This document shows positions 1 through 64,000 of a stretch of 64,000 nt of DNA, in pieces. A program made the position numbers and the translations under genes. Under the pieces are notes generated by a model that did no database searches, was not told where the DNA came from, and saw only the letters and a program-made list of their open reading frames with translations. The stretch lies in assembly GCF_011762095.1 (NCBI RefSeq), contig NZ_JAASQO010000012.1, positions 1-64,000 of the forward strand. The letters are read 5' to 3'. Origin of the DNA: Parvibaculum indicum (lineage in GTDB: Bacteria; Pseudomonadota; Alphaproteobacteria; Parvibaculales; Parvibaculaceae). The number at the start of each line of letters is the position of its first letter. Position 1 is the stretch's first letter.

Positions 1-131
1 TCCGAGCTGGCCTCCTCTTCCAGCCCGTATGTTGAATCAGATCACGTCTGATTTGGGAATCCCAAACGATTCAAAACGATGGGAAAATGCTCTAGCTGGG
101 TTGTTTTGAGCGGAACGATCCGCAAAGCCGT

Positions 132-2840
132 CTAGCGGCGCTGCCACCAGCCGCGGCGGGCAGGGCGGTCCGGCTCGTCGGCGTCGCCGCTCTCGTCGGT
201 ATCCGCCGTGACGGGTTCCCTTTCAGGCTCCGCATCGGTTTCCGGCTGCTCTTCCTCGTCGGAGGACGCAGCTTCATCCGCTGCCTTTTCCTCTTCCATA
301 TCGGAGTGCTCTTCGACGGCTTCTTCACCTTCCATGAAGACATCCACCGGGACTTCGTCCTCGGTTTCGATCTCGTCCTGAAAGTCATCCGGCGTCAGAT
401 CGTTCTCGTCTTCGTCGGTTTCCTTTTCGGAGGTGTGGACCTCTTCACGCGAATAGGAAAGAAGGATCTCTTCTTCCTCGCCGTCTCCGTCGTCGCTGTC
501 GACGGCGTTATCGCCGCTGTCGTCGCCGGAATCGCTGTCGTCAGCGGCAACCGCATCGCCGGAAGTCTCGCCTTCCTGCTGCTCCGTATCGCCCTGTTCC
601 TCGCTGCGACGCCGGTTGCGGCGCCCGCCGCGACGTCCGCGGCGGCGGCGCTTGCGCGGCTGATCGCCGTCGTCGCCTTCCTCTTCGCCGGTCTCCGCGT
701 CGTTGTCGGCCTCGGCCTTCGGTTCGTCGCTCTCTTCGTCGGCGGGCGATGCGGCGCCTTCCTCGGCGGATGAGGCGGAGGCATCGTCGCGCGGCTTCCG
801 GCGGCGGCGACGGCGGCGTCCGTTCCGGCGTCCGCTCTCTTCGTCATCGTCGCGGGTGGCCTGTTCGCTTTCCTCGTCCTCGGAGCGGTCTTCTTCCGCT
901 GCCGCGTCCTCGCCGGGTTCGTCGGCATAGGTGCTTTCGATATTGATCGCCCCCATGGCCGGCCGCGTGCGGGTGCGCTTGCGGGGCTCGGCGACTTCGA
1001 CCTCATGGTCGGAGCCGGACAGGGTCGCATCGCCTTCGACATAGATCGACACGTTGTAGCGGTCTTCGATGTCGAGCAGCGTCGCGCGCTTCTGATTGAG
1101 GATGTAGATCGCGGCTTCCGTCGGCACACGCACGGTAAAGGCTTCCGCCTTGCCCTTGATCGCCTCGGCTTCCACGGCACGCAGCACATGCAGCGCCATG
1201 GATTCCACGGAGCGGATGAGGCCGGTGCCCTTGCAGTGCGGGCAGGTGACGGTGGAGCTTTCCAGCACGCCGGAGCGCATGCGCTGGCGCGACATTTCCA
1301 TCAGGCCGAAATGGCTGATCCGGCCGACCTGGATACGCGCCCGGTCATGCTTCAGGCATTCCTTCAGCTTGCGTTCCACCGCGCGGTTGTTGCGGTTCTC
1401 ATCCATGTCGATGAAGTCGATCACAATGAGGCCGGCAAGGTCGCGCAGACGCATCTGGCGCGAAATTTCTTCCGCCGCTTCCAGATTGGTCCGGAGCGCG
1501 GTCTGCTCGATATTCCGTTCCTTGGTGGAGCGGCCCGAGTTCACGTCGATGGAGACGAGGGCCTCGGTCGGGTTGATGACCACATAGCCGCCCGACTTCA
1601 GCGTCACCACCGGGTCCAGCATGGAATCGAGCTGCTGGTCCACCTGGAAACGCTGGAAGAGCGGCTGGCGCTCCTTATAGGGCTGCACGTTCTTCGCATG
1701 GCTCGGCATGAGCATGCGCATGAAGTTCTTGGCTTCCTTGTAGCCCTCATCGCCCTCGATCTGGATGGTGTCGATATCCTTGTCGTAGAGGTCGCGGATC
1801 GACCGTTTGATGAGGCTGCCTTCCTCATAGACAAGGGTGGGGGCGCTGGAACGCAGGGTGAGTTCGCGAACGCTCTCCCACATGCGCAGCAGATATTCGT
1901 AGTCGCGCTTGATCTCCGCCTTGGTGCGCTTGGCGCCCGCCGTGCGGACGATAAGGCCCATGCCCTCCGGCACATCCAGCGACTCGGCGATGGATTTGAG
2001 CTTCTTGCGGTCCGTGGCCTGGGTGATCTTGCGGGAGATGCCGCCGCCGCGCGCGGTGTTCGGCATGAGGACGCAATAACGTCCGGCGAGCGACAGATAG
2101 GTCGTCAGCGCCGCGCCCTTGTTGCCGCGCTCTTCCTTCACCACCTGCACGAGAATGATCTGGCGGCGCTTGATGACTTCCTGGATCTTGTAGGAGCGGT
2201 AGTTGAAACGCTTCTTGCGCGGTTCCGCCTCTTCCAGCGCGTCTTCGTCGCCCATGCTCTCGACGGTCTCGTCGGAAAGCACGATTTCCGTCTCGCCATT
2301 GCCGGTCGCATCGGATTCTTCCAGCTCGATGACGGCGTCTTCCTCGTCGCCATATTCGGCGGTGTCTTCCTGAACGTAGTCTTCGTCGGAATCCGACAGC
2401 GCGTCGTCGGCGCCCGCCTCATCCTCGGCTTCGCCGTCATCGGCCACCGCTTCGGCGGTTTCTTCGGCGTTCTTCTGCTTCGCGGCCTTGGCGCCCCGCT
2501 TCTTGCGCGGGGCCTCGTCCTCGGCATCCTCTTCGGCCGCGGCCTGGCGGGCTTCATCGGCCTGCTGGCGGATCAGCGCTTCCCGGTCGGCGACGGGGAT
2601 CTGGTAGTAGTCGGGATGGATTTCGCTGAAAGCGAGGAAACCGTGGCGGTTGCCGCCATATTCGACAAAGGCCGCCTGGAGCGAGGGCTCCACACGCGTC
2701 ACCTTGGCCAGATATATGTTTCCTCTGAGTTGCTTCCTGCTTTCCGATTCAAAGTCGAATTCATCGACACGATTGCCGGCGACGACCACGACCCGGGTTT
2801 CTTCCGGGTGGGCCGCATCGATAAGCATCTTCTTTCCCAT
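132..2840 (-). CDS. rne: Ribonuclease E
   Basis: Endoribonuclease that starts mRNA decay and processes rRNA and tRNA precursors at the inner face of the membrane. The N-terminal S1 domain is split by an acidic low-complexity insert of roughly 120 residues, a form I know from alphaproteobacterial RNase E. The catalytic core follows with its Asp-bearing blocks (VSIDVNSGR and IVIDFIDM). The Zn-link CPHCKGTG comes next, then a long acidic tail with Arg-rich blocks (RNGRRRRRRRK, RKRRRRGRRGGRRNRRR) that would serve as an RNA-binding and degradosome scaffold, ending in WWQRR. I chose the ATG at 2840 (MGKKMLIDA), because GGAG sits 9 nt upstream and homologues start here. An in-frame GTG at 2855 would add five residues and lies on that Shine-Dalgarno. 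About 900 aa, a normal length. Confidence 0.96.
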   Translation of the reverse strand: MGKKMLIDAAHPEETRVVVVAGNRVDEFDFESESRKQLRGNIYLAKVTRVEPSLQAAFVEYGGNRHGFLAFSEIHPDYYQIPVADREALIRQQADEARQAAAEEDAEDEAPRKKRGAKAAKQKNAEETAEAVADDGEAEDEAGADDALSDSDEDYVQEDTAEYGDEEDAVIELEESDATGNGETEIVLSDETVESMGDEDALEEAEPRKKRFNYRSYKIQEVIKRRQIILVQVVKEERGNKGAALTTYLSLAGRYCVLMPNTARGGGISRKITQATDRKKLKSIAESLDVPEGMGLIVRTAGAKRTKAEIKRDYEYLLRMWESVRELTLRSSAPTLVYEEGSLIKRSIRDLYDKDIDTIQIEGDEGYKEAKNFMRMLMPSHAKNVQPYKERQPLFQRFQVDQQLDSMLDPVVTLKSGGYVVINPTEALVSIDVNSGRSTKERNIEQTALRTNLEAAEEISRQMRLRDLAGLIVIDFIDMDENRNNRAVERKLKECLKHDRARIQVGRISHFGLMEMSRQRMRSGVLESSTVTCPHCKGTGLIRSVESMALHVLRAVEAEAIKGKAEAFTVRVPTEAAIYILNQKRATLLDIEDRYNVSIYVEGDATLSGSDHEVEVAEPRKRTRTRPAMGAINIESTYADEPGEDAAAEEDRSEDEESEQATRDDDEESGRRNGRRRRRRRKPRDDASASSAEEGAASPADEESDEPKAEADNDAETGEEEGDDGDQPRKRRRRGRRGGRRNRRRSEEQGDTEQQEGETSGDAVAADDSDSGDDSGDNAVDSDDGDGEEEEILLSYSREEVHTSEKETDEDENDLTPDDFQDEIETEDEVPVDVFMEGEEAVEEHSDMEEEKAADEAASSDEEEQPETDAEPEREPVTADTDESGDADEPDRPARRGWWQRR

Positions 2841-3815
2841 ATGGAAATTCTCCACAGCGCCTTCTATGACCGGCTTCCGATAGCGGATTGGCTATGGGCA
2901 AGCTCGGCGCGAGGGCGCCTGATGTTTGGGCATGCGTCCGTCCGGCGCCTGTCCGGCGCGGTGACGGGGCTGCAAGCTGGGTGTGATTTAATCGGTAAAT
3001 ATCGCGGCGGCGGGCGAGTGCGCGGCGCGCCTGCGTGCCGGAAACCGGCGCAACAGGGCGGCAGCCCCATATCTCGGGGGCGCTTCTGCCGAACTCGTCG
3101 ATTCGCTCCGTAACCGCGTTTAGCATCTCTTCCTTTGCACCCATTTCGCGCCTTGCGGCGGCGCGCCGGGGTGCCGGCGATTTTCCGTCCTGGCCGAAAT
3201 CCGGGTGCGCTCGGAGCTGCTGTTTGGCAGATCTCTGCGGCGGTGGAGGCCGGTATGGCCCCATGCGCTTTGAAAGCGCCCTGCCGCCATAACTCAAGCG
3301 GTCGCGCCCGGACAGGCGATGACGGATGCGGGCGAGGCTGAAACGAAGCAACCCAAGCGGTGCAAAACGGCATGCCCTGGGGCGATGCGGGATTGGGCCT
3401 TACTCGGCTGCGCGAAACTGTCTGCCCGAATTCCTCGGGGAAGCCGACCGAATCCGCAGATGCGGAGCCATGTCGGCCAATATGCTGTTTTTACCGTTTG
3501 CCGGTCCGATTTGGCAAGCACGCCTTTTCAGGCGCCGCCAACAGCCGAACCATGCCTCCGGTCGCAGACATTAACCACCTTGTTCATTGAAATTCCTTTA
3601 ATTTTGGACGTGTTAACCGATTTTGAAGTATCATTGCTTTAATCTTTTTCACGAGGGTGCTTCGTGCATTGCGAAAAACCCGTATCGAGGTCTTTGCCGT
3701 CTTTCGACGCGGCGTGCCGCCCGGCTCCCGTCCGGGGCGAGACATACCCCTCGGGAGGCGAGGAATCCGGCATGACCCGGATGGGATCGGGATTGCGCCT
3801 GTGACAGAAGCGTTC
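2841..3815. other. Long divergent intergenic region between rne and amiC
   Basis: About 975 bases with no convincing gene. The open frames here are short, overlap on both strands and resemble no family I know. The left part is probably the long 5' leader of rne, which in other bacteria is used for RNase E autoregulation; that is inference from family knowledge. The right end (about 3570-3660) is AT-rich, with TTAACC-type words at 3573 and 3611, and probably carries the amiC promoter. I saw no tRNA and no clear terminator. Confidence 0.6.
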
Positions 3816-5300
3816 ATGAGTTCCGGCCGGCCGAACCGTCTTGAAGGGGCGGAAACAGGCAGATTGTGCGCCGCCTCGCGTTTTTTCCTGTCCGCGCTCC
3901 TGCTCGTCGCCTTCCAGTTCCTGTCGCCCGTTCCGGCATCCGCCGAGAAGCCGGTGCCGCTGCCCGCGCCGCAATCGCAGGCCGCCGCGCCCGGGCAGGC
4001 GGGTCTCGATAGCGACGAATTGAGAAATCTCGTACTCGGGGCGCTCAAGGAGGCCGAGGCGGATCCGGGCGACACACCCGTCCGGGACACGGCCCTTCCG
4101 GACCCCCAAACCTCGCCCGTCACGCAACCGGCGCCGACCGCCGCCAGGTCCGACGGTCCGGTCGGCGCGATCACGAATGCAAGACTGGGCGATCACGGCC
4201 GGGAGACCCGCTTCGTCCTCGAACTGAACGGCGCCGACCCGGTCGTCTATGAGATTTCGACCGTCTCCAATCCCTATCGCCTCGTCATCGACCTCCAGCA
4301 TGTGGATTTCAGGCTTCCGGAGGGCACCGGCAAGCAGGCGGTGGGCGTGGTGAGCGGTTTCCGCTATGGCCGCTTCGGCGACGACAGCTCCCGCATCGTT
4401 CTCGATCTGACGGGACCGGCGGTCGTGGACCGCAAGTTCGAGCTTGAACCCCAGGCCGGGTTCGGGCGGCGTATCGTGCTGGATATCGCATCCACGGATG
4501 CAGGCACATTCGCCGCGCAGAACAGGCCCGATGACGATGCCGCCGCCGTCGCGGCCTTGCCCGATACGATGATCCCCATCGAGAGGCCCGCCGCGGGCGT
4601 GATCGGCCGCCGCGTCGTGGTGATCGATCCGGGCCATGGCGGCGTCGATCCCGGCACGATCGGCCGGTCCGGCGTGAAGGAAAAGGATGTGGTGCTGGCC
4701 TTCGCGAAGGAGTTCGCAGACCAGCTTCGCGCGACGGGCCGCTATGACGTGCGCCTGACCCGCAGCACCGACCGCTTCATCAAGCTGCGCCAGCGCGTGG
4801 CGATCGCGCGGCAATACAACGCCGACCTCTTTGTGTCGATCCACGCCAATTCCATCAGCAAGCCCAGCGTGCGGGGCCTGTCGGTCTATACGCTGTCCGA
4901 GACTGCCTCCGACAAGGAAGCCGCGGCGCTTGCCCGCAAGGAAAACGCCTCCGACATCATCGCCGGCGTCGACCTGGGGGGCGAGTCTCCGGAAGTGACG
5001 GGGATCCTGATCGACCTCGCACAGCGCGAGACCAAGAATTTCTCGTCGCGCTTTGCCCGTTCGCTGGTCGATTATGCGAGCGCGCAGACCCATATGCTCC
5101 GCAAGAGCCATCGCTTCGCAGGCTTCGCCGTGCTGAAGGCGCCCGATGTGCCTTCCGTGCTGGTCGAACTCGGTTTTCTGACGAATTCGGGAGATGAACG
5201 CGAATTAACGTCATCTTCGTGGCGCAAAAAGGTATCGCGGAGTTTTGTGAAGGCCGTGGATCGGTATTTCGGCGAAAGATTGGCCGAAGCGCCCGAATAG
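3816..5300 (+). CDS. amiC: N-acetylmuramoyl-L-alanine amidase with AMIN domain
   Basis: Periplasmic zinc amidase that cuts the bond between MurNAc and the stem peptide during septal peptidoglycan splitting. It has an N-terminal signal peptide (hydrophobic FFLSALLLVAFQFL, then a PASA-type cleavage site), a Pro/Ala linker and an AMIN septal-targeting domain (about residues 110-220). A C-terminal Amidase_3 domain follows. The zinc and catalytic residues are visible in DPGHGG, the Glu of GVKEKD, SIHAN, and the Glu of VELGFL. The start is uncertain: ATG 3816 gives about 494 aa with a sensible signal peptide, an in-frame GTG at 3801 is possible, and a longer reading from 3657 adds residues that look non-coding. 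The next gene is a PBP1A, an envelope pairing common in alphaproteobacteria. Confidence 0.94.
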   Translation: MSSGRPNRLEGAETGRLCAASRFFLSALLLVAFQFLSPVPASAEKPVPLPAPQSQAAAPGQAGLDSDELRNLVLGALKEAEADPGDTPVRDTALPDPQTSPVTQPAPTAARSDGPVGAITNARLGDHGRETRFVLELNGADPVVYEISTVSNPYRLVIDLQHVDFRLPEGTGKQAVGVVSGFRYGRFGDDSSRIVLDLTGPAVVDRKFELEPQAGFGRRIVLDIASTDAGTFAAQNRPDDDAAAVAALPDTMIPIERPAAGVIGRRVVVIDPGHGGVDPGTIGRSGVKEKDVVLAFAKEFADQLRATGRYDVRLTRSTDRFIKLRQRVAIARQYNADLFVSIHANSISKPSVRGLSVYTLSETASDKEAAALARKENASDIIAGVDLGGESPEVTGILIDLAQRETKNFSSRFARSLVDYASAQTHMLRKSHRFAGFAVLKAPDVPSVLVELGFLTNSGDERELTSSSWRKKVSRSFVKAVDRYFGERLAEAPE

Positions 5301-5443
5301 GGCCGGCGCGTTCACCATGGCGGTAATCGGCGCTGCCATGCAGGCGCCATATTTGCTATCTAGCAGAACTTCAGGGCAGGGCGTCTCGCCGAATTGAGAC
5401 CATCTGCCGATGGGCAGACGAACAGGGTGGCGTGTGGAGCCCG

Positions 5444-7963
5444 ATGGTTAGAATACTGGCGTTTATATCGGCGTTTTTCCTGACGCTCATGTTCGTGGGT
5501 CTGCTGGCGGGCGGCTATTTCGTCTGGCGCCTGAACCAGGATTTGCCCGATTACAGCAAGCTCGCCAATTACGAGCCGCCCGTGGTGACGCGGGTTCATG
5601 CGGCGGATGGCCGGCTGATCGGCGAATATGCCGAGCAGCGGCGTCTCTATGTGCCGATCGACGTGATACCGCGCCGCGTGATCCACGCCTTCCTCAGCGC
5701 CGAGGACAAGAATTTCTATTCGCATGGCGGGATCGATGCGAAAGGCATCGTGCGCGCCGTGTTCGACAATGTCCTGAACGTCATCAGGGGACGGCGCCTG
5801 GTCGGCGCGTCCACCATCACGCAGCAGGTGACGAAGAACTTTCTGCTGACGAACGAAGTGAGCTTCAACCGCAAGATCAAGGAAGCGCTTCTGGCCATCA
5901 AGCTGGAGCATGCCTACACCAAGGACCAGATCCTCGAACTCTATCTGAACGAGATCTATCTGGGCGCGGGCAGTTATGGCGTGGCCGCCGCGGCGCTCAA
6001 CTATTTCGACAAGTCCCTCGACGATCTCACCGTTGCCGAGGCCGCCTATCTGGCGACGCTGCCCAAGGGGCCGGCCAATTACCATCCCTATCGCCATCAC
6101 GATCGCGCCGTCGCCCGCCGCAACTGGGTCATCGGCCGCATGGCGGAGGACGGCTACATCACGCCGGAAGTGGAAAAGGAAGCACAGGCCACCGACCTCG
6201 TGGTGGATATGCGCGACCCCGGCGTGCAGATCGCCGACGCCAGCTATTTCGTTGAACAGGTTCGCCGCGAGCTGGTGGACCGTTATGGCAATGACAAGCT
6301 GCTCAAGGGCGGCCTTTCCGTTCGCACGACCATCGACACAGGTCTCCAGCAGATCGTCACCGAAGAATTGCGCCGGGGGCTCGAGGCCTATGACCGGCGC
6401 CATGGCTGGCGCGGCCCGCTGAAGAAACTGGAAGCAGGGGCGAACTGGCGCGACGAACTGACCGGCACCGATCTCCCTGAAGATCTCGAGCCGTGGACGC
6501 TTGCTGCCGTGCTTGGCGTGGAGACCGGCAAGGCGCAGATCGGGATTCGTCCGAAACGGCTGCCCAGCGGCAAATTCGCCGATGAAACGCAGAAAGGCAC
6601 GATCCCGCTCAGCGAAATGAAATGGGCCCGCAAGACGGTCGGCAAGGTCTATCTGGGCCCCGAGGTGAAGAAGGCCGGCGATGTGCTGGACGTGGGCGAC
6701 GTCGTTTATGTCGAGCCGGTGGACAAGGACGGCAAGCCGGTCGCAGGCGACGCGACGCCCGATCATTATGCGCTGAGGCAGGTGCCGGCGGTGAACGGCG
6801 CCGCCATCGCCATGGATCCGCATACGGGCCGCGTCCTCGCCATGCAGGGCGGCTTTAGCTACGACCTGTCGGAGTTCAACCGCGCCGTTCAGGCGATGCG
6901 CCAGCCGGGCTCCTCCTTCAAGCCCTTCGTTTATGCCGCTGCGCTCGACAGCGGGTTTACGCCCGCGAGCCTCGTTCTCGATGCGCCTTTCGTGCTCGAC
7001 CCCGGGCCGGGACAGGAACTCTGGAAGCCGCAGAACTACGAACATAATTTCCGCGGCCCTTCGACGCTGCGCTACGGCCTCGTTCATTCGCGCAATGTGA
7101 TGACCGTCCGGCTCGCCCAGTATGTGGGCATGGACAAGGTGGCCGCCTATGCGAGGAAGTTCGGGGTCATGGACGACATGATGCCGGTCCTTTCCATGGC
7201 GCTGGGCGCGGGCGACACGACGCTGCTTCGCATGACCTCCGCCTATGCCATTCTCGACAATGGCGGCAAGGACGTCGTGCCGACGCTGATCGACCGTGTG
7301 CAGGACCGTCGCGGCCGCACCGTCTACAAGCACGACAAGCGCGCTTGCCCCGATTGCGACGCGCCCTGGGAACCGGGCATGTTGCCGCCCGAACTGCCCG
7401 ACGACCGTCCCCAGGTCGAAAACCCGCAAACGGCCTATCAGGTCACCTCGCTGCTGGAAGGCGTGATCCAGCACGGCACCGGCTCCGCCGCCCGCAAGGT
7501 CAAGAAGCCGCTGGCGGGCAAGACAGGCACGACGAGCGAGGAACGCGACGCCTGGTTCATGGGCTACTCGCCCAACCTGGTGGTAGGCGTCTATGTCGGG
7601 TTCGACGACCCCATCCCCATGGGCCGCGCCGAAACCGGCGGGCGCGTGGCCGCACCGATCTTCGCAGACATCATGCAGCGCGCGCTGGCCGACAAGCCGG
7701 CCATCCCTTTCCGCATTCCGCCCGGCATCAACTTCGTGAAGATCGACGGCGATACGGGCAAGCTCGCAGGTTCCGGTACGCAGCACGTCGTGCTGGAAGC
7801 CTTCAAGACCGGCACGGCGCCGACGGCCGGCAACGACAATGGCGGCCAGCCGGATGTCGTGGGCGGGTTGGGGCAGCGCAATGACGATACCGGCACCGAT
7901 GCACCCTCCGGCAGCTCCTATGGCGACGGTTCGGTCGGTGCCGGCACGGGCGGTCTCTATTAG
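5444..7963 (+). CDS. mrcA: Penicillin-binding protein 1A (bifunctional GT51/transpeptidase)
   Basis: Class A PBP that polymerises lipid II and cross-links peptidoglycan. One N-terminal membrane helix (residues about 3-27) is followed by a GT51 domain with the catalytic Glu in SAEDKNFYSHGG, TITQQVTKN, and KDQILELYLNEIYLG. An OB-like insert typical of PBP1A comes next, then the transpeptidase domain with the SxxK motif in PGSSFKPF, the SRN motif in VHSRNVM, and KTGTT. It ends in a Gly/Ser/Asp-rich low-complexity tail. Start: ATG 5444 (MVRILAF) or in-frame GTG 5432 (four more residues); a GGAG lies between them, which leaves the choice open. About 840 aa, the usual size. A small hairpin (GTCTC/GAGAC, 5383-5400) lies just upstream. 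Confidence 0.96.
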   Translation: MVRILAFISAFFLTLMFVGLLAGGYFVWRLNQDLPDYSKLANYEPPVVTRVHAADGRLIGEYAEQRRLYVPIDVIPRRVIHAFLSAEDKNFYSHGGIDAKGIVRAVFDNVLNVIRGRRLVGASTITQQVTKNFLLTNEVSFNRKIKEALLAIKLEHAYTKDQILELYLNEIYLGAGSYGVAAAALNYFDKSLDDLTVAEAAYLATLPKGPANYHPYRHHDRAVARRNWVIGRMAEDGYITPEVEKEAQATDLVVDMRDPGVQIADASYFVEQVRRELVDRYGNDKLLKGGLSVRTTIDTGLQQIVTEELRRGLEAYDRRHGWRGPLKKLEAGANWRDELTGTDLPEDLEPWTLAAVLGVETGKAQIGIRPKRLPSGKFADETQKGTIPLSEMKWARKTVGKVYLGPEVKKAGDVLDVGDVVYVEPVDKDGKPVAGDATPDHYALRQVPAVNGAAIAMDPHTGRVLAMQGGFSYDLSEFNRAVQAMRQPGSSFKPFVYAAALDSGFTPASLVLDAPFVLDPGPGQELWKPQNYEHNFRGPSTLRYGLVHSRNVMTVRLAQYVGMDKVAAYARKFGVMDDMMPVLSMALGAGDTTLLRMTSAYAILDNGGKDVVPTLIDRVQDRRGRTVYKHDKRACPDCDAPWEPGMLPPELPDDRPQVENPQTAYQVTSLLEGVIQHGTGSAARKVKKPLAGKTGTTSEERDAWFMGYSPNLVVGVYVGFDDPIPMGRAETGGRVAAPIFADIMQRALADKPAIPFRIPPGINFVKIDGDTGKLAGSGTQHVVLEAFKTGTAPTAGNDNGGQPDVVGGLGQRNDDTGTDAPSGSSYGDGSVGAGTGGLY

Positions 7964-8032
7964 CGTCTCACGGGTTTACAGCACTCGCCCCAACGCCTAT
8001 TTTCCGGCCCTCTTGAACGGAGACGAGAATCC

Positions 8033-9161
8033 ATGCGCGCCGAAACCCAGGTCACGATTGACGAACTCAAGCAGTCGCTCGAACTGCTGAGGAGGCATCT
8101 TTGACTGGGATAGCGCCCTCAAACGGTTCGACGAGCTGACGGCAAAGGCCGAAGACCCCGATCTCTGGAACGATCCCGACACCGCGCAGGAACTGATGCG
8201 CGAGCGCACGCGGCTGGAGGAATCGATCAAGCGCTACCGCTCGCTCGAAGCGGCCCTGACCGACAATGTCGAACTGATCGAACTCGGCGAGGCCGAAGGC
8301 GACGACAGCATCGTGGGCGAGGCCGAGCAGGCGCTGAAGACGGCGCTGGACGAAGCACAGGCCGCCCAGATCGAGACCATGCTGTCCGGCGAGGCCGATT
8401 CCAACGACGCCTATCTCGAAGTCCATGCGGGCGCGGGCGGCACGGAAAGCCAGGACTGGGCGCAGATGCTTTTGCGCATGTATACGCGCTGGGCGGAGAG
8501 CAAGGGCTACAAGGTCGAGCTGATGGAACGCCATGACGGCGAAGAGGCGGGTATCAAATCCGCCACGCTGCTCATCAAGGGCCATAACGCCTATGGCTGG
8601 CTCAAGACCGAAAGCGGTGTCCACCGGCTGGTGCGTATCTCGCCCTATGACAGCGCCGCGCGCCGCCATACCAGCTTTTCCAGCGTTTGGGTTTACCCGG
8701 TGATCGACGACAAGATCGATATCGAGGTAAGCGAGAGCGATGTGCGCATCGACACCTACCGAGCGAGCGGCGCGGGCGGCCAGCACATCAACACGACCGA
8801 TAGCGCCGTGCGCATCACGCATATTCCTACCGGCATCGTCGTCGCCTGTCAGAACGAGCGCTCGCAGCACAAGAACCGCGCAACCGCCTGGGACATGCTC
8901 CGGGCTCGCCTTTACGAAACCGAGTTGCAGAAGCGCGAAGAGGCGGCCCAGTCGGAGGCGGACAGCAAGACCGATATCGGCTGGGGCCACCAGATCCGGT
9001 CTTACGTGTTGCAGCCCTATCAGATGGTGAAGGATCTGCGCACGGGTGTGGAAAGCGGCAACCCGCAGGCCGTGCTCGATGGCGGCCTCGACGAGTTCAT
9101 GGCCGCCTCGCTTGCCGCCCGTATCGAGGGCAAGAACGAAGCCGTCGAGGATATTGCCTGA
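8033..9161 (+). CDS. prfB: Peptide chain release factor 2, expressed by programmed +1 frameshift
   Basis: Recognises UGA and UAA stop codons and triggers peptide release. The gene is in two frames. The first reads ATG 8033 to an in-frame TGA at 8102-8104 after 23 codons; the second continues from GAC 8103 to 9161. Joined, they encode about 375 aa, the normal RF2 size. The catalytic GGQ lies in [18 protein letters not shown]. The stop-recognition motif is SPY ([14 protein letters not shown]) instead of the E. coli SPF; I believe this variant is common in alphaproteobacteria. Gene finders usually annotate only the second frame and lose the first 23 residues. A strong terminator follows at 9205-9236. 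Confidence 0.97.
8090..8105 (+). promoter_or_regulatory. RF2 programmed +1 frameshift site
   Basis: The reading is AGG AGG CAT CTT TGA C. AGGAGG is a perfect internal Shine-Dalgarno; it lies three bases before the slippery CTT, which precedes an in-frame UGA and a C. This is the known RF2 autoregulatory arrangement: when RF2 is scarce, UGA is decoded slowly and the ribosome slips +1 from CTT UGA to UUG AC, giving full-length RF2. Confidence 0.95.
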
Positions 9162-9204
9162 CGGGAAATCGCCTGAAAGGGCCTCGCCGGCTGCGAACGA
9201 GAAA

Positions 9205-9236
9205 GGCCTCGCCGGGGACAACCGGCGAGGCCTTTT
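9205..9236. terminator. Intrinsic terminator after prfB, probably bidirectional
   Basis: A perfect 11-bp stem (GGCCTCGCCGG / CCGGCGAGGCC) with a 6-nt loop is followed by TTTT on the plus strand. The minus strand reads through the same stem into TTTCTCGTT. It sits between the convergent prfB and bactofilin genes and can serve both. Confidence 0.9.
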
Positions 9237-9301
9237 CGATTCAGTCGTCCCGTCTACGGCCCTTGCAGGGGGGCGGGGGGCAGTAGACCGGAGCGTATCG
9301 T

Positions 9302-9913
9302 TTACTGCGCCGCGGGGCGCTTCACGACAACACCGCCATCCTTGACCACAACCGGGCTTTCGCCGGGTTTCTCGGCCGACGAGGAAGCCGCCGCCGGGCG
9401 CGATCCGGTATCGTTGCTGGACATGTGGCTGGCCTCGGCCGGGCGCGGCGCGGGGCGCGGCGTCGACGACGCATCGGGCTGGCTGATCGGATCGTCGGAA
9501 TGACGGCAGGCGCCTTCGAAGAACGCGCCGGTTTCGACCGCCAGCGCTTCGTGAAGGATATCGCCTTCCACGTGGCTGGTGGAGGCAAGCTGCACGCGGC
9601 GTCCGCGAATGGTGCCGTGTACCCGGCCGCGGACGACGATGTCCTCGGCGACGATCTCGCCGGTGATGGACGCCTTTTCGCCGATGGTCAGCGACTGGCT
9701 GCGAATGTCGCCCTCGATCGTACCGTCGACCTGAATGTCGCCGGTCGCCGTCAGATTGCCATGCACGACCAGATCGCTGGAAATGATGGACGGCGCGGTA
9801 CGCACACCCGACGACGGACGACGGGACTGAGAAGGCGCAGGCGTCGGCGCCATGCTCGGTGTTGCGTTGCCGGTGCTGGCGGCGGCGTCTTTATCCTTGC
9901 TTCGAGAAAACAT
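9302..9913 (-). CDS. Bactofilin (polymer-forming cytoskeletal protein)
   Basis: Forms cytoskeletal filaments at the membrane that recruit cell-wall enzymes. The central domain (residues about 45-140) is a run of beta-helix turns with the bactofilin pattern: DLVVHGNLTATGDIQVDG, IEGDI, LTIGEKASITGEI, VVRGRVHGTIRG. Pro/Ser/Ala-rich disordered tails flank it, as usual. I chose ATG 9913 (MFSRSKDK) over a TTG five codons earlier. The start lies inside the end of the upstream M23 peptidase gene (23-bp overlap), so the two are probably translationally coupled. Bactofilin next to an M23 peptidase is a known partnership in cell-shape control. Confidence 0.93.
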   Translation of the reverse strand: MFSRSKDKDAAASTGNATPSMAPTPAPSQSRRPSSGVRTAPSIISSDLVVHGNLTATGDIQVDGTIEGDIRSQSLTIGEKASITGEIVAEDIVVRGRVHGTIRGRRVQLASTSHVEGDILHEALAVETGAFFEGACRHSDDPISQPDASSTPRPAPRPAEASHMSSNDTGSRPAAASSSAEKPGESPVVVKDGGVVVKRPAAQ

Positions 9914-11261
9914 ATTGCCCTGCCTCAATGAACTTTAACGGGTCCCGGACAATGCCGTCATACTTCACCTCATAGTGAAGATGAGGACCGGTACTCCTGC
10001 CGGTTGACCCAACCCTGCCTATGACCTGTCGGAATGCAACTTTCTGGCCAGTTTTGACGTCGACCCGGCTCAGATGGCCGTACCGCGTCGTAAAACCGTT
10101 TCCGATGCTGATCTCGATAAAGCGACCATAGCCGCTCTTCCAGCCTGCAAATGTGACAACGCCCTCGCTCGGCGCATAAACCGGCGCGCCGTAGGCCGAG
10201 GCCATATCCAGCCCCGGATGATACCCCATGCGCCCGTTGAACGGATCCCGGCGGGGGCCGAAATCGCTGGTGATGCGATAATGGGCCAGAGGCGACGCCA
10301 GGGGGATTTTGGAAATGGATTCAGTAAGTTTCGCCTCTTCCTTGAGGTTCTGGCTAACCCTGAAGAGCTGTCGGGTGAAGGGGGTATGGTCCTCACCGTC
10401 GCCATCCGCGTTGCCGGTCAGGCTGATGAATGGACCGCCCCGGCCTGCATCGCTGTCGCCGGAGGCGGTGCGTCCGACAAAGGTGTCGGGATCGACGACG
10501 CTCGTCATGCGGATGATGGATTTGAGCTCGCGAACCCGACGATCCGTCTTTTCCTCGACCGTGTTGATGAAGGACTGCTGGGCGTCCGCCAGGGCATCCA
10601 GGCGCGTCTCGATATGGGACGCCGTTTCATTCTGGTAGCCGCGAAGCAGGCTGGAAAAGTCGATGCCGCTCTCGCTTTGGGCCGGGCCGCCGACCGACTC
10701 CAGCTCCGCCGATTGCTGCGGGCGGGTGGTCGTGTTGAGAACGGTGGTCCTGGTCGGCGCCTGGTCGGCGCGCATCAGAAGCGAATTGCCGCGGTCGTCG
10801 TCGCTGGGGGGCTTGCTCGTCGCGGCATAGCGCTGGCGCATCACGTCCAGTTCGTTCGACGCGGTCTGCCGCGCGGCCATCAGGGCGGCGAGCTGGTGGT
10901 GTTTTTCTTCAAGTTGGCGAGTGGTTGCAAGGAACCGCTCTTCCGAGATGACAAGCTGACCGTTCAGTTCGTCATAGGCGGACTGAAGCTGCGCCATGCG
11001 CTCTTCATAGGCGCCCTGCATCTTGCGGTAACGCTGGTCCTTGGATGCGATGATCTGTTCCTTGAACACCACATTGACCGAGGAGAAGGCGACCCAGCCC
11101 AGAAACAGGAAGGCAATGGCCGCGAATACCGCCTGCGTGAGCGGCGGCAGCGACATGAACTGAACCTGTCCATGACTGCGGATGTAGATTTGGCGTTCTG
11201 TGTAGTGATGGCGCCAAAAAGTAAGAATGCGGCCCAGCCAGCCGGCATTTTGACGGTGCAT
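9891..11261 (-). CDS. M23 family metallopeptidase with coiled coil (LytM-like)
   Basis: Membrane-anchored peptidoglycan endopeptidase or divisome/shape factor. It has a cytoplasmic N-terminus, one membrane helix (residues about 42-65, LTQAVFAAIAFLFLGWVAF), a long coiled coil (about 75-150) and a linker. The C-terminal M23 domain carries the zinc ligands in GYHPGLDMA and HLHYEV, so it is probably active rather than a degenerate LytM. Start uncertain: ATG 11261 or a TTG at 11270, and neither has well-spaced ribosome binding. A TTAAC-type palindrome lies about 90 bases upstream. The end overlaps the bactofilin start. Confidence 0.92.
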   Translation of the reverse strand: MHRQNAGWLGRILTFWRHHYTERQIYIRSHGQVQFMSLPPLTQAVFAAIAFLFLGWVAFSSVNVVFKEQIIASKDQRYRKMQGAYEERMAQLQSAYDELNGQLVISEERFLATTRQLEEKHHQLAALMAARQTASNELDVMRQRYAATSKPPSDDDRGNSLLMRADQAPTRTTVLNTTTRPQQSAELESVGGPAQSESGIDFSSLLRGYQNETASHIETRLDALADAQQSFINTVEEKTDRRVRELKSIIRMTSVVDPDTFVGRTASGDSDAGRGGPFISLTGNADGDGEDHTPFTRQLFRVSQNLKEEAKLTESISKIPLASPLAHYRITSDFGPRRDPFNGRMGYHPGLDMASAYGAPVYAPSEGVVTFAGWKSGYGRFIEISIGNGFTTRYGHLSRVDVKTGQKVAFRQVIGRVGSTGRSTGPHLHYEVKYDGIVRDPLKFIEAGQYVFSKQG

Positions 11262-11351
11262 GCCCCTCAATGCCCCAAATCCCCCGTGATCCTAGCGACT
11301 ATCTCACCCATTTTGAGACAGAATATCAACATAGCCACGTTTCGTTTTGAT

Positions 11352-11364
11352 GTTAATGGTTAAC
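11352..11364. promoter_or_regulatory. Possible CtrA-type site (GTTAATGGTTAAC)
   Basis: Inverted repeat GTTAA-TGG-TTAAC in an AT-rich stretch about 90 bases upstream of the M23/bactofilin pair. Its reverse complement contains TTAACCAT, which resembles the CtrA half-site known in alphaproteobacteria. The functional assignment is inference. Confidence 0.3.
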
Positions 11365-11407
11365 AGCCGTTCATAGAGCGCTGATTTGTGGCAATTGGTT
11401 GTTTGTC

Positions 11408-12250
11408 TCATTTCGCCGCTTCGTCACGCAGGATTTGGGCCAGCGGTTCGTAGAAGGAGGAGGGCATGCCAGCCTCCAGCCGCGCCGCGTCATTGAAGGG
11501 CGGTTTGAGGGCGCCCCGGAAGTGCCGCCTGACGGTTTCATGGAAAGCGGTCTCGGGGTCCCGGCCTTCCTTTTCGCAGAGATGGCGGAACCAGGCAGCG
11601 CCCGCCGCGACATGGCGCTTTTCCTCCTCATAGATGATGCGCAGCGCGGCCGCGCTTTCGGTATCCTGCGCCGCTTCCAGCCGGTCGATCATCCCCGGCG
11701 TGACGTCGAGGCCGCGCGCTTCCAGGACCATCGGCACCACGGCCAGCCGGGCCATAAGGTCGGCCCGCGTTTCTTCCGCGGCCTCCCACAAGCCGTCATG
11801 CGCCGGCAGGTCGCCATAGCGCCCGCCCATGGCGGCCAGCCGCGCCTGAAGCAGGGCGAAATGCCGGGCTTCGTCGTTGCCGACGCTTATCCAGTCGTCG
11901 AAAAAGGCCCGTGGTAAATCCTGTCCGGCAAAACGGGCGACGATATCGAAGGCGAGGTCGATCGCATTCAGCTCGATATGGGCGACAGCATGCAGGAGTG
12001 CGAACCGTCCCCGCCGGCCCTTGAAGCTCCGGCGCGGCATTTCCGAAGGCGGCAGCAATGGCGGCGCATCGGGCCGTCCGGGCCGGAGAGGCGGGGCGGG
12101 CGCCTCGCCTGCGGCGGGCAGAAGCGCCAGCGTGCCGCTTTTCCAGGCAGCCGCCGCCTCCCGGGCCAGCGCGGCCTTGGCATTTGCCTCCCGGGTTGCG
12201 AGCACGGCGCAGGCCGCATGGACCAGAGACGGAAAGGCGCGGATCGTCAT
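11408..12250 (-). CDS. DUF455 family ferritin-like protein
   Basis: Ferritin-like four-helix protein of unknown reaction. The helices carry diiron-type ligands: the Glu in HIELNAID, ExxH in NDEARHF, a Glu in VLEARGLDVTP, and ExxxxH in EEEKRHV. The family is widespread in proteobacteria and often annotated as a putative oxidase or hydroxylase. I chose ATG 12250 (MTIRAFPSL), five bases after the bcp stop, giving about 280 aa. The longer frame reading back into bcp is a shadow. Probably co-transcribed with bcp, which fits a redox role but does not prove one. Confidence 0.88.
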   Translation of the reverse strand: MTIRAFPSLVHAACAVLATREANAKAALAREAAAAWKSGTLALLPAAGEAPAPPLRPGRPDAPPLLPPSEMPRRSFKGRRGRFALLHAVAHIELNAIDLAFDIVARFAGQDLPRAFFDDWISVGNDEARHFALLQARLAAMGGRYGDLPAHDGLWEAAEETRADLMARLAVVPMVLEARGLDVTPGMIDRLEAAQDTESAAALRIIYEEEKRHVAAGAAWFRHLCEKEGRDPETAFHETVRRHFRGALKPPFNDAARLEAGMPSSFYEPLAQILRDEAAK

Positions 12251-12255
12251 TGGCG

Positions 12256-12873
12256 TCAGAGGGCCCTGGCCGCCTCGAGAACCTCTTCCGCATGGCCCTT
12301 GACCTTCACTTTCGGCCAGACCCGCCGCACCACGCCTTTTTCGTCGAGGAGCAGCGTACTGCGGACGATCCCCATGAATTTGCGGCCATAGAGGCTTTTC
12401 TCCTGCCACGCCCCATAGGCCTCGATCATCTTGCCCTCCTCGTCGGAGAGGAGCCGGACGGTCAGGTCGTGCTTGTCGCGGAAATTGCAGTGCTTCTGCA
12501 CGCTGTCCTTGGAGACGCCCAGCACCACCGTCCCGGCCTTGTCGAACTGCTTCTTGAGGGCCGAAAAGGCAATGGCCTCCGTCGTGCAGCCCGGCGTGTT
12601 GTCCTTCGGATAAAAATAGATGACGACCTTCTGGCCCGCGAAATCCTTGAGCTTGACCGTGCTGCCGTCATCCGCGGGGAGCGAGAAGGCCGGGGCTTTC
12701 TTGCCCTCCGGCGGGAAGGGGCTGTCGGCCGCTTTGGCCGCCGCCTTGGTCGAGGCGGTTTTTTTCGCCGCCGAAGCGCCGGATTTGGCCGCGCCGCGCG
12801 TTTTTGTCGTAGATGCGCCCGCGCCGGCCTTGGTCTTCGGTTTCGATGCGCTCTTGCCCGGTGTTGTCGCCAT
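12256..12873 (-). CDS. bcp: Peroxiredoxin (Bcp/PrxQ family) with Lys/Ala-rich N-terminal extension
   Basis: Thiol peroxidase that reduces H2O2 and organic peroxides. The catalytic block YPKDNTPGCTTEA places the peroxidatic Cys at residue 96. The usual nearby resolving Cys (five residues later) is Ile here; Cys129 (QKHCNF) is the only other obvious candidate, so the enzyme is either 1-Cys or atypical 2-Cys. Residues 1-52 are a histone-like Lys/Ala/Thr tail absent from classical Bcp, probably disordered and possibly nucleic-acid binding (inference). First gene of a bcp-DUF455 unit, divergent from the large DUF3971 gene. Confidence 0.92.
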   Translation of the reverse strand: MATTPGKSASKPKTKAGAGASTTKTRGAAKSGASAAKKTASTKAAAKAADSPFPPEGKKAPAFSLPADDGSTVKLKDFAGQKVVIYFYPKDNTPGCTTEAIAFSALKKQFDKAGTVVLGVSKDSVQKHCNFRDKHDLTVRLLSDEEGKMIEAYGAWQEKSLYGRKFMGIVRSTLLLDEKGVVRRVWPKVKVKGHAEEVLEAARAL

Positions 12874-13080
12874 GTCGACCTCTCGTTACCCCGTTGATCC
12901 CGCCTTTGTCGGAAAGCGGGCCGTTAACTCCGATCTTCCGAATGATCCCTAATATGCATTTGCGGCTGCGCGAAGCCAGAGGCCGAATGCATTGCGATGC
13001 GGTTCGGGAGCGAATAGGGGATTTCCTTCCCCATGGGACTCGCTTTCGCCGTATTTTTGATGTCTTGAATTATCCGGATT

Positions 13081-16000
13081 GTGTTTTTCTTCGATGAGTC
13101 CGTCTTGATCCGCCGTACCAGTAAAATCCTTTTGGAAATCGTGGGCGTGGCCGTGGCCGCCGCCGCGGTGCTGTTGGCGGTGTTCGCGTGGCGGCTCAGC
13201 ACCGGCCCGGTTCCGGTTTCGCTCCTCAACCAGACCATCGTCGACGCGGTGAACCCGTCTCTGAACGGCGGCGAGCTGTCGCTGGAGGATACGGTCATTG
13301 CCTGGTCGGCGGAGGACCGGCGTCTTTCGCTCCGCCTTGTCGGGGTGGAACTCAAGGGCGCGCAAGGCAATGTGGTCGCCCGCGTCCCCCAGCTCTCGTT
13401 CCGCCTCAGCGTTCCGGCACTGCTGGTCGGCACGGTCGCGCCGACGACGATCCGTCTTTACGGCGTCGAATTCGCCATCATACGCGATCCCTCCGGCATC
13501 ACGCTGGGCCTGTCCGATAACGGACGGGAAGAGCAGAGCGCGCCGGACGAGTACGGGCAGTCCGCGGGGCTTTTCGCCATGCTCATGGCGTCGCTGAGCG
13601 AAGACGATCCGGCGATCCCGTTTCTCAGTCATCTGCGCCGGGTGGGTGTCCGGCAGGGCACGCTGCACTTCATCGACCGGGTGAACGATGTCGAGTTCGT
13701 GGCCCCCAACGCGAATATGTATGTCGCCCGCAACGGGCAGGCGCTGGCCGGTGCCCTGAGAACCGACCTCAGGATCGGCGATACCACGGCGCATCTCTCG
13801 CTGAACGGTACGCTGCCGCCCGATGCGCAAATGGCGAAGGTCGCCGCGCAGCTCGATAACCTCAATCCCGCCCGTCTGGCCCAGATGTCGCCCGCCTTCG
13901 ACGCCTATCGCATTTTCGACGCACCGCTGGCGCTGACCGGGGACCTGGAAATCTATCGCGACGGACGGATCGAGGGCGCGACGCTTGCCATCGACGCGGG
14001 CGAGGGGCGGATCGACCTGCCGGACCCGTGGAACACCGAACTGCCGCTCGAAATGGCGCATGCGGAGTTGACGCTGGACGGCGACAAGCGGGAGATCGCG
14101 CTCAAGACCCTGTCGCTGCGCGCCGGGCCTCATGCCGCCGATGCGACGGGCACGCTCGTCTACAACGATATTCGCGGGTTCAGTCCCTCCGAACTGGGGC
14201 TCGACCTCAAGGTCACCGGCTTCCGCACAGAAGTGCCGGGCTTTTTCGAGGGGCCGGTCGAGGCGAGCACCATGGTGCTCAGGGGCCAGCTCGACCTGGA
14301 TGCCCTGGCCGCGAAAGTGGACCGTCTCGCCGTCGATACGGGAAGCGGCAAGGTGACCATGTCCGGAAACCTGGCGATGGGCGAAACCTCGCCCGTGCTG
14401 GAGCTGAACGGTACGCTGGACAATCTCACCCTGCCCGAACTGCTCGATATCTGGCCGCTGCCGGTGGCCGACGGCGCGCGCAAATGGGTGGTGGAGAATA
14501 TGCAGGGCGGCCGCGTTTTCGGCGGCCGGTATGATGTGAACATTCCCGACGGCATGCTGGCGCAGGTGGAGGAAGGCACACCGCTGCCCGAGGACGCGGT
14601 CGATTTCACTTTCAGTATGGACGGGACCGACGTCAGCTATATTGACGGCATGCCGCCCATCGAAGATGTGGCGGGCCGTGCAAAGCTCACCGGCGACACA
14701 TTCGAGGCTTGGGTGGATGGCGGCACGGTCCGGCTGGACGAGGCGCGGAATGTGGCGTTCAGCAACGGCCACTTCATCAAACACAAGCTGGACAACAAGA
14801 AGGAGCCGGGCGTCATCGATTTCACGATGGCCGGAAAAACCAGCGACCTGCTCGGTCTGCTGGACCACGATCCGCTCAACCTCATCGGCAAATTCGGCCT
14901 CGACCCGGCGAAGGTGGCCGGAACGGGGCGTGTCGACGGCCATATCAGCCTGCCGCTCGTCAAGGAAGTGACGTTCGACGATGTCGACTTCTCCGGCAAG
15001 GCGCAGGCGATCGATGTCGCCATCCCGAACATTCAGCCCGATATTTCCGTCACGGGCGGCACGCTCTCCATCGATGTGGCGCGGCAGGGCATGTCGGCCA
15101 CCGGCAAGGTTTCGCTCAACGCGGTCGGACCCTTCGACCTTCAGTGGAAGGAACGCTTTACTGCCGGCAAGGGACCGTCTTCCCAATATCGTCTTAGCGG
15201 TGTGCTGGACGATGCGGGCCGCAAGGCGCTTGATCTTTCGCTGGGCAACGTCATATCCGGCCCCATGACCATCGATGCCTCCCTCTCGGGTGATGGCAAG
15301 TCCGTCAGGGATGTGAGCGTCGCCGCCGATGTCACGAAGAGCACCGTGCGGGCGCCTGTCCTTGGCTGGACGAAGGAGCCCGGCAGGGCGGCGACCGTCA
15401 GCGCGGACATCACATTTCTCGAGGATGGCGGATACCGGATAGCCGATCTGGATATGAAGGGCGACCGGATCGACCTGCGCGGCTCGCTGACGCTGGGCGC
15501 GGAGGGCGACCTGCGGGAGGCCGACCTGCCGGTGGTGAAACTCGGGCCGAAAAACGATTTCATGCTCCGCACGAGCAAGGGAACCGACGCCGCTCTGCGC
15601 ATAGATATTACGGGCGCGAGCATCGACAGTACCGGCCTTTTGGGTGCCGGGGGCGGTGAGGAAGAAGGGCTGGACGCGAAACCGGAATTGCCGATCCGCG
15701 AGGCGGCGCAGGACAGGGCGAGGCGCATCCGCGTCGTCGCCCGGCTCCTGCAGGTGAGAGGCGACGGCGACCTGTTGTTGAAGGTGCCCGCCGCGGACCT
15801 CACCTTCGTGGACGGGCGGCTCTATCTTGCCGATCTGAGCGCGACCGATCCTGAAGGCAAAAAGATCACGGGCAGCGTGAAAATCGCCGCGGACGGCAAG
15901 CGGCGGATGCGACTGGACGCGCTGGACGCCGGCGCGCTGATCGGCGTGCTGGGTATTTCCGAAAGTATCACCGGCGGCGAGTTGATGGCCGAGGGCGTCT

Positions 16001-16593
16001 TTACGGACGACAAGATCTCGCCGTCGCTGGCGGGTCGTGTGGCGATCGACGAGTTTCGCGTCGTCGATGCCCCGGTCCTGGCGAACCTGCTGACGGTGGG
16101 CTCTCTGACCGGCATCCGCGACACATTGGCGGGCGAGGGGATTTTCTTCCAGCGGATGGAAATGCCCTTCGCCCTGGACGGCTCCAGCCTGGAGGTCGAC
16201 GATGCGCGTGCCTCGGGCCCGGCGATCGGCATTACGGCGTCCGGCACTGTGGAGTTGGCGGACAATATGCTGAGCCTGGAAGGGACGATTGTGCCCGCCT
16301 ATACGATCAATTCCATTCTGGGCGAAGTACCGCTGCTCGGCCCGCTGATCGTGGGGCGCAAGGGGGAGGGCATATTCGGCTTCACCTATCGCATTCGCGG
16401 CGCCTCCGATAATCCCGACGTCCTGGTGAACCCGCTTTCGGTCGTGGCGCCGGGGTTCCTGCGCCGTCTCTTCGAATTCGGCAGCCAGATGCCCGACAAG
16501 GAAGAAAAGGCCGAAACCGGCCGGAAAGATGCCCCCGCGCCCGATGCGGCGGAAAAACCTGCCGGAAAATCCCGGGCACCCGGCACACCCTGA
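13081..16593 (+). CDS. DUF3971 / AsmA-like (YhdP-type) envelope protein
   Basis: Very large (about 1170 aa) protein with one N-terminal membrane helix (residues about 15-40) and a long periplasmic part. That part is a repetitive beta-rich series of blocks such as LTLDGDKREIALKTLSLRAG and LELNGTLDNL. The DUF3971 region lies in the middle and an AsmA-like C-terminal domain ends near GIFGFTYRIRGASDNPDVLVNPLSVVAPGFLRRLFEF. Characterised relatives (YhdP, TamB, YdbH) bridge the inner and outer membranes and move phospholipids; a similar role is inferred here. It ends in a charged Pro/Ala-rich tail. The start is uncertain: GTG 13081 is the first codon, and a TTG at 13105 is an alternative closer to the membrane helix. 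Confidence 0.88.
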   Translation: MFFFDESVLIRRTSKILLEIVGVAVAAAAVLLAVFAWRLSTGPVPVSLLNQTIVDAVNPSLNGGELSLEDTVIAWSAEDRRLSLRLVGVELKGAQGNVVARVPQLSFRLSVPALLVGTVAPTTIRLYGVEFAIIRDPSGITLGLSDNGREEQSAPDEYGQSAGLFAMLMASLSEDDPAIPFLSHLRRVGVRQGTLHFIDRVNDVEFVAPNANMYVARNGQALAGALRTDLRIGDTTAHLSLNGTLPPDAQMAKVAAQLDNLNPARLAQMSPAFDAYRIFDAPLALTGDLEIYRDGRIEGATLAIDAGEGRIDLPDPWNTELPLEMAHAELTLDGDKREIALKTLSLRAGPHAADATGTLVYNDIRGFSPSELGLDLKVTGFRTEVPGFFEGPVEASTMVLRGQLDLDALAAKVDRLAVDTGSGKVTMSGNLAMGETSPVLELNGTLDNLTLPELLDIWPLPVADGARKWVVENMQGGRVFGGRYDVNIPDGMLAQVEEGTPLPEDAVDFTFSMDGTDVSYIDGMPPIEDVAGRAKLTGDTFEAWVDGGTVRLDEARNVAFSNGHFIKHKLDNKKEPGVIDFTMAGKTSDLLGLLDHDPLNLIGKFGLDPAKVAGTGRVDGHISLPLVKEVTFDDVDFSGKAQAIDVAIPNIQPDISVTGGTLSIDVARQGMSATGKVSLNAVGPFDLQWKERFTAGKGPSSQYRLSGVLDDAGRKALDLSLGNVISGPMTIDASLSGDGKSVRDVSVAADVTKSTVRAPVLGWTKEPGRAATVSADITFLEDGGYRIADLDMKGDRIDLRGSLTLGAEGDLREADLPVVKLGPKNDFMLRTSKGTDAALRIDITGASIDSTGLLGAGGGEEEGLDAKPELPIREAAQDRARRIRVVARLLQVRGDGDLLLKVPAADLTFVDGRLYLADLSATDPEGKKITGSVKIAADGKRRMRLDALDAGALIGVLGISESITGGELMAEGVFTDDKISPSLAGRVAIDEFRVVDAPVLANLLTVGSLTGIRDTLAGEGIFFQRMEMPFALDGSSLEVDDARASGPAIGITASGTVELADNMLSLEGTIVPAYTINSILGEVPLLGPLIVGRKGEGIFGFTYRIRGASDNPDVLVNPLSVVAPGFLRRLFEFGSQMPDKEEKAETGRKDAPAPDAAEKPAGKSRAPGTP

Positions 16594-16695
16594 CTTTCCG
16601 CCTTAGAAAACGATGAAATAGGCTATTGCGTAGTCGGCCTCCGCAAATGCTATCCTCCATCTCAGGGAGATATCGCTCTGGGAGGAGTAGAGAAG

Positions 16696-17829
16696 ATGAG
16701 CAGCAATGAAAAGATGACGGTGGATTCCGCCTATGAGGCGGTCGCACCGGACGACTTTCCGGCCATGATGGATGTCGATCGCTACGGCACGAGGTCGTCG
16801 GCCTTCGACAAGATCATTTCCGCCACGCACGATCACTTCTGGGATCCGCTGGACGACAAATATATCGACTACGGCCAGCCCTTCGATCTCGAGCGCGAAC
16901 TGCTGATGCCGTCCGACTTCAACATGGAGCTGAAGACGGCCGTTTCCGACAAGCTGGACGAGAAGCAGAAAATCTATCTGGTGAACGAGAATGTGCGCTG
17001 GACCATGTCCTCCATCCTGCATGGGGAGCAGGGCGCGCTGGCGCTGTCAGCCAGCCTCTGTCACATCCTGAAGGATCCCGGCGCGCAGGAATATGCGGCC
17101 AACCAGACGCGCGAGGAAGCGCGCCATGTGACGGGTTTTGCGAAATACATCCAGGCCCGCTGGGGCAAGCCGACCGCCTGCGGCGTGGTGCTGGAGCAGC
17201 TTCTGAACGAGATCGTGGCCTCGCCGCTCGTCTGGAAGAAGCTCGTCGGTATGCAGATGATCGTGGAAGGCCTCGCCATGGGCACCTTCGCGACCTTCTA
17301 TGCCAAGACCAACGATCCGCTGCTGCGCCGTCTCATGCAGCTCGTCATGACGGATGAAGCCTTCCACCACAAATTCGGAAAGATCTGGGCGGACCGGACC
17401 GTGCCGCGCTTGCCGGAATCGGAACGCGAACTGATCGAGGACTGGGCGCTGGAGGTCTTCATGACGCTGATGCGCAACTCTTCCGGGCCCGAGCAGAAGA
17501 AGGAAATCTACGAGCGTCTCGGTCTCGATTGGCGCTGGGTGCAGGGCGCGCTGGCCGAAGCGCTGACGGATCGCAATATGCGGAGCGATCTTCAGGAATC
17601 GACCAATGTGTTCCGGGTCCTGATCAAGACGCTGCTGAAGGCCGGCATCATTACCGAGCGTACGGCACCGAAATACGCAGCTTATGTGGATATGCAGGAA
17701 CTCTACGGCGAAGGCGACCGCATGGTCGGCGACGACATTGCCGAAGAGGGCATCAAATATCTGCAGGAGCTGAACGGCGCAGGCGGCGGGAATGCCGTTT
17801 TCGCCCTGGGCGGTACGGCTGCCGAGTAA
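16696..17829 (+). CDS. Ferritin-like diiron protein (R2-like ligand set)
   Basis: Unrecognised at the level of reaction. The 377-aa protein is mainly helical and carries a complete ribonucleotide-reductase-R2-like set of ligands in the expected order: Glu111 (HGEQGAL), Glu141xxHis144 (EEARHV), Glu191 (IVEGLAM) and Glu221xxHis224 (DEAFHH). This suggests an O2-activating diiron oxidase or hydroxylase, such as an AurF-like or R2-like oxidase; the substrate is unknown. A strong Shine-Dalgarno (GGAGGAG) precedes ATG 16696. A possible sigma-70 promoter (TTGCGT at 16626, TATCCT at 16651, spacing 19) lies upstream, suggesting its own transcript. Convergent with tyrS, nine bases away. Confidence 0.8.
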   Translation: MSSNEKMTVDSAYEAVAPDDFPAMMDVDRYGTRSSAFDKIISATHDHFWDPLDDKYIDYGQPFDLERELLMPSDFNMELKTAVSDKLDEKQKIYLVNENVRWTMSSILHGEQGALALSASLCHILKDPGAQEYAANQTREEARHVTGFAKYIQARWGKPTACGVVLEQLLNEIVASPLVWKKLVGMQMIVEGLAMGTFATFYAKTNDPLLRRLMQLVMTDEAFHHKFGKIWADRTVPRLPESERELIEDWALEVFMTLMRNSSGPEQKKEIYERLGLDWRWVQGALAEALTDRNMRSDLQESTNVFRVLIKTLLKAGIITERTAPKYAAYVDMQELYGEGDRMVGDDIAEEGIKYLQELNGAGGGNAVFALGGTAAE

Positions 17830-17838
17830 GAGGTCTCC

Positions 17839-19095
17839 TCAGGCCACGGGCTTGAGGAGCACATGCTTCTTTTTGCCAATGGAGAGCTTGATCACGCCGT
17901 CCGTGGTCAGGCTCTCTTTCGTCAGAGACGTCTTTTCGTCCGTCACCTGAGTATCGTTGATGCGCGCGCCGCCGCCCTTGATCTGGCGCCGTGCATCGCC
18001 GTTGGAGCTGCAAAGCCCCGCGGTCACGAATGCGCTCAGCACCCCGATGCCGGCGTCGAGATCGGCAGCCGGAACTTCCACGGTCGGCATGTCGGCGCTC
18101 GTCGCCCCCATCTCGAAGGCGATGCGGGCCGCTTCCGCCGCCTTCTCCGCTTCCTCGCGGCCATGGCACATGGCGGTCGCTTCGGTGGCGAGGATCTTCT
18201 TCGCCTCGTTCAGCTCCGCGCCTGCCAGTTTTTCGAGCCGCGCGATCTCGTCCAGCGGCAGCTCCGTGAAGAGCTTGAGGAAGCGGCCCACATCGGCGTC
18301 TTCCGTGTTCCGCCAGTACTGCCAGTAATCGTAAGGGCTGCGCATATCCGCATTGAGCCAGACGGCGCCGTCGGCCGTCTTGCCCATCTTCGCGCCCGAG
18401 GCCGTGGTCAGGAGAGGGCTCGTCAGGCCGTAGAGATGCGCGCCGTCCACGCGACGGCCCAGCTCGATACCGTTGACGATATTGCCCCATTGGTCGGAGC
18501 CGCCCATCTGCAGCGCACAGTCATAGTTCCGTTTCAGTTCCACGAAGTCGTAGGCCTGAAGGATCATGTAGTTGAATTCGAGAAAGGACAGATTCTGCTC
18601 GCGGTCCAGCCGGATCTTCACGCTGTCGAAGCTGAGCATGCGGTTGACCGAAAAGTGACGGCCGTAGTCGCGCAGGAAATCGATATATTTCAGCTCGTCC
18701 AGCCAGTCGCGGTTGTTGACCATCACGGCATCGGTCGGCCCGTCGCCGAAGGTGAGGAACTTGGCGAAGACCTGTTTGATGCCGGCCAGATTGTCGTCGA
18801 TCTGCTCATCGGTCAGAAGCGGGCGCGCATCGTCGCGAAAGCTCGGATCGCCGATGCGGGTCGTGCCGCCGCCCATCAGGGTGATCGGCCTGTGGCCGGT
18901 CTTCTGAAGCCAGCGCAGCATCATGATCTGGACGAGGCTGCCGACATGAAGGCTTTTCGCCGTCGCATCGAAGCCGATATAGCCCGTCACAGCCTTTTCC
19001 AGCGCGGCTTCGTCGAGCGCCGCCTCGTCGGAAAGCTGATGGATGAAGCCGCGCTCGGAGAGAATGCGCAGGAAATCGGACTTGTAGGCGTTCAT
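17839..19095 (-). CDS. tyrS: Tyrosyl-tRNA synthetase
   Basis: Class I aminoacyl-tRNA synthetase that charges tRNA-Tyr in the cytoplasm. It has the bacterial TyrRS layout: nucleotide-binding domain with the HIGH equivalent in LHVGSLVQ (residues about 50-57), Tyr-binding region [19 protein letters not shown], and the KMSKS equivalent as KMGKT. A C-terminal S4 domain ([27 protein letters not shown]) binds tRNA. At 418 aa it is the usual length. Divergent from anmK across about 97 bases. Confidence 0.97.
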
Positions 19096-19192
19096 TGTCG
19101 GGCTCGATCGGTTCTCGTGTCGGATAGGGTGCTGCGGGAGCCGTGGTCATGTAGCATGGTTTCACGAGACGCAAAACGGACGTGAGAAGAAG

Positions 19193-20314
19193 ATGCCCCG
19201 TGCAATCCGCGCCATTGGCCTGATGAGCGGCACCTCCCTTGACGGTGTGGACGCAGCCTTGCTCGAAACGGACGGCGAGGGCCTGCTGAGGCGCGGCGCG
19301 GCCATGTCCACTCCCTATACCCGGGAAGAACGGCTTTTGCTGCGCATGGCGCTGGAGGAGGCGATGGGCTGGGAGCCTGGTGCGCCCATGCCGGAGGTGG
19401 TCGCCGAAGCCGAACGCCATCTGACATTCGTTCATGCCAAGGCGGTGAAGGCCCTGCTGGAAAAGGCCGGGCTTGCTGCGCATGACGTGGACCTGATCGG
19501 GTTCCACGGCCAGACGGTGCTGCATCAGCCCGAAAGGCGCCGGACGGTGCAGATCGGCCTGGGCGAGGTGCTGGCGAGCCTGACGGGCATCGACGTCGTC
19601 AATGATTTCCGCGCCGCGGATGTGGCCGCGGGCGGGCAGGGCGCCCCCTTCGTGCCGCTCTATCACAGGGCACTTGTGCGCAGCATGGGCCTTCCGGGCA
19701 CGGTCGCCGTCGTCAATATCGGCGGCGTGGGCAATGTGACCTTTATCGGCGAGGACGGCACGCTGATCGCCTTCGATACCGGTCCCGGCAATGCGCTGGT
19801 GGACGATTGGGCGCAGCGCCATCTGAACGAACCGATGGACGCCAATGGCGAGCTGGCCCGGCTGGGCGATGTCGACGAGGAGGCGCTGGCCCGGATGATG
19901 GACCATCCCTTCTTTCTACGCCGCCCGCCCAAATCGCTCGACCGGTTCGATTTCACCGACGAGGCGGTCGCGCATCTCTCTCCCGCCGACGGGGCGGCGA
20001 CGCTCACCGCCTTTACGGCGGCGGCCATCTCGCGCTCGCTGCTGCATATGCCGGAACTGCCCCGCAATTTCATCATTTGCGGCGGCGGGCGGCACAATCC
20101 CGTCCTGATGGAGGAACTGCGTGCGCGCATTCCCTCCCGCGTCGTCCGGGCGGAGGATGTGGACTGGGAAGGCGACAATATCGAGGCGGAGGCCTTCGCT
20201 TATCTGGCGGTCAGGTCGCTGCGCGGCCTGCCCCTGAGCGAGCCCGGCACGACCGGCGTGCCCGAACCGATGACGGGCGGCCGGCTTCACCGCGCGGGCC
20301 GGGCGCTGGCCTGA
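19193..20314 (+). CDS. anmK: 1,6-anhydro-N-acetylmuramic acid kinase
   Basis: Phosphorylates and opens 1,6-anhydroMurNAc released by lytic transglycosylases, returning it to the amino-sugar pool in peptidoglycan recycling. Family signatures: GLMSGTSLDGVDAAL at the N-terminus, HGQTVLHQP, NDFRAADVAAGGQGAP, NIGGVGNVT, FDTGPGNALVDDW and CGGGRHNPVLM. At 373 aa it is the normal size. ATG 19193 follows a GAGAAGA-type ribosome site. It sits next to tyrS, as in many alphaproteobacteria. Confidence 0.96.
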   Translation: MPRAIRAIGLMSGTSLDGVDAALLETDGEGLLRRGAAMSTPYTREERLLLRMALEEAMGWEPGAPMPEVVAEAERHLTFVHAKAVKALLEKAGLAAHDVDLIGFHGQTVLHQPERRRTVQIGLGEVLASLTGIDVVNDFRAADVAAGGQGAPFVPLYHRALVRSMGLPGTVAVVNIGGVGNVTFIGEDGTLIAFDTGPGNALVDDWAQRHLNEPMDANGELARLGDVDEEALARMMDHPFFLRRPPKSLDRFDFTDEAVAHLSPADGAATLTAFTAAAISRSLLHMPELPRNFIICGGGRHNPVLMEELRARIPSRVVRAEDVDWEGDNIEAEAFAYLAVRSLRGLPLSEPGTTGVPEPMTGGRLHRAGRALA

Positions 20315-20321
20315 GGAAGGA

Positions 20322-20978
20322 TCAGCCCTTCTCGGGAGCCTGGGCGAGCCGCTTGTCGAGATAGCCGCCGACGACGTCCACGAGGTCGTTCAGGTGCTTC
20401 TCGAAGAAATGATTGGCGCCCTCGATCGTCTGGTGTTCGATGGTGATGCCCTTCTGCGTCTTGAGACGCTCGACGAGCTTCTGCACATCGGCCTGCGGCG
20501 CGACCTGGTCGGCGCTGCCATTGAGGATCAGGCCCGATGAGGGGCAGGGCGCCAGGAACGAGAAATCGTACATATTGGCCTGCGGCGCGACGGAGATGAA
20601 TCCCTCGATCTCCGGGCGGCGCATCAGCACCTGCATGGCGATCCAGGCGCCGAAGGAAAAGCCGCCGATCCAGCACTGCCCGGCATCCGGGTTCTGCGCC
20701 TGCAGCCAGTCCAGCGCCGAGGCGGCGTCCGAAAGCTCGCCAATGCCTGAATCGAACGCGCCCTGGGAGCGGCCCACACCCCGGAAATTGAAGCGCATGA
20801 CCGAAAAGCCACGCTCCAGGAAGGTCTGGAACAGGGCCAGCGTCACGGAATTGTTCATCGTGCCGCCGAATTGCGGGTGCGGGTGCAGCACCAGCGCGAC
20901 CGGCGCATTCGGGGTCTTGTTGTGATGGTAACGGCCTTCGATACGGCCGGCGGGACCGTTGAAAATCACTTCAGGCAT
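20322..20978 (-). CDS. Alpha/beta hydrolase (dienelactone-hydrolase-like)
   Basis: Small (218 aa) cytoplasmic serine hydrolase of unknown substrate. It shows the oxyanion-region HPHPQFGGTM, the strand RFNFRGVGRSQG, nucleophile Ser in GFSFGA, catalytic Asp in GSADQV and His in GANHFF. The family is common in proteobacteria and usually annotated only as alpha/beta hydrolase. It converges on anmK with seven bases between the stops and is divergent from iscR. Confidence 0.88.
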   Translation of the reverse strand: MPEVIFNGPAGRIEGRYHHNKTPNAPVALVLHPHPQFGGTMNNSVTLALFQTFLERGFSVMRFNFRGVGRSQGAFDSGIGELSDAASALDWLQAQNPDAGQCWIGGFSFGAWIAMQVLMRRPEIEGFISVAPQANMYDFSFLAPCPSSGLILNGSADQVAPQADVQKLVERLKTQKGITIEHQTIEGANHFFEKHLNDLVDVVGGYLDKRLAQAPEKG

Positions 20979-21285
20979 GTGTGCTTTCTCGGCATTAACG
21001 CTGGGAAGGGCTATTCCCGATGGTCTATCTGGGAATTATTTTCGCCGATTTTGCCTGTTTCCTCTGGAAAAATCGGTACGAGGTGCTAGATAGTTGACTT
21101 AAGAGGTCGGGAAATTCCCGCCCCATGGAAACGGCTTCCAAGAGGTCCGGCGGCCTTTGTGCTGCACTGCGGAAGCAAGATAGGGCATCGCCATGTCTCA
21201 GGGCGCATGTTCTTAACACAGGCATTGGACTGGTTTGCAAGCTTTTCGCGCGCTCCGACCGGTGCCGACGTAAAAGGAGTATGTC
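20979..21285. other. Divergent promoter region between the hydrolase and iscR
   Basis: About 307 bases with no gene. It holds the IscR-type operator at 21090-21115, roughly 170 bases before the iscR start, which implies a long leader for the suf operon. A TTGACT word inside the box can act as a -35 element. Nothing else is recognised. Confidence 0.6.
21090..21115 (+). promoter_or_regulatory. IscR-type operator upstream of the suf operon
   Basis: The halves ATAGTTGACT and GGTCGGGAAAT flank a TAAGA centre. This matches the form of [2Fe-2S]-IscR type 1 boxes, including a GACT...GTC core. TTGACT at its centre doubles as a -35 hexamer, so bound IscR would block RNA polymerase. This fits repression of iscR-suf when clusters are plentiful. 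Confidence 0.72.
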
Positions 21286-21771
21286 GTGAAGCTGACAACG
21301 AAAGGCCGCTACGCGGTCATGGCCATGGCCGATCTGGCGCGTCATTCCAGCGGCAATCCGGTCGCTCTCGCGGAGATCGCCGAGCGTCAGGAAATTTCGC
21401 TGTCCTATCTGGAGCAGCTTTTCGCCAAATTGCGCCGTGGCAGCCTGGTCAAGAGTGTGCGCGGTCCCGGCGGCGGCTATCTGCTCGCCCGGGGTGCCGA
21501 CGCCATCCGCATTTCGGACGTCATCATGGCGGTGGACGAGCCGATCAAGGCGACGCGCTGCGAACTGGGTTCGCCGAAGGGCTGTCTCGCCTCGTCGGGC
21601 CGGTGCATCACGCATGATCTGTGGGAAGGCCTGAGCCAGCAGATTCACGTCTATCTGAATTCCGTGTCGCTGGGCGACGTGATCGACGGCCGCCTCGCAG
21701 GCGGAGCCATGGTGACGCGGCCCGGATCGGAAGAGCTTCCCGCCCGGGCACCTGTCGCCGCCGCGAGCTGA
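21286..21771 (+). CDS. iscR: Rrf2-family Fe-S cluster regulator IscR
   Basis: Transcription factor that senses Fe-S status and controls the suf operon it begins. The N-terminal winged helix (MKLTTKGRYAVMAMADLA, ISLSYLEQLFAKLR, RGPGGGYLLAR) is typical of Rrf2 proteins. The cluster ligands are Cys92, Cys100, Cys107 and His110, arranged as in IscR; the spacing between cysteines is 8 and 7, slightly wider than in E. coli. At 161 aa it has an Ala/Pro-rich tail. ATG 21286 follows AAGGAG. An IscR-type box lies upstream. Confidence 0.95.
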   Translation: MKLTTKGRYAVMAMADLARHSSGNPVALAEIAERQEISLSYLEQLFAKLRRGSLVKSVRGPGGGYLLARGADAIRISDVIMAVDEPIKATRCELGSPKGCLASSGRCITHDLWEGLSQQIHVYLNSVSLGDVIDGRLAGGAMVTRPGSEELPARAPVAAAS

Positions 21772-21837
21772 AATTCCATCTCCTCCGGGCCGCTTCCGCC
21801 CCTGGCTCCCGCCGGTGCCGATCGGGGCCCGGAATGA

Positions 21838-23064
21838 ATGTCGCAGGGTGATAACAAGGCGATGACGATGAAACGCGCCTATCTGGACCACAACGCAACG
21901 ACCATGCTGCGGCCCGAAGCCGCGGCGGCGGTCATGCGTGCGCTGGCCGCGCCGGGCATGGGGCTGGGCAACGCCTCCTCCGTGCATGCGGAAGGGCGCG
22001 CGGCGCGCAAGCTGGTCGAGGCGGCGCGGAGCCAGGTAAAGGCGCTGGTCAACGCGGGTGATGCCGGGCTCGTCTTCACGAGCGGCGGCACCGAGGCCGC
22101 CCATCTCGCCCTTCATGCGGCAAGGGCCGGCGCGGATGTCGAAAGGCTGATCGTCTGCACTGTGGAGCATAGCGCGGTGCGGGCCCCGGCGGAGGCCATC
22201 GGCCTGCCGCTGTCATGGCTGCCGGTGGATGCCGATGGCGTGGCCGATCTCGCGGCACTGAAGACCCTGCTGGCCGAGCCGGGCAAGCCGCTGGTCGCGC
22301 TGATGTGGGCGAACAACGAAACAGGCGTCATCCAGCCGGTAAAGGACGCAGCCGAGCTGACGCATGAAGCGGGTGGATTGCTGCTCACCGATGCGGTGCA
22401 GGCGGCGGGCAAGCTGTCCGTGGATTTCACGGATGCGGATGTGGACATGATGCTCCTGGCCGGGCACAAGCTGGGCGGTCCTCTGGGCACGGGCGCACTT
22501 GTGTTCCGTAGCGGCCTGTCCGTCGAACCGCTGCAGCTTGGGGGCGGGCAGGAAATGCGGCGCCGGGCCGGCAGCGAGAATGTACCGGGCATTGCCGGCT
22601 TCGGCGCGGCGGCCCGGGCGGCGAACGCGGCGCTGGACGGATTTTCCGGGCTTTCGCTTCTTCGCGACCTGCTGGAGGAGCGGATTGCGGACATCGCGAC
22701 CGATGCGGTGTTCTTCGGCGCCAGGGCGGCGCGGCTGCCCAATACGAGCTATGTTTCGGCCCCCGGCCTCGACGCGGAGCGGCTGGTGATGATGCTGGAT
22801 CTCGACGGCATTGCCGTCAGCGCCGGCGCGGCCTGTTCTTCCGGCAAGGTAGGGCGGCCGCATGTACTCGATGCGATGGGCGTCGAGGACGAAATTTCCA
22901 GGGGTGCGGTCCGGGTGAGCCTGGGCTGGAACAGCACCGAGGACGATGTGAACCGGTTCGTCGAAAGCTGGTCGCGCGCCTATGTGAAGGCGAAGAAGCG
23001 GCCTCTGGCGGACGGAAGTGAGACAAGCGGGCGCAACGCGGCGCTCGCGGAAGTGGAGAGTTGA
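21838..23064 (+). CDS. Class V cysteine desulfurase (IscS/NifS type)
   Basis: PLP enzyme that takes sulfur from cysteine for cluster assembly. Signatures: [14 protein letters not shown] at the N-terminus, [21 protein letters not shown], the PLP Lys in [12 protein letters not shown], and the active-site Cys in [10 protein letters not shown], the mobile-loop type of IscS rather than SufS. It is the second gene of a suf operon that also has its own SufS, an arrangement usual in alphaproteobacteria. ATG 21838 is taken; an in-frame ATG at 21862 ([11 protein letters not shown]) is equally plausible. The stop is one base before sufB. Confidence 0.93.
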
Positions 23065-23065
23065 A

Positions 23066-24514
23066 ATGGCGGCCGTCAAGGAGACAGTCGAAACCGTTGG
23101 CGAAGTGGAGAAGTACAAATATGGCTTTTCCACCGAGATCGAATCCGAAAAGGCCCCTATCGGCCTGACGGAGGATACCGTTCGCTATATCTCCGCGAAA
23201 AAGGACGAGCCGGAGTGGATGCTGGAATGGCGTCTGGAAGCCTTCCGCCGCTGGAAGAACATGAAGGAGCCTACCTGGGCCAAGGTGTTCTATCCGACGA
23301 TGGATTACCAGAACGCCTATTACTACGCCGCGCCGAAGCAGACCGTCGCGCCGGAAAGCCTCGACGAGGTGGACCCCAAGCTTCTCGAAACCTATGAGAA
23401 GCTCGGCATCCCGCTCGAGGAACAGAAGATGCTGGCCGGCGTCGCGGTGGATGCCGTCTTCGATAGCGTGTCCGTCGTCACCACCTTCAAGGAAAAGCTG
23501 AAGGAAGCGGGCGTCATTTTCTGTCCGATCTCCGAAGCGATCCGCGACTATCCGGAGCTGGTGAAGAAATATCTCGGCAGCGTCGTTCCGGTGACGGACA
23601 ATTTCTTTGCGACGCTCAACTCCGCCGTCTTTTCCGACGGATCTTTCGTCTACATCCCCAAGGGCGTGCGCTGTCCGATGGAGCTGTCGACCTATTTCCG
23701 GATCAACGAGAAGCAGACCGGCCAGTTCGAACGCACGCTCATCGTGGCCGAAGAGGGCTCCTATGTGAGCTACCTCGAAGGCTGTACCGCGCCGCAGCGC
23801 GACGAGAACCAGCTTCATGCCGCCGTGGTCGAACTGGTGGCGATGGACGATGCGGAGATCAAATACTCCACCGTCCAGAACTGGTATCCCGGCGACGAGG
23901 AAGGCAAGGGCGGCATCTATAACTTCGTGACGAAGCGCGGCGACTGCCGGGGCAGGAACTCGAAGATTTCCTGGACGCAGGTGGAGACGGGCTCCGCCAT
24001 CACGTGGAAATATCCGAGCTGCATCCTGCGCGGCGACAATTCGCGCGGCGAGTTCTATTCCATCGCCATTTCCAACACGAAGCAGCAGGTGGACAGCGGT
24101 ACCAAGATGATCCATCTCGGCAAGAACACGTCGAGCCGGATCGTCTCCAAGGGCATTTCCGCCGGCGGCTCGTCGAACACCTATCGCGGGCTCGTCTCGG
24201 TGCACAAGAAGGCGGAGAACGTCCGCAACTTCACGCAATGCGACAGCCTGCTGATCGGCGATAAATGTTCCGCGCACACCGTGCCCTATATCGAGGCGAA
24301 AAACCCGACCGCCATTCTGGAGCATGAGGCGACGACCTCGAAGATCAGCGACGAACAGCTCTTCTATTGCATGCAGCGCGGCGTGCCGGAAGAGGAGGCG
24401 GTCGCGCTCATCGTCAACGGGTTCTGCCGCGACGTATTGCAGCAGCTCCCCATGGAATTTGCCGTCGAGGCGCAGAAGCTCGTCGGCATCAGCCTTGAAG
24501 GCAGCGTCGGTTGA
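23066..24514 (+). CDS. sufB: Fe-S cluster assembly scaffold SufB
   Basis: Scaffold subunit of the SufBCD complex on which clusters are built. The 482-aa sequence has the N-terminal SufB region ([13 protein letters not shown]) and the beta-helix core with [42 protein letters not shown], and the C-terminal region [20 protein letters not shown]. Start ATG 23066 is set by GGAGAG five bases upstream and lies one base after the desulfurase stop, so the genes are tightly coupled. Frames beginning earlier run into the previous gene. Confidence 0.97.
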
Positions 24515-24532
24515 CGCGAGAGGAAAAGAGTA

Positions 24533-25285
24533 ATGCTTGAGATCAAGAACCTGCACGTGGAAGTCGGCGGCAACGAGATCCTGAAAGGGATCGACCTTGA
24601 GGTCGGCGCAGGCGAGGTGCACGCCATCATGGGACCGAACGGGTCGGGCAAGTCGACGCTTTCCTACGTGCTGTCGGGCCGCGAGGGCTATGAGGTCACG
24701 CAAGGCTCCATCGCCTATAAGGGGCAGGACGTGCTGGAAATGAGCGTGGACGAGCGCGCCGCGGCGGGCATCTTCCTCGCGTTCCAGTATCCGATCGAAA
24801 TTCCCGGCGTCACCACCATGACTTTCCTCAAGACGGCGTTGAACGCGCAGCGCAAGGCGCGCGGCGAGGAGGAACTGGACGCGGTAAAGTTCCTGAAGCT
24901 GGTGCGTGAAAAGGCAAAGCCCCTCAACGTGACCGACGAGATGCTGAAACGGCCGCTCAATGTCGGCTTCTCGGGCGGCGAAAAGAAGCGCGCGGAAATC
25001 CTCCAGATGGCGATCCTGGAACCCTGGTTCGCGATACTGGACGAAACCGACTCCGGCCTCGATATCGACGCGCTGAAGACGGTGTCGGAAGGCGTGAACG
25101 CCTTGCGCTCGCCCGAGCGCTCCATGCTGGTGATTACGCATTACCAGCGCCTGCTCGACTACATCGTGCCCGACAAGGTGCATGTGCTCTCCAAGGGTCG
25201 CATCGTGAAGACCGGCGGCAAGGAGCTGGCGCTCGAGCTGGAAAAATCGGGCTACGCGGAATATGGCGCCGACGAAGCGGCGTGA
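24533..25285 (+). CDS. sufC: Fe-S cluster assembly ATPase SufC
   Basis: ABC-type ATPase that drives conformational changes in SufB-SufD. It shows Walker A GPNGSGKST, the Q-loop region LAFQYPIEIPGV, ABC signature FSGGEKKRAEI, Walker B AILDETDSGLD and switch His in VITHYQRLL. The DETDSGLD form (Thr-Asp) is specific to SufC among ABC ATPases. At 250 aa it is the normal size. ATG 24533 follows GAGAGGAAAAGAG. Confidence 0.98.
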   Translation: MLEIKNLHVEVGGNEILKGIDLEVGAGEVHAIMGPNGSGKSTLSYVLSGREGYEVTQGSIAYKGQDVLEMSVDERAAAGIFLAFQYPIEIPGVTTMTFLKTALNAQRKARGEEELDAVKFLKLVREKAKPLNVTDEMLKRPLNVGFSGGEKKRAEILQMAILEPWFAILDETDSGLDIDALKTVSEGVNALRSPERSMLVITHYQRLLDYIVPDKVHVLSKGRIVKTGGKELALELEKSGYAEYGADEAA

Positions 25286-25321
25286 ATCGGCACCCTGAAT
25301 TGACGTTTTTGAGTGAGACAA

Positions 25322-26665
25322 ATGACTGACGCGATAGCGCAGAGTTTTATCGACACTTTCGAGCGGGAGCGCGATGCGCTGCCCGGCGCGGGTGGCTGGC
25401 TGGCTGCGCGGCGCGAGGCCGCGATCCGCGAACTGGCCGATGCCGGACTTCCGCATCGTCGCCTTGAAGACTGGAAATATACCGACCTGCGCGACGTGTT
25501 GGAGAAAGCCGCCTTCGCCCCGGCACCGGCTCATCAAGGTGCGGTGTTGCTGCCGGAAGGAGACGCGGGTTCAGGCGCGGCGCTTTTCCATGCCATCGAC
25601 CGGCACAAGATCGTCTTCGTGAATGGCCGTCTCAATCATGCCCTTTCCGATATGGATGGGCTGCCGGAGGGTGTCGCGCTTCGGCCCCTGGCCGAGGCAC
25701 TGGAACAGGACTGGGCCAAGGCGGCAATCGAACGACGCTTCGACACCAATCCGCAGGCGCAATCCATTTCCGGCCTCAACCTGGCGCTGATGGCGGACGG
25801 TGTGGCGCTGCATGTCGCGGAAGGCGTGGCGCTCGACAAACCGCTGCACCTCATTTTTCTCGCCGCCGATGACGGCGCATCCCATGCGCGCAATCTCGTG
25901 CGTTTGGAAAAGAATGCGCAGGCGACCGTGTTCGAGACCCATGCCTCGGCGGGCGCGGCGCATTATTTCGCCGACCAGGTGACGGAAGTGTCCCTCGGCA
26001 TCGGGGCGACCCTCAATCACATCAAGCTGCAGGACGAGGCGGCAAAGGCCGTGCATCTATCGACCATGCGCGCGGCCCTGTCGGAAAAGGCGAAGCTGGA
26101 CAGCTTCACGCTCATTCTCGGCGCGGGCGTATCGCGCGGCCAGACCTTCGTCGAGTTCGAGGGCGGCGAGGCGGAAGCCCATGTGAACGGTGCCTATGCA
26201 TTGCGCGGAGAACAGCATGCCGACCAGTTCTGCGTGGTCGACCATGCCGTGCCGGAAAGCAACAGCCACACGCATTTCAAGGGCGTACTCGACGACCGGT
26301 CCCAGGGCATCTTTCAGGGCAAGGTGATCGTGCGCCCCGACGCGCAGAAAACCGATGGCCGTCAGATGACCAATGCACTGCTGCTCTCGCGCGATGCGTC
26401 GGTCAATGCCAAGCCGGAACTCGAGATCTATGCCGACGACGTGCAATGCGCGCATGGCTCGACCATCGGCGAGTTGGACAAGGACGCGCTTTTCTATCTG
26501 CGCTCGCGCGGGATCGACGAGATGACGGCGCGGCAATTGCTGATTTCGGCGTTTCTGGACGAAGCGCTGGACTATGCGCCCCATGAGGAAGCGCGCGCCG
26601 AACTTAAAGCACTGGTCGCGGGCTGGTTCGAGGCCGGCAGCCTTTCGGCGGAGGACATCGTATGA
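25322..26665 (+). CDS. sufD: Fe-S cluster assembly protein SufD
   Basis: Partner of SufB in the scaffold complex, thought to help iron entry. About 447 aa, with the N-terminal R-x-E-DWKYTDLR motif (RRLEDWKYTDL) and beta-helix core. C-terminal signatures are VPESNSHTHFKGVLDDRSQGIFQGKV, DGRQMTNALLLS, CAHGSTIGELDKDALFYLRSRGI and the adjoining helix. ATG 25322 is preferred over a GTG at 25313. The stop overlaps the sufS start by four bases (ATGA). Confidence 0.96.
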   Translation: MTDAIAQSFIDTFERERDALPGAGGWLAARREAAIRELADAGLPHRRLEDWKYTDLRDVLEKAAFAPAPAHQGAVLLPEGDAGSGAALFHAIDRHKIVFVNGRLNHALSDMDGLPEGVALRPLAEALEQDWAKAAIERRFDTNPQAQSISGLNLALMADGVALHVAEGVALDKPLHLIFLAADDGASHARNLVRLEKNAQATVFETHASAGAAHYFADQVTEVSLGIGATLNHIKLQDEAAKAVHLSTMRAALSEKAKLDSFTLILGAGVSRGQTFVEFEGGEAEAHVNGAYALRGEQHADQFCVVDHAVPESNSHTHFKGVLDDRSQGIFQGKVIVRPDAQKTDGRQMTNALLLSRDASVNAKPELEIYADDVQCAHGSTIGELDKDALFYLRSRGIDEMTARQLLISAFLDEALDYAPHEEARAELKALVAGWFEAGSLSAEDIV

Positions 26666-27909
26666 ACGCGCCTGCATTGAATGAAAAACAGGCATTCGAC
26701 GTGGAGCGGATCCGCGCTGACTTCCCGATCCTGTCGCGCGAGGTCTATGGCAAGCCGCTCGTCTATCTGGACAGCGCCGCTTCGGCGCAAAAGCCGAAAG
26801 CGGTGATCGACGCGGTCAGCGATGTCTATTTGCACGAATACGCCAATGTTCATCGCGGCATGCATTATCTCTCCAATGCGGCGACGGAGAAGTTCGAGGA
26901 AGCGCGAAAGACGGCCCGGACATTCTTCAATGCCGCGCAGGAAGAGGAAATCATCTTCGCCGCGGGCGCGACGGATGCGATCAATCTGGTTGCGTCGTCC
27001 TGGGCCGAGCCGCGCATCGAGGAAGGCGACGAGATCATCCTCAGCCTGCTCGAGCATCATTCGAATATCGTGCCATGGCATTTCCTGCGGGAACGCTTCG
27101 GCGCGGTGCTGAAATGGATACCGCTGACCGATGAAGGCGATGTCGATTTCGACGCCTACAAGGCCGCCTTCGGTCCGCGCACCAAATTCGTCGCCATGTC
27201 GCAAATGTCGAATGCGCTCGGCACGATTACGCCGCTGAAGGAAATGATCGACGTCGCGCATGAGCATGATGTGCCTGTGCTGGTGGATGGCTGCCAGGGC
27301 GCGGTGCATATGCCGACGGATGTTCAGGCGCTGGATTGCGACTTTTACGTCTGCTCGGGCCACAAGCTCTACGGGCCGACCGGCATCGGGCTGCTTTACG
27401 CCAAGCGTGAACATCTCGACGCCATGCGGCCCTATCGCGGCGGTGGCGAAATGATCCGCGAAGTGGCGATGGACGAGATCACCTATGCCGACCCGCCGCA
27501 TCGTTTCGAGGCCGGCACACCGCCCATCGCACAGGCCATCGGGCTTGGCGTGGCACTGGACTACATGATGGATATCGGCCGCGAGGCCATTTTCGCGCAT
27601 GAGATGACGCTGCTGGACTATGCGACCCGGCGTCTGTCGGAGGTCGAAGGCTTGCGCATTATCGGCACCTCGAAGCGGAAGGGCAGTATCATCTCCTTCG
27701 TGATGGACAATGCGCATGCCCATGACATTGCGACCGTGATCGACCGCGCGGGCGTCGCGGTGCGCGCCGGGCACCATTGCGCCCAGCCGGTAATGGAGCG
27801 CTACGGCGTGGGGGCGACATCGCGTGCTTCCATCGCCATGTATAATACGACGAAGGATGTCGATGCGCTGGTCGACGCGCTGATCGACTCCAGGAAATTC
27901 TTCGGATGA
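26662..27909 (+). CDS. sufS: Cysteine desulfurase SufS (group II)
   Basis: PLP-dependent desulfurase of the SUF system. Signatures: DFPILSREVYGKPLVYLDSAASAQKP, VHRGMHYLS, GATDAINLVA, HHSNIVPW, VDGCQG, PLP Lys235 in CSGHKLYGP, and catalytic Cys near residue 370 in RAGHHCAQP. The short-loop active site is that of SufS/CsdA proteins, which normally need a sulfur acceptor such as SufE or SufU. No sufE or sufU lies in this operon. At 415 aa it is the normal length. Starts inside the sufD stop. Confidence 0.97.
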   Translation: MNAPALNEKQAFDVERIRADFPILSREVYGKPLVYLDSAASAQKPKAVIDAVSDVYLHEYANVHRGMHYLSNAATEKFEEARKTARTFFNAAQEEEIIFAAGATDAINLVASSWAEPRIEEGDEIILSLLEHHSNIVPWHFLRERFGAVLKWIPLTDEGDVDFDAYKAAFGPRTKFVAMSQMSNALGTITPLKEMIDVAHEHDVPVLVDGCQGAVHMPTDVQALDCDFYVCSGHKLYGPTGIGLLYAKREHLDAMRPYRGGGEMIREVAMDEITYADPPHRFEAGTPPIAQAIGLGVALDYMMDIGREAIFAHEMTLLDYATRRLSEVEGLRIIGTSKRKGSIISFVMDNAHAHDIATVIDRAGVAVRAGHHCAQPVMERYGVGATSRASIAMYNTTKDVDALVDALIDSRKFFG

Positions 27910-27916
27910 GGGCAGG

Positions 27917-28309
27917 ATGACGACCGAAGATGTAAAGGCGATGGACGGAACGCAGGCACCGGGAGAAGAGGCGGAGACCCCCTCTGCCATCCCGCCCGAA
28001 GAGCTTGAGCGGCTGACCGATGACATCATCGCCGCGCTCAAGACCGTCTACGATCCGGAAATCCCGGTCGATGTTTATGAGCTGGGCCTCATCTACAAGG
28101 TCGATGTGTCGGACGACCGCGACGTGAAGGTGGAGATGACGCTGACTGCGCCGGGCTGCCCGGTCGCCGGGCAGATGCCCGAATGGGTGGCCGATGCCGT
28201 GCGCACGGTCGAGGGTGTCAACGACGTCGATGTGGACATGGTGTTCGATCCGCCCTGGGACCCGAGCCGCATGTCGGACGAGGCGCGCGTTGCGCTCAAC
28301 ATGTATTGA
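27917..28309 (+). CDS. SUF-associated DUF59/MIP18-family protein (SufT-like)
   Basis: Small (130 aa) maturation factor for Fe-S proteins. The core DUF59 signature is clear: LKTVYDPEIPVDVYELGLIYKV and TLTAPGCPVAGQMPEWV with its conserved Cys, then DPPWDPSRMSDEAR at the C-terminus. The N-terminal 35 residues are variable and acidic. In alphaproteobacteria this gene regularly follows sufS, and it is placed in the same operon here (seven bases after sufS). Confidence 0.93.
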   Translation: MTTEDVKAMDGTQAPGEEAETPSAIPPEELERLTDDIIAALKTVYDPEIPVDVYELGLIYKVDVSDDRDVKVEMTLTAPGCPVAGQMPEWVADAVRTVEGVNDVDVDMVFDPPWDPSRMSDEARVALNMY

Positions 28310-28355
28310 GGCTTGAAGCAGACCCCCTGAAACGCCATTTCAGGGGTTAAGGAGA

Positions 28356-28724
28356 ATGGCAATGCAACGCGAAAGGCCCAAGGCTATTTCATTGACCGAT
28401 CGCGCCGCGGAGCGGATGAAGGCGATCATGTCGGCGTCGGAAGGCAGATATGTCGGTGTGCGCATCGGCGTAAAGAATGGCGGCTGCGCAGGCATGGAAT
28501 ACACCATGGATTACGCCGAGGAGGTGAACCCCATGGACGAGGTGGTCGAGGATCGCGGCGTGAAGATCCTGATCGACCCCAAGGCGATCCTTTTCCTGCT
28601 GGGCACCGAGATGGATTACGAGATCGACAAGTTTTCAAGCGGCTTCCGCTTCAACAATCCCAATGTAACCGATGCATGCGGCTGCGGCGAGAGCGTGACC
28701 ATCGTTCCCGCGCAGGCCGACTGA
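28356..28724 (+). CDS. sufA: A-type Fe-S carrier protein (SufA/ErpA-like)
   Basis: Carries assembled clusters to target proteins. The 122-aa protein has the three A-type cysteines: one in KNGGCAGMEY and the pair in DACGCGES near the C-terminus. A Lys/Arg-rich start leads into SLTDRAAERMKAIM. A clear AAGGAG site precedes ATG 28356. Last core gene of the suf operon, about 46 bases after sufT, a gap containing a small AACGCCATTTC/GGGGTT structure but no real terminator. Confidence 0.93.
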   Translation: MAMQRERPKAISLTDRAAERMKAIMSASEGRYVGVRIGVKNGGCAGMEYTMDYAEEVNPMDEVVEDRGVKILIDPKAILFLLGTEMDYEIDKFSSGFRFNNPNVTDACGCGESVTIVPAQAD

Positions 28725-28725
28725 C

Positions 28726-29115
28726 ATGGCCGTCGGCGCGGAGTACAAGGCCTTTGTCCGCGAACAGCTGGAGGCCTTGGGCCCCGTGCGGATCCGCGCC
28801 ATGTTCGGCGGCGCAGGCGTCTATTTCGACGATCTGATGTTCGGCCTCATCGCCGGCGAAACGCTCTACTTCAAGGTCGACGACCAGAACCGCTCCGCCT
28901 TCGAGGAAGAAGGACAGACGCCGTTCATGTACCAGCCGCCGCCAAGGGACGGGCAGGCGCGCAAGGCCATTTCAATGTCCTATTACGAAGTGCCGGAAAG
29001 GCTTTACGATGATCCCGACGAAATGGTCGCCTGGGCACGTGATGCCCTGAGCGCGGCCATGCGGGCAAAGGCCGGCAAGAAACCGAAAACGAAAAAGCGG
29101 AGCAGGGCGGGATGA
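28726..29115 (+). CDS. TfoX/Sxy N-terminal domain protein
   Basis: 129-aa protein with only the TfoX N-terminal fold: AYKAFVREQLEALGPVRIRAMFGGAGVYFDDLMFGLI, TLYFKVDDQNR and SYYEVPERLYDDP. In gamma-proteobacteria the full-length family controls competence; stand-alone N-terminal domains in alphaproteobacteria have no settled function. It starts one base after the sufA stop, so it is co-transcribed with suf, and ends in a Lys-rich tail overlapping the next gene by four bases. Confidence 0.85.
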   Translation: MAVGAEYKAFVREQLEALGPVRIRAMFGGAGVYFDDLMFGLIAGETLYFKVDDQNRSAFEEEGQTPFMYQPPPRDGQARKAISMSYYEVPERLYDDPDEMVAWARDALSAAMRAKAGKKPKTKKRSRAG

Positions 29116-29576
29116 AGATCGACAGGCGGAAAATGCTTCTGGGCGGCATGGCGGTGCTTGGATCGGTCGCGCTGTCGCCGCTTGCAAGTCTTCCGGCCCG
29201 CGCCGCCGTCATTCGCGGCACCGCCTACAAGGCGCCGGGCTGCGGCTGCTGCGAACTATGGGCGGACCATATGCGCGAAGCGGGCTTCGAAATTCGCATG
29301 CTTGAGGATAGCGACCTGGCCGTCCGCAAGATCCGCCACGGCATCACATCCGATCTGGCAAGCTGTCACACAGCCCTGATCGAGGGTTATGTCGTGGAAG
29401 GTCATGTGCCCGCCTCTGTCGTCCGCCGCCTTCTGAAGGAGCGGCCCGAAGGCGTCACGGGCATCTCGGTGCCGGGCATGCCCGTCGGTACGCCGGGAAT
29501 GCCGGGGCCGAAAGCCGGACCGGTCGATGTGCTGGCTTTCGGAAACGGCCGGCCGAAGGTCTACGCGACCTTCTGA
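29112..29576 (+). CDS. DUF411 metal-binding protein with Tat-like signal
   Basis: Exported 154-aa protein. The N-terminus DRRKMLLGGMAVLGSVAL followed by PARAA looks like a Tat signal peptide. The mature part has the DUF411 signature YKAPGCGCCELWADHM, a CxCC metal site likely to bind copper, and SCHTALIEGYVVEGHVP. Family members are associated with metal handling. The ATG overlaps the TfoX stop (ATGA), so it is the last gene of the suf transcript, an odd place for a periplasmic copper protein. The C-terminal region is rich in Met/Pro/Gly (PGMPVGTPGMPGP). Confidence 0.85.
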   Translation: MKIDRRKMLLGGMAVLGSVALSPLASLPARAAVIRGTAYKAPGCGCCELWADHMREAGFEIRMLEDSDLAVRKIRHGITSDLASCHTALIEGYVVEGHVPASVVRRLLKERPEGVTGISVPGMPVGTPGMPGPKAGPVDVLAFGNGRPKVYATF

Positions 29577-29591
29577 CCGGCCTCAAACGGT

Positions 29592-30383
29592 TTATTCGCC
29601 TTTGAATTCGGCAGGGCGCTTCTGCAGGAAGGCCTTCACGCCTTCGCGGAAATCCGCCGAATACCCCATGTCGCGCTGAAGCTGCCGTTCCAGATTGAGC
29701 TGCTCTTCATAGGTGTTGTCCGTGCTCTCCCAATAAAGCTGGCGGATGCCGGCAAGCGAGCGCGTCGGGCCGCCGGCAAGGTCTTTCGCCAGCGTCATGG
29801 CTTCGTCCATCAGCTTTTCATCGTCATAGACGCGGTTGACGAGGCCCCATTCCAGTGCCGTTTCGGCGGGCAGTTTTTCGCCCAGCAGCGAAAGCTCCAT
29901 CGCGCGCGCCTTGCCGACGAGACGCGGCAGGATCCAGGTCGAGCCGCCATCCGGCACCAGCCCGATACGGCGGAAGGCCTGCAGGAAGTAGGAGGATTTC
30001 GCGCAGAGCACCATGTCGCCCATCAGCGCGAAGCTCATGCCGACACCGGCGGCCGGGCCGTTCACCGCGGTGATGAAGGGGGCCTTGAGATTGCGCAGGC
30101 GACGAAGGAAGGGGTGGTAGAGCGATTCCAGCGCCGCGCCCGCATCCGGCACCTTGCCGGAATTGTCGCCCCGGCCCTGAAGATTGGCACCCGTGCAGAA
30201 GCCGCGTCCTTCGCCGGTCATCACCAGGCAGCGCACGCCGTTGGACTTGGTCTCCACCTCGTCCATTGCGTCCATCAGCCCGCCGAGCATTTCGGGCGAG
30301 ACGGCGTTCATCACTTCCGGATGGTTCAGCGTCAGCTTGGCGACGCCGCCGTCGATGTCGAGTTTGACCCGTTCGAAATCCAT
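29592..30383 (-). CDS. Crotonase-family protein, PaaG-like (enoyl-CoA isomerase type)
   Basis: Acyl-CoA enzyme of the crotonase superfamily, 263 aa. The oxyanion-hole regions are visible in GFCTGANLQG and GPAAGVGMSF. By my alignment the two catalytic Glu of true hydratases are replaced (by Ser near residue 116 and Phe near 136), while Asp145 in GLVPDGGSTW matches the catalytic Asp of PaaG. An isomerase is therefore more likely than a hydratase. The C-terminus LERQLQRDMGYSADFREGVKAFLQKRPAEF also resembles PaaG. Tandem paralogue of the next gene. Confidence 0.85.
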   Translation of the reverse strand: MDFERVKLDIDGGVAKLTLNHPEVMNAVSPEMLGGLMDAMDEVETKSNGVRCLVMTGEGRGFCTGANLQGRGDNSGKVPDAGAALESLYHPFLRRLRNLKAPFITAVNGPAAGVGMSFALMGDMVLCAKSSYFLQAFRRIGLVPDGGSTWILPRLVGKARAMELSLLGEKLPAETALEWGLVNRVYDDEKLMDEAMTLAKDLAGGPTRSLAGIRQLYWESTDNTYEEQLNLERQLQRDMGYSADFREGVKAFLQKRPAEFKGE

Positions 30384-30412
30384 GTTTCTACTCCCTGATT
30401 GCAGTTCGGTTC

Positions 30413-31216
30413 TTATGGCTGGAATTCCGGTTTCGTCTTGGTGAGAAAGGCTTTCACGCCCGCCGCGAAGTTCGGGTGATCGCCAAGCTGCCCCTGAATG
30501 TCGCGCTCATAGTCGAGCTGCTCGGCCAGCGTATGGCGCCCGGAAACGTCGAGCGCCTTGACGATTTCGCCAAAGGCGTTGGTCGGCCCCTGGGCAAGCT
30601 TGCCCGCCAGCGTCATGACTTCTTCCATCAGCGCATCGTCCTCGACGCATTTCCAGATGAGCCCCCAGTCGGCGGCCGTCTCCGCCGGCAGCTTGTCGCC
30701 GGTCAGTGCAAGCGCGCGGGCACGGGCAAGCCCCACAAGGCGCGGCATGAACCATGTGCAGCCCATATCCGGAATGAGGCCGAGCTTCGGCCCGAAGACC
30801 TGAATGAAAGAGGCGGATTTCGCCGCGATCACGATGTCGGCGCAAAGCGCAAGGCCCACGCCGCCGCCTGCCGTCGTGCCGTTCACGGCGGCGATTTTGG
30901 GTTTTTCGAGTTCGGCCAGTTCCCGCACCATCGGGTTGAAGCCGACGGTCATGCCATGGGCGACGCCCTGACCGATGCTCATGCCTTCCTCGCGCTGCCC
31001 CTGGGCGGCAAGGTCGGCGCCCGCGCAGAACGCCCGGCCGGCGCCTGTCAGCACGAGCACGCGCGCATCCGGGGTGGCGGCCACCTTGGCGACCGCTTCG
31101 CGCACTTCCTCGATGAGCTTCATGTTGATGCTGTTCAGCACGTCGGGCCGGTTCAGCGTCAGGAGGGCGATGCCATCCGCGATTTCGAGCTTGATCGTTT
31201 CCCCGTCGGTATTCAT
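30413..31216 (-). CDS. Crotonase-family protein, PaaG-like paralogue
   Basis: 267 aa, same fold and family as its downstream neighbour, 29 bases apart and co-directional, so probably one transcript. Oxyanion regions: RAFCAGADLA and NGTTAGGGVGLAL. The hydratase Glu pair is again absent, and Asp150 in GLIPDMGCTW is at the PaaG catalytic Asp position. It may act on unsaturated or epoxy acyl-CoAs in fatty or aromatic acid catabolism; the substrate is not predictable. ATG 31216 follows GGGAGGGAC. Confidence 0.85.
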   Translation of the reverse strand: MNTDGETIKLEIADGIALLTLNRPDVLNSINMKLIEEVREAVAKVAATPDARVLVLTGAGRAFCAGADLAAQGQREEGMSIGQGVAHGMTVGFNPMVRELAELEKPKIAAVNGTTAGGGVGLALCADIVIAAKSASFIQVFGPKLGLIPDMGCTWFMPRLVGLARARALALTGDKLPAETAADWGLIWKCVEDDALMEEVMTLAGKLAQGPTNAFGEIVKALDVSGRHTLAEQLDYERDIQGQLGDHPNFAAGVKAFLTKTKPEFQP

Positions 31217-31278
31217 GGGGTAGTCCCTCCCTGAAGGCTTGTTTGCGGGGAGGATAGTCGTCTGCGCGCACAGGCGAA

Positions 31279-31307
31279 AGGCCGCTTTGCCGGTGACGAA
31301 GCGGCCT
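31279..31307 (-). terminator. Putative terminator of the GGDEF gene
   Basis: Perfect 9-bp stem AGGCCGCTT / AAGCGGCCT with an 11-nt loop, 34 bases past the stop of the diguanylate cyclase. On the minus strand it runs into TTTCGCC, a short U-tract, so strength is uncertain. Confidence 0.5.
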
Positions 31308-31340
31308 CAGAGAGACGTTGCGTAAAATCGGATGGGCGGA

Positions 31341-32396
31341 TCAGCCGGCCACGGCCCGGCTGTCCGGGGCGGTGCTCAACTCGCTGCGAACCTGATTGCG
31401 ACCGTTCCGTTTTGCGTCATACAGGCAGGCATCGGCGCGCTCGATCAGGCTGGAGGATTCGTCGGAAGGGCGGAAGGAGCCCACGCCCAGAGACATGGTC
31501 ACCCGCCCGAGGGACTCGCCGGTGGAGCGTTTCACCAGCTCCCGCGACTGGACCGCCTCGCGGATCTTGTTGGCGATCTGCTCGGCATCCTTCGTGGTCG
31601 TGGAAGGCAGGATAACGCCGAACTCTTCGCCGCCATATCGCGCCACCGTGTCGCTTTCCCGCGTGCCGTTGTTGAGGCAGCTCGCAACGAGGCGCAACAC
31701 CTGATCGCCCGTGCGATGGCCGAACGTGTCGTTGAATTTCTTGAAATGATCGATATCGCCGATCAGCAGGCAAAGCGGCTGCGCGGTCTCCCGGGCATGC
31801 GAGATTTCGCGGGCGAGGGTTTCGTCGAACGCCTTGCGGTTGGCCACTCCCGTCAGCGCATCGGTTCGCGCCTCGTTGCGGGCGGCCTCCAGCGTCTGCT
31901 GAAGCTCGGTCACTTCGGAACTGGTGGCTTTCAGCCGTTCCTCCAGTTCCTGGCTGCGGGCTTCCATGTCCCGGCTGGCCTCGAGGATCGATTTCACCGC
32001 GTTGCGCACATCGGCCGGGGTGGACTTCGCGGACAGTCCGGCGCTGGCCTCGCGGACCGAATGGCCGAACGCGGTCGAATTGCCGGTGGAGGATTCGATG
32101 ATCTCGATGATCTGGTTCAGTTCGGAATTCAGCCTTTCGCCGGTTTCGAGCGTGACGGCGGCGAGTTTGGCATCGCTCAGATAGCGTTCGCGAAGCTCCT
32201 CGGCGGTGGCGGCGTCGATCGGCCGGCCGCTCGACAGCCGTTCGTCCAGCGCCTGGTTGAGATCGGGGGTCTGGCCCGAAGCATAGCGGTACCAGAGCGC
32301 ATAGTTTTCAGGCACCGGCGCAATGCCGTGTTCCGCCATGAGTTCGATAGCCCGCGCGCTGCACTCGCCGGCGGAAAGGATCTTCTCGGATGTCAT
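31341..32396 (-). CDS. GGDEF diguanylate cyclase with N-terminal helical domain
   Basis: Makes cyclic-di-GMP from two GTP. The N-terminal 180 residues are helical with a coiled coil (about 130-180) and no membrane segment, so it is probably cytoplasmic and polymerised or sensed through this part. The GGDEF domain begins at ARTDALTGVANRKAFDE, has DIDHFKKFNDTFGH, and an active A-site RYGGEEF. An RxxD inhibitory site (RESD) lies five residues before GGEEF, so product inhibition is expected. ATG 32396 (MTSEKIL) is chosen with GGGG seven bases upstream. Divergent from the aldehyde dehydrogenase. Confidence 0.93.
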   Translation of the reverse strand: MTSEKILSAGECSARAIELMAEHGIAPVPENYALWYRYASGQTPDLNQALDERLSSGRPIDAATAEELRERYLSDAKLAAVTLETGERLNSELNQIIEIIESSTGNSTAFGHSVREASAGLSAKSTPADVRNAVKSILEASRDMEARSQELEERLKATSSEVTELQQTLEAARNEARTDALTGVANRKAFDETLAREISHARETAQPLCLLIGDIDHFKKFNDTFGHRTGDQVLRLVASCLNNGTRESDTVARYGGEEFGVILPSTTTKDAEQIANKIREAVQSRELVKRSTGESLGRVTMSLGVGSFRPSDESSSLIERADACLYDAKRNGRNQVRSELSTAPDSRAVAG

Positions 32397-32670
32397 CGAA
32401 TGCCCCATCGGCTGACCGTACCCTGCGGTCGCTTCCCTTGAGTTGGAGCCTAGGCCGATACGGTTACAGCCAGGTAAATCCGGCGGAAAATGGCAATTTT
32501 TCTGGTCGATAAGGTCTTAAAACCCGCCCCGCTGCCGGAAAATGCGAGGGGCTCTCAATGACCGGGGAATTATGTATTATCCCGATAAACGAGCCGGCAT
32601 ATGAGGCCGGACAGCCGGGAAGCAATTCAAACGCGCCGCCAGTTGGTGCGGCGGGGACAGGAGGGCGCCA

Positions 32671-34134
32671 ATGAGCGTAGCGGAGCAGAATTCTCAGGAA
32701 GCCGATATAGAAGCCATTTCCCAGTCGATCCGCGCGATTCTCGACAAGCAGAAGGCGGCGCATATCGCCGACGGGCCGATCAGCGCCGAACGCCGGATCG
32801 AGTGGCTCGACCGGGCGATTGCGCTGGTCGTGGATAACCAGAAGGAAATCGTGGAGGCCATGGCCTCCGATTTCGGCCATCGCAGCCATGACCAGTCGCT
32901 CATGGCCGATGTGATGGGCTCCATCAACCCGCTGAAACACGCCAAGAAGCATCTGCGCCAGTGGATGAAGCCGGAAAAGCGGAAAGTCCAGTTCCCGCTC
33001 GGTCTGCTCGGCGCCAAGGCGCGGGTCGAATATCAGCCGCTGGGCACGGTGGGCATCATCTCGCCCTGGAACTTCCCCGTGAACCTCACCTTCACGCCGC
33101 TGGCGGGCGTCTTCGCCGCCGGCAACCGCGCCATGATCAAGCCGTCCGAGTTCACGCCGGCGACGTCCGAACTGATGGCGCGGATGTTCCGCTCCGCCTT
33201 CGACGAGACGGAAGTGGCCGTGATCACGGGCGGTCCGGCGGTCGGCCAGGCCTTCTCCAAGCAGCCTTTCGATCATCTGCTTTTCACCGGCGCGACCTCG
33301 ATCGCCTATCACGTCATGCGCGCGGCGGCCGAAAACCTCGTGCCGCTGACGCTGGAGCTGGGCGGCAAGTCGCCGGTCATCGTCTCCGACACGGCGAAGA
33401 TGGACGAAGCGGCCGCCAAGGTCATGACGGGCAAGACCCTCAATGCGGGACAGATCTGTCTCGCGCCGGACTATGTCTTCGTGCCGGAGGCCAAGCTCGA
33501 CAGCTTCGTCGACGAGGCGCAGAAATCCATCACGAAGATGTATCCGACCATCAAGGACAATCCGGACTACACTTCCATCGTCAATCAGCGCCATTACGAC
33601 CGCATCAACTCCTATCTCGACGATGCGAAGCAGAAGGGCGCGAAGATCGTCGAGATCAATCCCGCCAACGAGGATTTCAGCCAGCAGCAGGCGCACAAGA
33701 TTCCGCCGACGATTGTCGTGAACCCGACGGACGACATGAAGGTCATGCAGGACGAAATCTTCGGCCCCGTGCTGCCCGTGAAGTCCTATCGCTCGGTGAA
33801 CGAGGTGCTGGACTATGTGAACGGTCATGCCCGTCCGCTCGGCCTCTATTATTTCGGCGAGGACGAGAAGGAAGAACGCACCGTGCTGGATCGCACGACA
33901 TCCGGCGGCGTGACGGTCAACGACGTCATCATGCATGTCTCGATGGAAGATCTGCCGTTCGGCGGCGTCGGCCCGAGCGGCATGGGCGCCTATCACGGTA
34001 TCGACGGTTTCCGCACGTTCAGCCACGCCAAGGCCGTCTACAAGCAGTCCAATGCGAAGATGGTCGCGGAGATGTTCCGTCCGCCCTACACCTCGAAGTC
34101 GCGCAAGCGGCTGATGGGCATGATCAAGAAATAG
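32671..34134 (+). CDS. Aldehyde dehydrogenase, coniferyl-aldehyde-dehydrogenase-like
   Basis: NAD(P)-dependent oxidation of an aldehyde to the acid. 487 aa with ALDH features: SPWNFPVNLTFTPLAGVFAAGN, KPSEFTP, LFTGATS, general-base Glu in LELGGKSP, nucleophile Cys in NAGQICLAPDYV, EIFGPVLPV and a C-terminal membrane-proximal RPPYTSKSRKRLMG. The sequence style (QICLAPDY) matches the coniferyl/fatty aldehyde class; the real substrate is not certain. A perfect AGGAGG precedes ATG 32671. Ends before a strong terminator. Confidence 0.92.
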   Translation: MSVAEQNSQEADIEAISQSIRAILDKQKAAHIADGPISAERRIEWLDRAIALVVDNQKEIVEAMASDFGHRSHDQSLMADVMGSINPLKHAKKHLRQWMKPEKRKVQFPLGLLGAKARVEYQPLGTVGIISPWNFPVNLTFTPLAGVFAAGNRAMIKPSEFTPATSELMARMFRSAFDETEVAVITGGPAVGQAFSKQPFDHLLFTGATSIAYHVMRAAAENLVPLTLELGGKSPVIVSDTAKMDEAAAKVMTGKTLNAGQICLAPDYVFVPEAKLDSFVDEAQKSITKMYPTIKDNPDYTSIVNQRHYDRINSYLDDAKQKGAKIVEINPANEDFSQQQAHKIPPTIVVNPTDDMKVMQDEIFGPVLPVKSYRSVNEVLDYVNGHARPLGLYYFGEDEKEERTVLDRTTSGGVTVNDVIMHVSMEDLPFGGVGPSGMGAYHGIDGFRTFSHAKAVYKQSNAKMVAEMFRPPYTSKSRKRLMGMIKK

Positions 34135-34153
34135 GCCCCGAAGACGGGCAAGG

Positions 34154-34184
34154 AAAAGGGCGGTCTCTCGGGACCGCCCTTTTT
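34154..34184 (+). terminator. Intrinsic terminator after aldehyde dehydrogenase
   Basis: Stem GGGCGGTC / GACCGCCC (34158-34165 and 34172-34179) with a 6-nt loop, flanked by AAAA and followed by TTTTTCGTTT. Confidence 0.92.
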
Positions 34185-34261
34185 CGTTTGTCTTGTGGTG
34201 TAATCGGAATTTCCTTTTTCCTGCCAGATTTCACGCCTAGGCCAGAGCGGGAGGAGGGAAG

Positions 34262-34993
34262 ATGCCCTATTGGCTGCATATTCTGTCGATCGCTTCTCTG
34301 GCACTGGGCGCGGTTTGTGCCGCGATCATCATTGTCGACGAACGCCGTCACCCTCAGCATATGTGGATCATGAGCGTGGTCTGGCCGGTAACGGCTCTGT
34401 TCGGCGGGCTCTTCGCCCTGGCGGGTTATTTCGTCTATGGGCGTCTGGCGACCGATGCGAAAGTGCGACACGCCATGGAGAGGAATGCGACGCCGCCGAA
34501 CAAGGCGAACACGCCGTTCCCGGCCGTTGTCGCAAAGGGGACGAGCCATTGCGGCGCGGGCTGCATGCTGGGCGACCTTGTCGCGGAATGGCTGGTCTTC
34601 TTCGTGCCCGCCATCGCGATCTGGGCCGGCTACGAAACCATCTTTCCGGAGAAGATTTATGCCGTCTGGATCGTGGATTTCGTTTTCGCCTTCGCGTTCG
34701 GCATCGCGTTCCAGTACTTCACCATCAAGCCGATGCGCGGCCTGTCCGTCGGGCAGGGGATCGTCGAAGCGGTAAAGGCCGATACGCTGTCGCTCACCTC
34801 CTGGCAGGTCGGCATGTACGGCTTCATGGCCATCGCGCATTTCTGGATTTTCGGCACGCTTCTGGGCGTGCCGCTGAAGGTCTCCAGCGCCGAATTCTGG
34901 TTCATGATGCAGATTGCCATGCTGGCCGGCTTCGCCACGGCCTATCCGGTCAACTGGTGGCTGATCCGGGTGGGCATCAAGGAAGCGATGTAG
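34262..34993 (+). CDS. DUF4396 integral membrane protein
   Basis: 243-aa polytopic inner-membrane protein with about six hydrophobic segments (residues about 3-23, 35-57, 105-125, 133-152, 183-205, 213-232). Conserved DUF4396 features are the KGTSHCGAGCMLGDLVAEW block with two cysteines, WIVDFVFAFAFGIAFQYF, and the HFWIFG region. The Cys/His block between helices could bind metal, but the function is unknown. ATG 34262 follows GGGAGGAGGGAAG. Convergent with the helicase, 17 bases away. Confidence 0.85.
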   Translation: MPYWLHILSIASLALGAVCAAIIIVDERRHPQHMWIMSVVWPVTALFGGLFALAGYFVYGRLATDAKVRHAMERNATPPNKANTPFPAVVAKGTSHCGAGCMLGDLVAEWLVFFVPAIAIWAGYETIFPEKIYAVWIVDFVFAFAFGIAFQYFTIKPMRGLSVGQGIVEAVKADTLSLTSWQVGMYGFMAIAHFWIFGTLLGVPLKVSSAEFWFMMQIAMLAGFATAYPVNWWLIRVGIKEAM

Positions 34994-35010
34994 GCAAAAA
35001 GAAAGAAGCC

Positions 35011-36504
35011 TCAGGCCTCTTCCGTTTCTTTCTCCGCCGATGCGTCTTCTTCATCGGTACTGCGCCGTCGCGGCAGCTTCACTTCCCGCAGCATGAAGGC
35101 GGGAACGTGATCGCCCATGCCGACGATCTTGTCGTCGTCATCGTCGCGGTCCCGGCGGCGATTGCGTCCGCCCCTTGTACGACGCGGCTTTTCCTCGGCC
35201 GCGGGCTCGGGCTTTTCGGCCTCTGCCTCTTCCGGCGCGCTCGCTTCGGCGGCGGGCTGCGCCTCGTCGGTCTTCTTCTTCCGGCTCCGGCCGCCCCGGC
35301 GGCGGGACTTGGGCTCGGTTTCTTCCTCGCCGGTTTCCGGCGCCGATGCTTCCGCTTCGGCCTTGGAATCGGTGTCTTCCTTGTCGGCACCGATCTCATG
35401 TACCGGGATCGTCGTATCGAGCATCTTTTCGATCGCTTCGATATATTTCCGGTCTTCAGGCGTCACCAGCGTGAAGGCGGCGCCTTCCTTGCCGGCGCGG
35501 CCCGTGCGGCCGATACGGTGGACATAGTCTTCCGCATGGGTCGGCGGGTCGAAATTGAAGACATGGCTGACATCGGGAATGTCGAGACCGCGCGCCGCCA
35601 CGTCGCTGGCCACCAGCAGGCGGATTTCGCCGCTTCGGAAGCCCTCCAGCGTCTTCATGCGCGTGCTCTGGTCGAGGTCGCCATGAATGGCGCCGGTCGA
35701 ATAGCCGTGCTTGTCGAGCGAGCGGTGGAGTACCGAAACGTCGCGCTTGCGATTGCAGAAGATGATCGCGTTTTTCACATTCTCGGTGTCGATGATGTGG
35801 CGCAGCGCGTCGCGTTTCTGGTCACGGCGCGAAATCTTGACCTGGGCCTGCTTGATCCGCTCATTGGCGGAGGAGGCGCGGGCGACTTCGACGCGCTCGG
35901 GCGCATGCTGGAAGTTTTCCGTAAGGCGCTGGATTTCCGGCGGCATGGTGGCCGAGAAGAGAAGCGTCTGCCGGGTGAAGGGAATCTTGCGGCAGATTTC
36001 CTCGATGTCCGGAATGAAGCCCATATCGAGCATGCGGTCGGCTTCGTCGATCACGAGCACTTGCACACCCGTCAGCAGCACCTTGCCGCGCTGGCAATGG
36101 TCCAGCAGGCGGCCCGGCGTTGCGATCAGCACGTCCACGCCGCGATCGAGCTTCTTTTCCTGGTCGCCGAAGGATACGCCGCCGATCAGCAGCGCCATGG
36201 AAAGCTTGTGATACTTGCCGTATTTCTCGAAATTCTCCGCGACCTGCGCGGCGAGTTCGCGCGTCGGCTCGAGAATGAGAGAGCGCGGCATCCGCGCCTT
36301 GGCCCGGCCCCGCGACAGCTTGTCGATCATCGGCAGGGTGAAGGAGGCCGTCTTGCCCGTCCCCGTCTGGGCGATGCCGAGCACGTCTTTGCCGGCGAGA
36401 ACATGGGGGATGGCTTGCGCCTGAATGGGCGTGGGCTCGGTATAGCCGGTTTCGGCAACAGCCTTGAGCACTTCCGGCGTGAGACCGAGTTCGTCAAATG
36501 TCAT
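35011..36504 (-). CDS. DEAD-box ATP-dependent RNA helicase (RhlE-like)
   Basis: Unwinds RNA in ribosome assembly or mRNA decay. All motifs are present: Q-motif GYTEPTPIQAQAIP, Walker A AQTGTGKT, PTRELAAQ, DEAD in VIDEADRMLDMGF, SAT in LLFSATMP, ARGLD in ASDVAARGLDIPDV, and HRIGRTGRAGKEG. The core is about residues 1-385. The last 110 residues are a disordered acidic tail with Arg-rich blocks (KSRRRGGRSRKKK, RRTRGGRNRRRDRDDDDD) that likely binds RNA. A 278-base upstream region may hold a long leader, as in cold-inducible helicases. Confidence 0.94.
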   Translation of the reverse strand: MTFDELGLTPEVLKAVAETGYTEPTPIQAQAIPHVLAGKDVLGIAQTGTGKTASFTLPMIDKLSRGRAKARMPRSLILEPTRELAAQVAENFEKYGKYHKLSMALLIGGVSFGDQEKKLDRGVDVLIATPGRLLDHCQRGKVLLTGVQVLVIDEADRMLDMGFIPDIEEICRKIPFTRQTLLFSATMPPEIQRLTENFQHAPERVEVARASSANERIKQAQVKISRRDQKRDALRHIIDTENVKNAIIFCNRKRDVSVLHRSLDKHGYSTGAIHGDLDQSTRMKTLEGFRSGEIRLLVASDVAARGLDIPDVSHVFNFDPPTHAEDYVHRIGRTGRAGKEGAAFTLVTPEDRKYIEAIEKMLDTTIPVHEIGADKEDTDSKAEAEASAPETGEEETEPKSRRRGGRSRKKKTDEAQPAAEASAPEEAEAEKPEPAAEEKPRRTRGGRNRRRDRDDDDDKIVGMGDHVPAFMLREVKLPRRRSTDEEDASAEKETEEA

Positions 36505-36782
36505 ACATCAACCTGTTTGCGTGTTCCGGGCCTGAAAGTCGCCGATGGGAGGTCGTCTCCATCGGACGTCGCTGTTTCGTTGGCCTGATGCTGCGGCCAG
36601 GATCTGGCGAGTAAGCAGCTTGTCGCGCGGATGAAATTCCGCGCATTCAGCGAATTTGTGCCGGAAAATACGGTCTTCCGCGAAATTGTCAACCGAATGG
36701 CGGGGTAACCCCGTCCCGGATAGGGACTTGGTCGCCACCTGTGGCTGCATTGCCTCAGAATTGTCCGGCACGGCCTGTGGAA

Positions 36783-38843
36783 TCAGATGTCGAGGTCGGT
36801 GGCGAAGGCCGCGTGTTCCTGGATGAACTGGAAGCGCATCTCGGGCTTGTTGCCCATGAGCCGGTTGATCGCGGAGGAGGTCTCCGCGGTCTCTTCCTCC
36901 GGCACCATCACCCGCAACAGCGTCCGCTTGCCGACCGCCATGGTGGTTTCCTTGAGCTGGGCGGGCAGCATTTCGCCAAGGCCCTTGAAGCGGCTTACCT
37001 CGACCTTGCCCTTGCCGCTGAACTCCTTGTCCATCAGCTCGTCCTTATGGGCGTCGTCGCGTGCATAGGCCGTCTTGCCGCCCTGGGTCAGCTTGTAGAG
37101 GGGCGGGGCCGCCAGAAAGAGATGCCCGTTGCGGATGAGCTGCGGCATCTCGCTGTAAAAGAAGGTGATGAGGAGCGAGGCGATATGCGCCCCATCCACA
37201 TCGGCGTCGGTCATGATGATGACCTTGTCGTAGCGCAGATCCTCGTCCCGGTAATGCGAGCCGGTGCGCACGCCGAGCGCCTGGATGAGATCCTGGATCT
37301 GCTGGCTTTGCGCCATCTTGGCGCCGCTGGCCGAGGCGACGTTCAGGATCTTGCCGCGAAGCGGCAGCACCGCCTGCCGGGCGCGGTCGCGTGCCTGCTT
37401 GGCCGAACCGCCGGCGCTGTCGCCCTCGACGAGGAAGATCTCCGACCCTTGCGCAGCCGACTGGCTGCAATCGGCGAGCTTGCCGGGAAGCCGCAGCCGG
37501 CGCGTCGCGGTCTTGCGCGCGACATCCTTCTCCTGCTTGCGCTTGAGCCGTTCCTCGGCGCGGTCGATCACCCATTCCAGCAGCTTGTTGGCCTGCTGGG
37601 GGGCGGCGGTCAGCCAATGGTCGAAATGGTCGCCAATGGCGCGCTCGACGAGCTTTGCCGCTTCGGCGGTGGCGAGTTTTTCCTTGGTCTGGCCCTGGAA
37701 TTCCGGTTCGCGGATGAAGACCGAGAGCATCACGCATGCGCTCGACAGCACATCGTCCGCCGTGATCTGGCTCGCCTTCTTGTTGCCCACGAGATCGCCA
37801 TAGGCGCGCAGGCCCTTGGTGAGCGCCTGCCGCATGCCCTGTTCATGCGTGCCGCCTTCGGGGGTGGGCACGGTGTTGCAGTAGGAACTGACGAAGCCGT
37901 CCCGATTGCCGATCCAGGCGATCGCCCATTCGACGGAGCCATGGCTGCCCGCCTTGGAGAGCTTGCCGTAAAAGGGCTCGGGCGTGACATTGTCCGCGCC
38001 CTCGATGGCGATTTTCAGATAGTCGAGAATGCCGCCCGGGAAGTGAAGCTCCTCTTCGCCGGGCGTGTCGTCCTTGATGAGCTCCGCCGCGCAGTTCCAG
38101 CGGATTTTGACGCCGCCGAAAAGATAGGCCTTTGACCGCGCCATCTTGTAAAGGCGTTTGGGCGAGAAGGCCGCGCCCTTGCCGAAAATCTCCGCATCCG
38201 GATGAAAGGTGATCCGCGTACCGCGCCGGTTATGCACCTTGCCCTTGTTTTCGAGCTTCGTCTTCGGCGCGCCGCGCTCATAGACCTGCGTCCAGAGCGT
38301 CTGTTCGCGCGCGACCTCCACTTCGAAACGATCCGCCAGCGCATTCACCACGGAAACGCCCACGCCATGCAGGCCGCCCGATGTCTCATAGGCCTTGCCG
38401 CCGAACTTGCCGCCCGAATGCAGCGTGGTGAGGATCACTTCCAGCGCCGACTTGTTCTTGTATTTGGGATGCGGGTCCACCGGAATGCCGCGTCCATTGT
38501 CGCCCACGGTCAGGCTGCCGTCTTCATGCAGCGTCACCTCGATCCAGTCCGCATGACCGGCGACTGCTTCGTCCATGGAGTTGTCGAGCACTTCGGCGAA
38601 GAGGTGATGCAGCGCCTTCTCGTCCGTGCCGCCGATATACATGCCGGGCCGCCGCCGCACGGGCTCGAGCCCCTCCAGAACCTCGATATCCTTGGCCGAA
38701 TAGCCGTCATTGCCATCGGACGATTTCGCGCGGCTGCGCTTCGCGGGCGCCTTGGCCGCCTTGCTCTCGCTTTTGGCGGGCGGGGCCGAGAAAAGATCGT
38801 CGGTGTCGTCGGGGGCGGATTTGGACGGCTTGCGGGCGGCCAT
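36783..38843 (-). CDS. parE: DNA topoisomerase IV subunit B
   Basis: ATPase subunit of topoisomerase IV, which decatenates daughter chromosomes. GHKL ATPase motifs: EVLDNSMDEAVAGHAD, GDNGRGIPVDPHPKYKNKSALEVI, and GGLHGVGVSVVNALA. The TOPRIM domain has EGDSAGGSAKQARDR and DADVDGAHIASLL. The insertion pattern and RYDKVIIMTDADVDG context indicate ParE rather than GyrB. An N-terminal extension of about 50 residues is Lys/Ala/Ser-rich. Start ATG 38843 (MAARKPSKSAPD); the frame reading further upstream has no support. About 686 aa. Confidence 0.95.
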   Translation of the reverse strand: MAARKPSKSAPDDTDDLFSAPPAKSESKAAKAPAKRSRAKSSDGNDGYSAKDIEVLEGLEPVRRRPGMYIGGTDEKALHHLFAEVLDNSMDEAVAGHADWIEVTLHEDGSLTVGDNGRGIPVDPHPKYKNKSALEVILTTLHSGGKFGGKAYETSGGLHGVGVSVVNALADRFEVEVAREQTLWTQVYERGAPKTKLENKGKVHNRRGTRITFHPDAEIFGKGAAFSPKRLYKMARSKAYLFGGVKIRWNCAAELIKDDTPGEEELHFPGGILDYLKIAIEGADNVTPEPFYGKLSKAGSHGSVEWAIAWIGNRDGFVSSYCNTVPTPEGGTHEQGMRQALTKGLRAYGDLVGNKKASQITADDVLSSACVMLSVFIREPEFQGQTKEKLATAEAAKLVERAIGDHFDHWLTAAPQQANKLLEWVIDRAEERLKRKQEKDVARKTATRRLRLPGKLADCSQSAAQGSEIFLVEGDSAGGSAKQARDRARQAVLPLRGKILNVASASGAKMAQSQQIQDLIQALGVRTGSHYRDEDLRYDKVIIMTDADVDGAHIASLLITFFYSEMPQLIRNGHLFLAAPPLYKLTQGGKTAYARDDAHKDELMDKEFSGKGKVEVSRFKGLGEMLPAQLKETTMAVGKRTLLRVMVPEEETAETSSAINRLMGNKPEMRFQFIQEHAAFATDLDI

Positions 38844-38983
38844 GAACTCTACGGAATGCTGGGGTGAAACGAATCGAGCCCGATTGTACGGCGCGGGCGG
38901 CCATAGCGGCAATGCGCCTCCGGTGCTTTCGTTTCGCGGCGGCCCGTGCAAAATGCCCGTAACAGGAAAATCGGGAGGAATTC

Positions 38984-40294
38984 ATGACGCAAGAGCCTAC
39001 TATCGCCACGCCTCTGACGCTGCCTTGCGGCGCCACGCTGAAGAACCGCCTCGCCAAGGGGGCCATGACGGAAGGGCTCGCCGATCCGGAAAACCGGGCG
39101 ACGGAACGCCATGTCCGGCTCTATCGCCGATGGGCCGAGGGCGGGGCGGGGATGCTGCTCACCGGCAATGTCCAGGTGGACCGGCGCTATCTGGAGCGCC
39201 CGGGCAATATCGCCATCGACGGGCCGCAATCCGCCGAGGCGCTGGACCGGCTCCGCGCCATGGCCGAAGCGGGAAAAGTCAACGACACGCATCTCTGGAT
39301 GCAGATCAGCCATGCGGGCCGGCAGACGCCCGCGCTGGTGAACCCCACGCCCGCAGGCCCCACCGACAAGCCGCTCGACATGCCGGGCGCGCAGTTCGGC
39401 AAACCCAAGGCGCTCACCGGTGATGAAATTCTCGATGTGATTGCGCGTTTTGCCCATGCGGCCACCGTGGCGCGCGATACGGGCTTCACCGGCGTTCAGA
39501 TCCATGGTGCGCATGGTTATCTGATTTCCGAATTCCTCTCGCCCGATGTGAACACGCGGACGGACGAGTGGGGCGGGGAAAAACTGGAAAACCGCGCCCG
39601 CCTGCTGCTCGAAACCGTGCGTGCGGTGCGCAAGGCCGTCGGCGGCGATTTCCCCGTATCGGTGAAACTCAATTCGGCGGATTTCCAGCGCGGCGGCTTC
39701 AGCCATGAGGAATCGATGAAGGTCGCCGGCTGGCTCAACGACGAAACGGTGGACCTTCTGGAAATCTCCGGCGGCACCTATGAGCAGCCCCGCATGATCG
39801 GCGCGGACGACATGACGCTGCATCCTGAAAAATCCGAGACGCGGCGCGAAAGCACGGTTGCGCGCGAGGCCTATTTCCTCGAATACGCCGCGGATATCCG
39901 CAAGACGGTCGCCATGCCGCTCATGGTCACCGGCGGCTTCCGGAGCGTTGCGGGCATGAATGCGGCGCTGGCCAGCGGCGAAATGGATGTGGTCGGCCTT
40001 GCCCGGCCGCTCTGCGTCGACTCGGCAATCCCCGGAAAGCTCGTCTCCGGCCAGGCGGAGGAAACCTCCACCTATGAAAAGACGCTCCGCATCGGCCCCG
40101 GGCCGCTCGGACCCAACAGCCCGATCAACCTCGTCAAGGCATTGAACGGCTGGGGCCAGCAAGGCTGGTTCTGCCTTCAGATCATCCGGATGGGCGACGG
40201 CAAGGATCCGGACCTGAAAATGGGCGCCTTTTCCGCCTTCCGGAACTATCAGAAAAACGAGACGAAGACCGCCAAAGCCATGAAGCGGAGCTGA
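38984..40294 (+). CDS. NADH:flavin oxidoreductase, Old Yellow Enzyme family
   Basis: FMN TIM-barrel enzyme of the OYE superfamily, 436 aa. Signatures: KNRLAKGAMTEGLAD, QISHAGRQTPALVNP, a phosphate- and flavin-binding GVQIHGAHGYLISEFLSPDVNTRTDEWGG, SVKLNSADFQRGGF, and VTGGFRSVAGMNAAL. The last 60 residues are a small extra tail. It reduces activated C=C bonds; physiological substrate unknown. One base separates it from the downstream transporter, so the two are probably one transcript, suggesting uptake and reduction of a related compound (inference). ATG 38984 follows GGGAGGAATTC. Confidence 0.92.
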   Translation: MTQEPTIATPLTLPCGATLKNRLAKGAMTEGLADPENRATERHVRLYRRWAEGGAGMLLTGNVQVDRRYLERPGNIAIDGPQSAEALDRLRAMAEAGKVNDTHLWMQISHAGRQTPALVNPTPAGPTDKPLDMPGAQFGKPKALTGDEILDVIARFAHAATVARDTGFTGVQIHGAHGYLISEFLSPDVNTRTDEWGGEKLENRARLLLETVRAVRKAVGGDFPVSVKLNSADFQRGGFSHEESMKVAGWLNDETVDLLEISGGTYEQPRMIGADDMTLHPEKSETRRESTVAREAYFLEYAADIRKTVAMPLMVTGGFRSVAGMNAALASGEMDVVGLARPLCVDSAIPGKLVSGQAEETSTYEKTLRIGPGPLGPNSPINLVKALNGWGQQGWFCLQIIRMGDGKDPDLKMGAFSAFRNYQKNETKTAKAMKRS

Positions 40295-40295
40295 C

Positions 40296-41795
40296 ATGGC
40301 GCCGGAGATATCAGCGTCGGCCTATGGCAGGCGGCAGAAGCTGGGGCTCCTGCTGGGCCCGGCTCTGCTCCTGCTGACCTTTGTCGTGCCTGCGCCGGCG
40401 GGGCTGAGCGGGGAGGGCTGGCTGGTCGCCGGTGTCGCCGCGCTGATGGCGACCTGGTGGATATGCGAGCCGGTACCGATCCCTGTGACGTCCCTCATGC
40501 CGATGGTCCTGCTGCCGGTGCTGGGCGTGGCACCCATCAAGGAGGTGGCGAGCCCCTACGCGCATCCGCTGATCTTCCTCTTTTTCGGCGGCTTCCTGAT
40601 TGCCCTGGCGATGGAGCGCTGGGGCCTTCACCGGCGTATCGCGCTTGCGTTGATCGGCATTATGGGCCGCAAGGCGAGCCATATCGTCGCCGGTTTCATG
40701 CTCGCGGCCGCGCTTCTTTCGATGTGGGTCAGCAACACGGCGACATCTCTCATGATGTTGCCGATTGCCATGTCGGTCATCGCGCTGGTGGAAGATCAGG
40801 CCATGAGCAAGGAGGCCAGGGCGGGCGCGGCAGATTTCTCGCTGGTGCTGCTTCTGTCGGTCGCCTACAGCGCGACCATCGGCGGGCTGGGCACACTGAT
40901 CGGCACGCCGCCCAATGCGCTGCTCGCCGCCTTTCTGAACCAGACCTATGGCTATCAGATCGGCTTTGCCCAATGGATGCTGCTCGGTGTGCCGCTCGTG
41001 CTGATCGGCCTGCCGCTTACCTTTCTGTTCCTGACCCGCATCCTCTTCCGGCTGGACAAGGTGGAGATGTCCGGCGTCGGGAGCCTCATCGCCGTCGAAC
41101 GCGAAAAGCTGGGCGCGCTTGGCAGGGTGGAAAAAAATGTCGCCATCGTTTTCGCGGCGACCGCGGCCGCCTGGGTGTTCCGGCCCCTGTTGCAGGACTG
41201 GCTTCCGCTTCTCAACGACACCACCATCGCCATGGCCGGCGGCATTGCGCTTTTCCTGATCCCGGTCGATCTGAGCAAAGGCGAATTCCTGATGAACTGG
41301 CAGACCGCGAAACGCCTGCCCTGGGATGTCTTCCTGCTGTTCGGCGGCGGGCTCAGCCTGGCCGCGGCAATCGAGGGACAGGGCGTTGCAAGCTGGATCG
41401 GCAGTCTCTTCGATGGGGCAAGCGCCATGCCGCTCCTGGCGTTGGTCGCGCTGGTCTGTATCTGCATTCTCCTGCTGACCGAACTGACCAGCAATACCGC
41501 GACCGCGGCGACATTCCTGCCGGTCATTGCCGCCATGGCGATCAGCTTGGGCGAGAACCCGCTGCTGCTCGCCGTGCCGGCGGCGCTGGCGGCCAGCTGT
41601 TCCTTCATGCTGCCGGTGGGCACGCCGCCCAATGCCATCGTCTTCGGCAGCGGCAAATTCACCCTGCCGCAGATGGCGCGCGCCGGTGTCTGGCTCAATA
41701 TCGGCTTTCTCGTCCTGATCGTTGCCATGGCCTATTGGCTGGCGCCCATCGTGTTCGGTATCCAGCACGGCGTGGTGCCGGATTGGGCCGCGTAA
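40296..41795 (+). CDS. DASS/SLC13 family sodium-coupled anion transporter
   Basis: Inner-membrane carrier, 499 aa with 11-12 hydrophobic helices. It carries both repeat signatures of the DASS family: SNTATSLMMLPIAMSVI with LGTLIGTPPNALLAAF in the first half, and TSNTATAATFLPVIAAMA with LPVGTPPNAIVFGSG in the second. The SNT motifs bind sodium and substrate carboxylates, so a di- or tricarboxylate (or sulfate) substrate is likely. It begins one base after the flavoenzyme stop. Confidence 0.93.
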   Translation: MAPEISASAYGRRQKLGLLLGPALLLLTFVVPAPAGLSGEGWLVAGVAALMATWWICEPVPIPVTSLMPMVLLPVLGVAPIKEVASPYAHPLIFLFFGGFLIALAMERWGLHRRIALALIGIMGRKASHIVAGFMLAAALLSMWVSNTATSLMMLPIAMSVIALVEDQAMSKEARAGAADFSLVLLLSVAYSATIGGLGTLIGTPPNALLAAFLNQTYGYQIGFAQWMLLGVPLVLIGLPLTFLFLTRILFRLDKVEMSGVGSLIAVEREKLGALGRVEKNVAIVFAATAAAWVFRPLLQDWLPLLNDTTIAMAGGIALFLIPVDLSKGEFLMNWQTAKRLPWDVFLLFGGGLSLAAAIEGQGVASWIGSLFDGASAMPLLALVALVCICILLLTELTSNTATAATFLPVIAAMAISLGENPLLLAVPAALAASCSFMLPVGTPPNAIVFGSGKFTLPQMARAGVWLNIGFLVLIVAMAYWLAPIVFGIQHGVVPDWAA

Positions 41796-42316
41796 GCAGT
41801 GGGATGAGGAAAGGGTAAGGGTCTGGAGAAGATCGAATGACAACGGCGCAACCCCGCTCTATCGGAAGCCCCGGTCATCCTGTCGGGCGTTCCTTGCGGG
41901 GTTGCTATCTGGATGTGCTTTCCGCACTCCTTCGGGGATGTAAACCCGAATATATGCTCATCGCCTTTGTCGCGCGCTCAGTGGCGCTCGTCTGGTCTGG
42001 ACCTCCGACACCAGCAATTTCCTCGCGCAAAGGCCTATATGATTGGCTGGCGCGGCGGCGCATTAGATGCGCGTCGAGGGACGGTGAGTGTAGTGTCATA
42101 TTCAGCAGGAGATTTCCTGCGCCGGTGGGGTCATCTTCTTAAACCTCCTCCGTTGTTGATGAGTAAATGCTACGCCTGTGACGGCGAAAACGTCAATGAA
42201 ATTAGCGGGATGCGACAATTTTGTTGGTCAGCACTGCTGACCGAACTTCGGGTTTCGTAAAAGAAACGTGTACGAATTAAAAATAAAACGTATACAGAAT
42301 AAATGGAGGGGATTTC
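41796..42316. other. Intergenic region with lower GC and operator-like sequences
   Basis: About 520 bases with no supported gene. The two short open frames here (41837-42142 and 41913-42260) overlap in different frames, lack ribosome sites and resemble no family. Base composition is visibly lower in GC than the neighbours, especially from 42150 on. The right end holds a 17-bp palindrome (42226-42242), a GTTTC/GAAAC inverted repeat (42252-42267), and a direct repeat AACGTGTAC / AACGTATAC about 22 bases apart before the VOC gene. This is the best candidate in the window for acquired or degraded DNA. Confidence 0.55.
42226..42242. promoter_or_regulatory. 17-bp perfect palindrome, candidate operator
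   Basis: GGTCAGCA-C-TGCTGACC is a perfect 8+1+8 inverted repeat about 75 bases before the VOC start codon, just upstream of an AT-rich promoter-like stretch. Size and symmetry fit a dimeric repressor (TetR, GntR or MarR type); no regulator gene is adjacent. Confidence 0.6.
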
Positions 42317-43087
42317 ATGTGGCTGAGACAGATCGCGCTGGTCGCGCATGATCTCGATACGGTTGTGGAGCCGCTTTGCGACGTGCTGGACCTGAAGGTC
42401 GCCTATAACGATCCGGGCGTTGCCGTATTCGGTCTCGTCAACGCGGTTATGCCGGTGGGTGGCGAGTTCCTTGAGGTGGTGCAGCCGGTCAGGGACGACG
42501 CCTCGGCGCGGCGCTATCTCCACAGGCGGGGCGGCGATGCGGGATACATGGTCATCCTGCAATCGGAAGACGCCCATGCCCATCGCGACCGCATTATGGG
42601 GCTGGGCGCGCGCAAGATTGCCGAGCATGACGGCTCTTATGTCTTCACCCATTTCCATCCCGGCGATTTCGGCGGCGTGCTGACCTCCGTGGACTCCGTC
42701 ACGGGCGTAGAGGACTGGTTCGCCCCCGACAGCGACTGGCCGCCGGCCGGCAAGGACTGGCGCAACGCACGGAGCGACAATGCGACCGGCATACGCGCCG
42801 TCGCCATCCAGTCGAAAGCGCCCGCCAAACTCGCCGAACGCTGGGCCGAACTCCTTCAGGGCGAGATCGTCATGGAGGATGACGGCCCCGAACTGCGCAT
42901 GGCGCGCGGCGTCATCCGTTTCGTCGATCCGGTGGATGAAGACGGCACCGGCGTCGTCGGTATCGACATTGCCATGCGCGACCGGGACAAGGCGCTGGAC
43001 ACCGCGCAGCGTAGGGGGCTGCCGGTGACGGGGCATACGGTCCGTATCTGCGGATGCGATTTCCACCTTTCGGAGGCGACCGGATGA
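42317..43087 (+). CDS. VOC superfamily protein (glyoxalase-like domain)
   Basis: 256-aa cytoplasmic protein of the vicinal-oxygen-chelate fold. N-terminal module LRQIALVAHDLDTVVEPLCDVLDL, second-strand block GEFLEVVQPV, then a region (HFHPGDFGGVLTSVD) resembling Glyoxalase_3-type proteins, and a second half-module RAVAIQSKAPAKLAERWAELLQ. Metal ligands are plausible (His9, His113, Glu54) but the reaction is unknown. A strong GGAGGGG precedes ATG 42317. Overlaps the next gene by four bases, so the pair functions together. Confidence 0.82.
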   Translation: MWLRQIALVAHDLDTVVEPLCDVLDLKVAYNDPGVAVFGLVNAVMPVGGEFLEVVQPVRDDASARRYLHRRGGDAGYMVILQSEDAHAHRDRIMGLGARKIAEHDGSYVFTHFHPGDFGGVLTSVDSVTGVEDWFAPDSDWPPAGKDWRNARSDNATGIRAVAIQSKAPAKLAERWAELLQGEIVMEDDGPELRMARGVIRFVDPVDEDGTGVVGIDIAMRDRDKALDTAQRRGLPVTGHTVRICGCDFHLSEATG

Positions 43088-43878
43088 AACTTTTTTCCGC
43101 GTGTTGCGGTCATATCGGTGTCGATATCGGCCTCCTGGAAGGCGGCGGTATCCGTGGCGAGCTGCGCCGCGTCCCCTCCATGTGTTTCGTGGTCGAGCAT
43201 CCGGAAGGCCTGGTCGTCTGGGATACGAGCATGCACCCTTGCGTCTGCACCGATCCCGTCGGCTATTGGGGCAATCTCGCCACGACGGTGACCGTCCCCG
43301 ACTATGCGGAGAATGAGACGTTAATCGCCCGTCTCGACGAGGCCGGGATCGACGCTTCCCGCATCCGCTTCGTCATCAACTCTCACCTCCACAACGATCA
43401 TTGCGGCATGAACCGTTTCTTCCCGCAGGCGACCGTGCTTGCCCGGCGCAGCGAGTATGAGCACGCGAAAGGGCTCATGGACACCGGCAAGCATGGCTAT
43501 GTGCGCGACGATTTCTTCGGCGATGGCCAGACGCTGGAGCTGATCGAATATGACGATACGTTCGATCTCTTCGGTGACGGGGCGCTGGTGCTGGTTTCGA
43601 CGGTGGGGCACACGCCCGGCCATCAAAGCCTGCAGGTCACTTTTCCCTCGGGCCGCCGCTTCGTGATGACGGGCGATGCACTTTATACCGCGCGCCAGCT
43701 TGCGACGCGGCAACCCCCGGGCCTGACTTTCGACAGGAAGGAAGCGCAGGCAAGCGCGGATCGCCTGGCCGATCTGGAGGATGCGGGCGCGACAATTCTT
43801 ATTCACCACGAACCGTCGCTCTGGGAGACGAGACCGGCTGTGGCGCTTCTCTGGCAGGAGGGCGGGGAGGCCGCATGA
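43084..43878 (+). CDS. Metallo-beta-lactamase-fold hydrolase, N-acyl homoserine lactonase-like
   Basis: 264-aa dinuclear zinc hydrolase. The metal motif HxHxDH is complete (His101, His103, Asp105, His106 in SHLHNDHCG), with His176 in VGHTPGHQ, Asp198 in TGDALYT and His241 in LIHHEP. The layout and VVWDTSMHP block resemble AHL lactonases, which open homoserine-lactone signals; other lactones are possible. Coupled to the VOC gene (ATGA overlap at 43084). No luxI or luxR is in the window, so a signalling role is unproven. Confidence 0.87.
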   Translation: MKLFSACCGHIGVDIGLLEGGGIRGELRRVPSMCFVVEHPEGLVVWDTSMHPCVCTDPVGYWGNLATTVTVPDYAENETLIARLDEAGIDASRIRFVINSHLHNDHCGMNRFFPQATVLARRSEYEHAKGLMDTGKHGYVRDDFFGDGQTLELIEYDDTFDLFGDGALVLVSTVGHTPGHQSLQVTFPSGRRFVMTGDALYTARQLATRQPPGLTFDRKEAQASADRLADLEDAGATILIHHEPSLWETRPAVALLWQEGGEAA

Positions 43879-43903
43879 CGGGGACGCCGGACGCGCGAGG
43901 AAA

Positions 43904-43937
43904 AAGGGCCGGAGCTTTCGCTCCGGCCCTTCTCGTT
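43904..43937. terminator. Bidirectional terminator between lactonase-like gene and glnA
   Basis: Perfect 12-bp stem AAGGGCCGGAGC / GCTCCGGCCCTT with loop TTTC. Plus strand continues TTCTCGTTCT; minus strand reads into TTTTTCCTC. Serves the convergent lactonase-like gene and glnA. Confidence 0.9.
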
Positions 43938-43954
43938 CTGTCGATCCCGAGGGA

Positions 43955-45364
43955 TCAGCAGGAATAGTACATGTCGTATTCGACCGGATGCGGCGTCATT
44001 TCGTACCGCATGTTTTCTTCCCACTTGAGCTCGAGGTAACCGTCGATCTGATCGTCGGTGAACACGCCGCCCTTCTTCAGGAAGTCGCGGTCGCCATCGA
44101 GCGCGACGAGCGCTTCGCGCAGCGAACCGCAAACGGTCGGAATGTCCTGCAGCTCTTCCGGCGGAAGGTCGTACAGGTTCTTGTCCATCGGCGCGCCCGG
44201 ATCGATCTTGTTGTCGATGCCGTCAAGGCCGGCCATCATCATCGCGGCGAAGGCGAGATAGGGGTTCGCCGTCGGATCCGGGAAGCGGATCTCGATGCGC
44301 TTGGCCTTGGGCGACGTGCCGTAGGGAATACGGCAGGAGGCCGAACGGTTGCGGGCCGAATAGGCCAGCAGCACCGGCGCTTCGTAACCCGGCACCAGAC
44401 GCTTGTAGGAGTTGGTGGACGGGTTGGTGAAGGCGTTCAGCGCCTTGGCGTGCTTCAGGATGCCGCCGATATACCACAGGCACTCTTCGGAAAGGTCGGC
44501 ATACTTGTTGCCGGCAAAGAGCGGCTTGCCTTCTTTCCAGATCGACTGATGGCAATGCATGCCCGTGCCGTTGTCGCCGAAGACCGGCTTCGGCATGAAG
44601 GTGGCCGACTTGCCGAAGGCGTGCGCCACGTTGTGGATCGCATATTTGTAGATCTGCAGATGGTCTGCGACCTTGGTGAGGGTCTGGAACTTCATGCCGA
44701 GCTCATGCTGGGCAGCGGCCACTTCGTGGTGGTGCTTTTCGATGTCGACGCCCATCTCGCCCATCACCGTCAGCATTTCGCCGCGCAGGTCCTGACCGCT
44801 GTCGATCGGGTTGGCCGGGAAATAGCCGCCCTTGGTGCGCGGACGGTGGCCGAGATTGCCCGTCTCGTATTCCGTGTTGGAATTGGTCGGCAGTTCGACG
44901 CTGTCCACCGCGAAGCCGGTGTTGTAGGGCTCGGTGGAGAATTTCACGTCGTCGAACACGAAGAATTCGGCTTCCGGGCCGAACACCACGGTGTCGCCGA
45001 TGCCGGTGGACTTGAGATAGGCCTCGGCGAGCTTCGCCGTGCCGCGCGGGTCGCGTCCATAGGGCTCACCGGTGGAGGGCTCCAGAATGTCGCAGAAAAT
45101 CGCCAGTGTCGTCTGGGCGTAGAAGGGGTCGATCACTGCGGTTTCGCAGTCCGGAAGCAGGATCATGTCGGACTCGTTGATCGCCTTCCAGCCGGCGATC
45201 GACGAACCGTCGAACATCGTGCCCTCGGCGAAAAAGTCTTCGTCGCACATGTCCACGTCGAAAGTGACGTGCTGCATCTTGCCGCGCGGATCGGTGAAGC
45301 GCAGATCGACGTATTTCACGTCCTTCTCTTTGATCAGCGCCTGGACCGAATTGAAGTCAGCCAT
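43955..45364 (-). CDS. glnA: Glutamine synthetase type I
   Basis: Makes glutamine from glutamate and ammonia with ATP. 469 aa, normal for the bacterial dodecamer. Active-site blocks: [47 protein letters not shown], and NRSASCRIP. The adenylylation Tyr lies in NLYDLPPEE, the same context as in E. coli, so activity should be tuned by GlnE and PII. ATG 45364 is set by an AGAGGA site; an upstream extension of the frame is not coding. Downstream of glnB by 194 bases in the glnBA unit. Confidence 0.98.
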
Positions 45365-45558
45365 TTGATCCTCTTTCCCTGTTCTCGGTGGGGGCTGCTC
45401 ATGGTCTGGCCGCCCCCTCAACTTGAAACGATACAGCAACCCGGGAGCCTGTCCCCCTGTATGGGCGCTGCGATGTGCCTCCGATATTTTTGAGGTCCCG
45501 GAGTTCACAGATGGGACCTTGTGAGCCTTATCGCCGGTGGACCGGCCGTCGCGCTCTG

Positions 45559-46240
<682 letters not shown>

Positions 46241-47419
46241 ATGAAACCCGCCAATCCCGTCTTCGCCTCTCTCGGCACCACGATCTTCACGGTGATGTCC
46301 ACCCTGGCGAACGAACATGGCGCCATTAATCTCGGACAGGGTTTTCCCGACGATGAAGGCCCTGACGATATTCGCGCGGCGGCGGCCAGGGCGATCATGG
46401 ACGGGCCTAACCAGTACCCGCCCATGATGGGGCTGCCCGCGCTGCGCGAGGCAGTGGGCGCGGCCAACCGGCGCTTCTACGGCCTCGATATCGATTGGCA
46501 GAAAGAAGTGATGGTCACCTCCGGCGCGACGGAAGCGCTGCATGACAGCATCACGGCGTTGCTGCGGCCCGGCGACGAGGCGATCCTGATCGAGCCCTGT
46601 TACGACAGCTACCGGCCCGTGGTCGAGGCCGCCGGCGCCACGGTGAAGACCGTCTCCCTCCAGCCCCCGCACTGGTCGCTGCCGGTGGAGGCGCTGGAAG
46701 CGGCCTTCGGCGACAAGACCAAGCTCATCGTCCTCAATACGCCCATGAACCCCATCGGCAAGGTTTTCACCGAGGCGGAACTGGCGGCCATTGCCGGACT
46801 TCTGGAGAAATACGATGCCTATGCCGTCTGCGACGAGGTCTATGAGCATCTCGTCTTCTCGGGCCACCGGCATGTTCCGCTGATGACGCTGCCCGGCATG
46901 CGCGAGCGCTGCGTGCGGATCGGCTCGGCGGGCAAGACCTTCTCGCTCACCGGGTGGAAGATCGGTTACGTCACCGCACCCGCCTCGCTGATGGAGGTGA
47001 TCGCCAAGACGCATCAATTCGTGACCTTCACCACGGCCCCCGGTCTGCAATCGGCCATCGCCTATGGGCTGGGGAAGGGCGACGACTATTTCGCCGGGCT
47101 GGCCGGCGCGCTGGAGGCCAAGCGGGACATTCTTTCCAAAGGCCTGGCGGATGCCGGGCTCGAAGTGCTGCCCGCCGACGGTACCTATTTCGTCACCGCC
47201 GATTTTCGCCCCCTCGGCTTCAATGGCACGGATGAAGAGTTCTGCCGCGCCATCACCACGGAAGCGAAGGTCGCCGCGGTGCCCATGAGCGCCTTCTACT
47301 CGGCGGCCTCGGAAGGCGTACCGACCCATCTTGCCCGCTTCTGCTTCTGCAAGCAGGACGGCATCCTGACCGAAGCGAGCGAACGGCTGGCCGGCTGGGC
47401 GAAGGGCAGGGCGGCATGA
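46241..47419 (+). CDS. Class I/II PLP-dependent aminotransferase
   Basis: 392-aa transaminase close to the kynurenine/methionine aminotransferase type. Features: NLGQGFPDDEGPDDI at the N-terminus, YPPMMGLPALREAV, VTSGATEAL, NTPMNPIGKVF, CDEVYEHLVF, the PLP Lys in SAGKTFSLTGWKIGY, and ARFCFCK at the C-terminus. Substrate cannot be fixed from sequence. The stop overlaps the esterase start by four bases (ATGA), so they are co-translated. Confidence 0.92.
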   Translation: MKPANPVFASLGTTIFTVMSTLANEHGAINLGQGFPDDEGPDDIRAAAARAIMDGPNQYPPMMGLPALREAVGAANRRFYGLDIDWQKEVMVTSGATEALHDSITALLRPGDEAILIEPCYDSYRPVVEAAGATVKTVSLQPPHWSLPVEALEAAFGDKTKLIVLNTPMNPIGKVFTEAELAAIAGLLEKYDAYAVCDEVYEHLVFSGHRHVPLMTLPGMRERCVRIGSAGKTFSLTGWKIGYVTAPASLMEVIAKTHQFVTFTTAPGLQSAIAYGLGKGDDYFAGLAGALEAKRDILSKGLADAGLEVLPADGTYFVTADFRPLGFNGTDEEFCRAITTEAKVAAVPMSAFYSAASEGVPTHLARFCFCKQDGILTEASERLAGWAKGRAA

Positions 47420-48081
47420 GCGGGGAACGCACCGTTCTCCGCCGCGACGCCGCCTCGGGCAAGGCGAAATGGCTGGTCGTTTTTCTGCACGGCCTTGGCT
47501 CCAACGGGGCCGACCTCATGGCCTTCGCCGATTACTGGCGGGGCGCCATGCCTGATGTCGCCTTCCTTGCGCCAGATGCGCCGAGCGTCTGTCCCGACGG
47601 TGGCTATCAATGGATGCAGCGCCTGCCTGTCGGCCATCCCCGCATGTTCGACGAGGCGGACGCGGCGCGGGGCGGTATCGACACGCTGATCGATGAAGAA
47701 CTTTCCCGGCTCGGCCTCGACGGCACCCGGCTTGCGCTGGTCGGTTTCAGCCAGGGCACGGTAATGGCGCTCCATGTCGGTCTCAGGCGCAAGGAAACGC
47801 CGGTGGCGATCCTCGGCTATGCGGGCGGGCTTGTCGGTGCGGACAGGCTGGCCGACGACATGACGTCGAAACCGCCTGTCATGCTCATTCATGGCGAGCA
47901 GGACGAGATGGTGCCGGTCTACGCCATGATGGAGTCGGTGAAGGCCCTTACCGATGCCGGTCTTGTCGCCGCCGGGCAGGCCATGCCCGGTCTCGGCCAT
48001 GCGGTGAACGAGCAGGCGCTGGTGATCGGCGCCCGCTTCATCCTGTCCGCCGTCGCCTATCGCGAGAAACACCCCCTCTGA
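47416..48081 (+). CDS. Phospholipase/carboxylesterase (alpha/beta hydrolase)
   Basis: 221-aa serine hydrolase of the carboxylesterase 2 family. Block FLHGLGSNGADLMAF forms the oxyanion region, the nucleophile is the Ser in LVGFSQGTVMA, the Asp is in GEQDEMVP and the His in PGLGHAVNE. Family members hydrolyse short-chain esters or lysophospholipids. Starts inside the aminotransferase stop codon. Confidence 0.92.
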   Translation: MSGERTVLRRDAASGKAKWLVVFLHGLGSNGADLMAFADYWRGAMPDVAFLAPDAPSVCPDGGYQWMQRLPVGHPRMFDEADAARGGIDTLIDEELSRLGLDGTRLALVGFSQGTVMALHVGLRRKETPVAILGYAGGLVGADRLADDMTSKPPVMLIHGEQDEMVPVYAMMESVKALTDAGLVAAGQAMPGLGHAVNEQALVIGARFILSAVAYREKHPL

Positions 48082-48203
48082 CCCTGCGTCATTGCAACGA
48101 CCCGTCCGCCTTTGCTGGACAGGGTGCGGTCAATCCGTATTCTCGCGCCAACGAATAACCAATAGCGATGCGCCGGGTGAAGGCGCGGCAGGGAGAGGCA
48201 ATC

Positions 48204-49757
48204 ATGTCAGATGTGAAGCTCGACGATCGCATGCCCGTGCTGGTCGGGTGCGGCCAGAATGTCCAGAAGGAAAAGGATGTCGAGAAGGCGAAGTCGCCCA
48301 TGCATCTGATGGCCGATGCGGCCGAGCTTGCCGCCTCCGATACGGGGCTCGGCAAGAAGCTCTGGGATGTCGTCGACACCGTCACCTGCGTTCGCTTCAT
48401 CACCGACAGCCCGGACAGCGCGCGTCTCCCCTTCGGGCGCTATCCCAATGCCGCGAAGACGCTGGCGAACCTCATCGGCGCCAATCCGGCCAAGACCTGC
48501 TACGGCCCCACCGGCGGTAACACGCCCCAATATCTCGTGAACTACACCGCCGAACAGATCGCGCAAGGCGACACGGATATCGCGCTGGTAGCGGGCTCGG
48601 AATGCTTCGGCACCATGATGCGCGCGCTGGGCCAGGGCAAGGTGCTTGACTGGCACGACGAGAACCCCGGTCAGGACCGCATCGACATCGGCAATGAGAA
48701 AGCCGGCGTCACCGAAACGGAAAAGCGCCACAAGCTGCAATATCCGGTGAACATCTATCCGATGTTCGAAAACGCCATTCGCGGCCAGAAAGGCCGCACG
48801 GTGGAAGAGCATAAGCTCGCCGTCGGCAAGCTTATGTCGCGCTTCACCAAGGTCGCCGCGCAGCATCCGCAGGCCTGGTTCCCGGTCGAGCGCACGCCGG
48901 AGGAAATCGCCACCGTCACCGACGCCAACCGCTATATCGGTTTTCCGTATACGAAGTATATGAATGCGATCATGCAGGTCGATCAGGCTGCCGCCGTCGT
49001 CATGATGTCGGTCGGCAAGGCGCGCGAGCTGGGCATTCCGCAGGAGAAATGGGTCTTCCTGCATGGCTGCGGCGATGCGAACGATCTCTGGTTCCCGACC
49101 GAGCGCGTGAACTATTACACCTCGCCCGCCATCAAGAAGATGGGGGAGAAGGCGTTCGGCATGGCCGACTGGGACGTTTCCGAGATCGACTATATCGACC
49201 TCTATTCCTGCTTCCCCTCCGCCGTGCAGATCGGCCGCGACGCGCTGGGCATTGCGGAAGACGACCCGCGCGACCTCACCGTCACGGGCGGCCTGCCTTA
49301 TTTCGGCGGCGCGGGGAACAACTACGTCATGCACTCCATCGCAACCATGATGGACAAGCTGCGCGCAAAGCCGGGCACGAAGGGGCTTTGCACCTCCAAT
49401 GGCTGGTACGTGACCAAACACGGCATGGGCCTTTATTCGACCCTGCCCAAGGAAGGCAAATGGGAGCGCGAGGCGCCCGCCACCTATCAGGCCGAGATCG
49501 ACGCCGAAAAGCATCCCGTCGTGGACGAGACGCCCAATGGCAAGGCGAAGATCGAGACCTATACGGTCGTGCATGGCCGCAACGGGCCGGACTTCGCCAT
49601 CGTCTTCGGCCGGCTGGACGACACCGACGCCCGCTTCGTCGCGCACACGCCGAACGACCCGGCGACGCTTCAGGATATGGTGGAGCGCGACCAGCTGGGA
49701 CGGCCGGGCACGGTCGTCGCCGACCCGGAAGGCGTCAACATCTTCACGCCGGAATAG
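48204..49757 (+). CDS. Thiolase-like acetyl-CoA acetyltransferase family protein
   Basis: 517 aa with the thiolase fold and an extra C-terminal domain (about residues 425-517). Start MSDVKLDDRMPVLVGCGQNVQ is at ATG 48204 behind GGGAGAGG. The usual nucleophile segment CASGLQ aligns with GGNTPQ here, so the classical Cys seems absent. The NEAF motif is replaced by YSCF, similar to the HDCF of SCP2-type thiolases. The C-terminal thiolase GHP segment is also altered (SNGWYVTKHG). It may act on unusual acyl-CoAs or be non-condensing; this is inference from motif comparison. Confidence 0.85.
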   Translation: MSDVKLDDRMPVLVGCGQNVQKEKDVEKAKSPMHLMADAAELAASDTGLGKKLWDVVDTVTCVRFITDSPDSARLPFGRYPNAAKTLANLIGANPAKTCYGPTGGNTPQYLVNYTAEQIAQGDTDIALVAGSECFGTMMRALGQGKVLDWHDENPGQDRIDIGNEKAGVTETEKRHKLQYPVNIYPMFENAIRGQKGRTVEEHKLAVGKLMSRFTKVAAQHPQAWFPVERTPEEIATVTDANRYIGFPYTKYMNAIMQVDQAAAVVMMSVGKARELGIPQEKWVFLHGCGDANDLWFPTERVNYYTSPAIKKMGEKAFGMADWDVSEIDYIDLYSCFPSAVQIGRDALGIAEDDPRDLTVTGGLPYFGGAGNNYVMHSIATMMDKLRAKPGTKGLCTSNGWYVTKHGMGLYSTLPKEGKWEREAPATYQAEIDAEKHPVVDETPNGKAKIETYTVVHGRNGPDFAIVFGRLDDTDARFVAHTPNDPATLQDMVERDQLGRPGTVVADPEGVNIFTPE

Positions 49758-49758
49758 G

Positions 49759-49785
49759 AAAAAGGGGCCTTTCGGGGCCCTTTCG
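49759..49785 (+). terminator. Intrinsic terminator after the thiolase-like gene
   Basis: Stem AAAGGG(G)CC / GGCCCTTT with one bulged G, followed by TTTCGTTT, two bases after the stop codon. Confidence 0.75.
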
Positions 49786-49852
49786 TTTATCCGGCCCGTT
49801 TTGCTGTAGACGGCAAACCGTCCCGGATCGGCGGGAGAGTGTGGGAATACGC

Positions 49853-50509
49853 ATGTCTCGTATATTGAGGTATCTGGCGCTTGGCGGGGCCTTATTGCTT
49901 GTTCTGGTCGTGGCGTACGGGGCGAAAGGATATTTCGACGCGCTTCATGATGCCGATGAACTGCGGCAACGCGCCGACAGGCTTATCGCAGCGGGGTTGG
50001 GAGGAAGCGATCTTGGCCCCGGTCGATTGAACCTCTTGCTCGAGGTTGAAGACCCCGCTTTCGCCGAGCACGCCGGGATAGACTTCACGACCGAGGGGGC
50101 AGGCGCCACCACCGTTACCCAATCGCTGTCGAAACGATTGGCCTTTGACCGGTTTCGTCCCGGGATCGGTAAGATACGCCAGACCGGCTATGCCGTCGGG
50201 TTGGAAAAGCGGCTCGATAAGGCGCAGATCATGGCGCTCTGGCTCGATACCCTGGAAATGGGGCGCGGTCCCGACGGCTGGATGACTGGCTTTTATCGGG
50301 CGAGCGATGCGATCTTCAAGCGCGCTCCCGCCGAACTTACCGAAGATGAGTTTCTACGGCTGGTCGCTGTCCTTATTGCGCCTGCAACCTACGATTTGAG
50401 AGGTGAGGACGCGGCGCTTGAGGACAGGGTCGGAAGGATTAAACGTCTTGTCGCCGCGCAGTGCGCGCCTGTGAATCATGGCGATGTCTGGCTGGAAGGA
50501 TGCCGGTAG
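49853..50509 (+). CDS. Minimal GT51 (peptidoglycan glycosyltransferase-like) protein
   Basis: 218-aa protein with an N-terminal membrane helix (about residues 7-24) and one GT51-like domain, no transpeptidase. Recognisable GT51 blocks: VEDPAFAEHAGIDF (catalytic Glu in EDxxF), GATTVTQSLSKRL (for TITQQ), KIRQTGYAVGLEKRLDKAQIMALWLDTLEMG (second Glu region and helix), GFYRASDAIF and ELTEDEFLRLVAVLIAPATY. It is shorter and more divergent than MtgA, so activity on lipid II is uncertain. A GGGAGA site precedes ATG 49853. No linked partner gene. Confidence 0.78.
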   Translation: MSRILRYLALGGALLLVLVVAYGAKGYFDALHDADELRQRADRLIAAGLGGSDLGPGRLNLLLEVEDPAFAEHAGIDFTTEGAGATTVTQSLSKRLAFDRFRPGIGKIRQTGYAVGLEKRLDKAQIMALWLDTLEMGRGPDGWMTGFYRASDAIFKRAPAELTEDEFLRLVAVLIAPATYDLRGEDAALEDRVGRIKRLVAAQCAPVNHGDVWLEGCR

Positions 50510-50653
50510 ATATCTGCTTTCCCTCACCCGTCCGCCACCGATGAGATAGGCGGCTTGAGCGACAGTTTCCATGTTATCCCCGCAAACGCGGTCTCCCTGC
50601 ATAAAGTCAGGCGTGTCTACCGTCGTTTAGTGGGAGAAGTTCTTTCATCGCTC

Positions 50654-50738
50654 GTCATTGCGAGGAGCGACAGCGACGAAGCAATCCGGCGCGAAGCTTG
50701 TCGCTTCTGGATTGCTTCGCTTGTGCTCGCAATGACGG
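50654..50738. repeat. Dispersed palindromic repeat (REP/MITE-like)
   Basis: 85-bp imperfect palindrome in an intergenic gap. The outer arms CGTCATTGCGAG / CTCGCAATGACG match perfectly (12 bp), and the inner arms CGAAGCAATCC / GGATTGCTTCG match perfectly (11 bp). The words CATTGCGAG and GAAGCAATCC are the hallmarks of a dispersed intergenic repeat known from many proteobacterial genomes. I saw only one copy in this window. It may have moved with a transposase acting in trans, or form an mRNA-end structure. Confidence 0.85.
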
Positions 50739-50763
50739 GAATCGGTCGGCTGAATGCTCGCTC

Positions 50764-51135
50764 TTACCAGAGCCAGGTTGCCGGATCGGGGATCGGCTTG
50801 TCGTCGCTCGCCAGCATGAAGCCCTTGATGAGCCGGATCAGTGCCCAGACAACCGTGGCGGCCAGGATCAGCACGCCGATGAAGATCACCGATGTAACGG
50901 CGCCGATGATGCTGAACAGCAGCCCGATCCAGAAGGTCCGGATCTGGAACGTGAAATGCGTCGTGGCGTTCGGACCTGCTTCGCCGCGCTTCAGATAGGC
51001 GACGATAAGCCCTGCAATCGCGGTGATACCCACCACGAAGCCGATGAAATACAGGATATAGACGAGCTTCGGCCCGTCCATATTGTCGCCCGTCGATGTG
51101 ACGGCACTCTGTACGGGATCAGGCGAATCGGTCAT
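50764..51135 (-). CDS. DUF4870-like small membrane protein
   Basis: 123 aa with three or four hydrophobic helices (residues about 24-47, 67-90, 88-108): LVYILYFIGFVVGITAIAGLIVAYLK, the HFTFQIRTFWIGLLFSIIG block and FIGVLILAATVVWALIRLIKG. The FQ..TFWI signature matches DUF4870 proteins of unknown function. The N-terminal 18 residues are polar. The stop lies just beyond the palindromic repeat. Divergent from the phosphatase, across about 115 bases. Confidence 0.8.
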   Translation of the reverse strand: MTDSPDPVQSAVTSTGDNMDGPKLVYILYFIGFVVGITAIAGLIVAYLKRGEAGPNATTHFTFQIRTFWIGLLFSIIGAVTSVIFIGVLILAATVVWALIRLIKGFMLASDDKPIPDPATWLW

Positions 51136-51250
51136 CTCGTCCTCCTTAACGGCCTGTAATGTGGAAAGCGTAGTGCCCTCTCAAGGTCATGTCGATATAA
51201 GGGCCGCATCATGGTTCACAGAACGTAACGCGCCGAATACGGGGGAAGAC

Positions 51251-51820
51251 ATGCCCATCATCTACATGATCCGCCATGGCGAGGCCGCCGCCGGATGGAA
51301 TGCCGACGCCGATCCCGGCCTGAGCGAACTCGGCCAGTCGCAGGCCGAAGCCGTGGCCGATGAAATCGAAGCCAGGGCAGGGGCCAAGCTCCCCATCCTC
51401 ACCTCGCCGCTGAAGCGCTGCCGCGAGACCTCCATGCCGCTGGCCGGACGCTGGAACCGTGAACCGGCAGTGGAACCGCGCGTCGCCGAAATCCCGTCCC
51501 CCATCGACGATCTCGAATCCCGCGGCGAGTGGTTGCGCAAGATCATGGCCGGTACCTGGACCGAGGCCGTGGCGGGCGCCGGCAAGGTCGATCTTCCGGC
51601 CTGGCGGCAGGGCGTCGCCGACGCGCTGCTGGAACTGCCGGGCGATACGGTGATCTTTTCCCATTTCATCGCGATCAACGTGGCGGCGGGCATCGCCACG
51701 GATGACGACCGCCTGGTCACGTTCCGGCCGGACAATTGCTCCGTCACCGTCTTCGAGACGGGCGGCGGTGCGTTGCGGCTGATCGAGAAAGGCCGCGAAG
51801 GCGTTACGAAGGTGAATTGA
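51251..51820 (+). CDS. Histidine phosphatase family protein (SixA-like)
   Basis: 189-aa phosphoglycerate-mutase-fold phosphatase. The catalytic RHG is in YMIRHGEAAAGW, the second Arg in SPLKRCRETS, a conserved Glu in PRVAEIPSP, and the second His in VIFSHFIAIN. Short length resembles SixA or related broad-specificity phosphatases; substrate unknown. ATG 51251 follows GGGGGAAG, and the frame upstream is not coding. Confidence 0.9.
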   Translation: MPIIYMIRHGEAAAGWNADADPGLSELGQSQAEAVADEIEARAGAKLPILTSPLKRCRETSMPLAGRWNREPAVEPRVAEIPSPIDDLESRGEWLRKIMAGTWTEAVAGAGKVDLPAWRQGVADALLELPGDTVIFSHFIAINVAAGIATDDDRLVTFRPDNCSVTVFETGGGALRLIEKGREGVTKVN

Positions 51821-51879
51821 TCGCCCGCCTTCGGCAATTCGCCAATTGGCCGCCACAATCGCCCGGCTATGATGGGCGC

Positions 51880-53415
51880 ATGGCCACTTCATTGATTCCC
51901 CACGCCCCGGCAAAGACGCCCGCCGCGCTCCTCACGGTCGAGGAGATGGGCCGTGCCGACCGCCTCACCATAGAGGGCGGCAAGCCCGGCATCGTCCTTA
52001 TGGAGAATGCCGGTCGCGGCGTGGCGGAAGCGGCGGTGGCCCATTTCGAGAAGGCGCCGGTTTCGGTTCTCTGCGGGCCGGGCAACAATGGCGGCGACGG
52101 CTTCATCGCCGCCCGTCTGCTGCGCGACTGGGGCTGGCAGGTTACCGTCTTCCTCATGGGCGCGCGGGAAAGCCTCAAGGGCGACGCCGCCGAGGCCGCG
52201 CATCGCTGGGCAGGCCCGGTCTATCCCCTGACCGCCGACGCGGCGAAAAGCGCATCGCTCGTCATCGACGCGATCTTCGGCGCCGGTCTCTCCCGCGACG
52301 TGGAAGGGACGCCCGCAGATATCGTCCGTCATGTCACGGAGGAGGGCATTCCGGTCCTCGCCGTCGATGTGCCGAGCGGGATCGACGGGGATACCGGCCT
52401 CGTGCGCGGTGCGGCGTTCAGGGCGGCGCACACCGTCACCTTCTTCCGGGCAAAGCCGGGACACAGGCTGCTGCCGGGGCGCGCGCATTGCGGCGAGGTG
52501 CATGTCGTCGATATCGGCATCGAGGACAAGGTGCTGGACGAAATCGCCCCGCGCCGCTTCGACAACACGCCTGGCCTCTGGTGGCCCGCCTATCCGCGGC
52601 CTTCCATCGCGCTTCACAAATACGATCATGGCCACGCGGTGGTGCTGTCGGGCGATGCGGCCCATACCGGGGCTGCGCGCCTTGCCGCGCGCGGCGCGCT
52701 CAGGGCGGGGTCGGGGCTTGTCACCGTCGCCACGCCGCCCGATGCGCTGGCCGTCAACGCCGCCCATCTCACCGCCATCATGCTGGCCCCCTTCAAGGGG
52801 CCGGACGGGCTGACCGCCATTCTGGAAGACAAGCGCAAGAATGCCTGCCTCATCGGGCCGGGCGCGGGTGTCGGCAGCGCGACGCGCGAATGCGTGCTGG
52901 CCGCGCTTCTTTCGGGCGCCGCCATGGTGCTGGACGCCGATGCGCTGACATCCTTCGCCGAAATTCCCCGCGATCTCTTTGTCGCCATTCGCGGCTATTT
53001 TGCCGGTCCCACCGTGCTGACGCCGCATGAGGGCGAGTTCGCCCGCATCTTCCCGGACCTCTCCACCGCGAATGCCGGGGAGAAGGGAAAGCTCGTCCGG
53101 GCGCGCCTGGCCGCCGAGCAGGCCGGCGCCGTCATCGTCCTCAAGGGCCCCGATACCGTCATTGCCTCGCCGGACGGCAAACTTGCCGTGAATGCCAATG
53201 CCGGGCCGGAACTGGCCACGGCGGGCTCGGGCGATGTGCTGGGCGGCATCATTCTGGGTCTCATGGCGCAGGGCATGCCGCCTTTCGAGGCCGCCGCCGC
53301 GGGCGTCTGGCTTCATGGCGAGGCGGGCCACCATTTCGGCCCCGGTCTCATCGCCGAGGACTTGCCCGAAATGCTGCCCGCCGTGCGCCGGGAACTGCTG
53401 GAAACCCTGTCCTGA
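51880..53415 (+). CDS. nnr: Bifunctional NAD(P)H-hydrate epimerase / ADP-dependent dehydratase
   Basis: Repairs hydrated NAD(P)H. Residues about 20-225 are the YjeF_N epimerase (LMENAGRGVAEAAV, CGPGNNGGDGFIAARLL, DAIFGAGLSRDVEG, DVPSGIDGDTG, TVTFFRAKPGH). Residues about 240-505 are the YjeF_C ribokinase-fold dehydratase (HKYDHGHAVVLSG, IGPGAGVG, LDADALTSF, VLTPHEGEFARIFP, LKGPDTVIASPDG, ATAGSGDVLGGII). 511 aa, normal for the fused bacterial protein. ATG 51880 is chosen; earlier in-frame starts overlap the phosphatase. Confidence 0.96.
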   Translation: MATSLIPHAPAKTPAALLTVEEMGRADRLTIEGGKPGIVLMENAGRGVAEAAVAHFEKAPVSVLCGPGNNGGDGFIAARLLRDWGWQVTVFLMGARESLKGDAAEAAHRWAGPVYPLTADAAKSASLVIDAIFGAGLSRDVEGTPADIVRHVTEEGIPVLAVDVPSGIDGDTGLVRGAAFRAAHTVTFFRAKPGHRLLPGRAHCGEVHVVDIGIEDKVLDEIAPRRFDNTPGLWWPAYPRPSIALHKYDHGHAVVLSGDAAHTGAARLAARGALRAGSGLVTVATPPDALAVNAAHLTAIMLAPFKGPDGLTAILEDKRKNACLIGPGAGVGSATRECVLAALLSGAAMVLDADALTSFAEIPRDLFVAIRGYFAGPTVLTPHEGEFARIFPDLSTANAGEKGKLVRARLAAEQAGAVIVLKGPDTVIASPDGKLAVNANAGPELATAGSGDVLGGIILGLMAQGMPPFEAAAAGVWLHGEAGHHFGPGLIAEDLPEMLPAVRRELLETLS

Positions 53416-53551
53416 GCGCCCGAAATCGGCGTCTCCGACCCTTTCCCCGGGAAACGACGGCTTTTGCTGGCAATCCCCCCATCCCCTTGATATAGAGGGC
53501 GCCAATTTTCGGGAGTGGCTGTCCGGTTTGGGACTGCCGCCGACGGGCCTT

Positions 53552-53636
<85 letters not shown>

Positions 53637-53673
53637 CTGACAGGCTCCCCCTCTTTGAGACGAAACGGATTGG

Positions 53674-55059
53674 ATGATGCAGGTCACTGTAACGAACGCC
53701 GACGGTTTGAAGCGCGAACTGAAGATCGAAGTCCCGGCTGGCGAGCTGGAAGGAAAGCTGAGCTCGAAGCTCGAGGAGCTCAAGAACCAGGTTCGCCTGA
53801 AGGGCTTCCGCCCCGGCAAGGTGCCGATGAGCCATCTGCGCAAGACCTTCGGCAAGCAGGTCATGAGCGAAGTGATCCAGGAGACGGTGAGCGAAAGCTC
53901 GCAGAAGGCTCTTGAGGAACAGGAGCTGCGCCCGGCCTATCAGCCCAATATCGACCTGGAAGGCGAAGTCGAGCAGGTGATGGAAGGCAATGCCGACCTT
54001 GCCTACAAGATGACCTTCGAAATCGTCCCGGCCATCGAGCTTGCGGACTTCTCCACGATCTCCATCGAGAAGCCGGTCGCGGAAGTCACCGATGAAGAGG
54101 TGCAGGATTCGCTCAAGCGCCTCGCCGAAAACCAGAAGAATTTCGAGGCGCGCGCCGAAGGCGAAGCCGCCGAGAATGGCGACCAGCTCATCATCGATTT
54201 CATTGGCAAGATCGACGGCGAAGCCTTCGAGGGCGGGTCCGCCGAGGGCGCTGCGATCGAGCTTGGCGCCGGTCAGTTCATTCCCGGTTTCGAGGAACAG
54301 CTCGTCGGTGCCAAGGCCGGCGATGCGGTTGACGTGAAGGTCACTTTCCCGGCCGATTACGGCGCGGAGCACCTGGCCGGCAAGGATGCCGTCTTCGAGG
54401 TGAACGTGCAGGAAGTGAAGGCGCCCGCCGAGGTCACGATCGACGACGAGTTCGCCAAGCGCTTCGGCCTCGACGATCTCGAAAAGCTGAAGGAAATCCT
54501 CACCGAGCAGATCAAGTCGGACTTCGACCGCATGTCGCATCAGCACCTGAAGCGCGCCATGCTGGACAAGCTCGACGAGCTGCACGAGTTCGAGCTGCCG
54601 CCGGCCATGGTCCAGCAGGAATTCGACGCGATCTGGCATCAGCTCGAGCATGAGCTGGAGCACCAGAACAAGACGGTCGCCGATATGGACGAGCCGGAAG
54701 AGAAGGTCCGCGAGGAATACAACAAGATCGCCGAGCGCCGCGTGCGCCTCGGTCTCGTGCTGGCCGAAGTCGGCGAAAAGAACTCGATCTCCGTGACCGA
54801 GCAGGAACTGAGCCAGGCGCTCTCCGAGCGCGCCCGCCAGTTCCCGGGGCAGGAACGCCAGCTCTATGAGTTCTACCAGCAGAACCCGCAGGCCGTTCAG
54901 GAGCTTCGCGCGCCGATCTTCGAAGACAAGGTGGTGGACTACATCTCCGAACTGGCGACGGTCACCGAAAAGCCGGTGTCGAAGGACGAGCTGTTCGAGG
55001 ATCCCGACGCGGACGTCCCCGGCCACAACCACGATCATGACCACGACCACGATCACTGA
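53674..55059 (+). CDS. tig: Trigger factor with His/Asp-rich C-terminus
   Basis: Ribosome-bound chaperone with peptidyl-prolyl isomerase activity. N-terminal ribosome-binding domain with the signature GFRPGKVPMSHLRKTFG (residues about 45-61), FKBP-like PPIase domain (about 150-240: NGDQLIIDFIGKIDGEAFEGG, FIPGFEEQLVGAKAGD), and helical substrate-binding C-domain to about 440. The final residues PGHNHDHDHDHDH are a His/Asp repeat that could bind Ni or Zn. Start ATG 53674 or 53677. 461 aa, normal. A strong terminator follows. Confidence 0.97.
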   Translation: MMQVTVTNADGLKRELKIEVPAGELEGKLSSKLEELKNQVRLKGFRPGKVPMSHLRKTFGKQVMSEVIQETVSESSQKALEEQELRPAYQPNIDLEGEVEQVMEGNADLAYKMTFEIVPAIELADFSTISIEKPVAEVTDEEVQDSLKRLAENQKNFEARAEGEAAENGDQLIIDFIGKIDGEAFEGGSAEGAAIELGAGQFIPGFEEQLVGAKAGDAVDVKVTFPADYGAEHLAGKDAVFEVNVQEVKAPAEVTIDDEFAKRFGLDDLEKLKEILTEQIKSDFDRMSHQHLKRAMLDKLDELHEFELPPAMVQQEFDAIWHQLEHELEHQNKTVADMDEPEEKVREEYNKIAERRVRLGLVLAEVGEKNSISVTEQELSQALSERARQFPGQERQLYEFYQQNPQAVQELRAPIFEDKVVDYISELATVTEKPVSKDELFEDPDADVPGHNHDHDHDHDH

Positions 55060-55082
55060 GGATTTCGGTTCTCGGAACGTCG

Positions 55083-55117
55083 AAAGCCCGGAGCGATAGC
55101 TCCGGGCTTTTTGTTTT
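55083..55117 (+). terminator. Intrinsic terminator of tig
   Basis: Perfect 12-bp stem AAAGCCCGGAGC / GCTCCGGGCTTT with loop GATA, followed by TTGTTTTT. Confidence 0.93.
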
Positions 55118-55168
55118 TCGGAACGGCATCGCGATAGAATTGTCGCGGAGCGGGCAGGGAGATTTGAT

Positions 55169-56464
55169 TTGGCACGGGCGGTCGTTCTTGGAGGATATGG
55201 CCTGATTGGCTCAGCCTGCATGCGAGCTCTCGCGGAAGCGGGATTCGATGTCATTGGCATGGGCCGCAATGAACGGGTCGCGCGGCAGGTGATCCCTCAA
55301 GCCGAATGGCTGATCCGTGATCTCACCAGGGTCGACACGCATGAATGGCGAAAAATTCTGAGGGGTGTCGATGTCGTGGTGAACGCGGCGGGTGCCCTGC
55401 AGGAAAGTGCGAGAGACGACCTTTCCGGCATACATGAAACCATGGCGATGAGACTGGTTTCCGCCCTCGAAGGAAGTTCTGCCCGGCTGGTTCAGATATC
55501 GGCGGCGGGCGTATCGGAAGACGCCTCGACCGAGTTCTTCCGCTCGAAAGCACGGGGTGACGCCGCGATCCAGGCCTCCGGTGTTCGATGGGTCATCCTG
55601 CGGCCAACGCTCGTACTAAGCCCTTCCGCCTATGGCGGGACGGCGCTTTTGAGGGCTGCTGCCGCGTTGCCGATGGTTTCTCCCGCGATCCTGCCCGCCG
55701 CACAAATTCAGACCGTCTTTGTCGATGATCTCGCGCAGGCGGTTGTGCATTCGGCAAGGGGCGAAGTGGCGTCCGGCACCATAGCCGACATCACGGAAAA
55801 GGGGAGCCGAAGTCTGCCGGAAACCGTTGACGCATTGCGCCGTTGGCTGGGTTTCCCCGCGCCACGCTTTCGCCTGCCCATACCGGTCGCCGGCTTGTGG
55901 TTCCTTTCGCGAGTGGCAGACGGGCTTGGCTGGCTGGGGTGGCGTTCGCCGCTGCGCAGCAATGCAATCCATGCATTGCAGGGAGGCGTTCGCGGAAATC
56001 CCGCCACATGGGAAGCCGCAGGCGGGAGCGCTTGCCGCTCGCTGGAAGACAGCCTTGCAACCTTACCGTCCACGCTTCAGGAAAGATGGTTCGCGCGAGC
56101 TTATCTGATGTTCCCGATCATTATCGCGCTGCTGTCGTTTTTCTGGCTAAGTTCGGGCATCGTCGCATTGATCGGGTTCGACGCTGCGCAACGCTTATTG
56201 GTCGAGCATGGCGTCGTCGGCGCCGCGGCGAGTACCGTCATTGTCGGTGGCGCCCTGGCCGATATGGCGCTGGGCGCTGCTCTGTTGTGGCGACCATGGA
56301 CCCGTCATGCCTGCCTTGGCATGATCCTCCTGTCCGTGGCCTATCTCATCGGCGGTACGCTTGTGGCGCCGGATTTGTGGGCGGATCCGGCAGGGCCGTT
56401 CGTGAAAGTCCTTCCGGGTACCGGTCTTGCGCTTGTGGCGCTCGGTCTGGCGAATGAACGATGA
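55169..56464 (+). CDS. SDR-family oxidoreductase fused to a DoxX-like membrane domain
   Basis: 431 aa. The N-terminal 280 residues are an atypical NAD(P)-binding SDR: GGYGLIGSACMRALAEAGFDVIGMGRN at the Rossmann start, VVNAAGALQES, VQISAAGVSED, VRWVILRPTLVLSP. The classical YxxxK motif is weak (FRSKARGDAA), as in NDUFA9/complex I-type SDRs. The C-terminal 130 residues have four hydrophobic segments (AYLMFPIIIALLSFFWLSSGIVALIG onward) of DoxX-like type. The start is a TTG at 55169 behind GGGAG with 8-base spacing; no ATG fits as well. Overlaps DUF2269 by four bases. Confidence 0.8.
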   Translation: MARAVVLGGYGLIGSACMRALAEAGFDVIGMGRNERVARQVIPQAEWLIRDLTRVDTHEWRKILRGVDVVVNAAGALQESARDDLSGIHETMAMRLVSALEGSSARLVQISAAGVSEDASTEFFRSKARGDAAIQASGVRWVILRPTLVLSPSAYGGTALLRAAAALPMVSPAILPAAQIQTVFVDDLAQAVVHSARGEVASGTIADITEKGSRSLPETVDALRRWLGFPAPRFRLPIPVAGLWFLSRVADGLGWLGWRSPLRSNAIHALQGGVRGNPATWEAAGGSACRSLEDSLATLPSTLQERWFARAYLMFPIIIALLSFFWLSSGIVALIGFDAAQRLLVEHGVVGAAASTVIVGGALADMALGAALLWRPWTRHACLGMILLSVAYLIGGTLVAPDLWADPAGPFVKVLPGTGLALVALGLANER

Positions 56465-56928
56465 CCTACGAGCTTCTCCGTTTTCTGCATGTACTCGGTG
56501 CGACCGTTCTGCTCGGAACGGGGGCCGGCATCGCCTTCTTTATGGTCGTCTCGAACCGCAGCCGCGATCCTGCGCTCGTGGCGCATGTGGCGGGTATCGT
56601 CGTTCTGGCGGACACCGTTTTCACGGCGACGGCGGCCATTGCCCAGCCGATTACCGGTTACCTTCTTGCGCGGGAGGTCGGTTGGCCCTTGCTCGGCGGC
56701 TGGGTTGCCGTGTCTCTCGGCCTTTATGTCGTGGTCGGCGCGTTCTGGCTGCCTGTTGTCTGGATGCAGGTCCGGATGCGCAACCTCGCCGTCGCCGCGC
56801 GCGATGCAGGGGAAGAACTGCCTGCCGCCTACCACAAGCTCTACAGGGTGTGGTTCGCCTTCGGCTTTCCCGCCTTTTTCGCAGTCCTTGCGATTGTCTG
56901 GCTCATGCTTACCAAGCCCGCTATCTGA
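56461..56928 (+). CDS. DUF2269 integral membrane protein
   Basis: 155 aa, four hydrophobic helices (residues about 6-28, 42-65, 77-100, 130-150). The N-terminal block FLHVLGATVLLGTG is the DUF2269 signature, shared with several small predicted electron-transfer or heme-type membrane proteins; the function is unknown. Co-translated with the SDR-DoxX gene by an ATGA overlap, so the two should act together in the inner membrane. Confidence 0.82.
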   Translation: MTYELLRFLHVLGATVLLGTGAGIAFFMVVSNRSRDPALVAHVAGIVVLADTVFTATAAIAQPITGYLLAREVGWPLLGGWVAVSLGLYVVVGAFWLPVVWMQVRMRNLAVAARDAGEELPAAYHKLYRVWFAFGFPAFFAVLAIVWLMLTKPAI

Positions 56929-56935
56929 GCGTGCG

Positions 56936-57766
56936 TCACGCCGTATCCCATTCCGGTGCGACGCCGGCGGGATCGATGATCCGGCCCTCGGGCGTTTGCA
57001 GCGCGAAGATTCTGGCCATCTCGTCATCCGACAGCTCGAAGTCGAAGATTTCGATATTCTGCTTCTGGCGTTCCGGATTGCCGCTTTTGGGAATGGCGAC
57101 CACCCCGTCCTGCTGCACGAGCCAGCGCAGCGCGATCTGGCCCGGCGTCTTGCCATGTGCCCTGGCGATTTCCCCCATGACCTTGTCGTCGGAGACCTTG
57201 GCGTGGGCCAGCGGCGCATAGGCCGTGAGCGCCATGCCATGCGCGCGCAGCGCGCCCAGCACTTTCTCCTGCGACAGATAGGGGTGGTACTCCACCTGGT
57301 CGACCGCCAGCGGCACCGAGGTTAGGGAGGTCGCTTCCTCGATCAGCGGGGTTGTGAAATTGCTGATGCCGATATGTCTGGCAAGCCCCGCGGTCTGGAC
57401 CTCGTTGAGCGCCACCATGGTTTCCTTGAGGGGGATGGTCTTGCTCGGCCAGTGCAGCAGCAACAGGTCGACATAATCGGTCTTCAGCCGGGCGATGCTT
57501 TCCTTCGCTGCGGCGATCAGATCGCCATGGCCGAAATTGTCCGGCCAGATCTTGGTGGTCAGGAACACCTCTTCCCGGGCAACGGGCGCGGCGGCGATGC
57601 CTTTGCCGACCGCATCCTCATTGCCGTACATCTGCGCGGTATCGATGTGCCGATAGCCGATCCCGAGCGCATGCTTTACGGCTTCGGTGGCGTCCTCGTC
57701 CCTGAGCTGGAAGGTGCCCAGCCCAATGGCCGGGATTTTCGCGCCATTCGCTTCCACAATTTTCAT
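56936..57766 (-). CDS. Aldo/keto reductase
   Basis: 276-aa NADPH-dependent TIM-barrel reductase of the AKR5-like 2,5-diketo-gluconate reductase group. Catalytic tetrad: Asp and Tyr in HIDTAQMYGNE, Lys in TTKIW, His in LLLHWPS. NADPH site region VAIPKSGNPERQKQNIEIFDF (Lys-Ser and Arg). Substrate unknown. Divergent from the exported protein downstream; convergent with DUF2269, seven bases away. Confidence 0.93.
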   Translation of the reverse strand: MKIVEANGAKIPAIGLGTFQLRDEDATEAVKHALGIGYRHIDTAQMYGNEDAVGKGIAAAPVAREEVFLTTKIWPDNFGHGDLIAAAKESIARLKTDYVDLLLLHWPSKTIPLKETMVALNEVQTAGLARHIGISNFTTPLIEEATSLTSVPLAVDQVEYHPYLSQEKVLGALRAHGMALTAYAPLAHAKVSDDKVMGEIARAHGKTPGQIALRWLVQQDGVVAIPKSGNPERQKQNIEIFDFELSDDEMARIFALQTPEGRIIDPAGVAPEWDTA

Positions 57767-57985
57767 CTCGACACCTTTCGTCTCGCATTTCGGAGTTCGC
57801 CTTCAGTCGATATGGCGACGATGTGCCGGAGTACCACCCGTTCGCGTGCCGATCCGGCCACGCTTCTTTTATCGAAGCCGTCCTGAACGGGAAGCGGACG
57901 ATATTTGCACTTGCCGCCGTCGCTGTGCCTGTTGAAAGATAATATTCACCATATCTTGTCTTCGGCTGACTGGAGGGGCTTCGGG

Positions 57986-59275
57986 ATGATGTCCGCGCGC
58001 TCGATTGCGATTGCTTGTCTGACGATTGCGAATTGTCTTCTGTTGGGGCTTTCGCCCGCTCCGGCATCCGACTCTGCCACATCGGATTTCGACGGCTATT
58101 GGGGCGGGTCTTTCGGTTTCAAGCGGCCGAGCTGGGTGGCCGAGGCGCAGCTCAGGATCAGCGACGGCTATGGCGAGCTGGAATTTCAGACACGCGGTGC
58201 ACCGGCTTTCTACACGGCCGTGCGCGAAGGCCGCCTGACGCTGCCGGAACCGTTCCGGGTCGTTCCGGCAGACGTCTCCAATCCAAGGCCCGATGCGCGC
58301 TGCACCTATTATCTGAAGGTGGCGCCCGACGGCACGGCAAAGGCCATCGTCAAGACGGGCATGGTGACGTCGCTTTGCCCGTCCGATCCCCAAATCGATT
58401 TCAGGAGGCAGGAGGGCGAAGGCGGAACCCAACTCGTCTTCCATCTCGCTTCCGACACGCTGGAAGTGGAGTACGCGCTCTATGGCGGTTATCGTCCGCT
58501 CCGGGCCGGGGAGATGACGGTCATACCCGATAGTCTCGACGTTCTGGGCGTGCGTCCCGGTCACACTTTCGATGAAGCCCGGAGCATCCTGACCGACGCC
58601 GGCTACGTCCTGCTTCCGCCGGACGAGGGCGGCAAATCGACGAGAATTGCGGATGACTGGTCGCAGGAAGCCTTTGCCTTCGCGAAAGGGGAGCCATGGC
58701 CGTCGGGAAAAGACCGCACCTATCCGGACGCCATTCTGCTGGTCCTGGAAACGCAGGAAGCGGGCAAGGGCGCCTCGCCGGTCGCGCCCGCCGGGCGGCA
58801 GGTTCTCTATGTCCATCGCAAGGTCGCCTATCCGAAGGGCGAGGGGGTCGATGTCGCCGCCATGCGCGGCGCGCTTCAGAAGAAATACGGCCCCTCCGCG
58901 GGCATGACTTCAAGCGAAATGCGCGTCTATGACACGGCGGGGAATGTCGTGGCTCCACCGAATGCCACTCGTTTTCTGGCCCGATGCGCGAAGAGCAACC
59001 TGCAGGAGATCAACTATCAGATACCCGATAGTCCGGAGATCACGATCCACAAGAAGCTGATCGAGGACGTTCACCCCGATTGCGGTTCCACGGTCGACAT
59101 CGAATTCTGGAACCCGAAGAACAACATGACCGACCGCATGGAGGTCGGTGTCATGAATCACGCCATGATCTATCGGGATGCGTGGAAGCGAAGCCGGAAC
59201 GTCGTCCGCGCCGATGCGCTGGCGCAGTTCGAGCGTATGGCCTCGGAGGGGGCGGGCGACACGCCGGATCTCTAG
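57986..59275 (+). CDS. Exported protein of unknown function
   Basis: Not recognised. The start is ATG 57986 behind GGAGGGG, giving a Sec-type signal peptide (hydrophobic IAIACLTIANCLLLGL, then PAPASDS) and about 400 mature residues. The first part is a beta-rich FDGYWGGSFGFKRP domain resembling small extracellular sandwich domains. The middle holds DVLGVRPGHTFDEARSILTDAG, a D-x-x-G-x-x-x-G-x-x-x-x-E-A-x-x-x-L pattern seen in several uncharacterised periplasmic proteins. Four cysteines (in ARCTYY, SLCPSD, ARCAKS, PDCGST) could make two disulfides. No operon partner is obvious. Confidence 0.72.
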   Translation: MMSARSIAIACLTIANCLLLGLSPAPASDSATSDFDGYWGGSFGFKRPSWVAEAQLRISDGYGELEFQTRGAPAFYTAVREGRLTLPEPFRVVPADVSNPRPDARCTYYLKVAPDGTAKAIVKTGMVTSLCPSDPQIDFRRQEGEGGTQLVFHLASDTLEVEYALYGGYRPLRAGEMTVIPDSLDVLGVRPGHTFDEARSILTDAGYVLLPPDEGGKSTRIADDWSQEAFAFAKGEPWPSGKDRTYPDAILLVLETQEAGKGASPVAPAGRQVLYVHRKVAYPKGEGVDVAAMRGALQKKYGPSAGMTSSEMRVYDTAGNVVAPPNATRFLARCAKSNLQEINYQIPDSPEITIHKKLIEDVHPDCGSTVDIEFWNPKNNMTDRMEVGVMNHAMIYRDAWKRSRNVVRADALAQFERMASEGAGDTPDL

Positions 59276-59512
59276 CTCCGCAAGGGCCCGGTGCGCCCGG
59301 CGCGAAGGGGATGGGCCGGCTGAAAATTTTTTTCGGCACGACCCCAAAAACCGGTTGCGTCGCGGCCCGGGAAGCCTTATTTCCGCGCCTCACAAGACGC
59401 ACACGCACGTGCCGCTGGCCCCTAGTTGGTTTATGCAACGACGTTAAACGTCTTTTTTGGATCACGCCGGTCGTAACGGAAAAATGACCGGGTCTGAAAA
59501 AGGGTGTTTACG
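59276..59512 (+). promoter_or_regulatory. Leader region of ornithine decarboxylase with Arg-rich reading frames and hairpin
   Basis: 237 bases. An open frame from ATG 59311 to TGA 59485-59487 (58 codons) contains an Arg-rich stretch RLTRRTRTCR and stops 25 bases before the decarboxylase start. A tiny frame ATG 59433 reads Met-Gln-Arg-Arg-stop. Its Arg codons run into a hairpin GACGT-TAA-ACGTC (59440-59452) followed by six T, terminator-like. Alphaproteobacterial ornithine decarboxylases often have an RNA leader called speF (Rfam RF00518). I cannot confirm membership by eye. Confidence 0.45.
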
Positions 59513-60784
59513 ATGTTCGCTTCCGAGCAGGGCCGGAGTGCCCGTTCCCGCATCTCTTCCCGCAACAACCAGACCCCGAAGCGCCGCATCCGGCGCAAGC
59601 CCCAGCTCTATCTGGTGCCCAGCGCGCCGGAGCTGCCGGAAGAGCGCGGCGGTATGCCGCCCAAGATCGCCCGTTACCTTGCGACCGCCGATTTGCCCTC
59701 GCCCTGCCTGGTGGTGGATGTCGATATCGTCGAACATAATTTCGGGGAGCTGGCCGAGGCGGTGCCGGAAGCGCGCATCTTCTATGCGGTGAAGGCGAAC
59801 CCCGCCGACGAGATCGTCGACCGGCTGGCAAAGCGCGGCGCCTGCTTCGACACGGCGAGCATGGGCGAGATCGAACTTTGCCTGGCGCATCGCATTTCCC
59901 CGGACCGGATTTCCTTCGGCAACACGATCAAGAAGGAGCGCGACATTGCCGCCGCCTATGAGCTGGGCGTGCGCATGTTCGCCTATGACAGCATCGAGGA
60001 ACTGGAGAAGATCGCCCGTTCCGCGCCCGGCTCGAAGGTCTATTGCCGTGTCCTGATGGAATGCGAGGGCGCCGAATGGCCGCTCTCCCGCAAATTCGGC
60101 TGCGAGCCCGATATGGCGGTGGACCTGCTCACCCGGGCAAACGAGATGGGCCTCGACGCCTATGGCGTTTCCTTTCATGTCGGCTCCCAGCAGACCGACC
60201 TCACGCAATACGACCGTGCGCTGGCGCTTTCCGCGTCGCTCTTCCGCCGTCTGGCGGAGCGGGGCGTGACCCTGCGCCTCGTCAATATGGGCGGCGGTTT
60301 TCCCTCGCGCTATCGCGCCGACGTGCCCTCGATCCGCGCCTATGGCGCGGCGATCCGCGAGGCGCTCGCACGTCACTTCGGCGACCGGCGGCCCGACGTG
60401 ATCCTGGAGCCGGGGCGCGGCGTGGTGGGCGATGCCGGCGTCATCCAGTCGGAGGTGGTGCTCGTCTCCTCGAAAGGGGGAGAGGACGACCGACGATGGG
60501 TCTATCTCGATGCCGGCAAGTTCCACGGTCTCGCCGAAACCATGGACGAGGCGATCAAGTACCGCTTGCTGACCCCGCGCGAGGGCGACGAGACCGTGCC
60601 CGTCGTGCTGGCCGGTCCGACCTGCGACAGCGCGGACATTCTCTACGAAAAGACCGACTACCGTCTCCCAGCCACGCTCGCCGCGGGCGACAAGGTCTGG
60701 ATCCTGTCCACCGGCGCCTATACCACCACCTATTCGGCGGTCTCCTTCAACGGCTTCCCGCCGCTGGCCGCGGTCTGTATCTGA
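59513..60784 (+). CDS. Ornithine decarboxylase (type III PLP, DAP/ODC fold)
   Basis: Makes putrescine from ornithine, the first polyamine. 423 aa. PLP Lys94 in YAVKANP, HVGSQ, NMGGGFPSRY, EPGRGVVGDAG, and the C-terminal CDSAD plus a Tyr in GAYTTTYS that complete the fold-III active site at the dimer interface. ODC is favoured over lysine/DAP decarboxylase by the CDSAD context. Residues 1-50 are a basic, probably disordered extension not found in short bacterial ODCs. ATG 59513 is set by AAGGG eight bases upstream; an in-frame GTG 59504 is less good. Confidence 0.93.
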   Translation: MFASEQGRSARSRISSRNNQTPKRRIRRKPQLYLVPSAPELPEERGGMPPKIARYLATADLPSPCLVVDVDIVEHNFGELAEAVPEARIFYAVKANPADEIVDRLAKRGACFDTASMGEIELCLAHRISPDRISFGNTIKKERDIAAAYELGVRMFAYDSIEELEKIARSAPGSKVYCRVLMECEGAEWPLSRKFGCEPDMAVDLLTRANEMGLDAYGVSFHVGSQQTDLTQYDRALALSASLFRRLAERGVTLRLVNMGGGFPSRYRADVPSIRAYGAAIREALARHFGDRRPDVILEPGRGVVGDAGVIQSEVVLVSSKGGEDDRRWVYLDAGKFHGLAETMDEAIKYRLLTPREGDETVPVVLAGPTCDSADILYEKTDYRLPATLAAGDKVWILSTGAYTTTYSAVSFNGFPPLAAVCI

Positions 60785-61119
60785 GGGGGCGGGCGCCCCG
60801 AGACCGGGAGCGCCGGAAGAGCCGCGGAGCTCGGCATCTGCCCCCGCGTCGGGCGAGGCGGACGGCCCGTCCTGAGGCGGTTCCGGAAAATGCATAAGAC
60901 CCTTCTGCCGGAGGGGAGGAAATCTTCGGCATCTGACCCTATATTGGTCTATGCGTTAGAGTTCTGAACCGACCCTTTACCGAATCACATTAGCCATATT
61001 CGTCAGGTGCCTTGCGGCGCGGGGATGGAGCGAAGGGGCTGGGAGGCCCCGGCCCGCAGCCGCTCCATGCCGGACCCAAGCCCGAAGATACTCAAGAGAG
61101 CCGACGCTCAGGAGTGACC
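60785..61119. other. Intergenic region and structured leader of clpP
   Basis: 335 bases, no gene. Ahead of clpP it can form a nested hairpin: outer arms ATGGAGCG (61025-61032) and CGCTCCAT (61061-61068), inner arms GGGGC (61035-61039) and GCCCC (61046-61050). The inner stem competes with GGCTG (61037-61041) / CAGCC (61057-61061), so two folds are possible. A CCTATATT word at 60938 resembles a heat-shock -10 but has no matching -35. No clear terminator for the decarboxylase was found. Confidence 0.5.
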
Positions 61120-61767
61120 ATGAAAGACCCGCTCGATATGTACATGAACCTCGTGCCGATGGTGGTCGAGCAGACCAATCGGGGCGAACGCGCCTACGAC
61201 ATCTTTTCGCGCTTGCTGAAGGAGCGGATCATTTTCGTGGCCGGCCCCGTGGAAGACGGCATGGCCACGCTGATTACCGCGCAGCTCCTTTTCCTTGAGG
61301 CGGAAAACCCCAAAAAAGAAATCTCGATGTACATCAACTCGCCCGGCGGCGTGGTGACGAGTGGCCTGTCGATCTACGACACCATGCAGCATATCCGCCC
61401 GCCGGTTTCGACCGTGTGCATGGGCCAGGCCGCCTCCATGGGCTCGCTGCTGCTGGCCGCCGGTGAAAAGGGCATGCGCTTCGCGCTGCCCAACGCCCGG
61501 ATTATGGTGCACCAGCCCTCCGGCGGCTTTCAGGGCCAGGCCACCGATATCGAGATTCACGCGCGCGAAACCCTCGCCATTCGCGAGCGACTCAACCAGA
61601 TCTATGTGAATCACACCGGCCAGTCGCTGAAGGCGGTCGAGGATGCGCTGGAACGCGATAACTTCATGACCCCCGAAAGGGCCAAGGAATTCGGCCTGAT
61701 CGACCATGTCGGCGTGGCGCGCGGCCCCTCCGAAGAGCCGTCCCCCTCGGAAGACAAGTCGGAGTAA
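61120..61767 (+). CDS. clpP: ATP-dependent Clp protease proteolytic subunit
   Basis: Serine protease subunit of ClpXP/ClpAP. 215 aa. Catalytic triad: Ser in [11 protein letters not shown], His in [11 protein letters not shown], Asp in ERDNFM. Additional signature INSPGG. ATG 61120 is supported by AGGAGTG at 61109; longer frames into the leader are not coding. The C-terminus is an acidic disordered tail ([13 protein letters not shown]). Separated from tig by five unrelated genes, and from clpX by about 285 bases. Confidence 0.98.
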
Positions 61768-61815
61768 TCCATGGTGAGGGGCACTCCGGACCCGGTGTTT
61801 GCGGGAGCCCGGAAT

Positions 61816-61835
61816 GCCCCGAATCGGGGCCTTTT
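61816..61835 (+). terminator. Weak terminator-like hairpin between clpP and clpX
   Basis: Stem GCCCC / GGGGC with loop GAATC, then CTTTTG. Too short and with a brief T-run, so partial read-through from clpP into clpX is likely. Confidence 0.4.
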
Positions 61836-62052
61836 GCTCAATCCCGGGGCAATTGATCCATCGTAATGAAATGTTGATCCGGCATTGGGTAACATGCTCG
61901 TATGTCGGACAGGTGACGGGATCCGATCCGATTTGCGGCGCCGCGCGTAGGAAAAAGCGCGGTCACTTGATCCCGCATCGCAGGACAGGCACGGTTGGTG
62001 CATGGGAATGAACATTCGGCCCGTCCTGCGGGTAACTGCCTAAGGAGTTTCT

Positions 62053-63318
62053 ATGAGCAAGGTTAGCGGCGGCGACTCCAAGAACACGCTGTACTGTTCC
62101 TTTTGCGGCAAGAGCCAGCACGAGGTCAGGAAGCTTATTGCGGGGCCGACCGTTTTCATTTGCGACGAGTGCGTCGAGCTTTGCATGGACATCATTCGCG
62201 AGGAGAACAAATCCTCGCTGGTGAAATCCAGGGATGGCGTGCCTTCGCCGCAGGAAATCAACGAGGTGCTGGACGATTACGTGATCGGCCAGGCACACGC
62301 CAAGCGCGTGCTGTCTGTGGCGGTTCACAATCACTACAAGCGCCTGAACCACGCCGCCAAGAACAACGACGTCGAACTGGCCAAATCGAATATCCTGCTG
62401 ATCGGTCCCACGGGCTGCGGCAAGACGCTTCTGGCCCAGACGCTGGCGCGCATCCTCGATGTGCCCTTCACCATGGCGGATGCGACGACGCTGACCGAAG
62501 CCGGTTATGTCGGCGAGGATGTGGAAAACATCATCCTGAAGCTGCTGCAGTCGGCCGACTACAATGTCGAGCGGGCCCAGCGGGGCATCGTCTATATCGA
62601 CGAGGTCGACAAGATCAGCCGCAAATCCGACAACCCGTCCATAACGCGGGACGTGTCGGGCGAAGGCGTGCAGCAGGCGCTGCTGAAGATCATGGAAGGC
62701 ACGGTCGCCTCCGTGCCGCCCCAGGGCGGCCGCAAGCACCCGCAGCAGGAATTCCTGCAGGTCGATACGACGAACATCCTGTTCATCTGCGGCGGCGCCT
62801 TTGCGGGTCTCGACAAGATCATTGCCGGGCGCGGCAAGGGGCAGGGCATCGGCTTCGCGGCCAATGTGTCCTCGCCGGAAGAGCGCAAGGTCGGGGAGCT
62901 TCTCAAGGAGCTTGAGCCGGAAGACCTGCTGAAATTCGGCCTGATTCCCGAATTCGTCGGCCGTGTCCCGGTTCTGGCGACGCTGGAAGACCTCGACGAG
63001 GATGCGCTGATCCAGATCCTGACCGCGCCGAAGAACGCGCTCGTGAAGCAGTATGAGCGTCTCTTCGATATGGAGAATGTGAAGCTCACCTTCTCCGAGG
63101 AAGCGCTGCGGGCGATTGCCCGCAAGGCCATCGAGCGCAAGACCGGCGCGCGTGGTCTGCGGTCCATCCTGGAAGCGATCCTGCTCGACACCATGTTCGA
63201 ATTGCCCGCGCTTGAGGGCGTCGAAGAGGTCGTCATCGGCCATGAAGTGGTCGAGGGCAAGGCTCGTCCCCTCTACATCTATGCCGAACGGCAGGATGAC
63301 GTTGAGACAAGCGCCTGA
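62053..63318 (+). CDS. clpX: ATP-dependent Clp protease ATP-binding subunit ClpX
   Basis: AAA+ unfoldase that feeds substrates to ClpP. 421 aa. N-terminal zinc-binding domain with four Cys ([15 protein letters not shown] ... [10 protein letters not shown]), Walker A GPTGCGKT, pore-loop region [19 protein letters not shown], Walker [10 protein letters not shown], arginine-finger block [10 protein letters not shown]-type ([12 protein letters not shown]), and sensor 2 [17 protein letters not shown] site nine bases before ATG 62053. Normal length. Confidence 0.98.
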
Positions 63319-63345
63319 TCGGCAAGGATTTTTCGGAATATCGGG

Positions 63346-63383
63346 ATGGCCTTGAAAGCGAGCGCTTTCGAGGCCATTTCTTT
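63346..63383 (+). terminator. Intrinsic terminator of clpX
   Basis: Long stem: ATGGCCTTGAAAGCG / CGCTTTCGAGGCCAT (15 pairs, one G-T wobble) with a two-base AG centre that opens to a small loop, followed by TTCTTT. Begins 27 bases after the stop. Confidence 0.85.
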
Positions 63384-63578
63384 ATTAACAGAGTAAAGTC
63401 CTGCGGTATCAGGGTCTGAGCGGCGTCCGCCATCCGGCCGGAACGCCTTCCCGAGAAAGCGATCGCTCTGACGGCTATCCGAATCCGGGTAAGCTGGACC
63501 CTTGATGGTGGCGATCAGCATTCGTTCATATTGGGAATGCTAGTCTCCAGGCTGCGGGCGGTAATGGAAGGTATGAGC

Positions 63579-64000
63579 ATGTCTGACGAAGTTGAAAAGT
63601 CTGAAGGTTCCGCAGGCGGCGCGGGGGGCGGCGATATGCTGACGCTGCCGGTTCTCCCGCTTCGCGATATCGTCGTGTTCCCGCACATGATCGTGCCCCT
63701 CTTCGTCGGACGCGAAAAGTCGGTGCGCGCGCTTGAAAATGTGATGCAGGACGACAAGCAGATTCTTCTGGTCGCCCAGAAGAACGCGGCGGACGATAAT
63801 CCTGCCACGGATGAAATTTATGAAGTCGGCGCCGTCGGCACCGTGCTCCAGTTGCTGAAGCTGCCCGACAACACCGTGAAGGTGCTGGTCGAGGGCGTGA
63901 AGCGCGCCCGCGTGAAGCGCTACACCGGCAATGAGGAGTTCTTCGAGGCCGAGATCGAAGTCATCGGCGAGGAAGCCGAGGATGACGAGCAGCTTGAAGG
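63579..64000 (+). CDS. lon: ATP-dependent protease Lon, N-terminal part (cut by window end)
   Basis: AAA+ serine protease of protein quality control and regulated proteolysis. Only about 140 residues of the N-terminal substrate-recognition domain are visible: [33 protein letters not shown] and [13 protein letters not shown]-like blocks, then [26 protein letters not shown]. Start ATG 63579 ([10 protein letters not shown]) is chosen because GGAAGG lies seven bases upstream; in-frame ATGs at 63564 and 63573 fit less well. No stop before the window edge. Position after clpX is the conserved order. Confidence 0.97.

Follow-up and report, generated by a model that had tools for sequence, protein, structure and literature searches.

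A four-helix DUF2269 protein remotely homologous to HemJ and its SDR-DoxX fusion partner, a possible NADPH-linked membrane electron-transfer unit in Parvibaculum indicum

The window analysed here, a stretch of 64,000 nucleotides from Parvibaculum indicum (contig NZ_JAASQO010000012.1, positions 1 to 64,000), contains a gene for a short-chain dehydrogenase/reductase (SDR) domain fused to a DoxX-like membrane domain, followed by a gene for a DUF2269 protein. The features of the locus are as follows.

55169..56464, forward strand: SDR-DoxX fusion gene, TTG start, 431 amino acids (open reading frame call, Pfam and a 46-row alignment).
55175..56068, forward strand: NDUFA9-type SDR domain, residues about 3-300, with Gly8, Gly11, Gly14, Arg33, Asp51, Ser111 and Lys127.
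55535..55537, forward strand: codon of Phe123, at the position of the SDR catalytic tyrosine (the 46 fusions are split evenly, 23 with Phe and 23 with Tyr).
56135..56428, forward strand: DoxX_3 domain inside the fusion gene, about four predicted membrane helices (hydropathy and loop charges).
56461..56464, forward strand: ATGA overlap of the fusion gene and the DUF2269 gene, four shared bases.
56461..56928, forward strand: DUF2269 gene, ATG start, 155 amino acids, four-helix membrane protein and predicted homologue of the HemJ superfamily.
56488..56490, forward strand: codon of His10, candidate heme ligand, invariant in 58/58 sequences and aligned with the invariant histidine of HemJ.
56905..56907, forward strand: codon of Met149, possible second ligand, invariant in 58/58 sequences and absent from HemJ.
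55082..55111, forward strand: terminator-like hairpin 3' of tig, a 13-pair stem with a T tail.
55060..59503, no strand: lineage-specific insertion that separates tig from the decarboxylase gene, containing the pair, an aldo/keto reductase gene and a gene of 456 codons.

The original prediction described an SDR fused to a DoxX-like domain and a DUF2269 gene overlapping it by four bases, and both the reading frame and the Pfam matches agree with this. The fusion protein matches DoxX_3 (PF13781) at residues 323-420 with E=1e-19 (71.4 bits against a curated cut-off of 25, covering positions 1-100 of the 102 in the profile), NAD_binding_10 with 5e-15 and Epimerase with 5e-12, while the second protein matches DUF2269 (PF10027) with E=1e-58 (197.9 bits against a curated cut-off of 28, profile positions 2-150 of 150). 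The two genes share the bases ATGA, which suggests that their translation is coupled. The hairpin at 55082-55111 separates them from tig, and the pair therefore probably forms its own transcription unit. The stop codon of the DUF2269 gene is located 7 bases from the convergent aldo/keto reductase gene. This gene (56936-57766) is unmatched in the fetched tig loci of the congeners, and the 456-residue open reading frame in the same insertion (57905-59275) has no Pfam family at E<=0.01.

The pair was originally placed between tig and clpP. Both genes do flank it (tig at 53674-55059 and clpP at 61012-61767), but three more genes, encoding the aldo/keto reductase, the 456-residue protein and an ornithine-decarboxylase type protein, intervene before clpP, and the setting is that of an insertion. 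The tig-clpP synteny was rejected as a clue to function, since the insertion is lineage-specific and the synteny lies outside the system. The 14 checkable congeners have no room for the pair: 376-498 bp separate tig from the start of the decarboxylase gene in 13 of them, and 299 bp separate it from the start of clpP in the other; for the remaining 12, the fetched stretch was too short, was without tig or was without both genes. No SDR or DUF2269 gene was found in the fetched congener tig loci besides the window's own. Among 27 genomes of the genus, a full match to the fusion is present only in the window's genome and in G470, where it shows 33% identity and is located about 206 kb from tig. 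The GC content at third codon positions is 0.657 for the SDR gene, 0.744 for the DUF2269 gene, 0.751 for the 456-residue gene and 0.812 for the aldo/keto reductase gene, as compared to 0.80-0.84 for nnrDE, tig, odc and clpP. Furthermore, the window's DUF2269 and SDR are closer to those of L022 from another family (71% and 54%) than to those of L008 from the same family (60% and 50%). The patchy presence in the genus, the base composition and the closer likeness to L022 together suggest that the pair was acquired horizontally.

At class level, 37 of 190 genomes have a DUF2269 (PF10027) match above the cut-off; at phylum level, 67 of 299 sampled genomes have one, and 49 have a DoxX_3 match above its cut-off. 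The two families are closely linked: 49 of 54 DoxX_3 matches in the phylum sample, the window's own genome included, have a DUF2269 match no more than 2.5 kb away, and the five that do not are open frames of 142-186 amino acids, which are therefore too short to be fusions. Conversely, 48 of 56 DUF2269 matches of at least 140 bits adjoin DoxX_3 (own genome included), as does 1 of 27 weaker matches over the cut-off, in a count that omits 12 DUF2269 rows scoring under the family cut-off. All DoxX_3 matches over the cut-off in the class sample (18/18, own included) are linked to DUF2269. Among the strong class loci that were fetched, the window excluded, a full-length fusion adjoins DUF2269 in 25 of 28, in 24 of these upstream on the same strand and in one in swapped order, and the genes overlap in 19 of the 24 loci with the fusion directly upstream (starts chosen by script). 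A profile built here scores DUF2269 at no less than 150 bits in 50 of the fetched loci, and 42 of these have SDR and DoxX both adjacent, as do all 14 plasmid loci. The fusion is thus present in relatives and the pair is widely conserved. An SDR match was found in 126 plasmid records, of which 74 are from Sinorhizobium and 13 are predicted to be conjugative; the match spans 80% or more of the protein in 112 records.

The alignments contain 58 of 66 distinct rows for DUF2269, 46 of 48 for the fusions and, for HemJ, 21 of 29 open reading frames found at 30 loci. Pairwise distances in DUF2269 and SDR correlate with r=0.62 over 45 pairs (uncorrected for species history), near the 0.67 obtained for SDR and DoxX on the same chain. 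In the full-text literature, which leaves most subscription journals outside its scope, we found no functional study of the pair.

A few loci deviate from this arrangement. The gene order is swapped at L224, and L229 is frameshifted. At L126 (8380-9272, genome G250) and at L229 (2702-3985, one S. meliloti strain), the SDR part is broken by a frame change, which may reflect decay or sequencing error. DUF2269 has no recognised partner at L095, L144, L145, L289 and L291. Two DUF2269 genes occur in tandem, with no SDR or DoxX and with a diverged second copy, in G321, G239 and G243, which belong to the same genus, as exemplified by L097 (6198-7137) and L098 (6118-7054). At L124 (7768-9922), a DUF2269-like gene, an SDR-DoxX gene and a DUF2269 gene follow in a row, placing two HemJ-superfamily proteins around one fusion.

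The SDR domain was predicted to be of an atypical NDUFA9 type, and the sequence comparisons agree on both points. Among the 30 best matches of the 46-fusion profile to solved structures, 27 are named as complex I subunits of the NDUFA9, 39-kDa or NUEM type; the other three are named as epimerase-type only, and all precede the first other protein. Gly8, Gly11, Gly14, Gly75 and Ser111 are invariant in the fusions (46/46), and Lys127 (45/46) and Arg33 (44/46) are nearly so. The Ser-Tyr-Lys triad of classical active SDRs is incomplete in the window, where Ser111 and Lys127 are kept and Phe123 replaces the tyrosine. While the fusions are evenly split between Phe and Tyr at residue 123, the NDUFA9-like paralogues have a tyrosine at the active-site position in 17 of 17 cases. 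The fusion SDR shares with NDUFA9, the 39-kDa accessory subunit of complex I, the glycine motif for NADP binding and Arg33. It differs in the fused DoxX_3 domain, in the Tyr/Phe split, in having Asp51 in the window versus Asn51 in 17 bacterial NDUFA9-like proteins, and perhaps in its separate branch in the tree.

In the phylogeny, inferred with FastTree from the fusions and 17 of 23 NDUFA9-like loci, the NDUFA9-like proteins split from all 46 fusions; the tree contains neither an outside group nor mitochondrial NDUFA9. One of the NDUFA9-like proteins (L067) was checked against solved structures, and its matches are NDUFA9-type chains of complex I. By parsimony, residue 123 has changed between Tyr and Phe six times, as compared to a mean of 15.9 and a minimum of 11 for shuffled labels, and the large clade to which the window belongs is uniformly Phe. 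Since the binding residues are kept while the tyrosine is not, NAD(P)H binding appears to be retained and the classical proton donor to be dispensable. The window's clade thus probably consists of SDRs without classical SDR catalysis, and because the tyrosine has been lost, NADPH would in this clade probably be a tightly bound structural or gating cofactor.

The DUF2269 protein appears to be a remote homologue of HemJ (UPF0093, PF03653), a membrane protoporphyrinogen oxidase. HemJ is a b-type heme protein. A profile of the 58 DUF2269 sequences matches 21 of 21 HemJ proteins with up to 16.5 bits (median 5.0), against control maxima of 2.5 for shuffled sequences, 4.6 for reversed sequences and 1.0 for DoxX helices. 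In the other direction, the HemJ profile matches 57 of 58 DUF2269 proteins with up to 18.2 bits (median 7.5), and the control maxima are 3.3, 1.7 and 4.2, respectively. The two families are similar in length and can be aligned co-linearly over four helices, with a histidine in helix 1, a glycine that ends helix 2, a tryptophan that starts helix 3 and mostly Lys/Arg-Pro at the C-terminal end. In a joint alignment of 15 DUF2269 proteins, 8 intermediates and 7 HemJ proteins, the helix-1 histidine and the helix-2 glycine are present in all rows and the helix-3 tryptophan in every row except one intermediate. The invariant residues of DUF2269 are His10, Gly66, Trp81 and Met149, of which His10 and Met149 are found in 58/58 sequences; Met149 is not common to HemJ.

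The intermediates were taken from fetched loci with weak Pfam matches, and 5 of 20 match both profiles at E<=0.001 (E for a small set), while the other 15 match at most one of the two at this threshold. Their scores against the DUF2269 and HemJ profiles are 63 and 27 bits for L210, 35 and 25 for L198, 56 and 20 for L199, 16 and 45 for L203, and 21 and 33 for L196, where some matches cover part of the profile. These proteins suggest a wider HemJ-like superfamily, and we presume that Pfam may place DUF2269, HemJ and the membrane domain of PuuD in one clan. Proteins between DUF2269 and HemJ, some of them in long frames with other regions, were also observed at L196, L197, L203 and L205.

Other comparisons gave weaker or no signals. 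The two family alignments were matched by hhalign with 7.5% probability (E 0.0047), and blastp of the window's DUF2269 against the HemJ of its own genome gave no match. The HemJ family PF03653 does not match the window's DUF2269 at E<=10, and 2 of 58 relatives match it with a best E of 0.029. Against solved chains, the best E was 0.32 for the DUF2269 profile and 0.34 for the DoxX part (one query sequence), and the HemJ profile had no match at E<=1. A DUF2269 model built from three sequences (pLDDT 82, pTM 0.72) has helices at residues 3-33, 37-73, 81-116 and 122-151. Foldseek gave no match to it at E<=0.001, and the VIA-align rows are mostly generic helical bundles, among which de novo designs reach a Z of 15.9. 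A model from a single sequence was poor (pTM 0.42), and its Foldseek matches were discarded as meaningless.

DUF2269 also differs from HemJ in several respects. It has its own GTGxG and Trp-Leu-Pro-Val-Val motifs along with Met149, and its alignment lacks the YLPRLFVYH block and the Asn-Glu-x-Pro motif present in HemJ. The partner genes are different, and the two proteins coexist in 13 of 15 DUF2269 genomes tested. A search for heme ligands in DUF2269, proposed along with the original prediction, returned the invariant His10, aligned with the HemJ histidine, and the invariant Met149, while heme binding itself stays a prediction from sequence. No cofactor motif beyond this one His and one Met was found in DUF2269.

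The loop charges suggest how the two proteins are placed in the membrane. In DUF2269, loops 1-2 and 3-4 have mean charges of +1.05 and +1.41 and are predicted to be inside, while the N-terminal end (-0.74) and loop 2-3 (-0.57) are predicted to be outside; the C-terminal end (+0.76) is positive, which is a misfit with an outside location. Loop 2-3 of the DoxX part has a mean charge of +2.28 and is predicted to be inside, hence so is the SDR domain. The predicted cytoplasmic SDR fits the proposal of a soluble nucleotide-binding domain facing a membrane pair. In this topology, His10, Gly66, Trp81 and Met149 would be turned toward the outer side, like the conserved DoxX loop P401-K413.

The unit is modular, with sometimes three genes and in a few loci four. 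SDR and DoxX are encoded by separate genes ahead of DUF2269 at L045, L053 and L288, and also at L142, where an inserted gene precedes DUF2269. In four genomes (G001, G171, G195 and G386), a Sacchrp_dh_NADP protein is encoded in the DUF2269 cluster and the SDR is absent; in G001, its gene overlaps the DUF2269 gene by 4 nt. Thus, one NADP-binding module stands in for another while DUF2269 stays. The clusters in G171, G195 and G386 also encode a DCC1-like thiol-disulfide domain, and that in G195 encodes two DoxX_3 proteins. At L128 and L218, an open reading frame with DAO and Rieske domains overlaps the start of SDR-DoxX by 4 nt, at L225 on a Legionella plasmid such a frame starts 20 bp after DUF2269, and at L099 it is located about 1 kb upstream. 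This adjacency is rare (at least 4 of 64 loci, three of them operonic), and the count is a lower bound because the FAD-Rieske proteins were found with one query. The idea of a two-component membrane redox unit is therefore supported in its redox part, by the HemJ homology, the FAD-Rieske neighbours and the exchange of NADP proteins, while two components have given way to a modular unit of up to four genes.

There are also hints of a role under stress, which we treat as a lead only. Of the 12 annotated plasmid stretches, among them two records each from R. etli and S. meliloti, 4 have genes for ferritin-like proteins, Mn-catalase, DUF892 or DUF4142 beside the pair; these families are not among the recurrent ones in the scanned chromosomal neighbour frames. 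An FAD protein with a pairwise identity of 38-49% is common to the stretches from Bosea, R. etli CFN 42 and Legionella, and its Bosea version has a Pyr_redox_2 domain. We take GGAAC-N16/17-CGTT to be the promoter consensus of the EcfG general stress regulon. A motif matching it at 8 or more of 9 positions is located upstream in 8 of 59 loci, as compared to 1.7 expected from mononucleotide shuffles; in this count, L019 and L020 are not independent of each other, nor are L217 and L228. The exact motif is present in 2 of 52 loci (L019 and L020), as compared to 0.1 expected. In the window, no such motif was found at 8/9 or better. PMC3616915 did not confirm that SMb20413 depends on RpoE2, and PMC6180224 gave no match for the locus tags or DoxX.

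We propose, with a probability of about 0.5, that the pair forms a membrane unit for NADPH-linked electron transfer, with a HemJ-superfamily protein at its core. The NDUFA9-type SDR would lie on the cytoplasmic side of the membrane and bind NAD(P)H, probably in the form of NADPH; the DoxX domain would tether it to the membrane and pack with DUF2269. Toward the outer side, DUF2269 probably holds one heme b, with His10 and perhaps Met149 as ligands. The heme would exchange electrons with a soluble donor or a hydrophobic substrate and with the quinone pool. In the window's clade, NADPH would have the structural or gating role suggested above, and a separate FAD-Rieske protein may supply flavin where electron pairs must be split. 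The unit would be accessory and horizontally spread, and perhaps used under stress. A bolder form can be put forward only tentatively: an undescribed modular transmembrane electron carrier, in which an NADPH module (either the NDUFA9-type SDR-DoxX or one of saccharopine-dehydrogenase type), in some genomes with an FAD-Rieske protein, drives a HemJ-superfamily heme protein and sends electrons to the outer face under oxidative stress.

The retention of Ser111 and Lys127 in nearly all fusions and of the tyrosine in half of them, and the lack of a proven cofactor in DoxX_3 and DUF2269, are what would be expected if the SDR were a conventional reductase that uses NAD(P)H on a lipid-soluble substrate, such as a quinone or aldehyde, and for which DoxX and DUF2269 serve as anchor and shape a membrane site without heme. 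We consider this unlikely, as residue 123 has changed about six times on the tree with Phe throughout the window's large clade, the HemJ histidine is kept in every aligned DUF2269, and four genomes have replaced the SDR by another NADP protein and retained DUF2269. The kinship with NDUFA9 instead invites the explanation that the fusion carries fixed NADPH and serves complex I or a different respiratory complex as an accessory or assembly factor; according to PMC8762328, the NADPH of NDUFA9 is bound at the membrane, above the quinone tunnel, and no catalysis by NDUFA9 has been shown. However, most relatives and the window's own genome have a separate short SDR match, the one checked being of NDUFA9 type, the partner of the fusion is DUF2269, its distribution is patchy, and a nuo gene was seen once in the 12 annotated plasmid stretches, all of which makes such a factor very unlikely.

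A similarly low probability is given to DUF2269 as a porphyrinogen enzyme, a second protoporphyrinogen or coproporphyrinogen dehydrogenase with SDR-DoxX as its electron acceptor module. The HemJ homology fits, and so does G003, which has the pair but neither a HemJ match nor a TIGR00562 match over the cut-off, a family for which none was found in the 8 genomes searched. Yet the window's genome has its own HemJ, as do most of the DUF2269 genomes tested, and the two HemJ motifs are missing from DUF2269. A role of DUF2269 as a replacement for HemJ is disfavoured by the same co-occurrence; the two genomes without HemJ are G171, which is 69% complete, and G003, which is 97% complete and whose congener G139 has it.

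As compared to other DoxX proteins, with which the window's protein shares DoxX_3 above the cut-off, the fusion differs in being joined to an NADP-binding SDR and in lying nearly always beside DUF2269. MauE (PF07291) matches two separate DoxX proteins below its cut-off. For the membrane domain of the PuuD urate oxidase (DUF989), a distant profile similarity to DUF2269 is reported (E 0.15), from which PuuD differs by having more helices and a fused cytochrome c domain (PMC4562309). HemJ is referred to as the least well-characterised of the protoporphyrin-forming systems in PMC7242693. The NADPH-linked electron-transfer unit would provide DUF2269 and DoxX_3, two widespread domains whose function is unknown, with an identity open to testing, and would also show an NDUFA9-type fold working outside complex I. 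If the heme prediction is true, the HemJ superfamily reaches beyond heme biosynthesis, and the pair offers a genetically simple, NADPH-linked model of electron exchange by HemJ-like proteins. Should the modular carrier be real, there would be a broader class of small heme oxidoreductases in the membrane, with HemJ and PuuD as its specialised relatives.

A conserved operon beyond the pair was rejected so far, as few neighbour families recur. The scan picked 342 open reading frames within 3.5 kb, of which 144 were scanned with Pfam, and considered the 25 commonest families of 64 and 91. Recurrent among these are SSB (5), MarR_2 (5), short-chain and other NAD-binding dehydrogenases and a few pairs. 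The tally also contains one unassigned member of DDE_Tnp_1_5, which is relevant to L142 (9657-12501), where the gene between DoxX and DUF2269 appears, by look only, to be a transposase. A GbsR/MarR-type regulator is encoded upstream of the unit in seven genomes and in G247, and near or directly upstream at L093, L113, L127, L131, L137, L141, L142 and L288.
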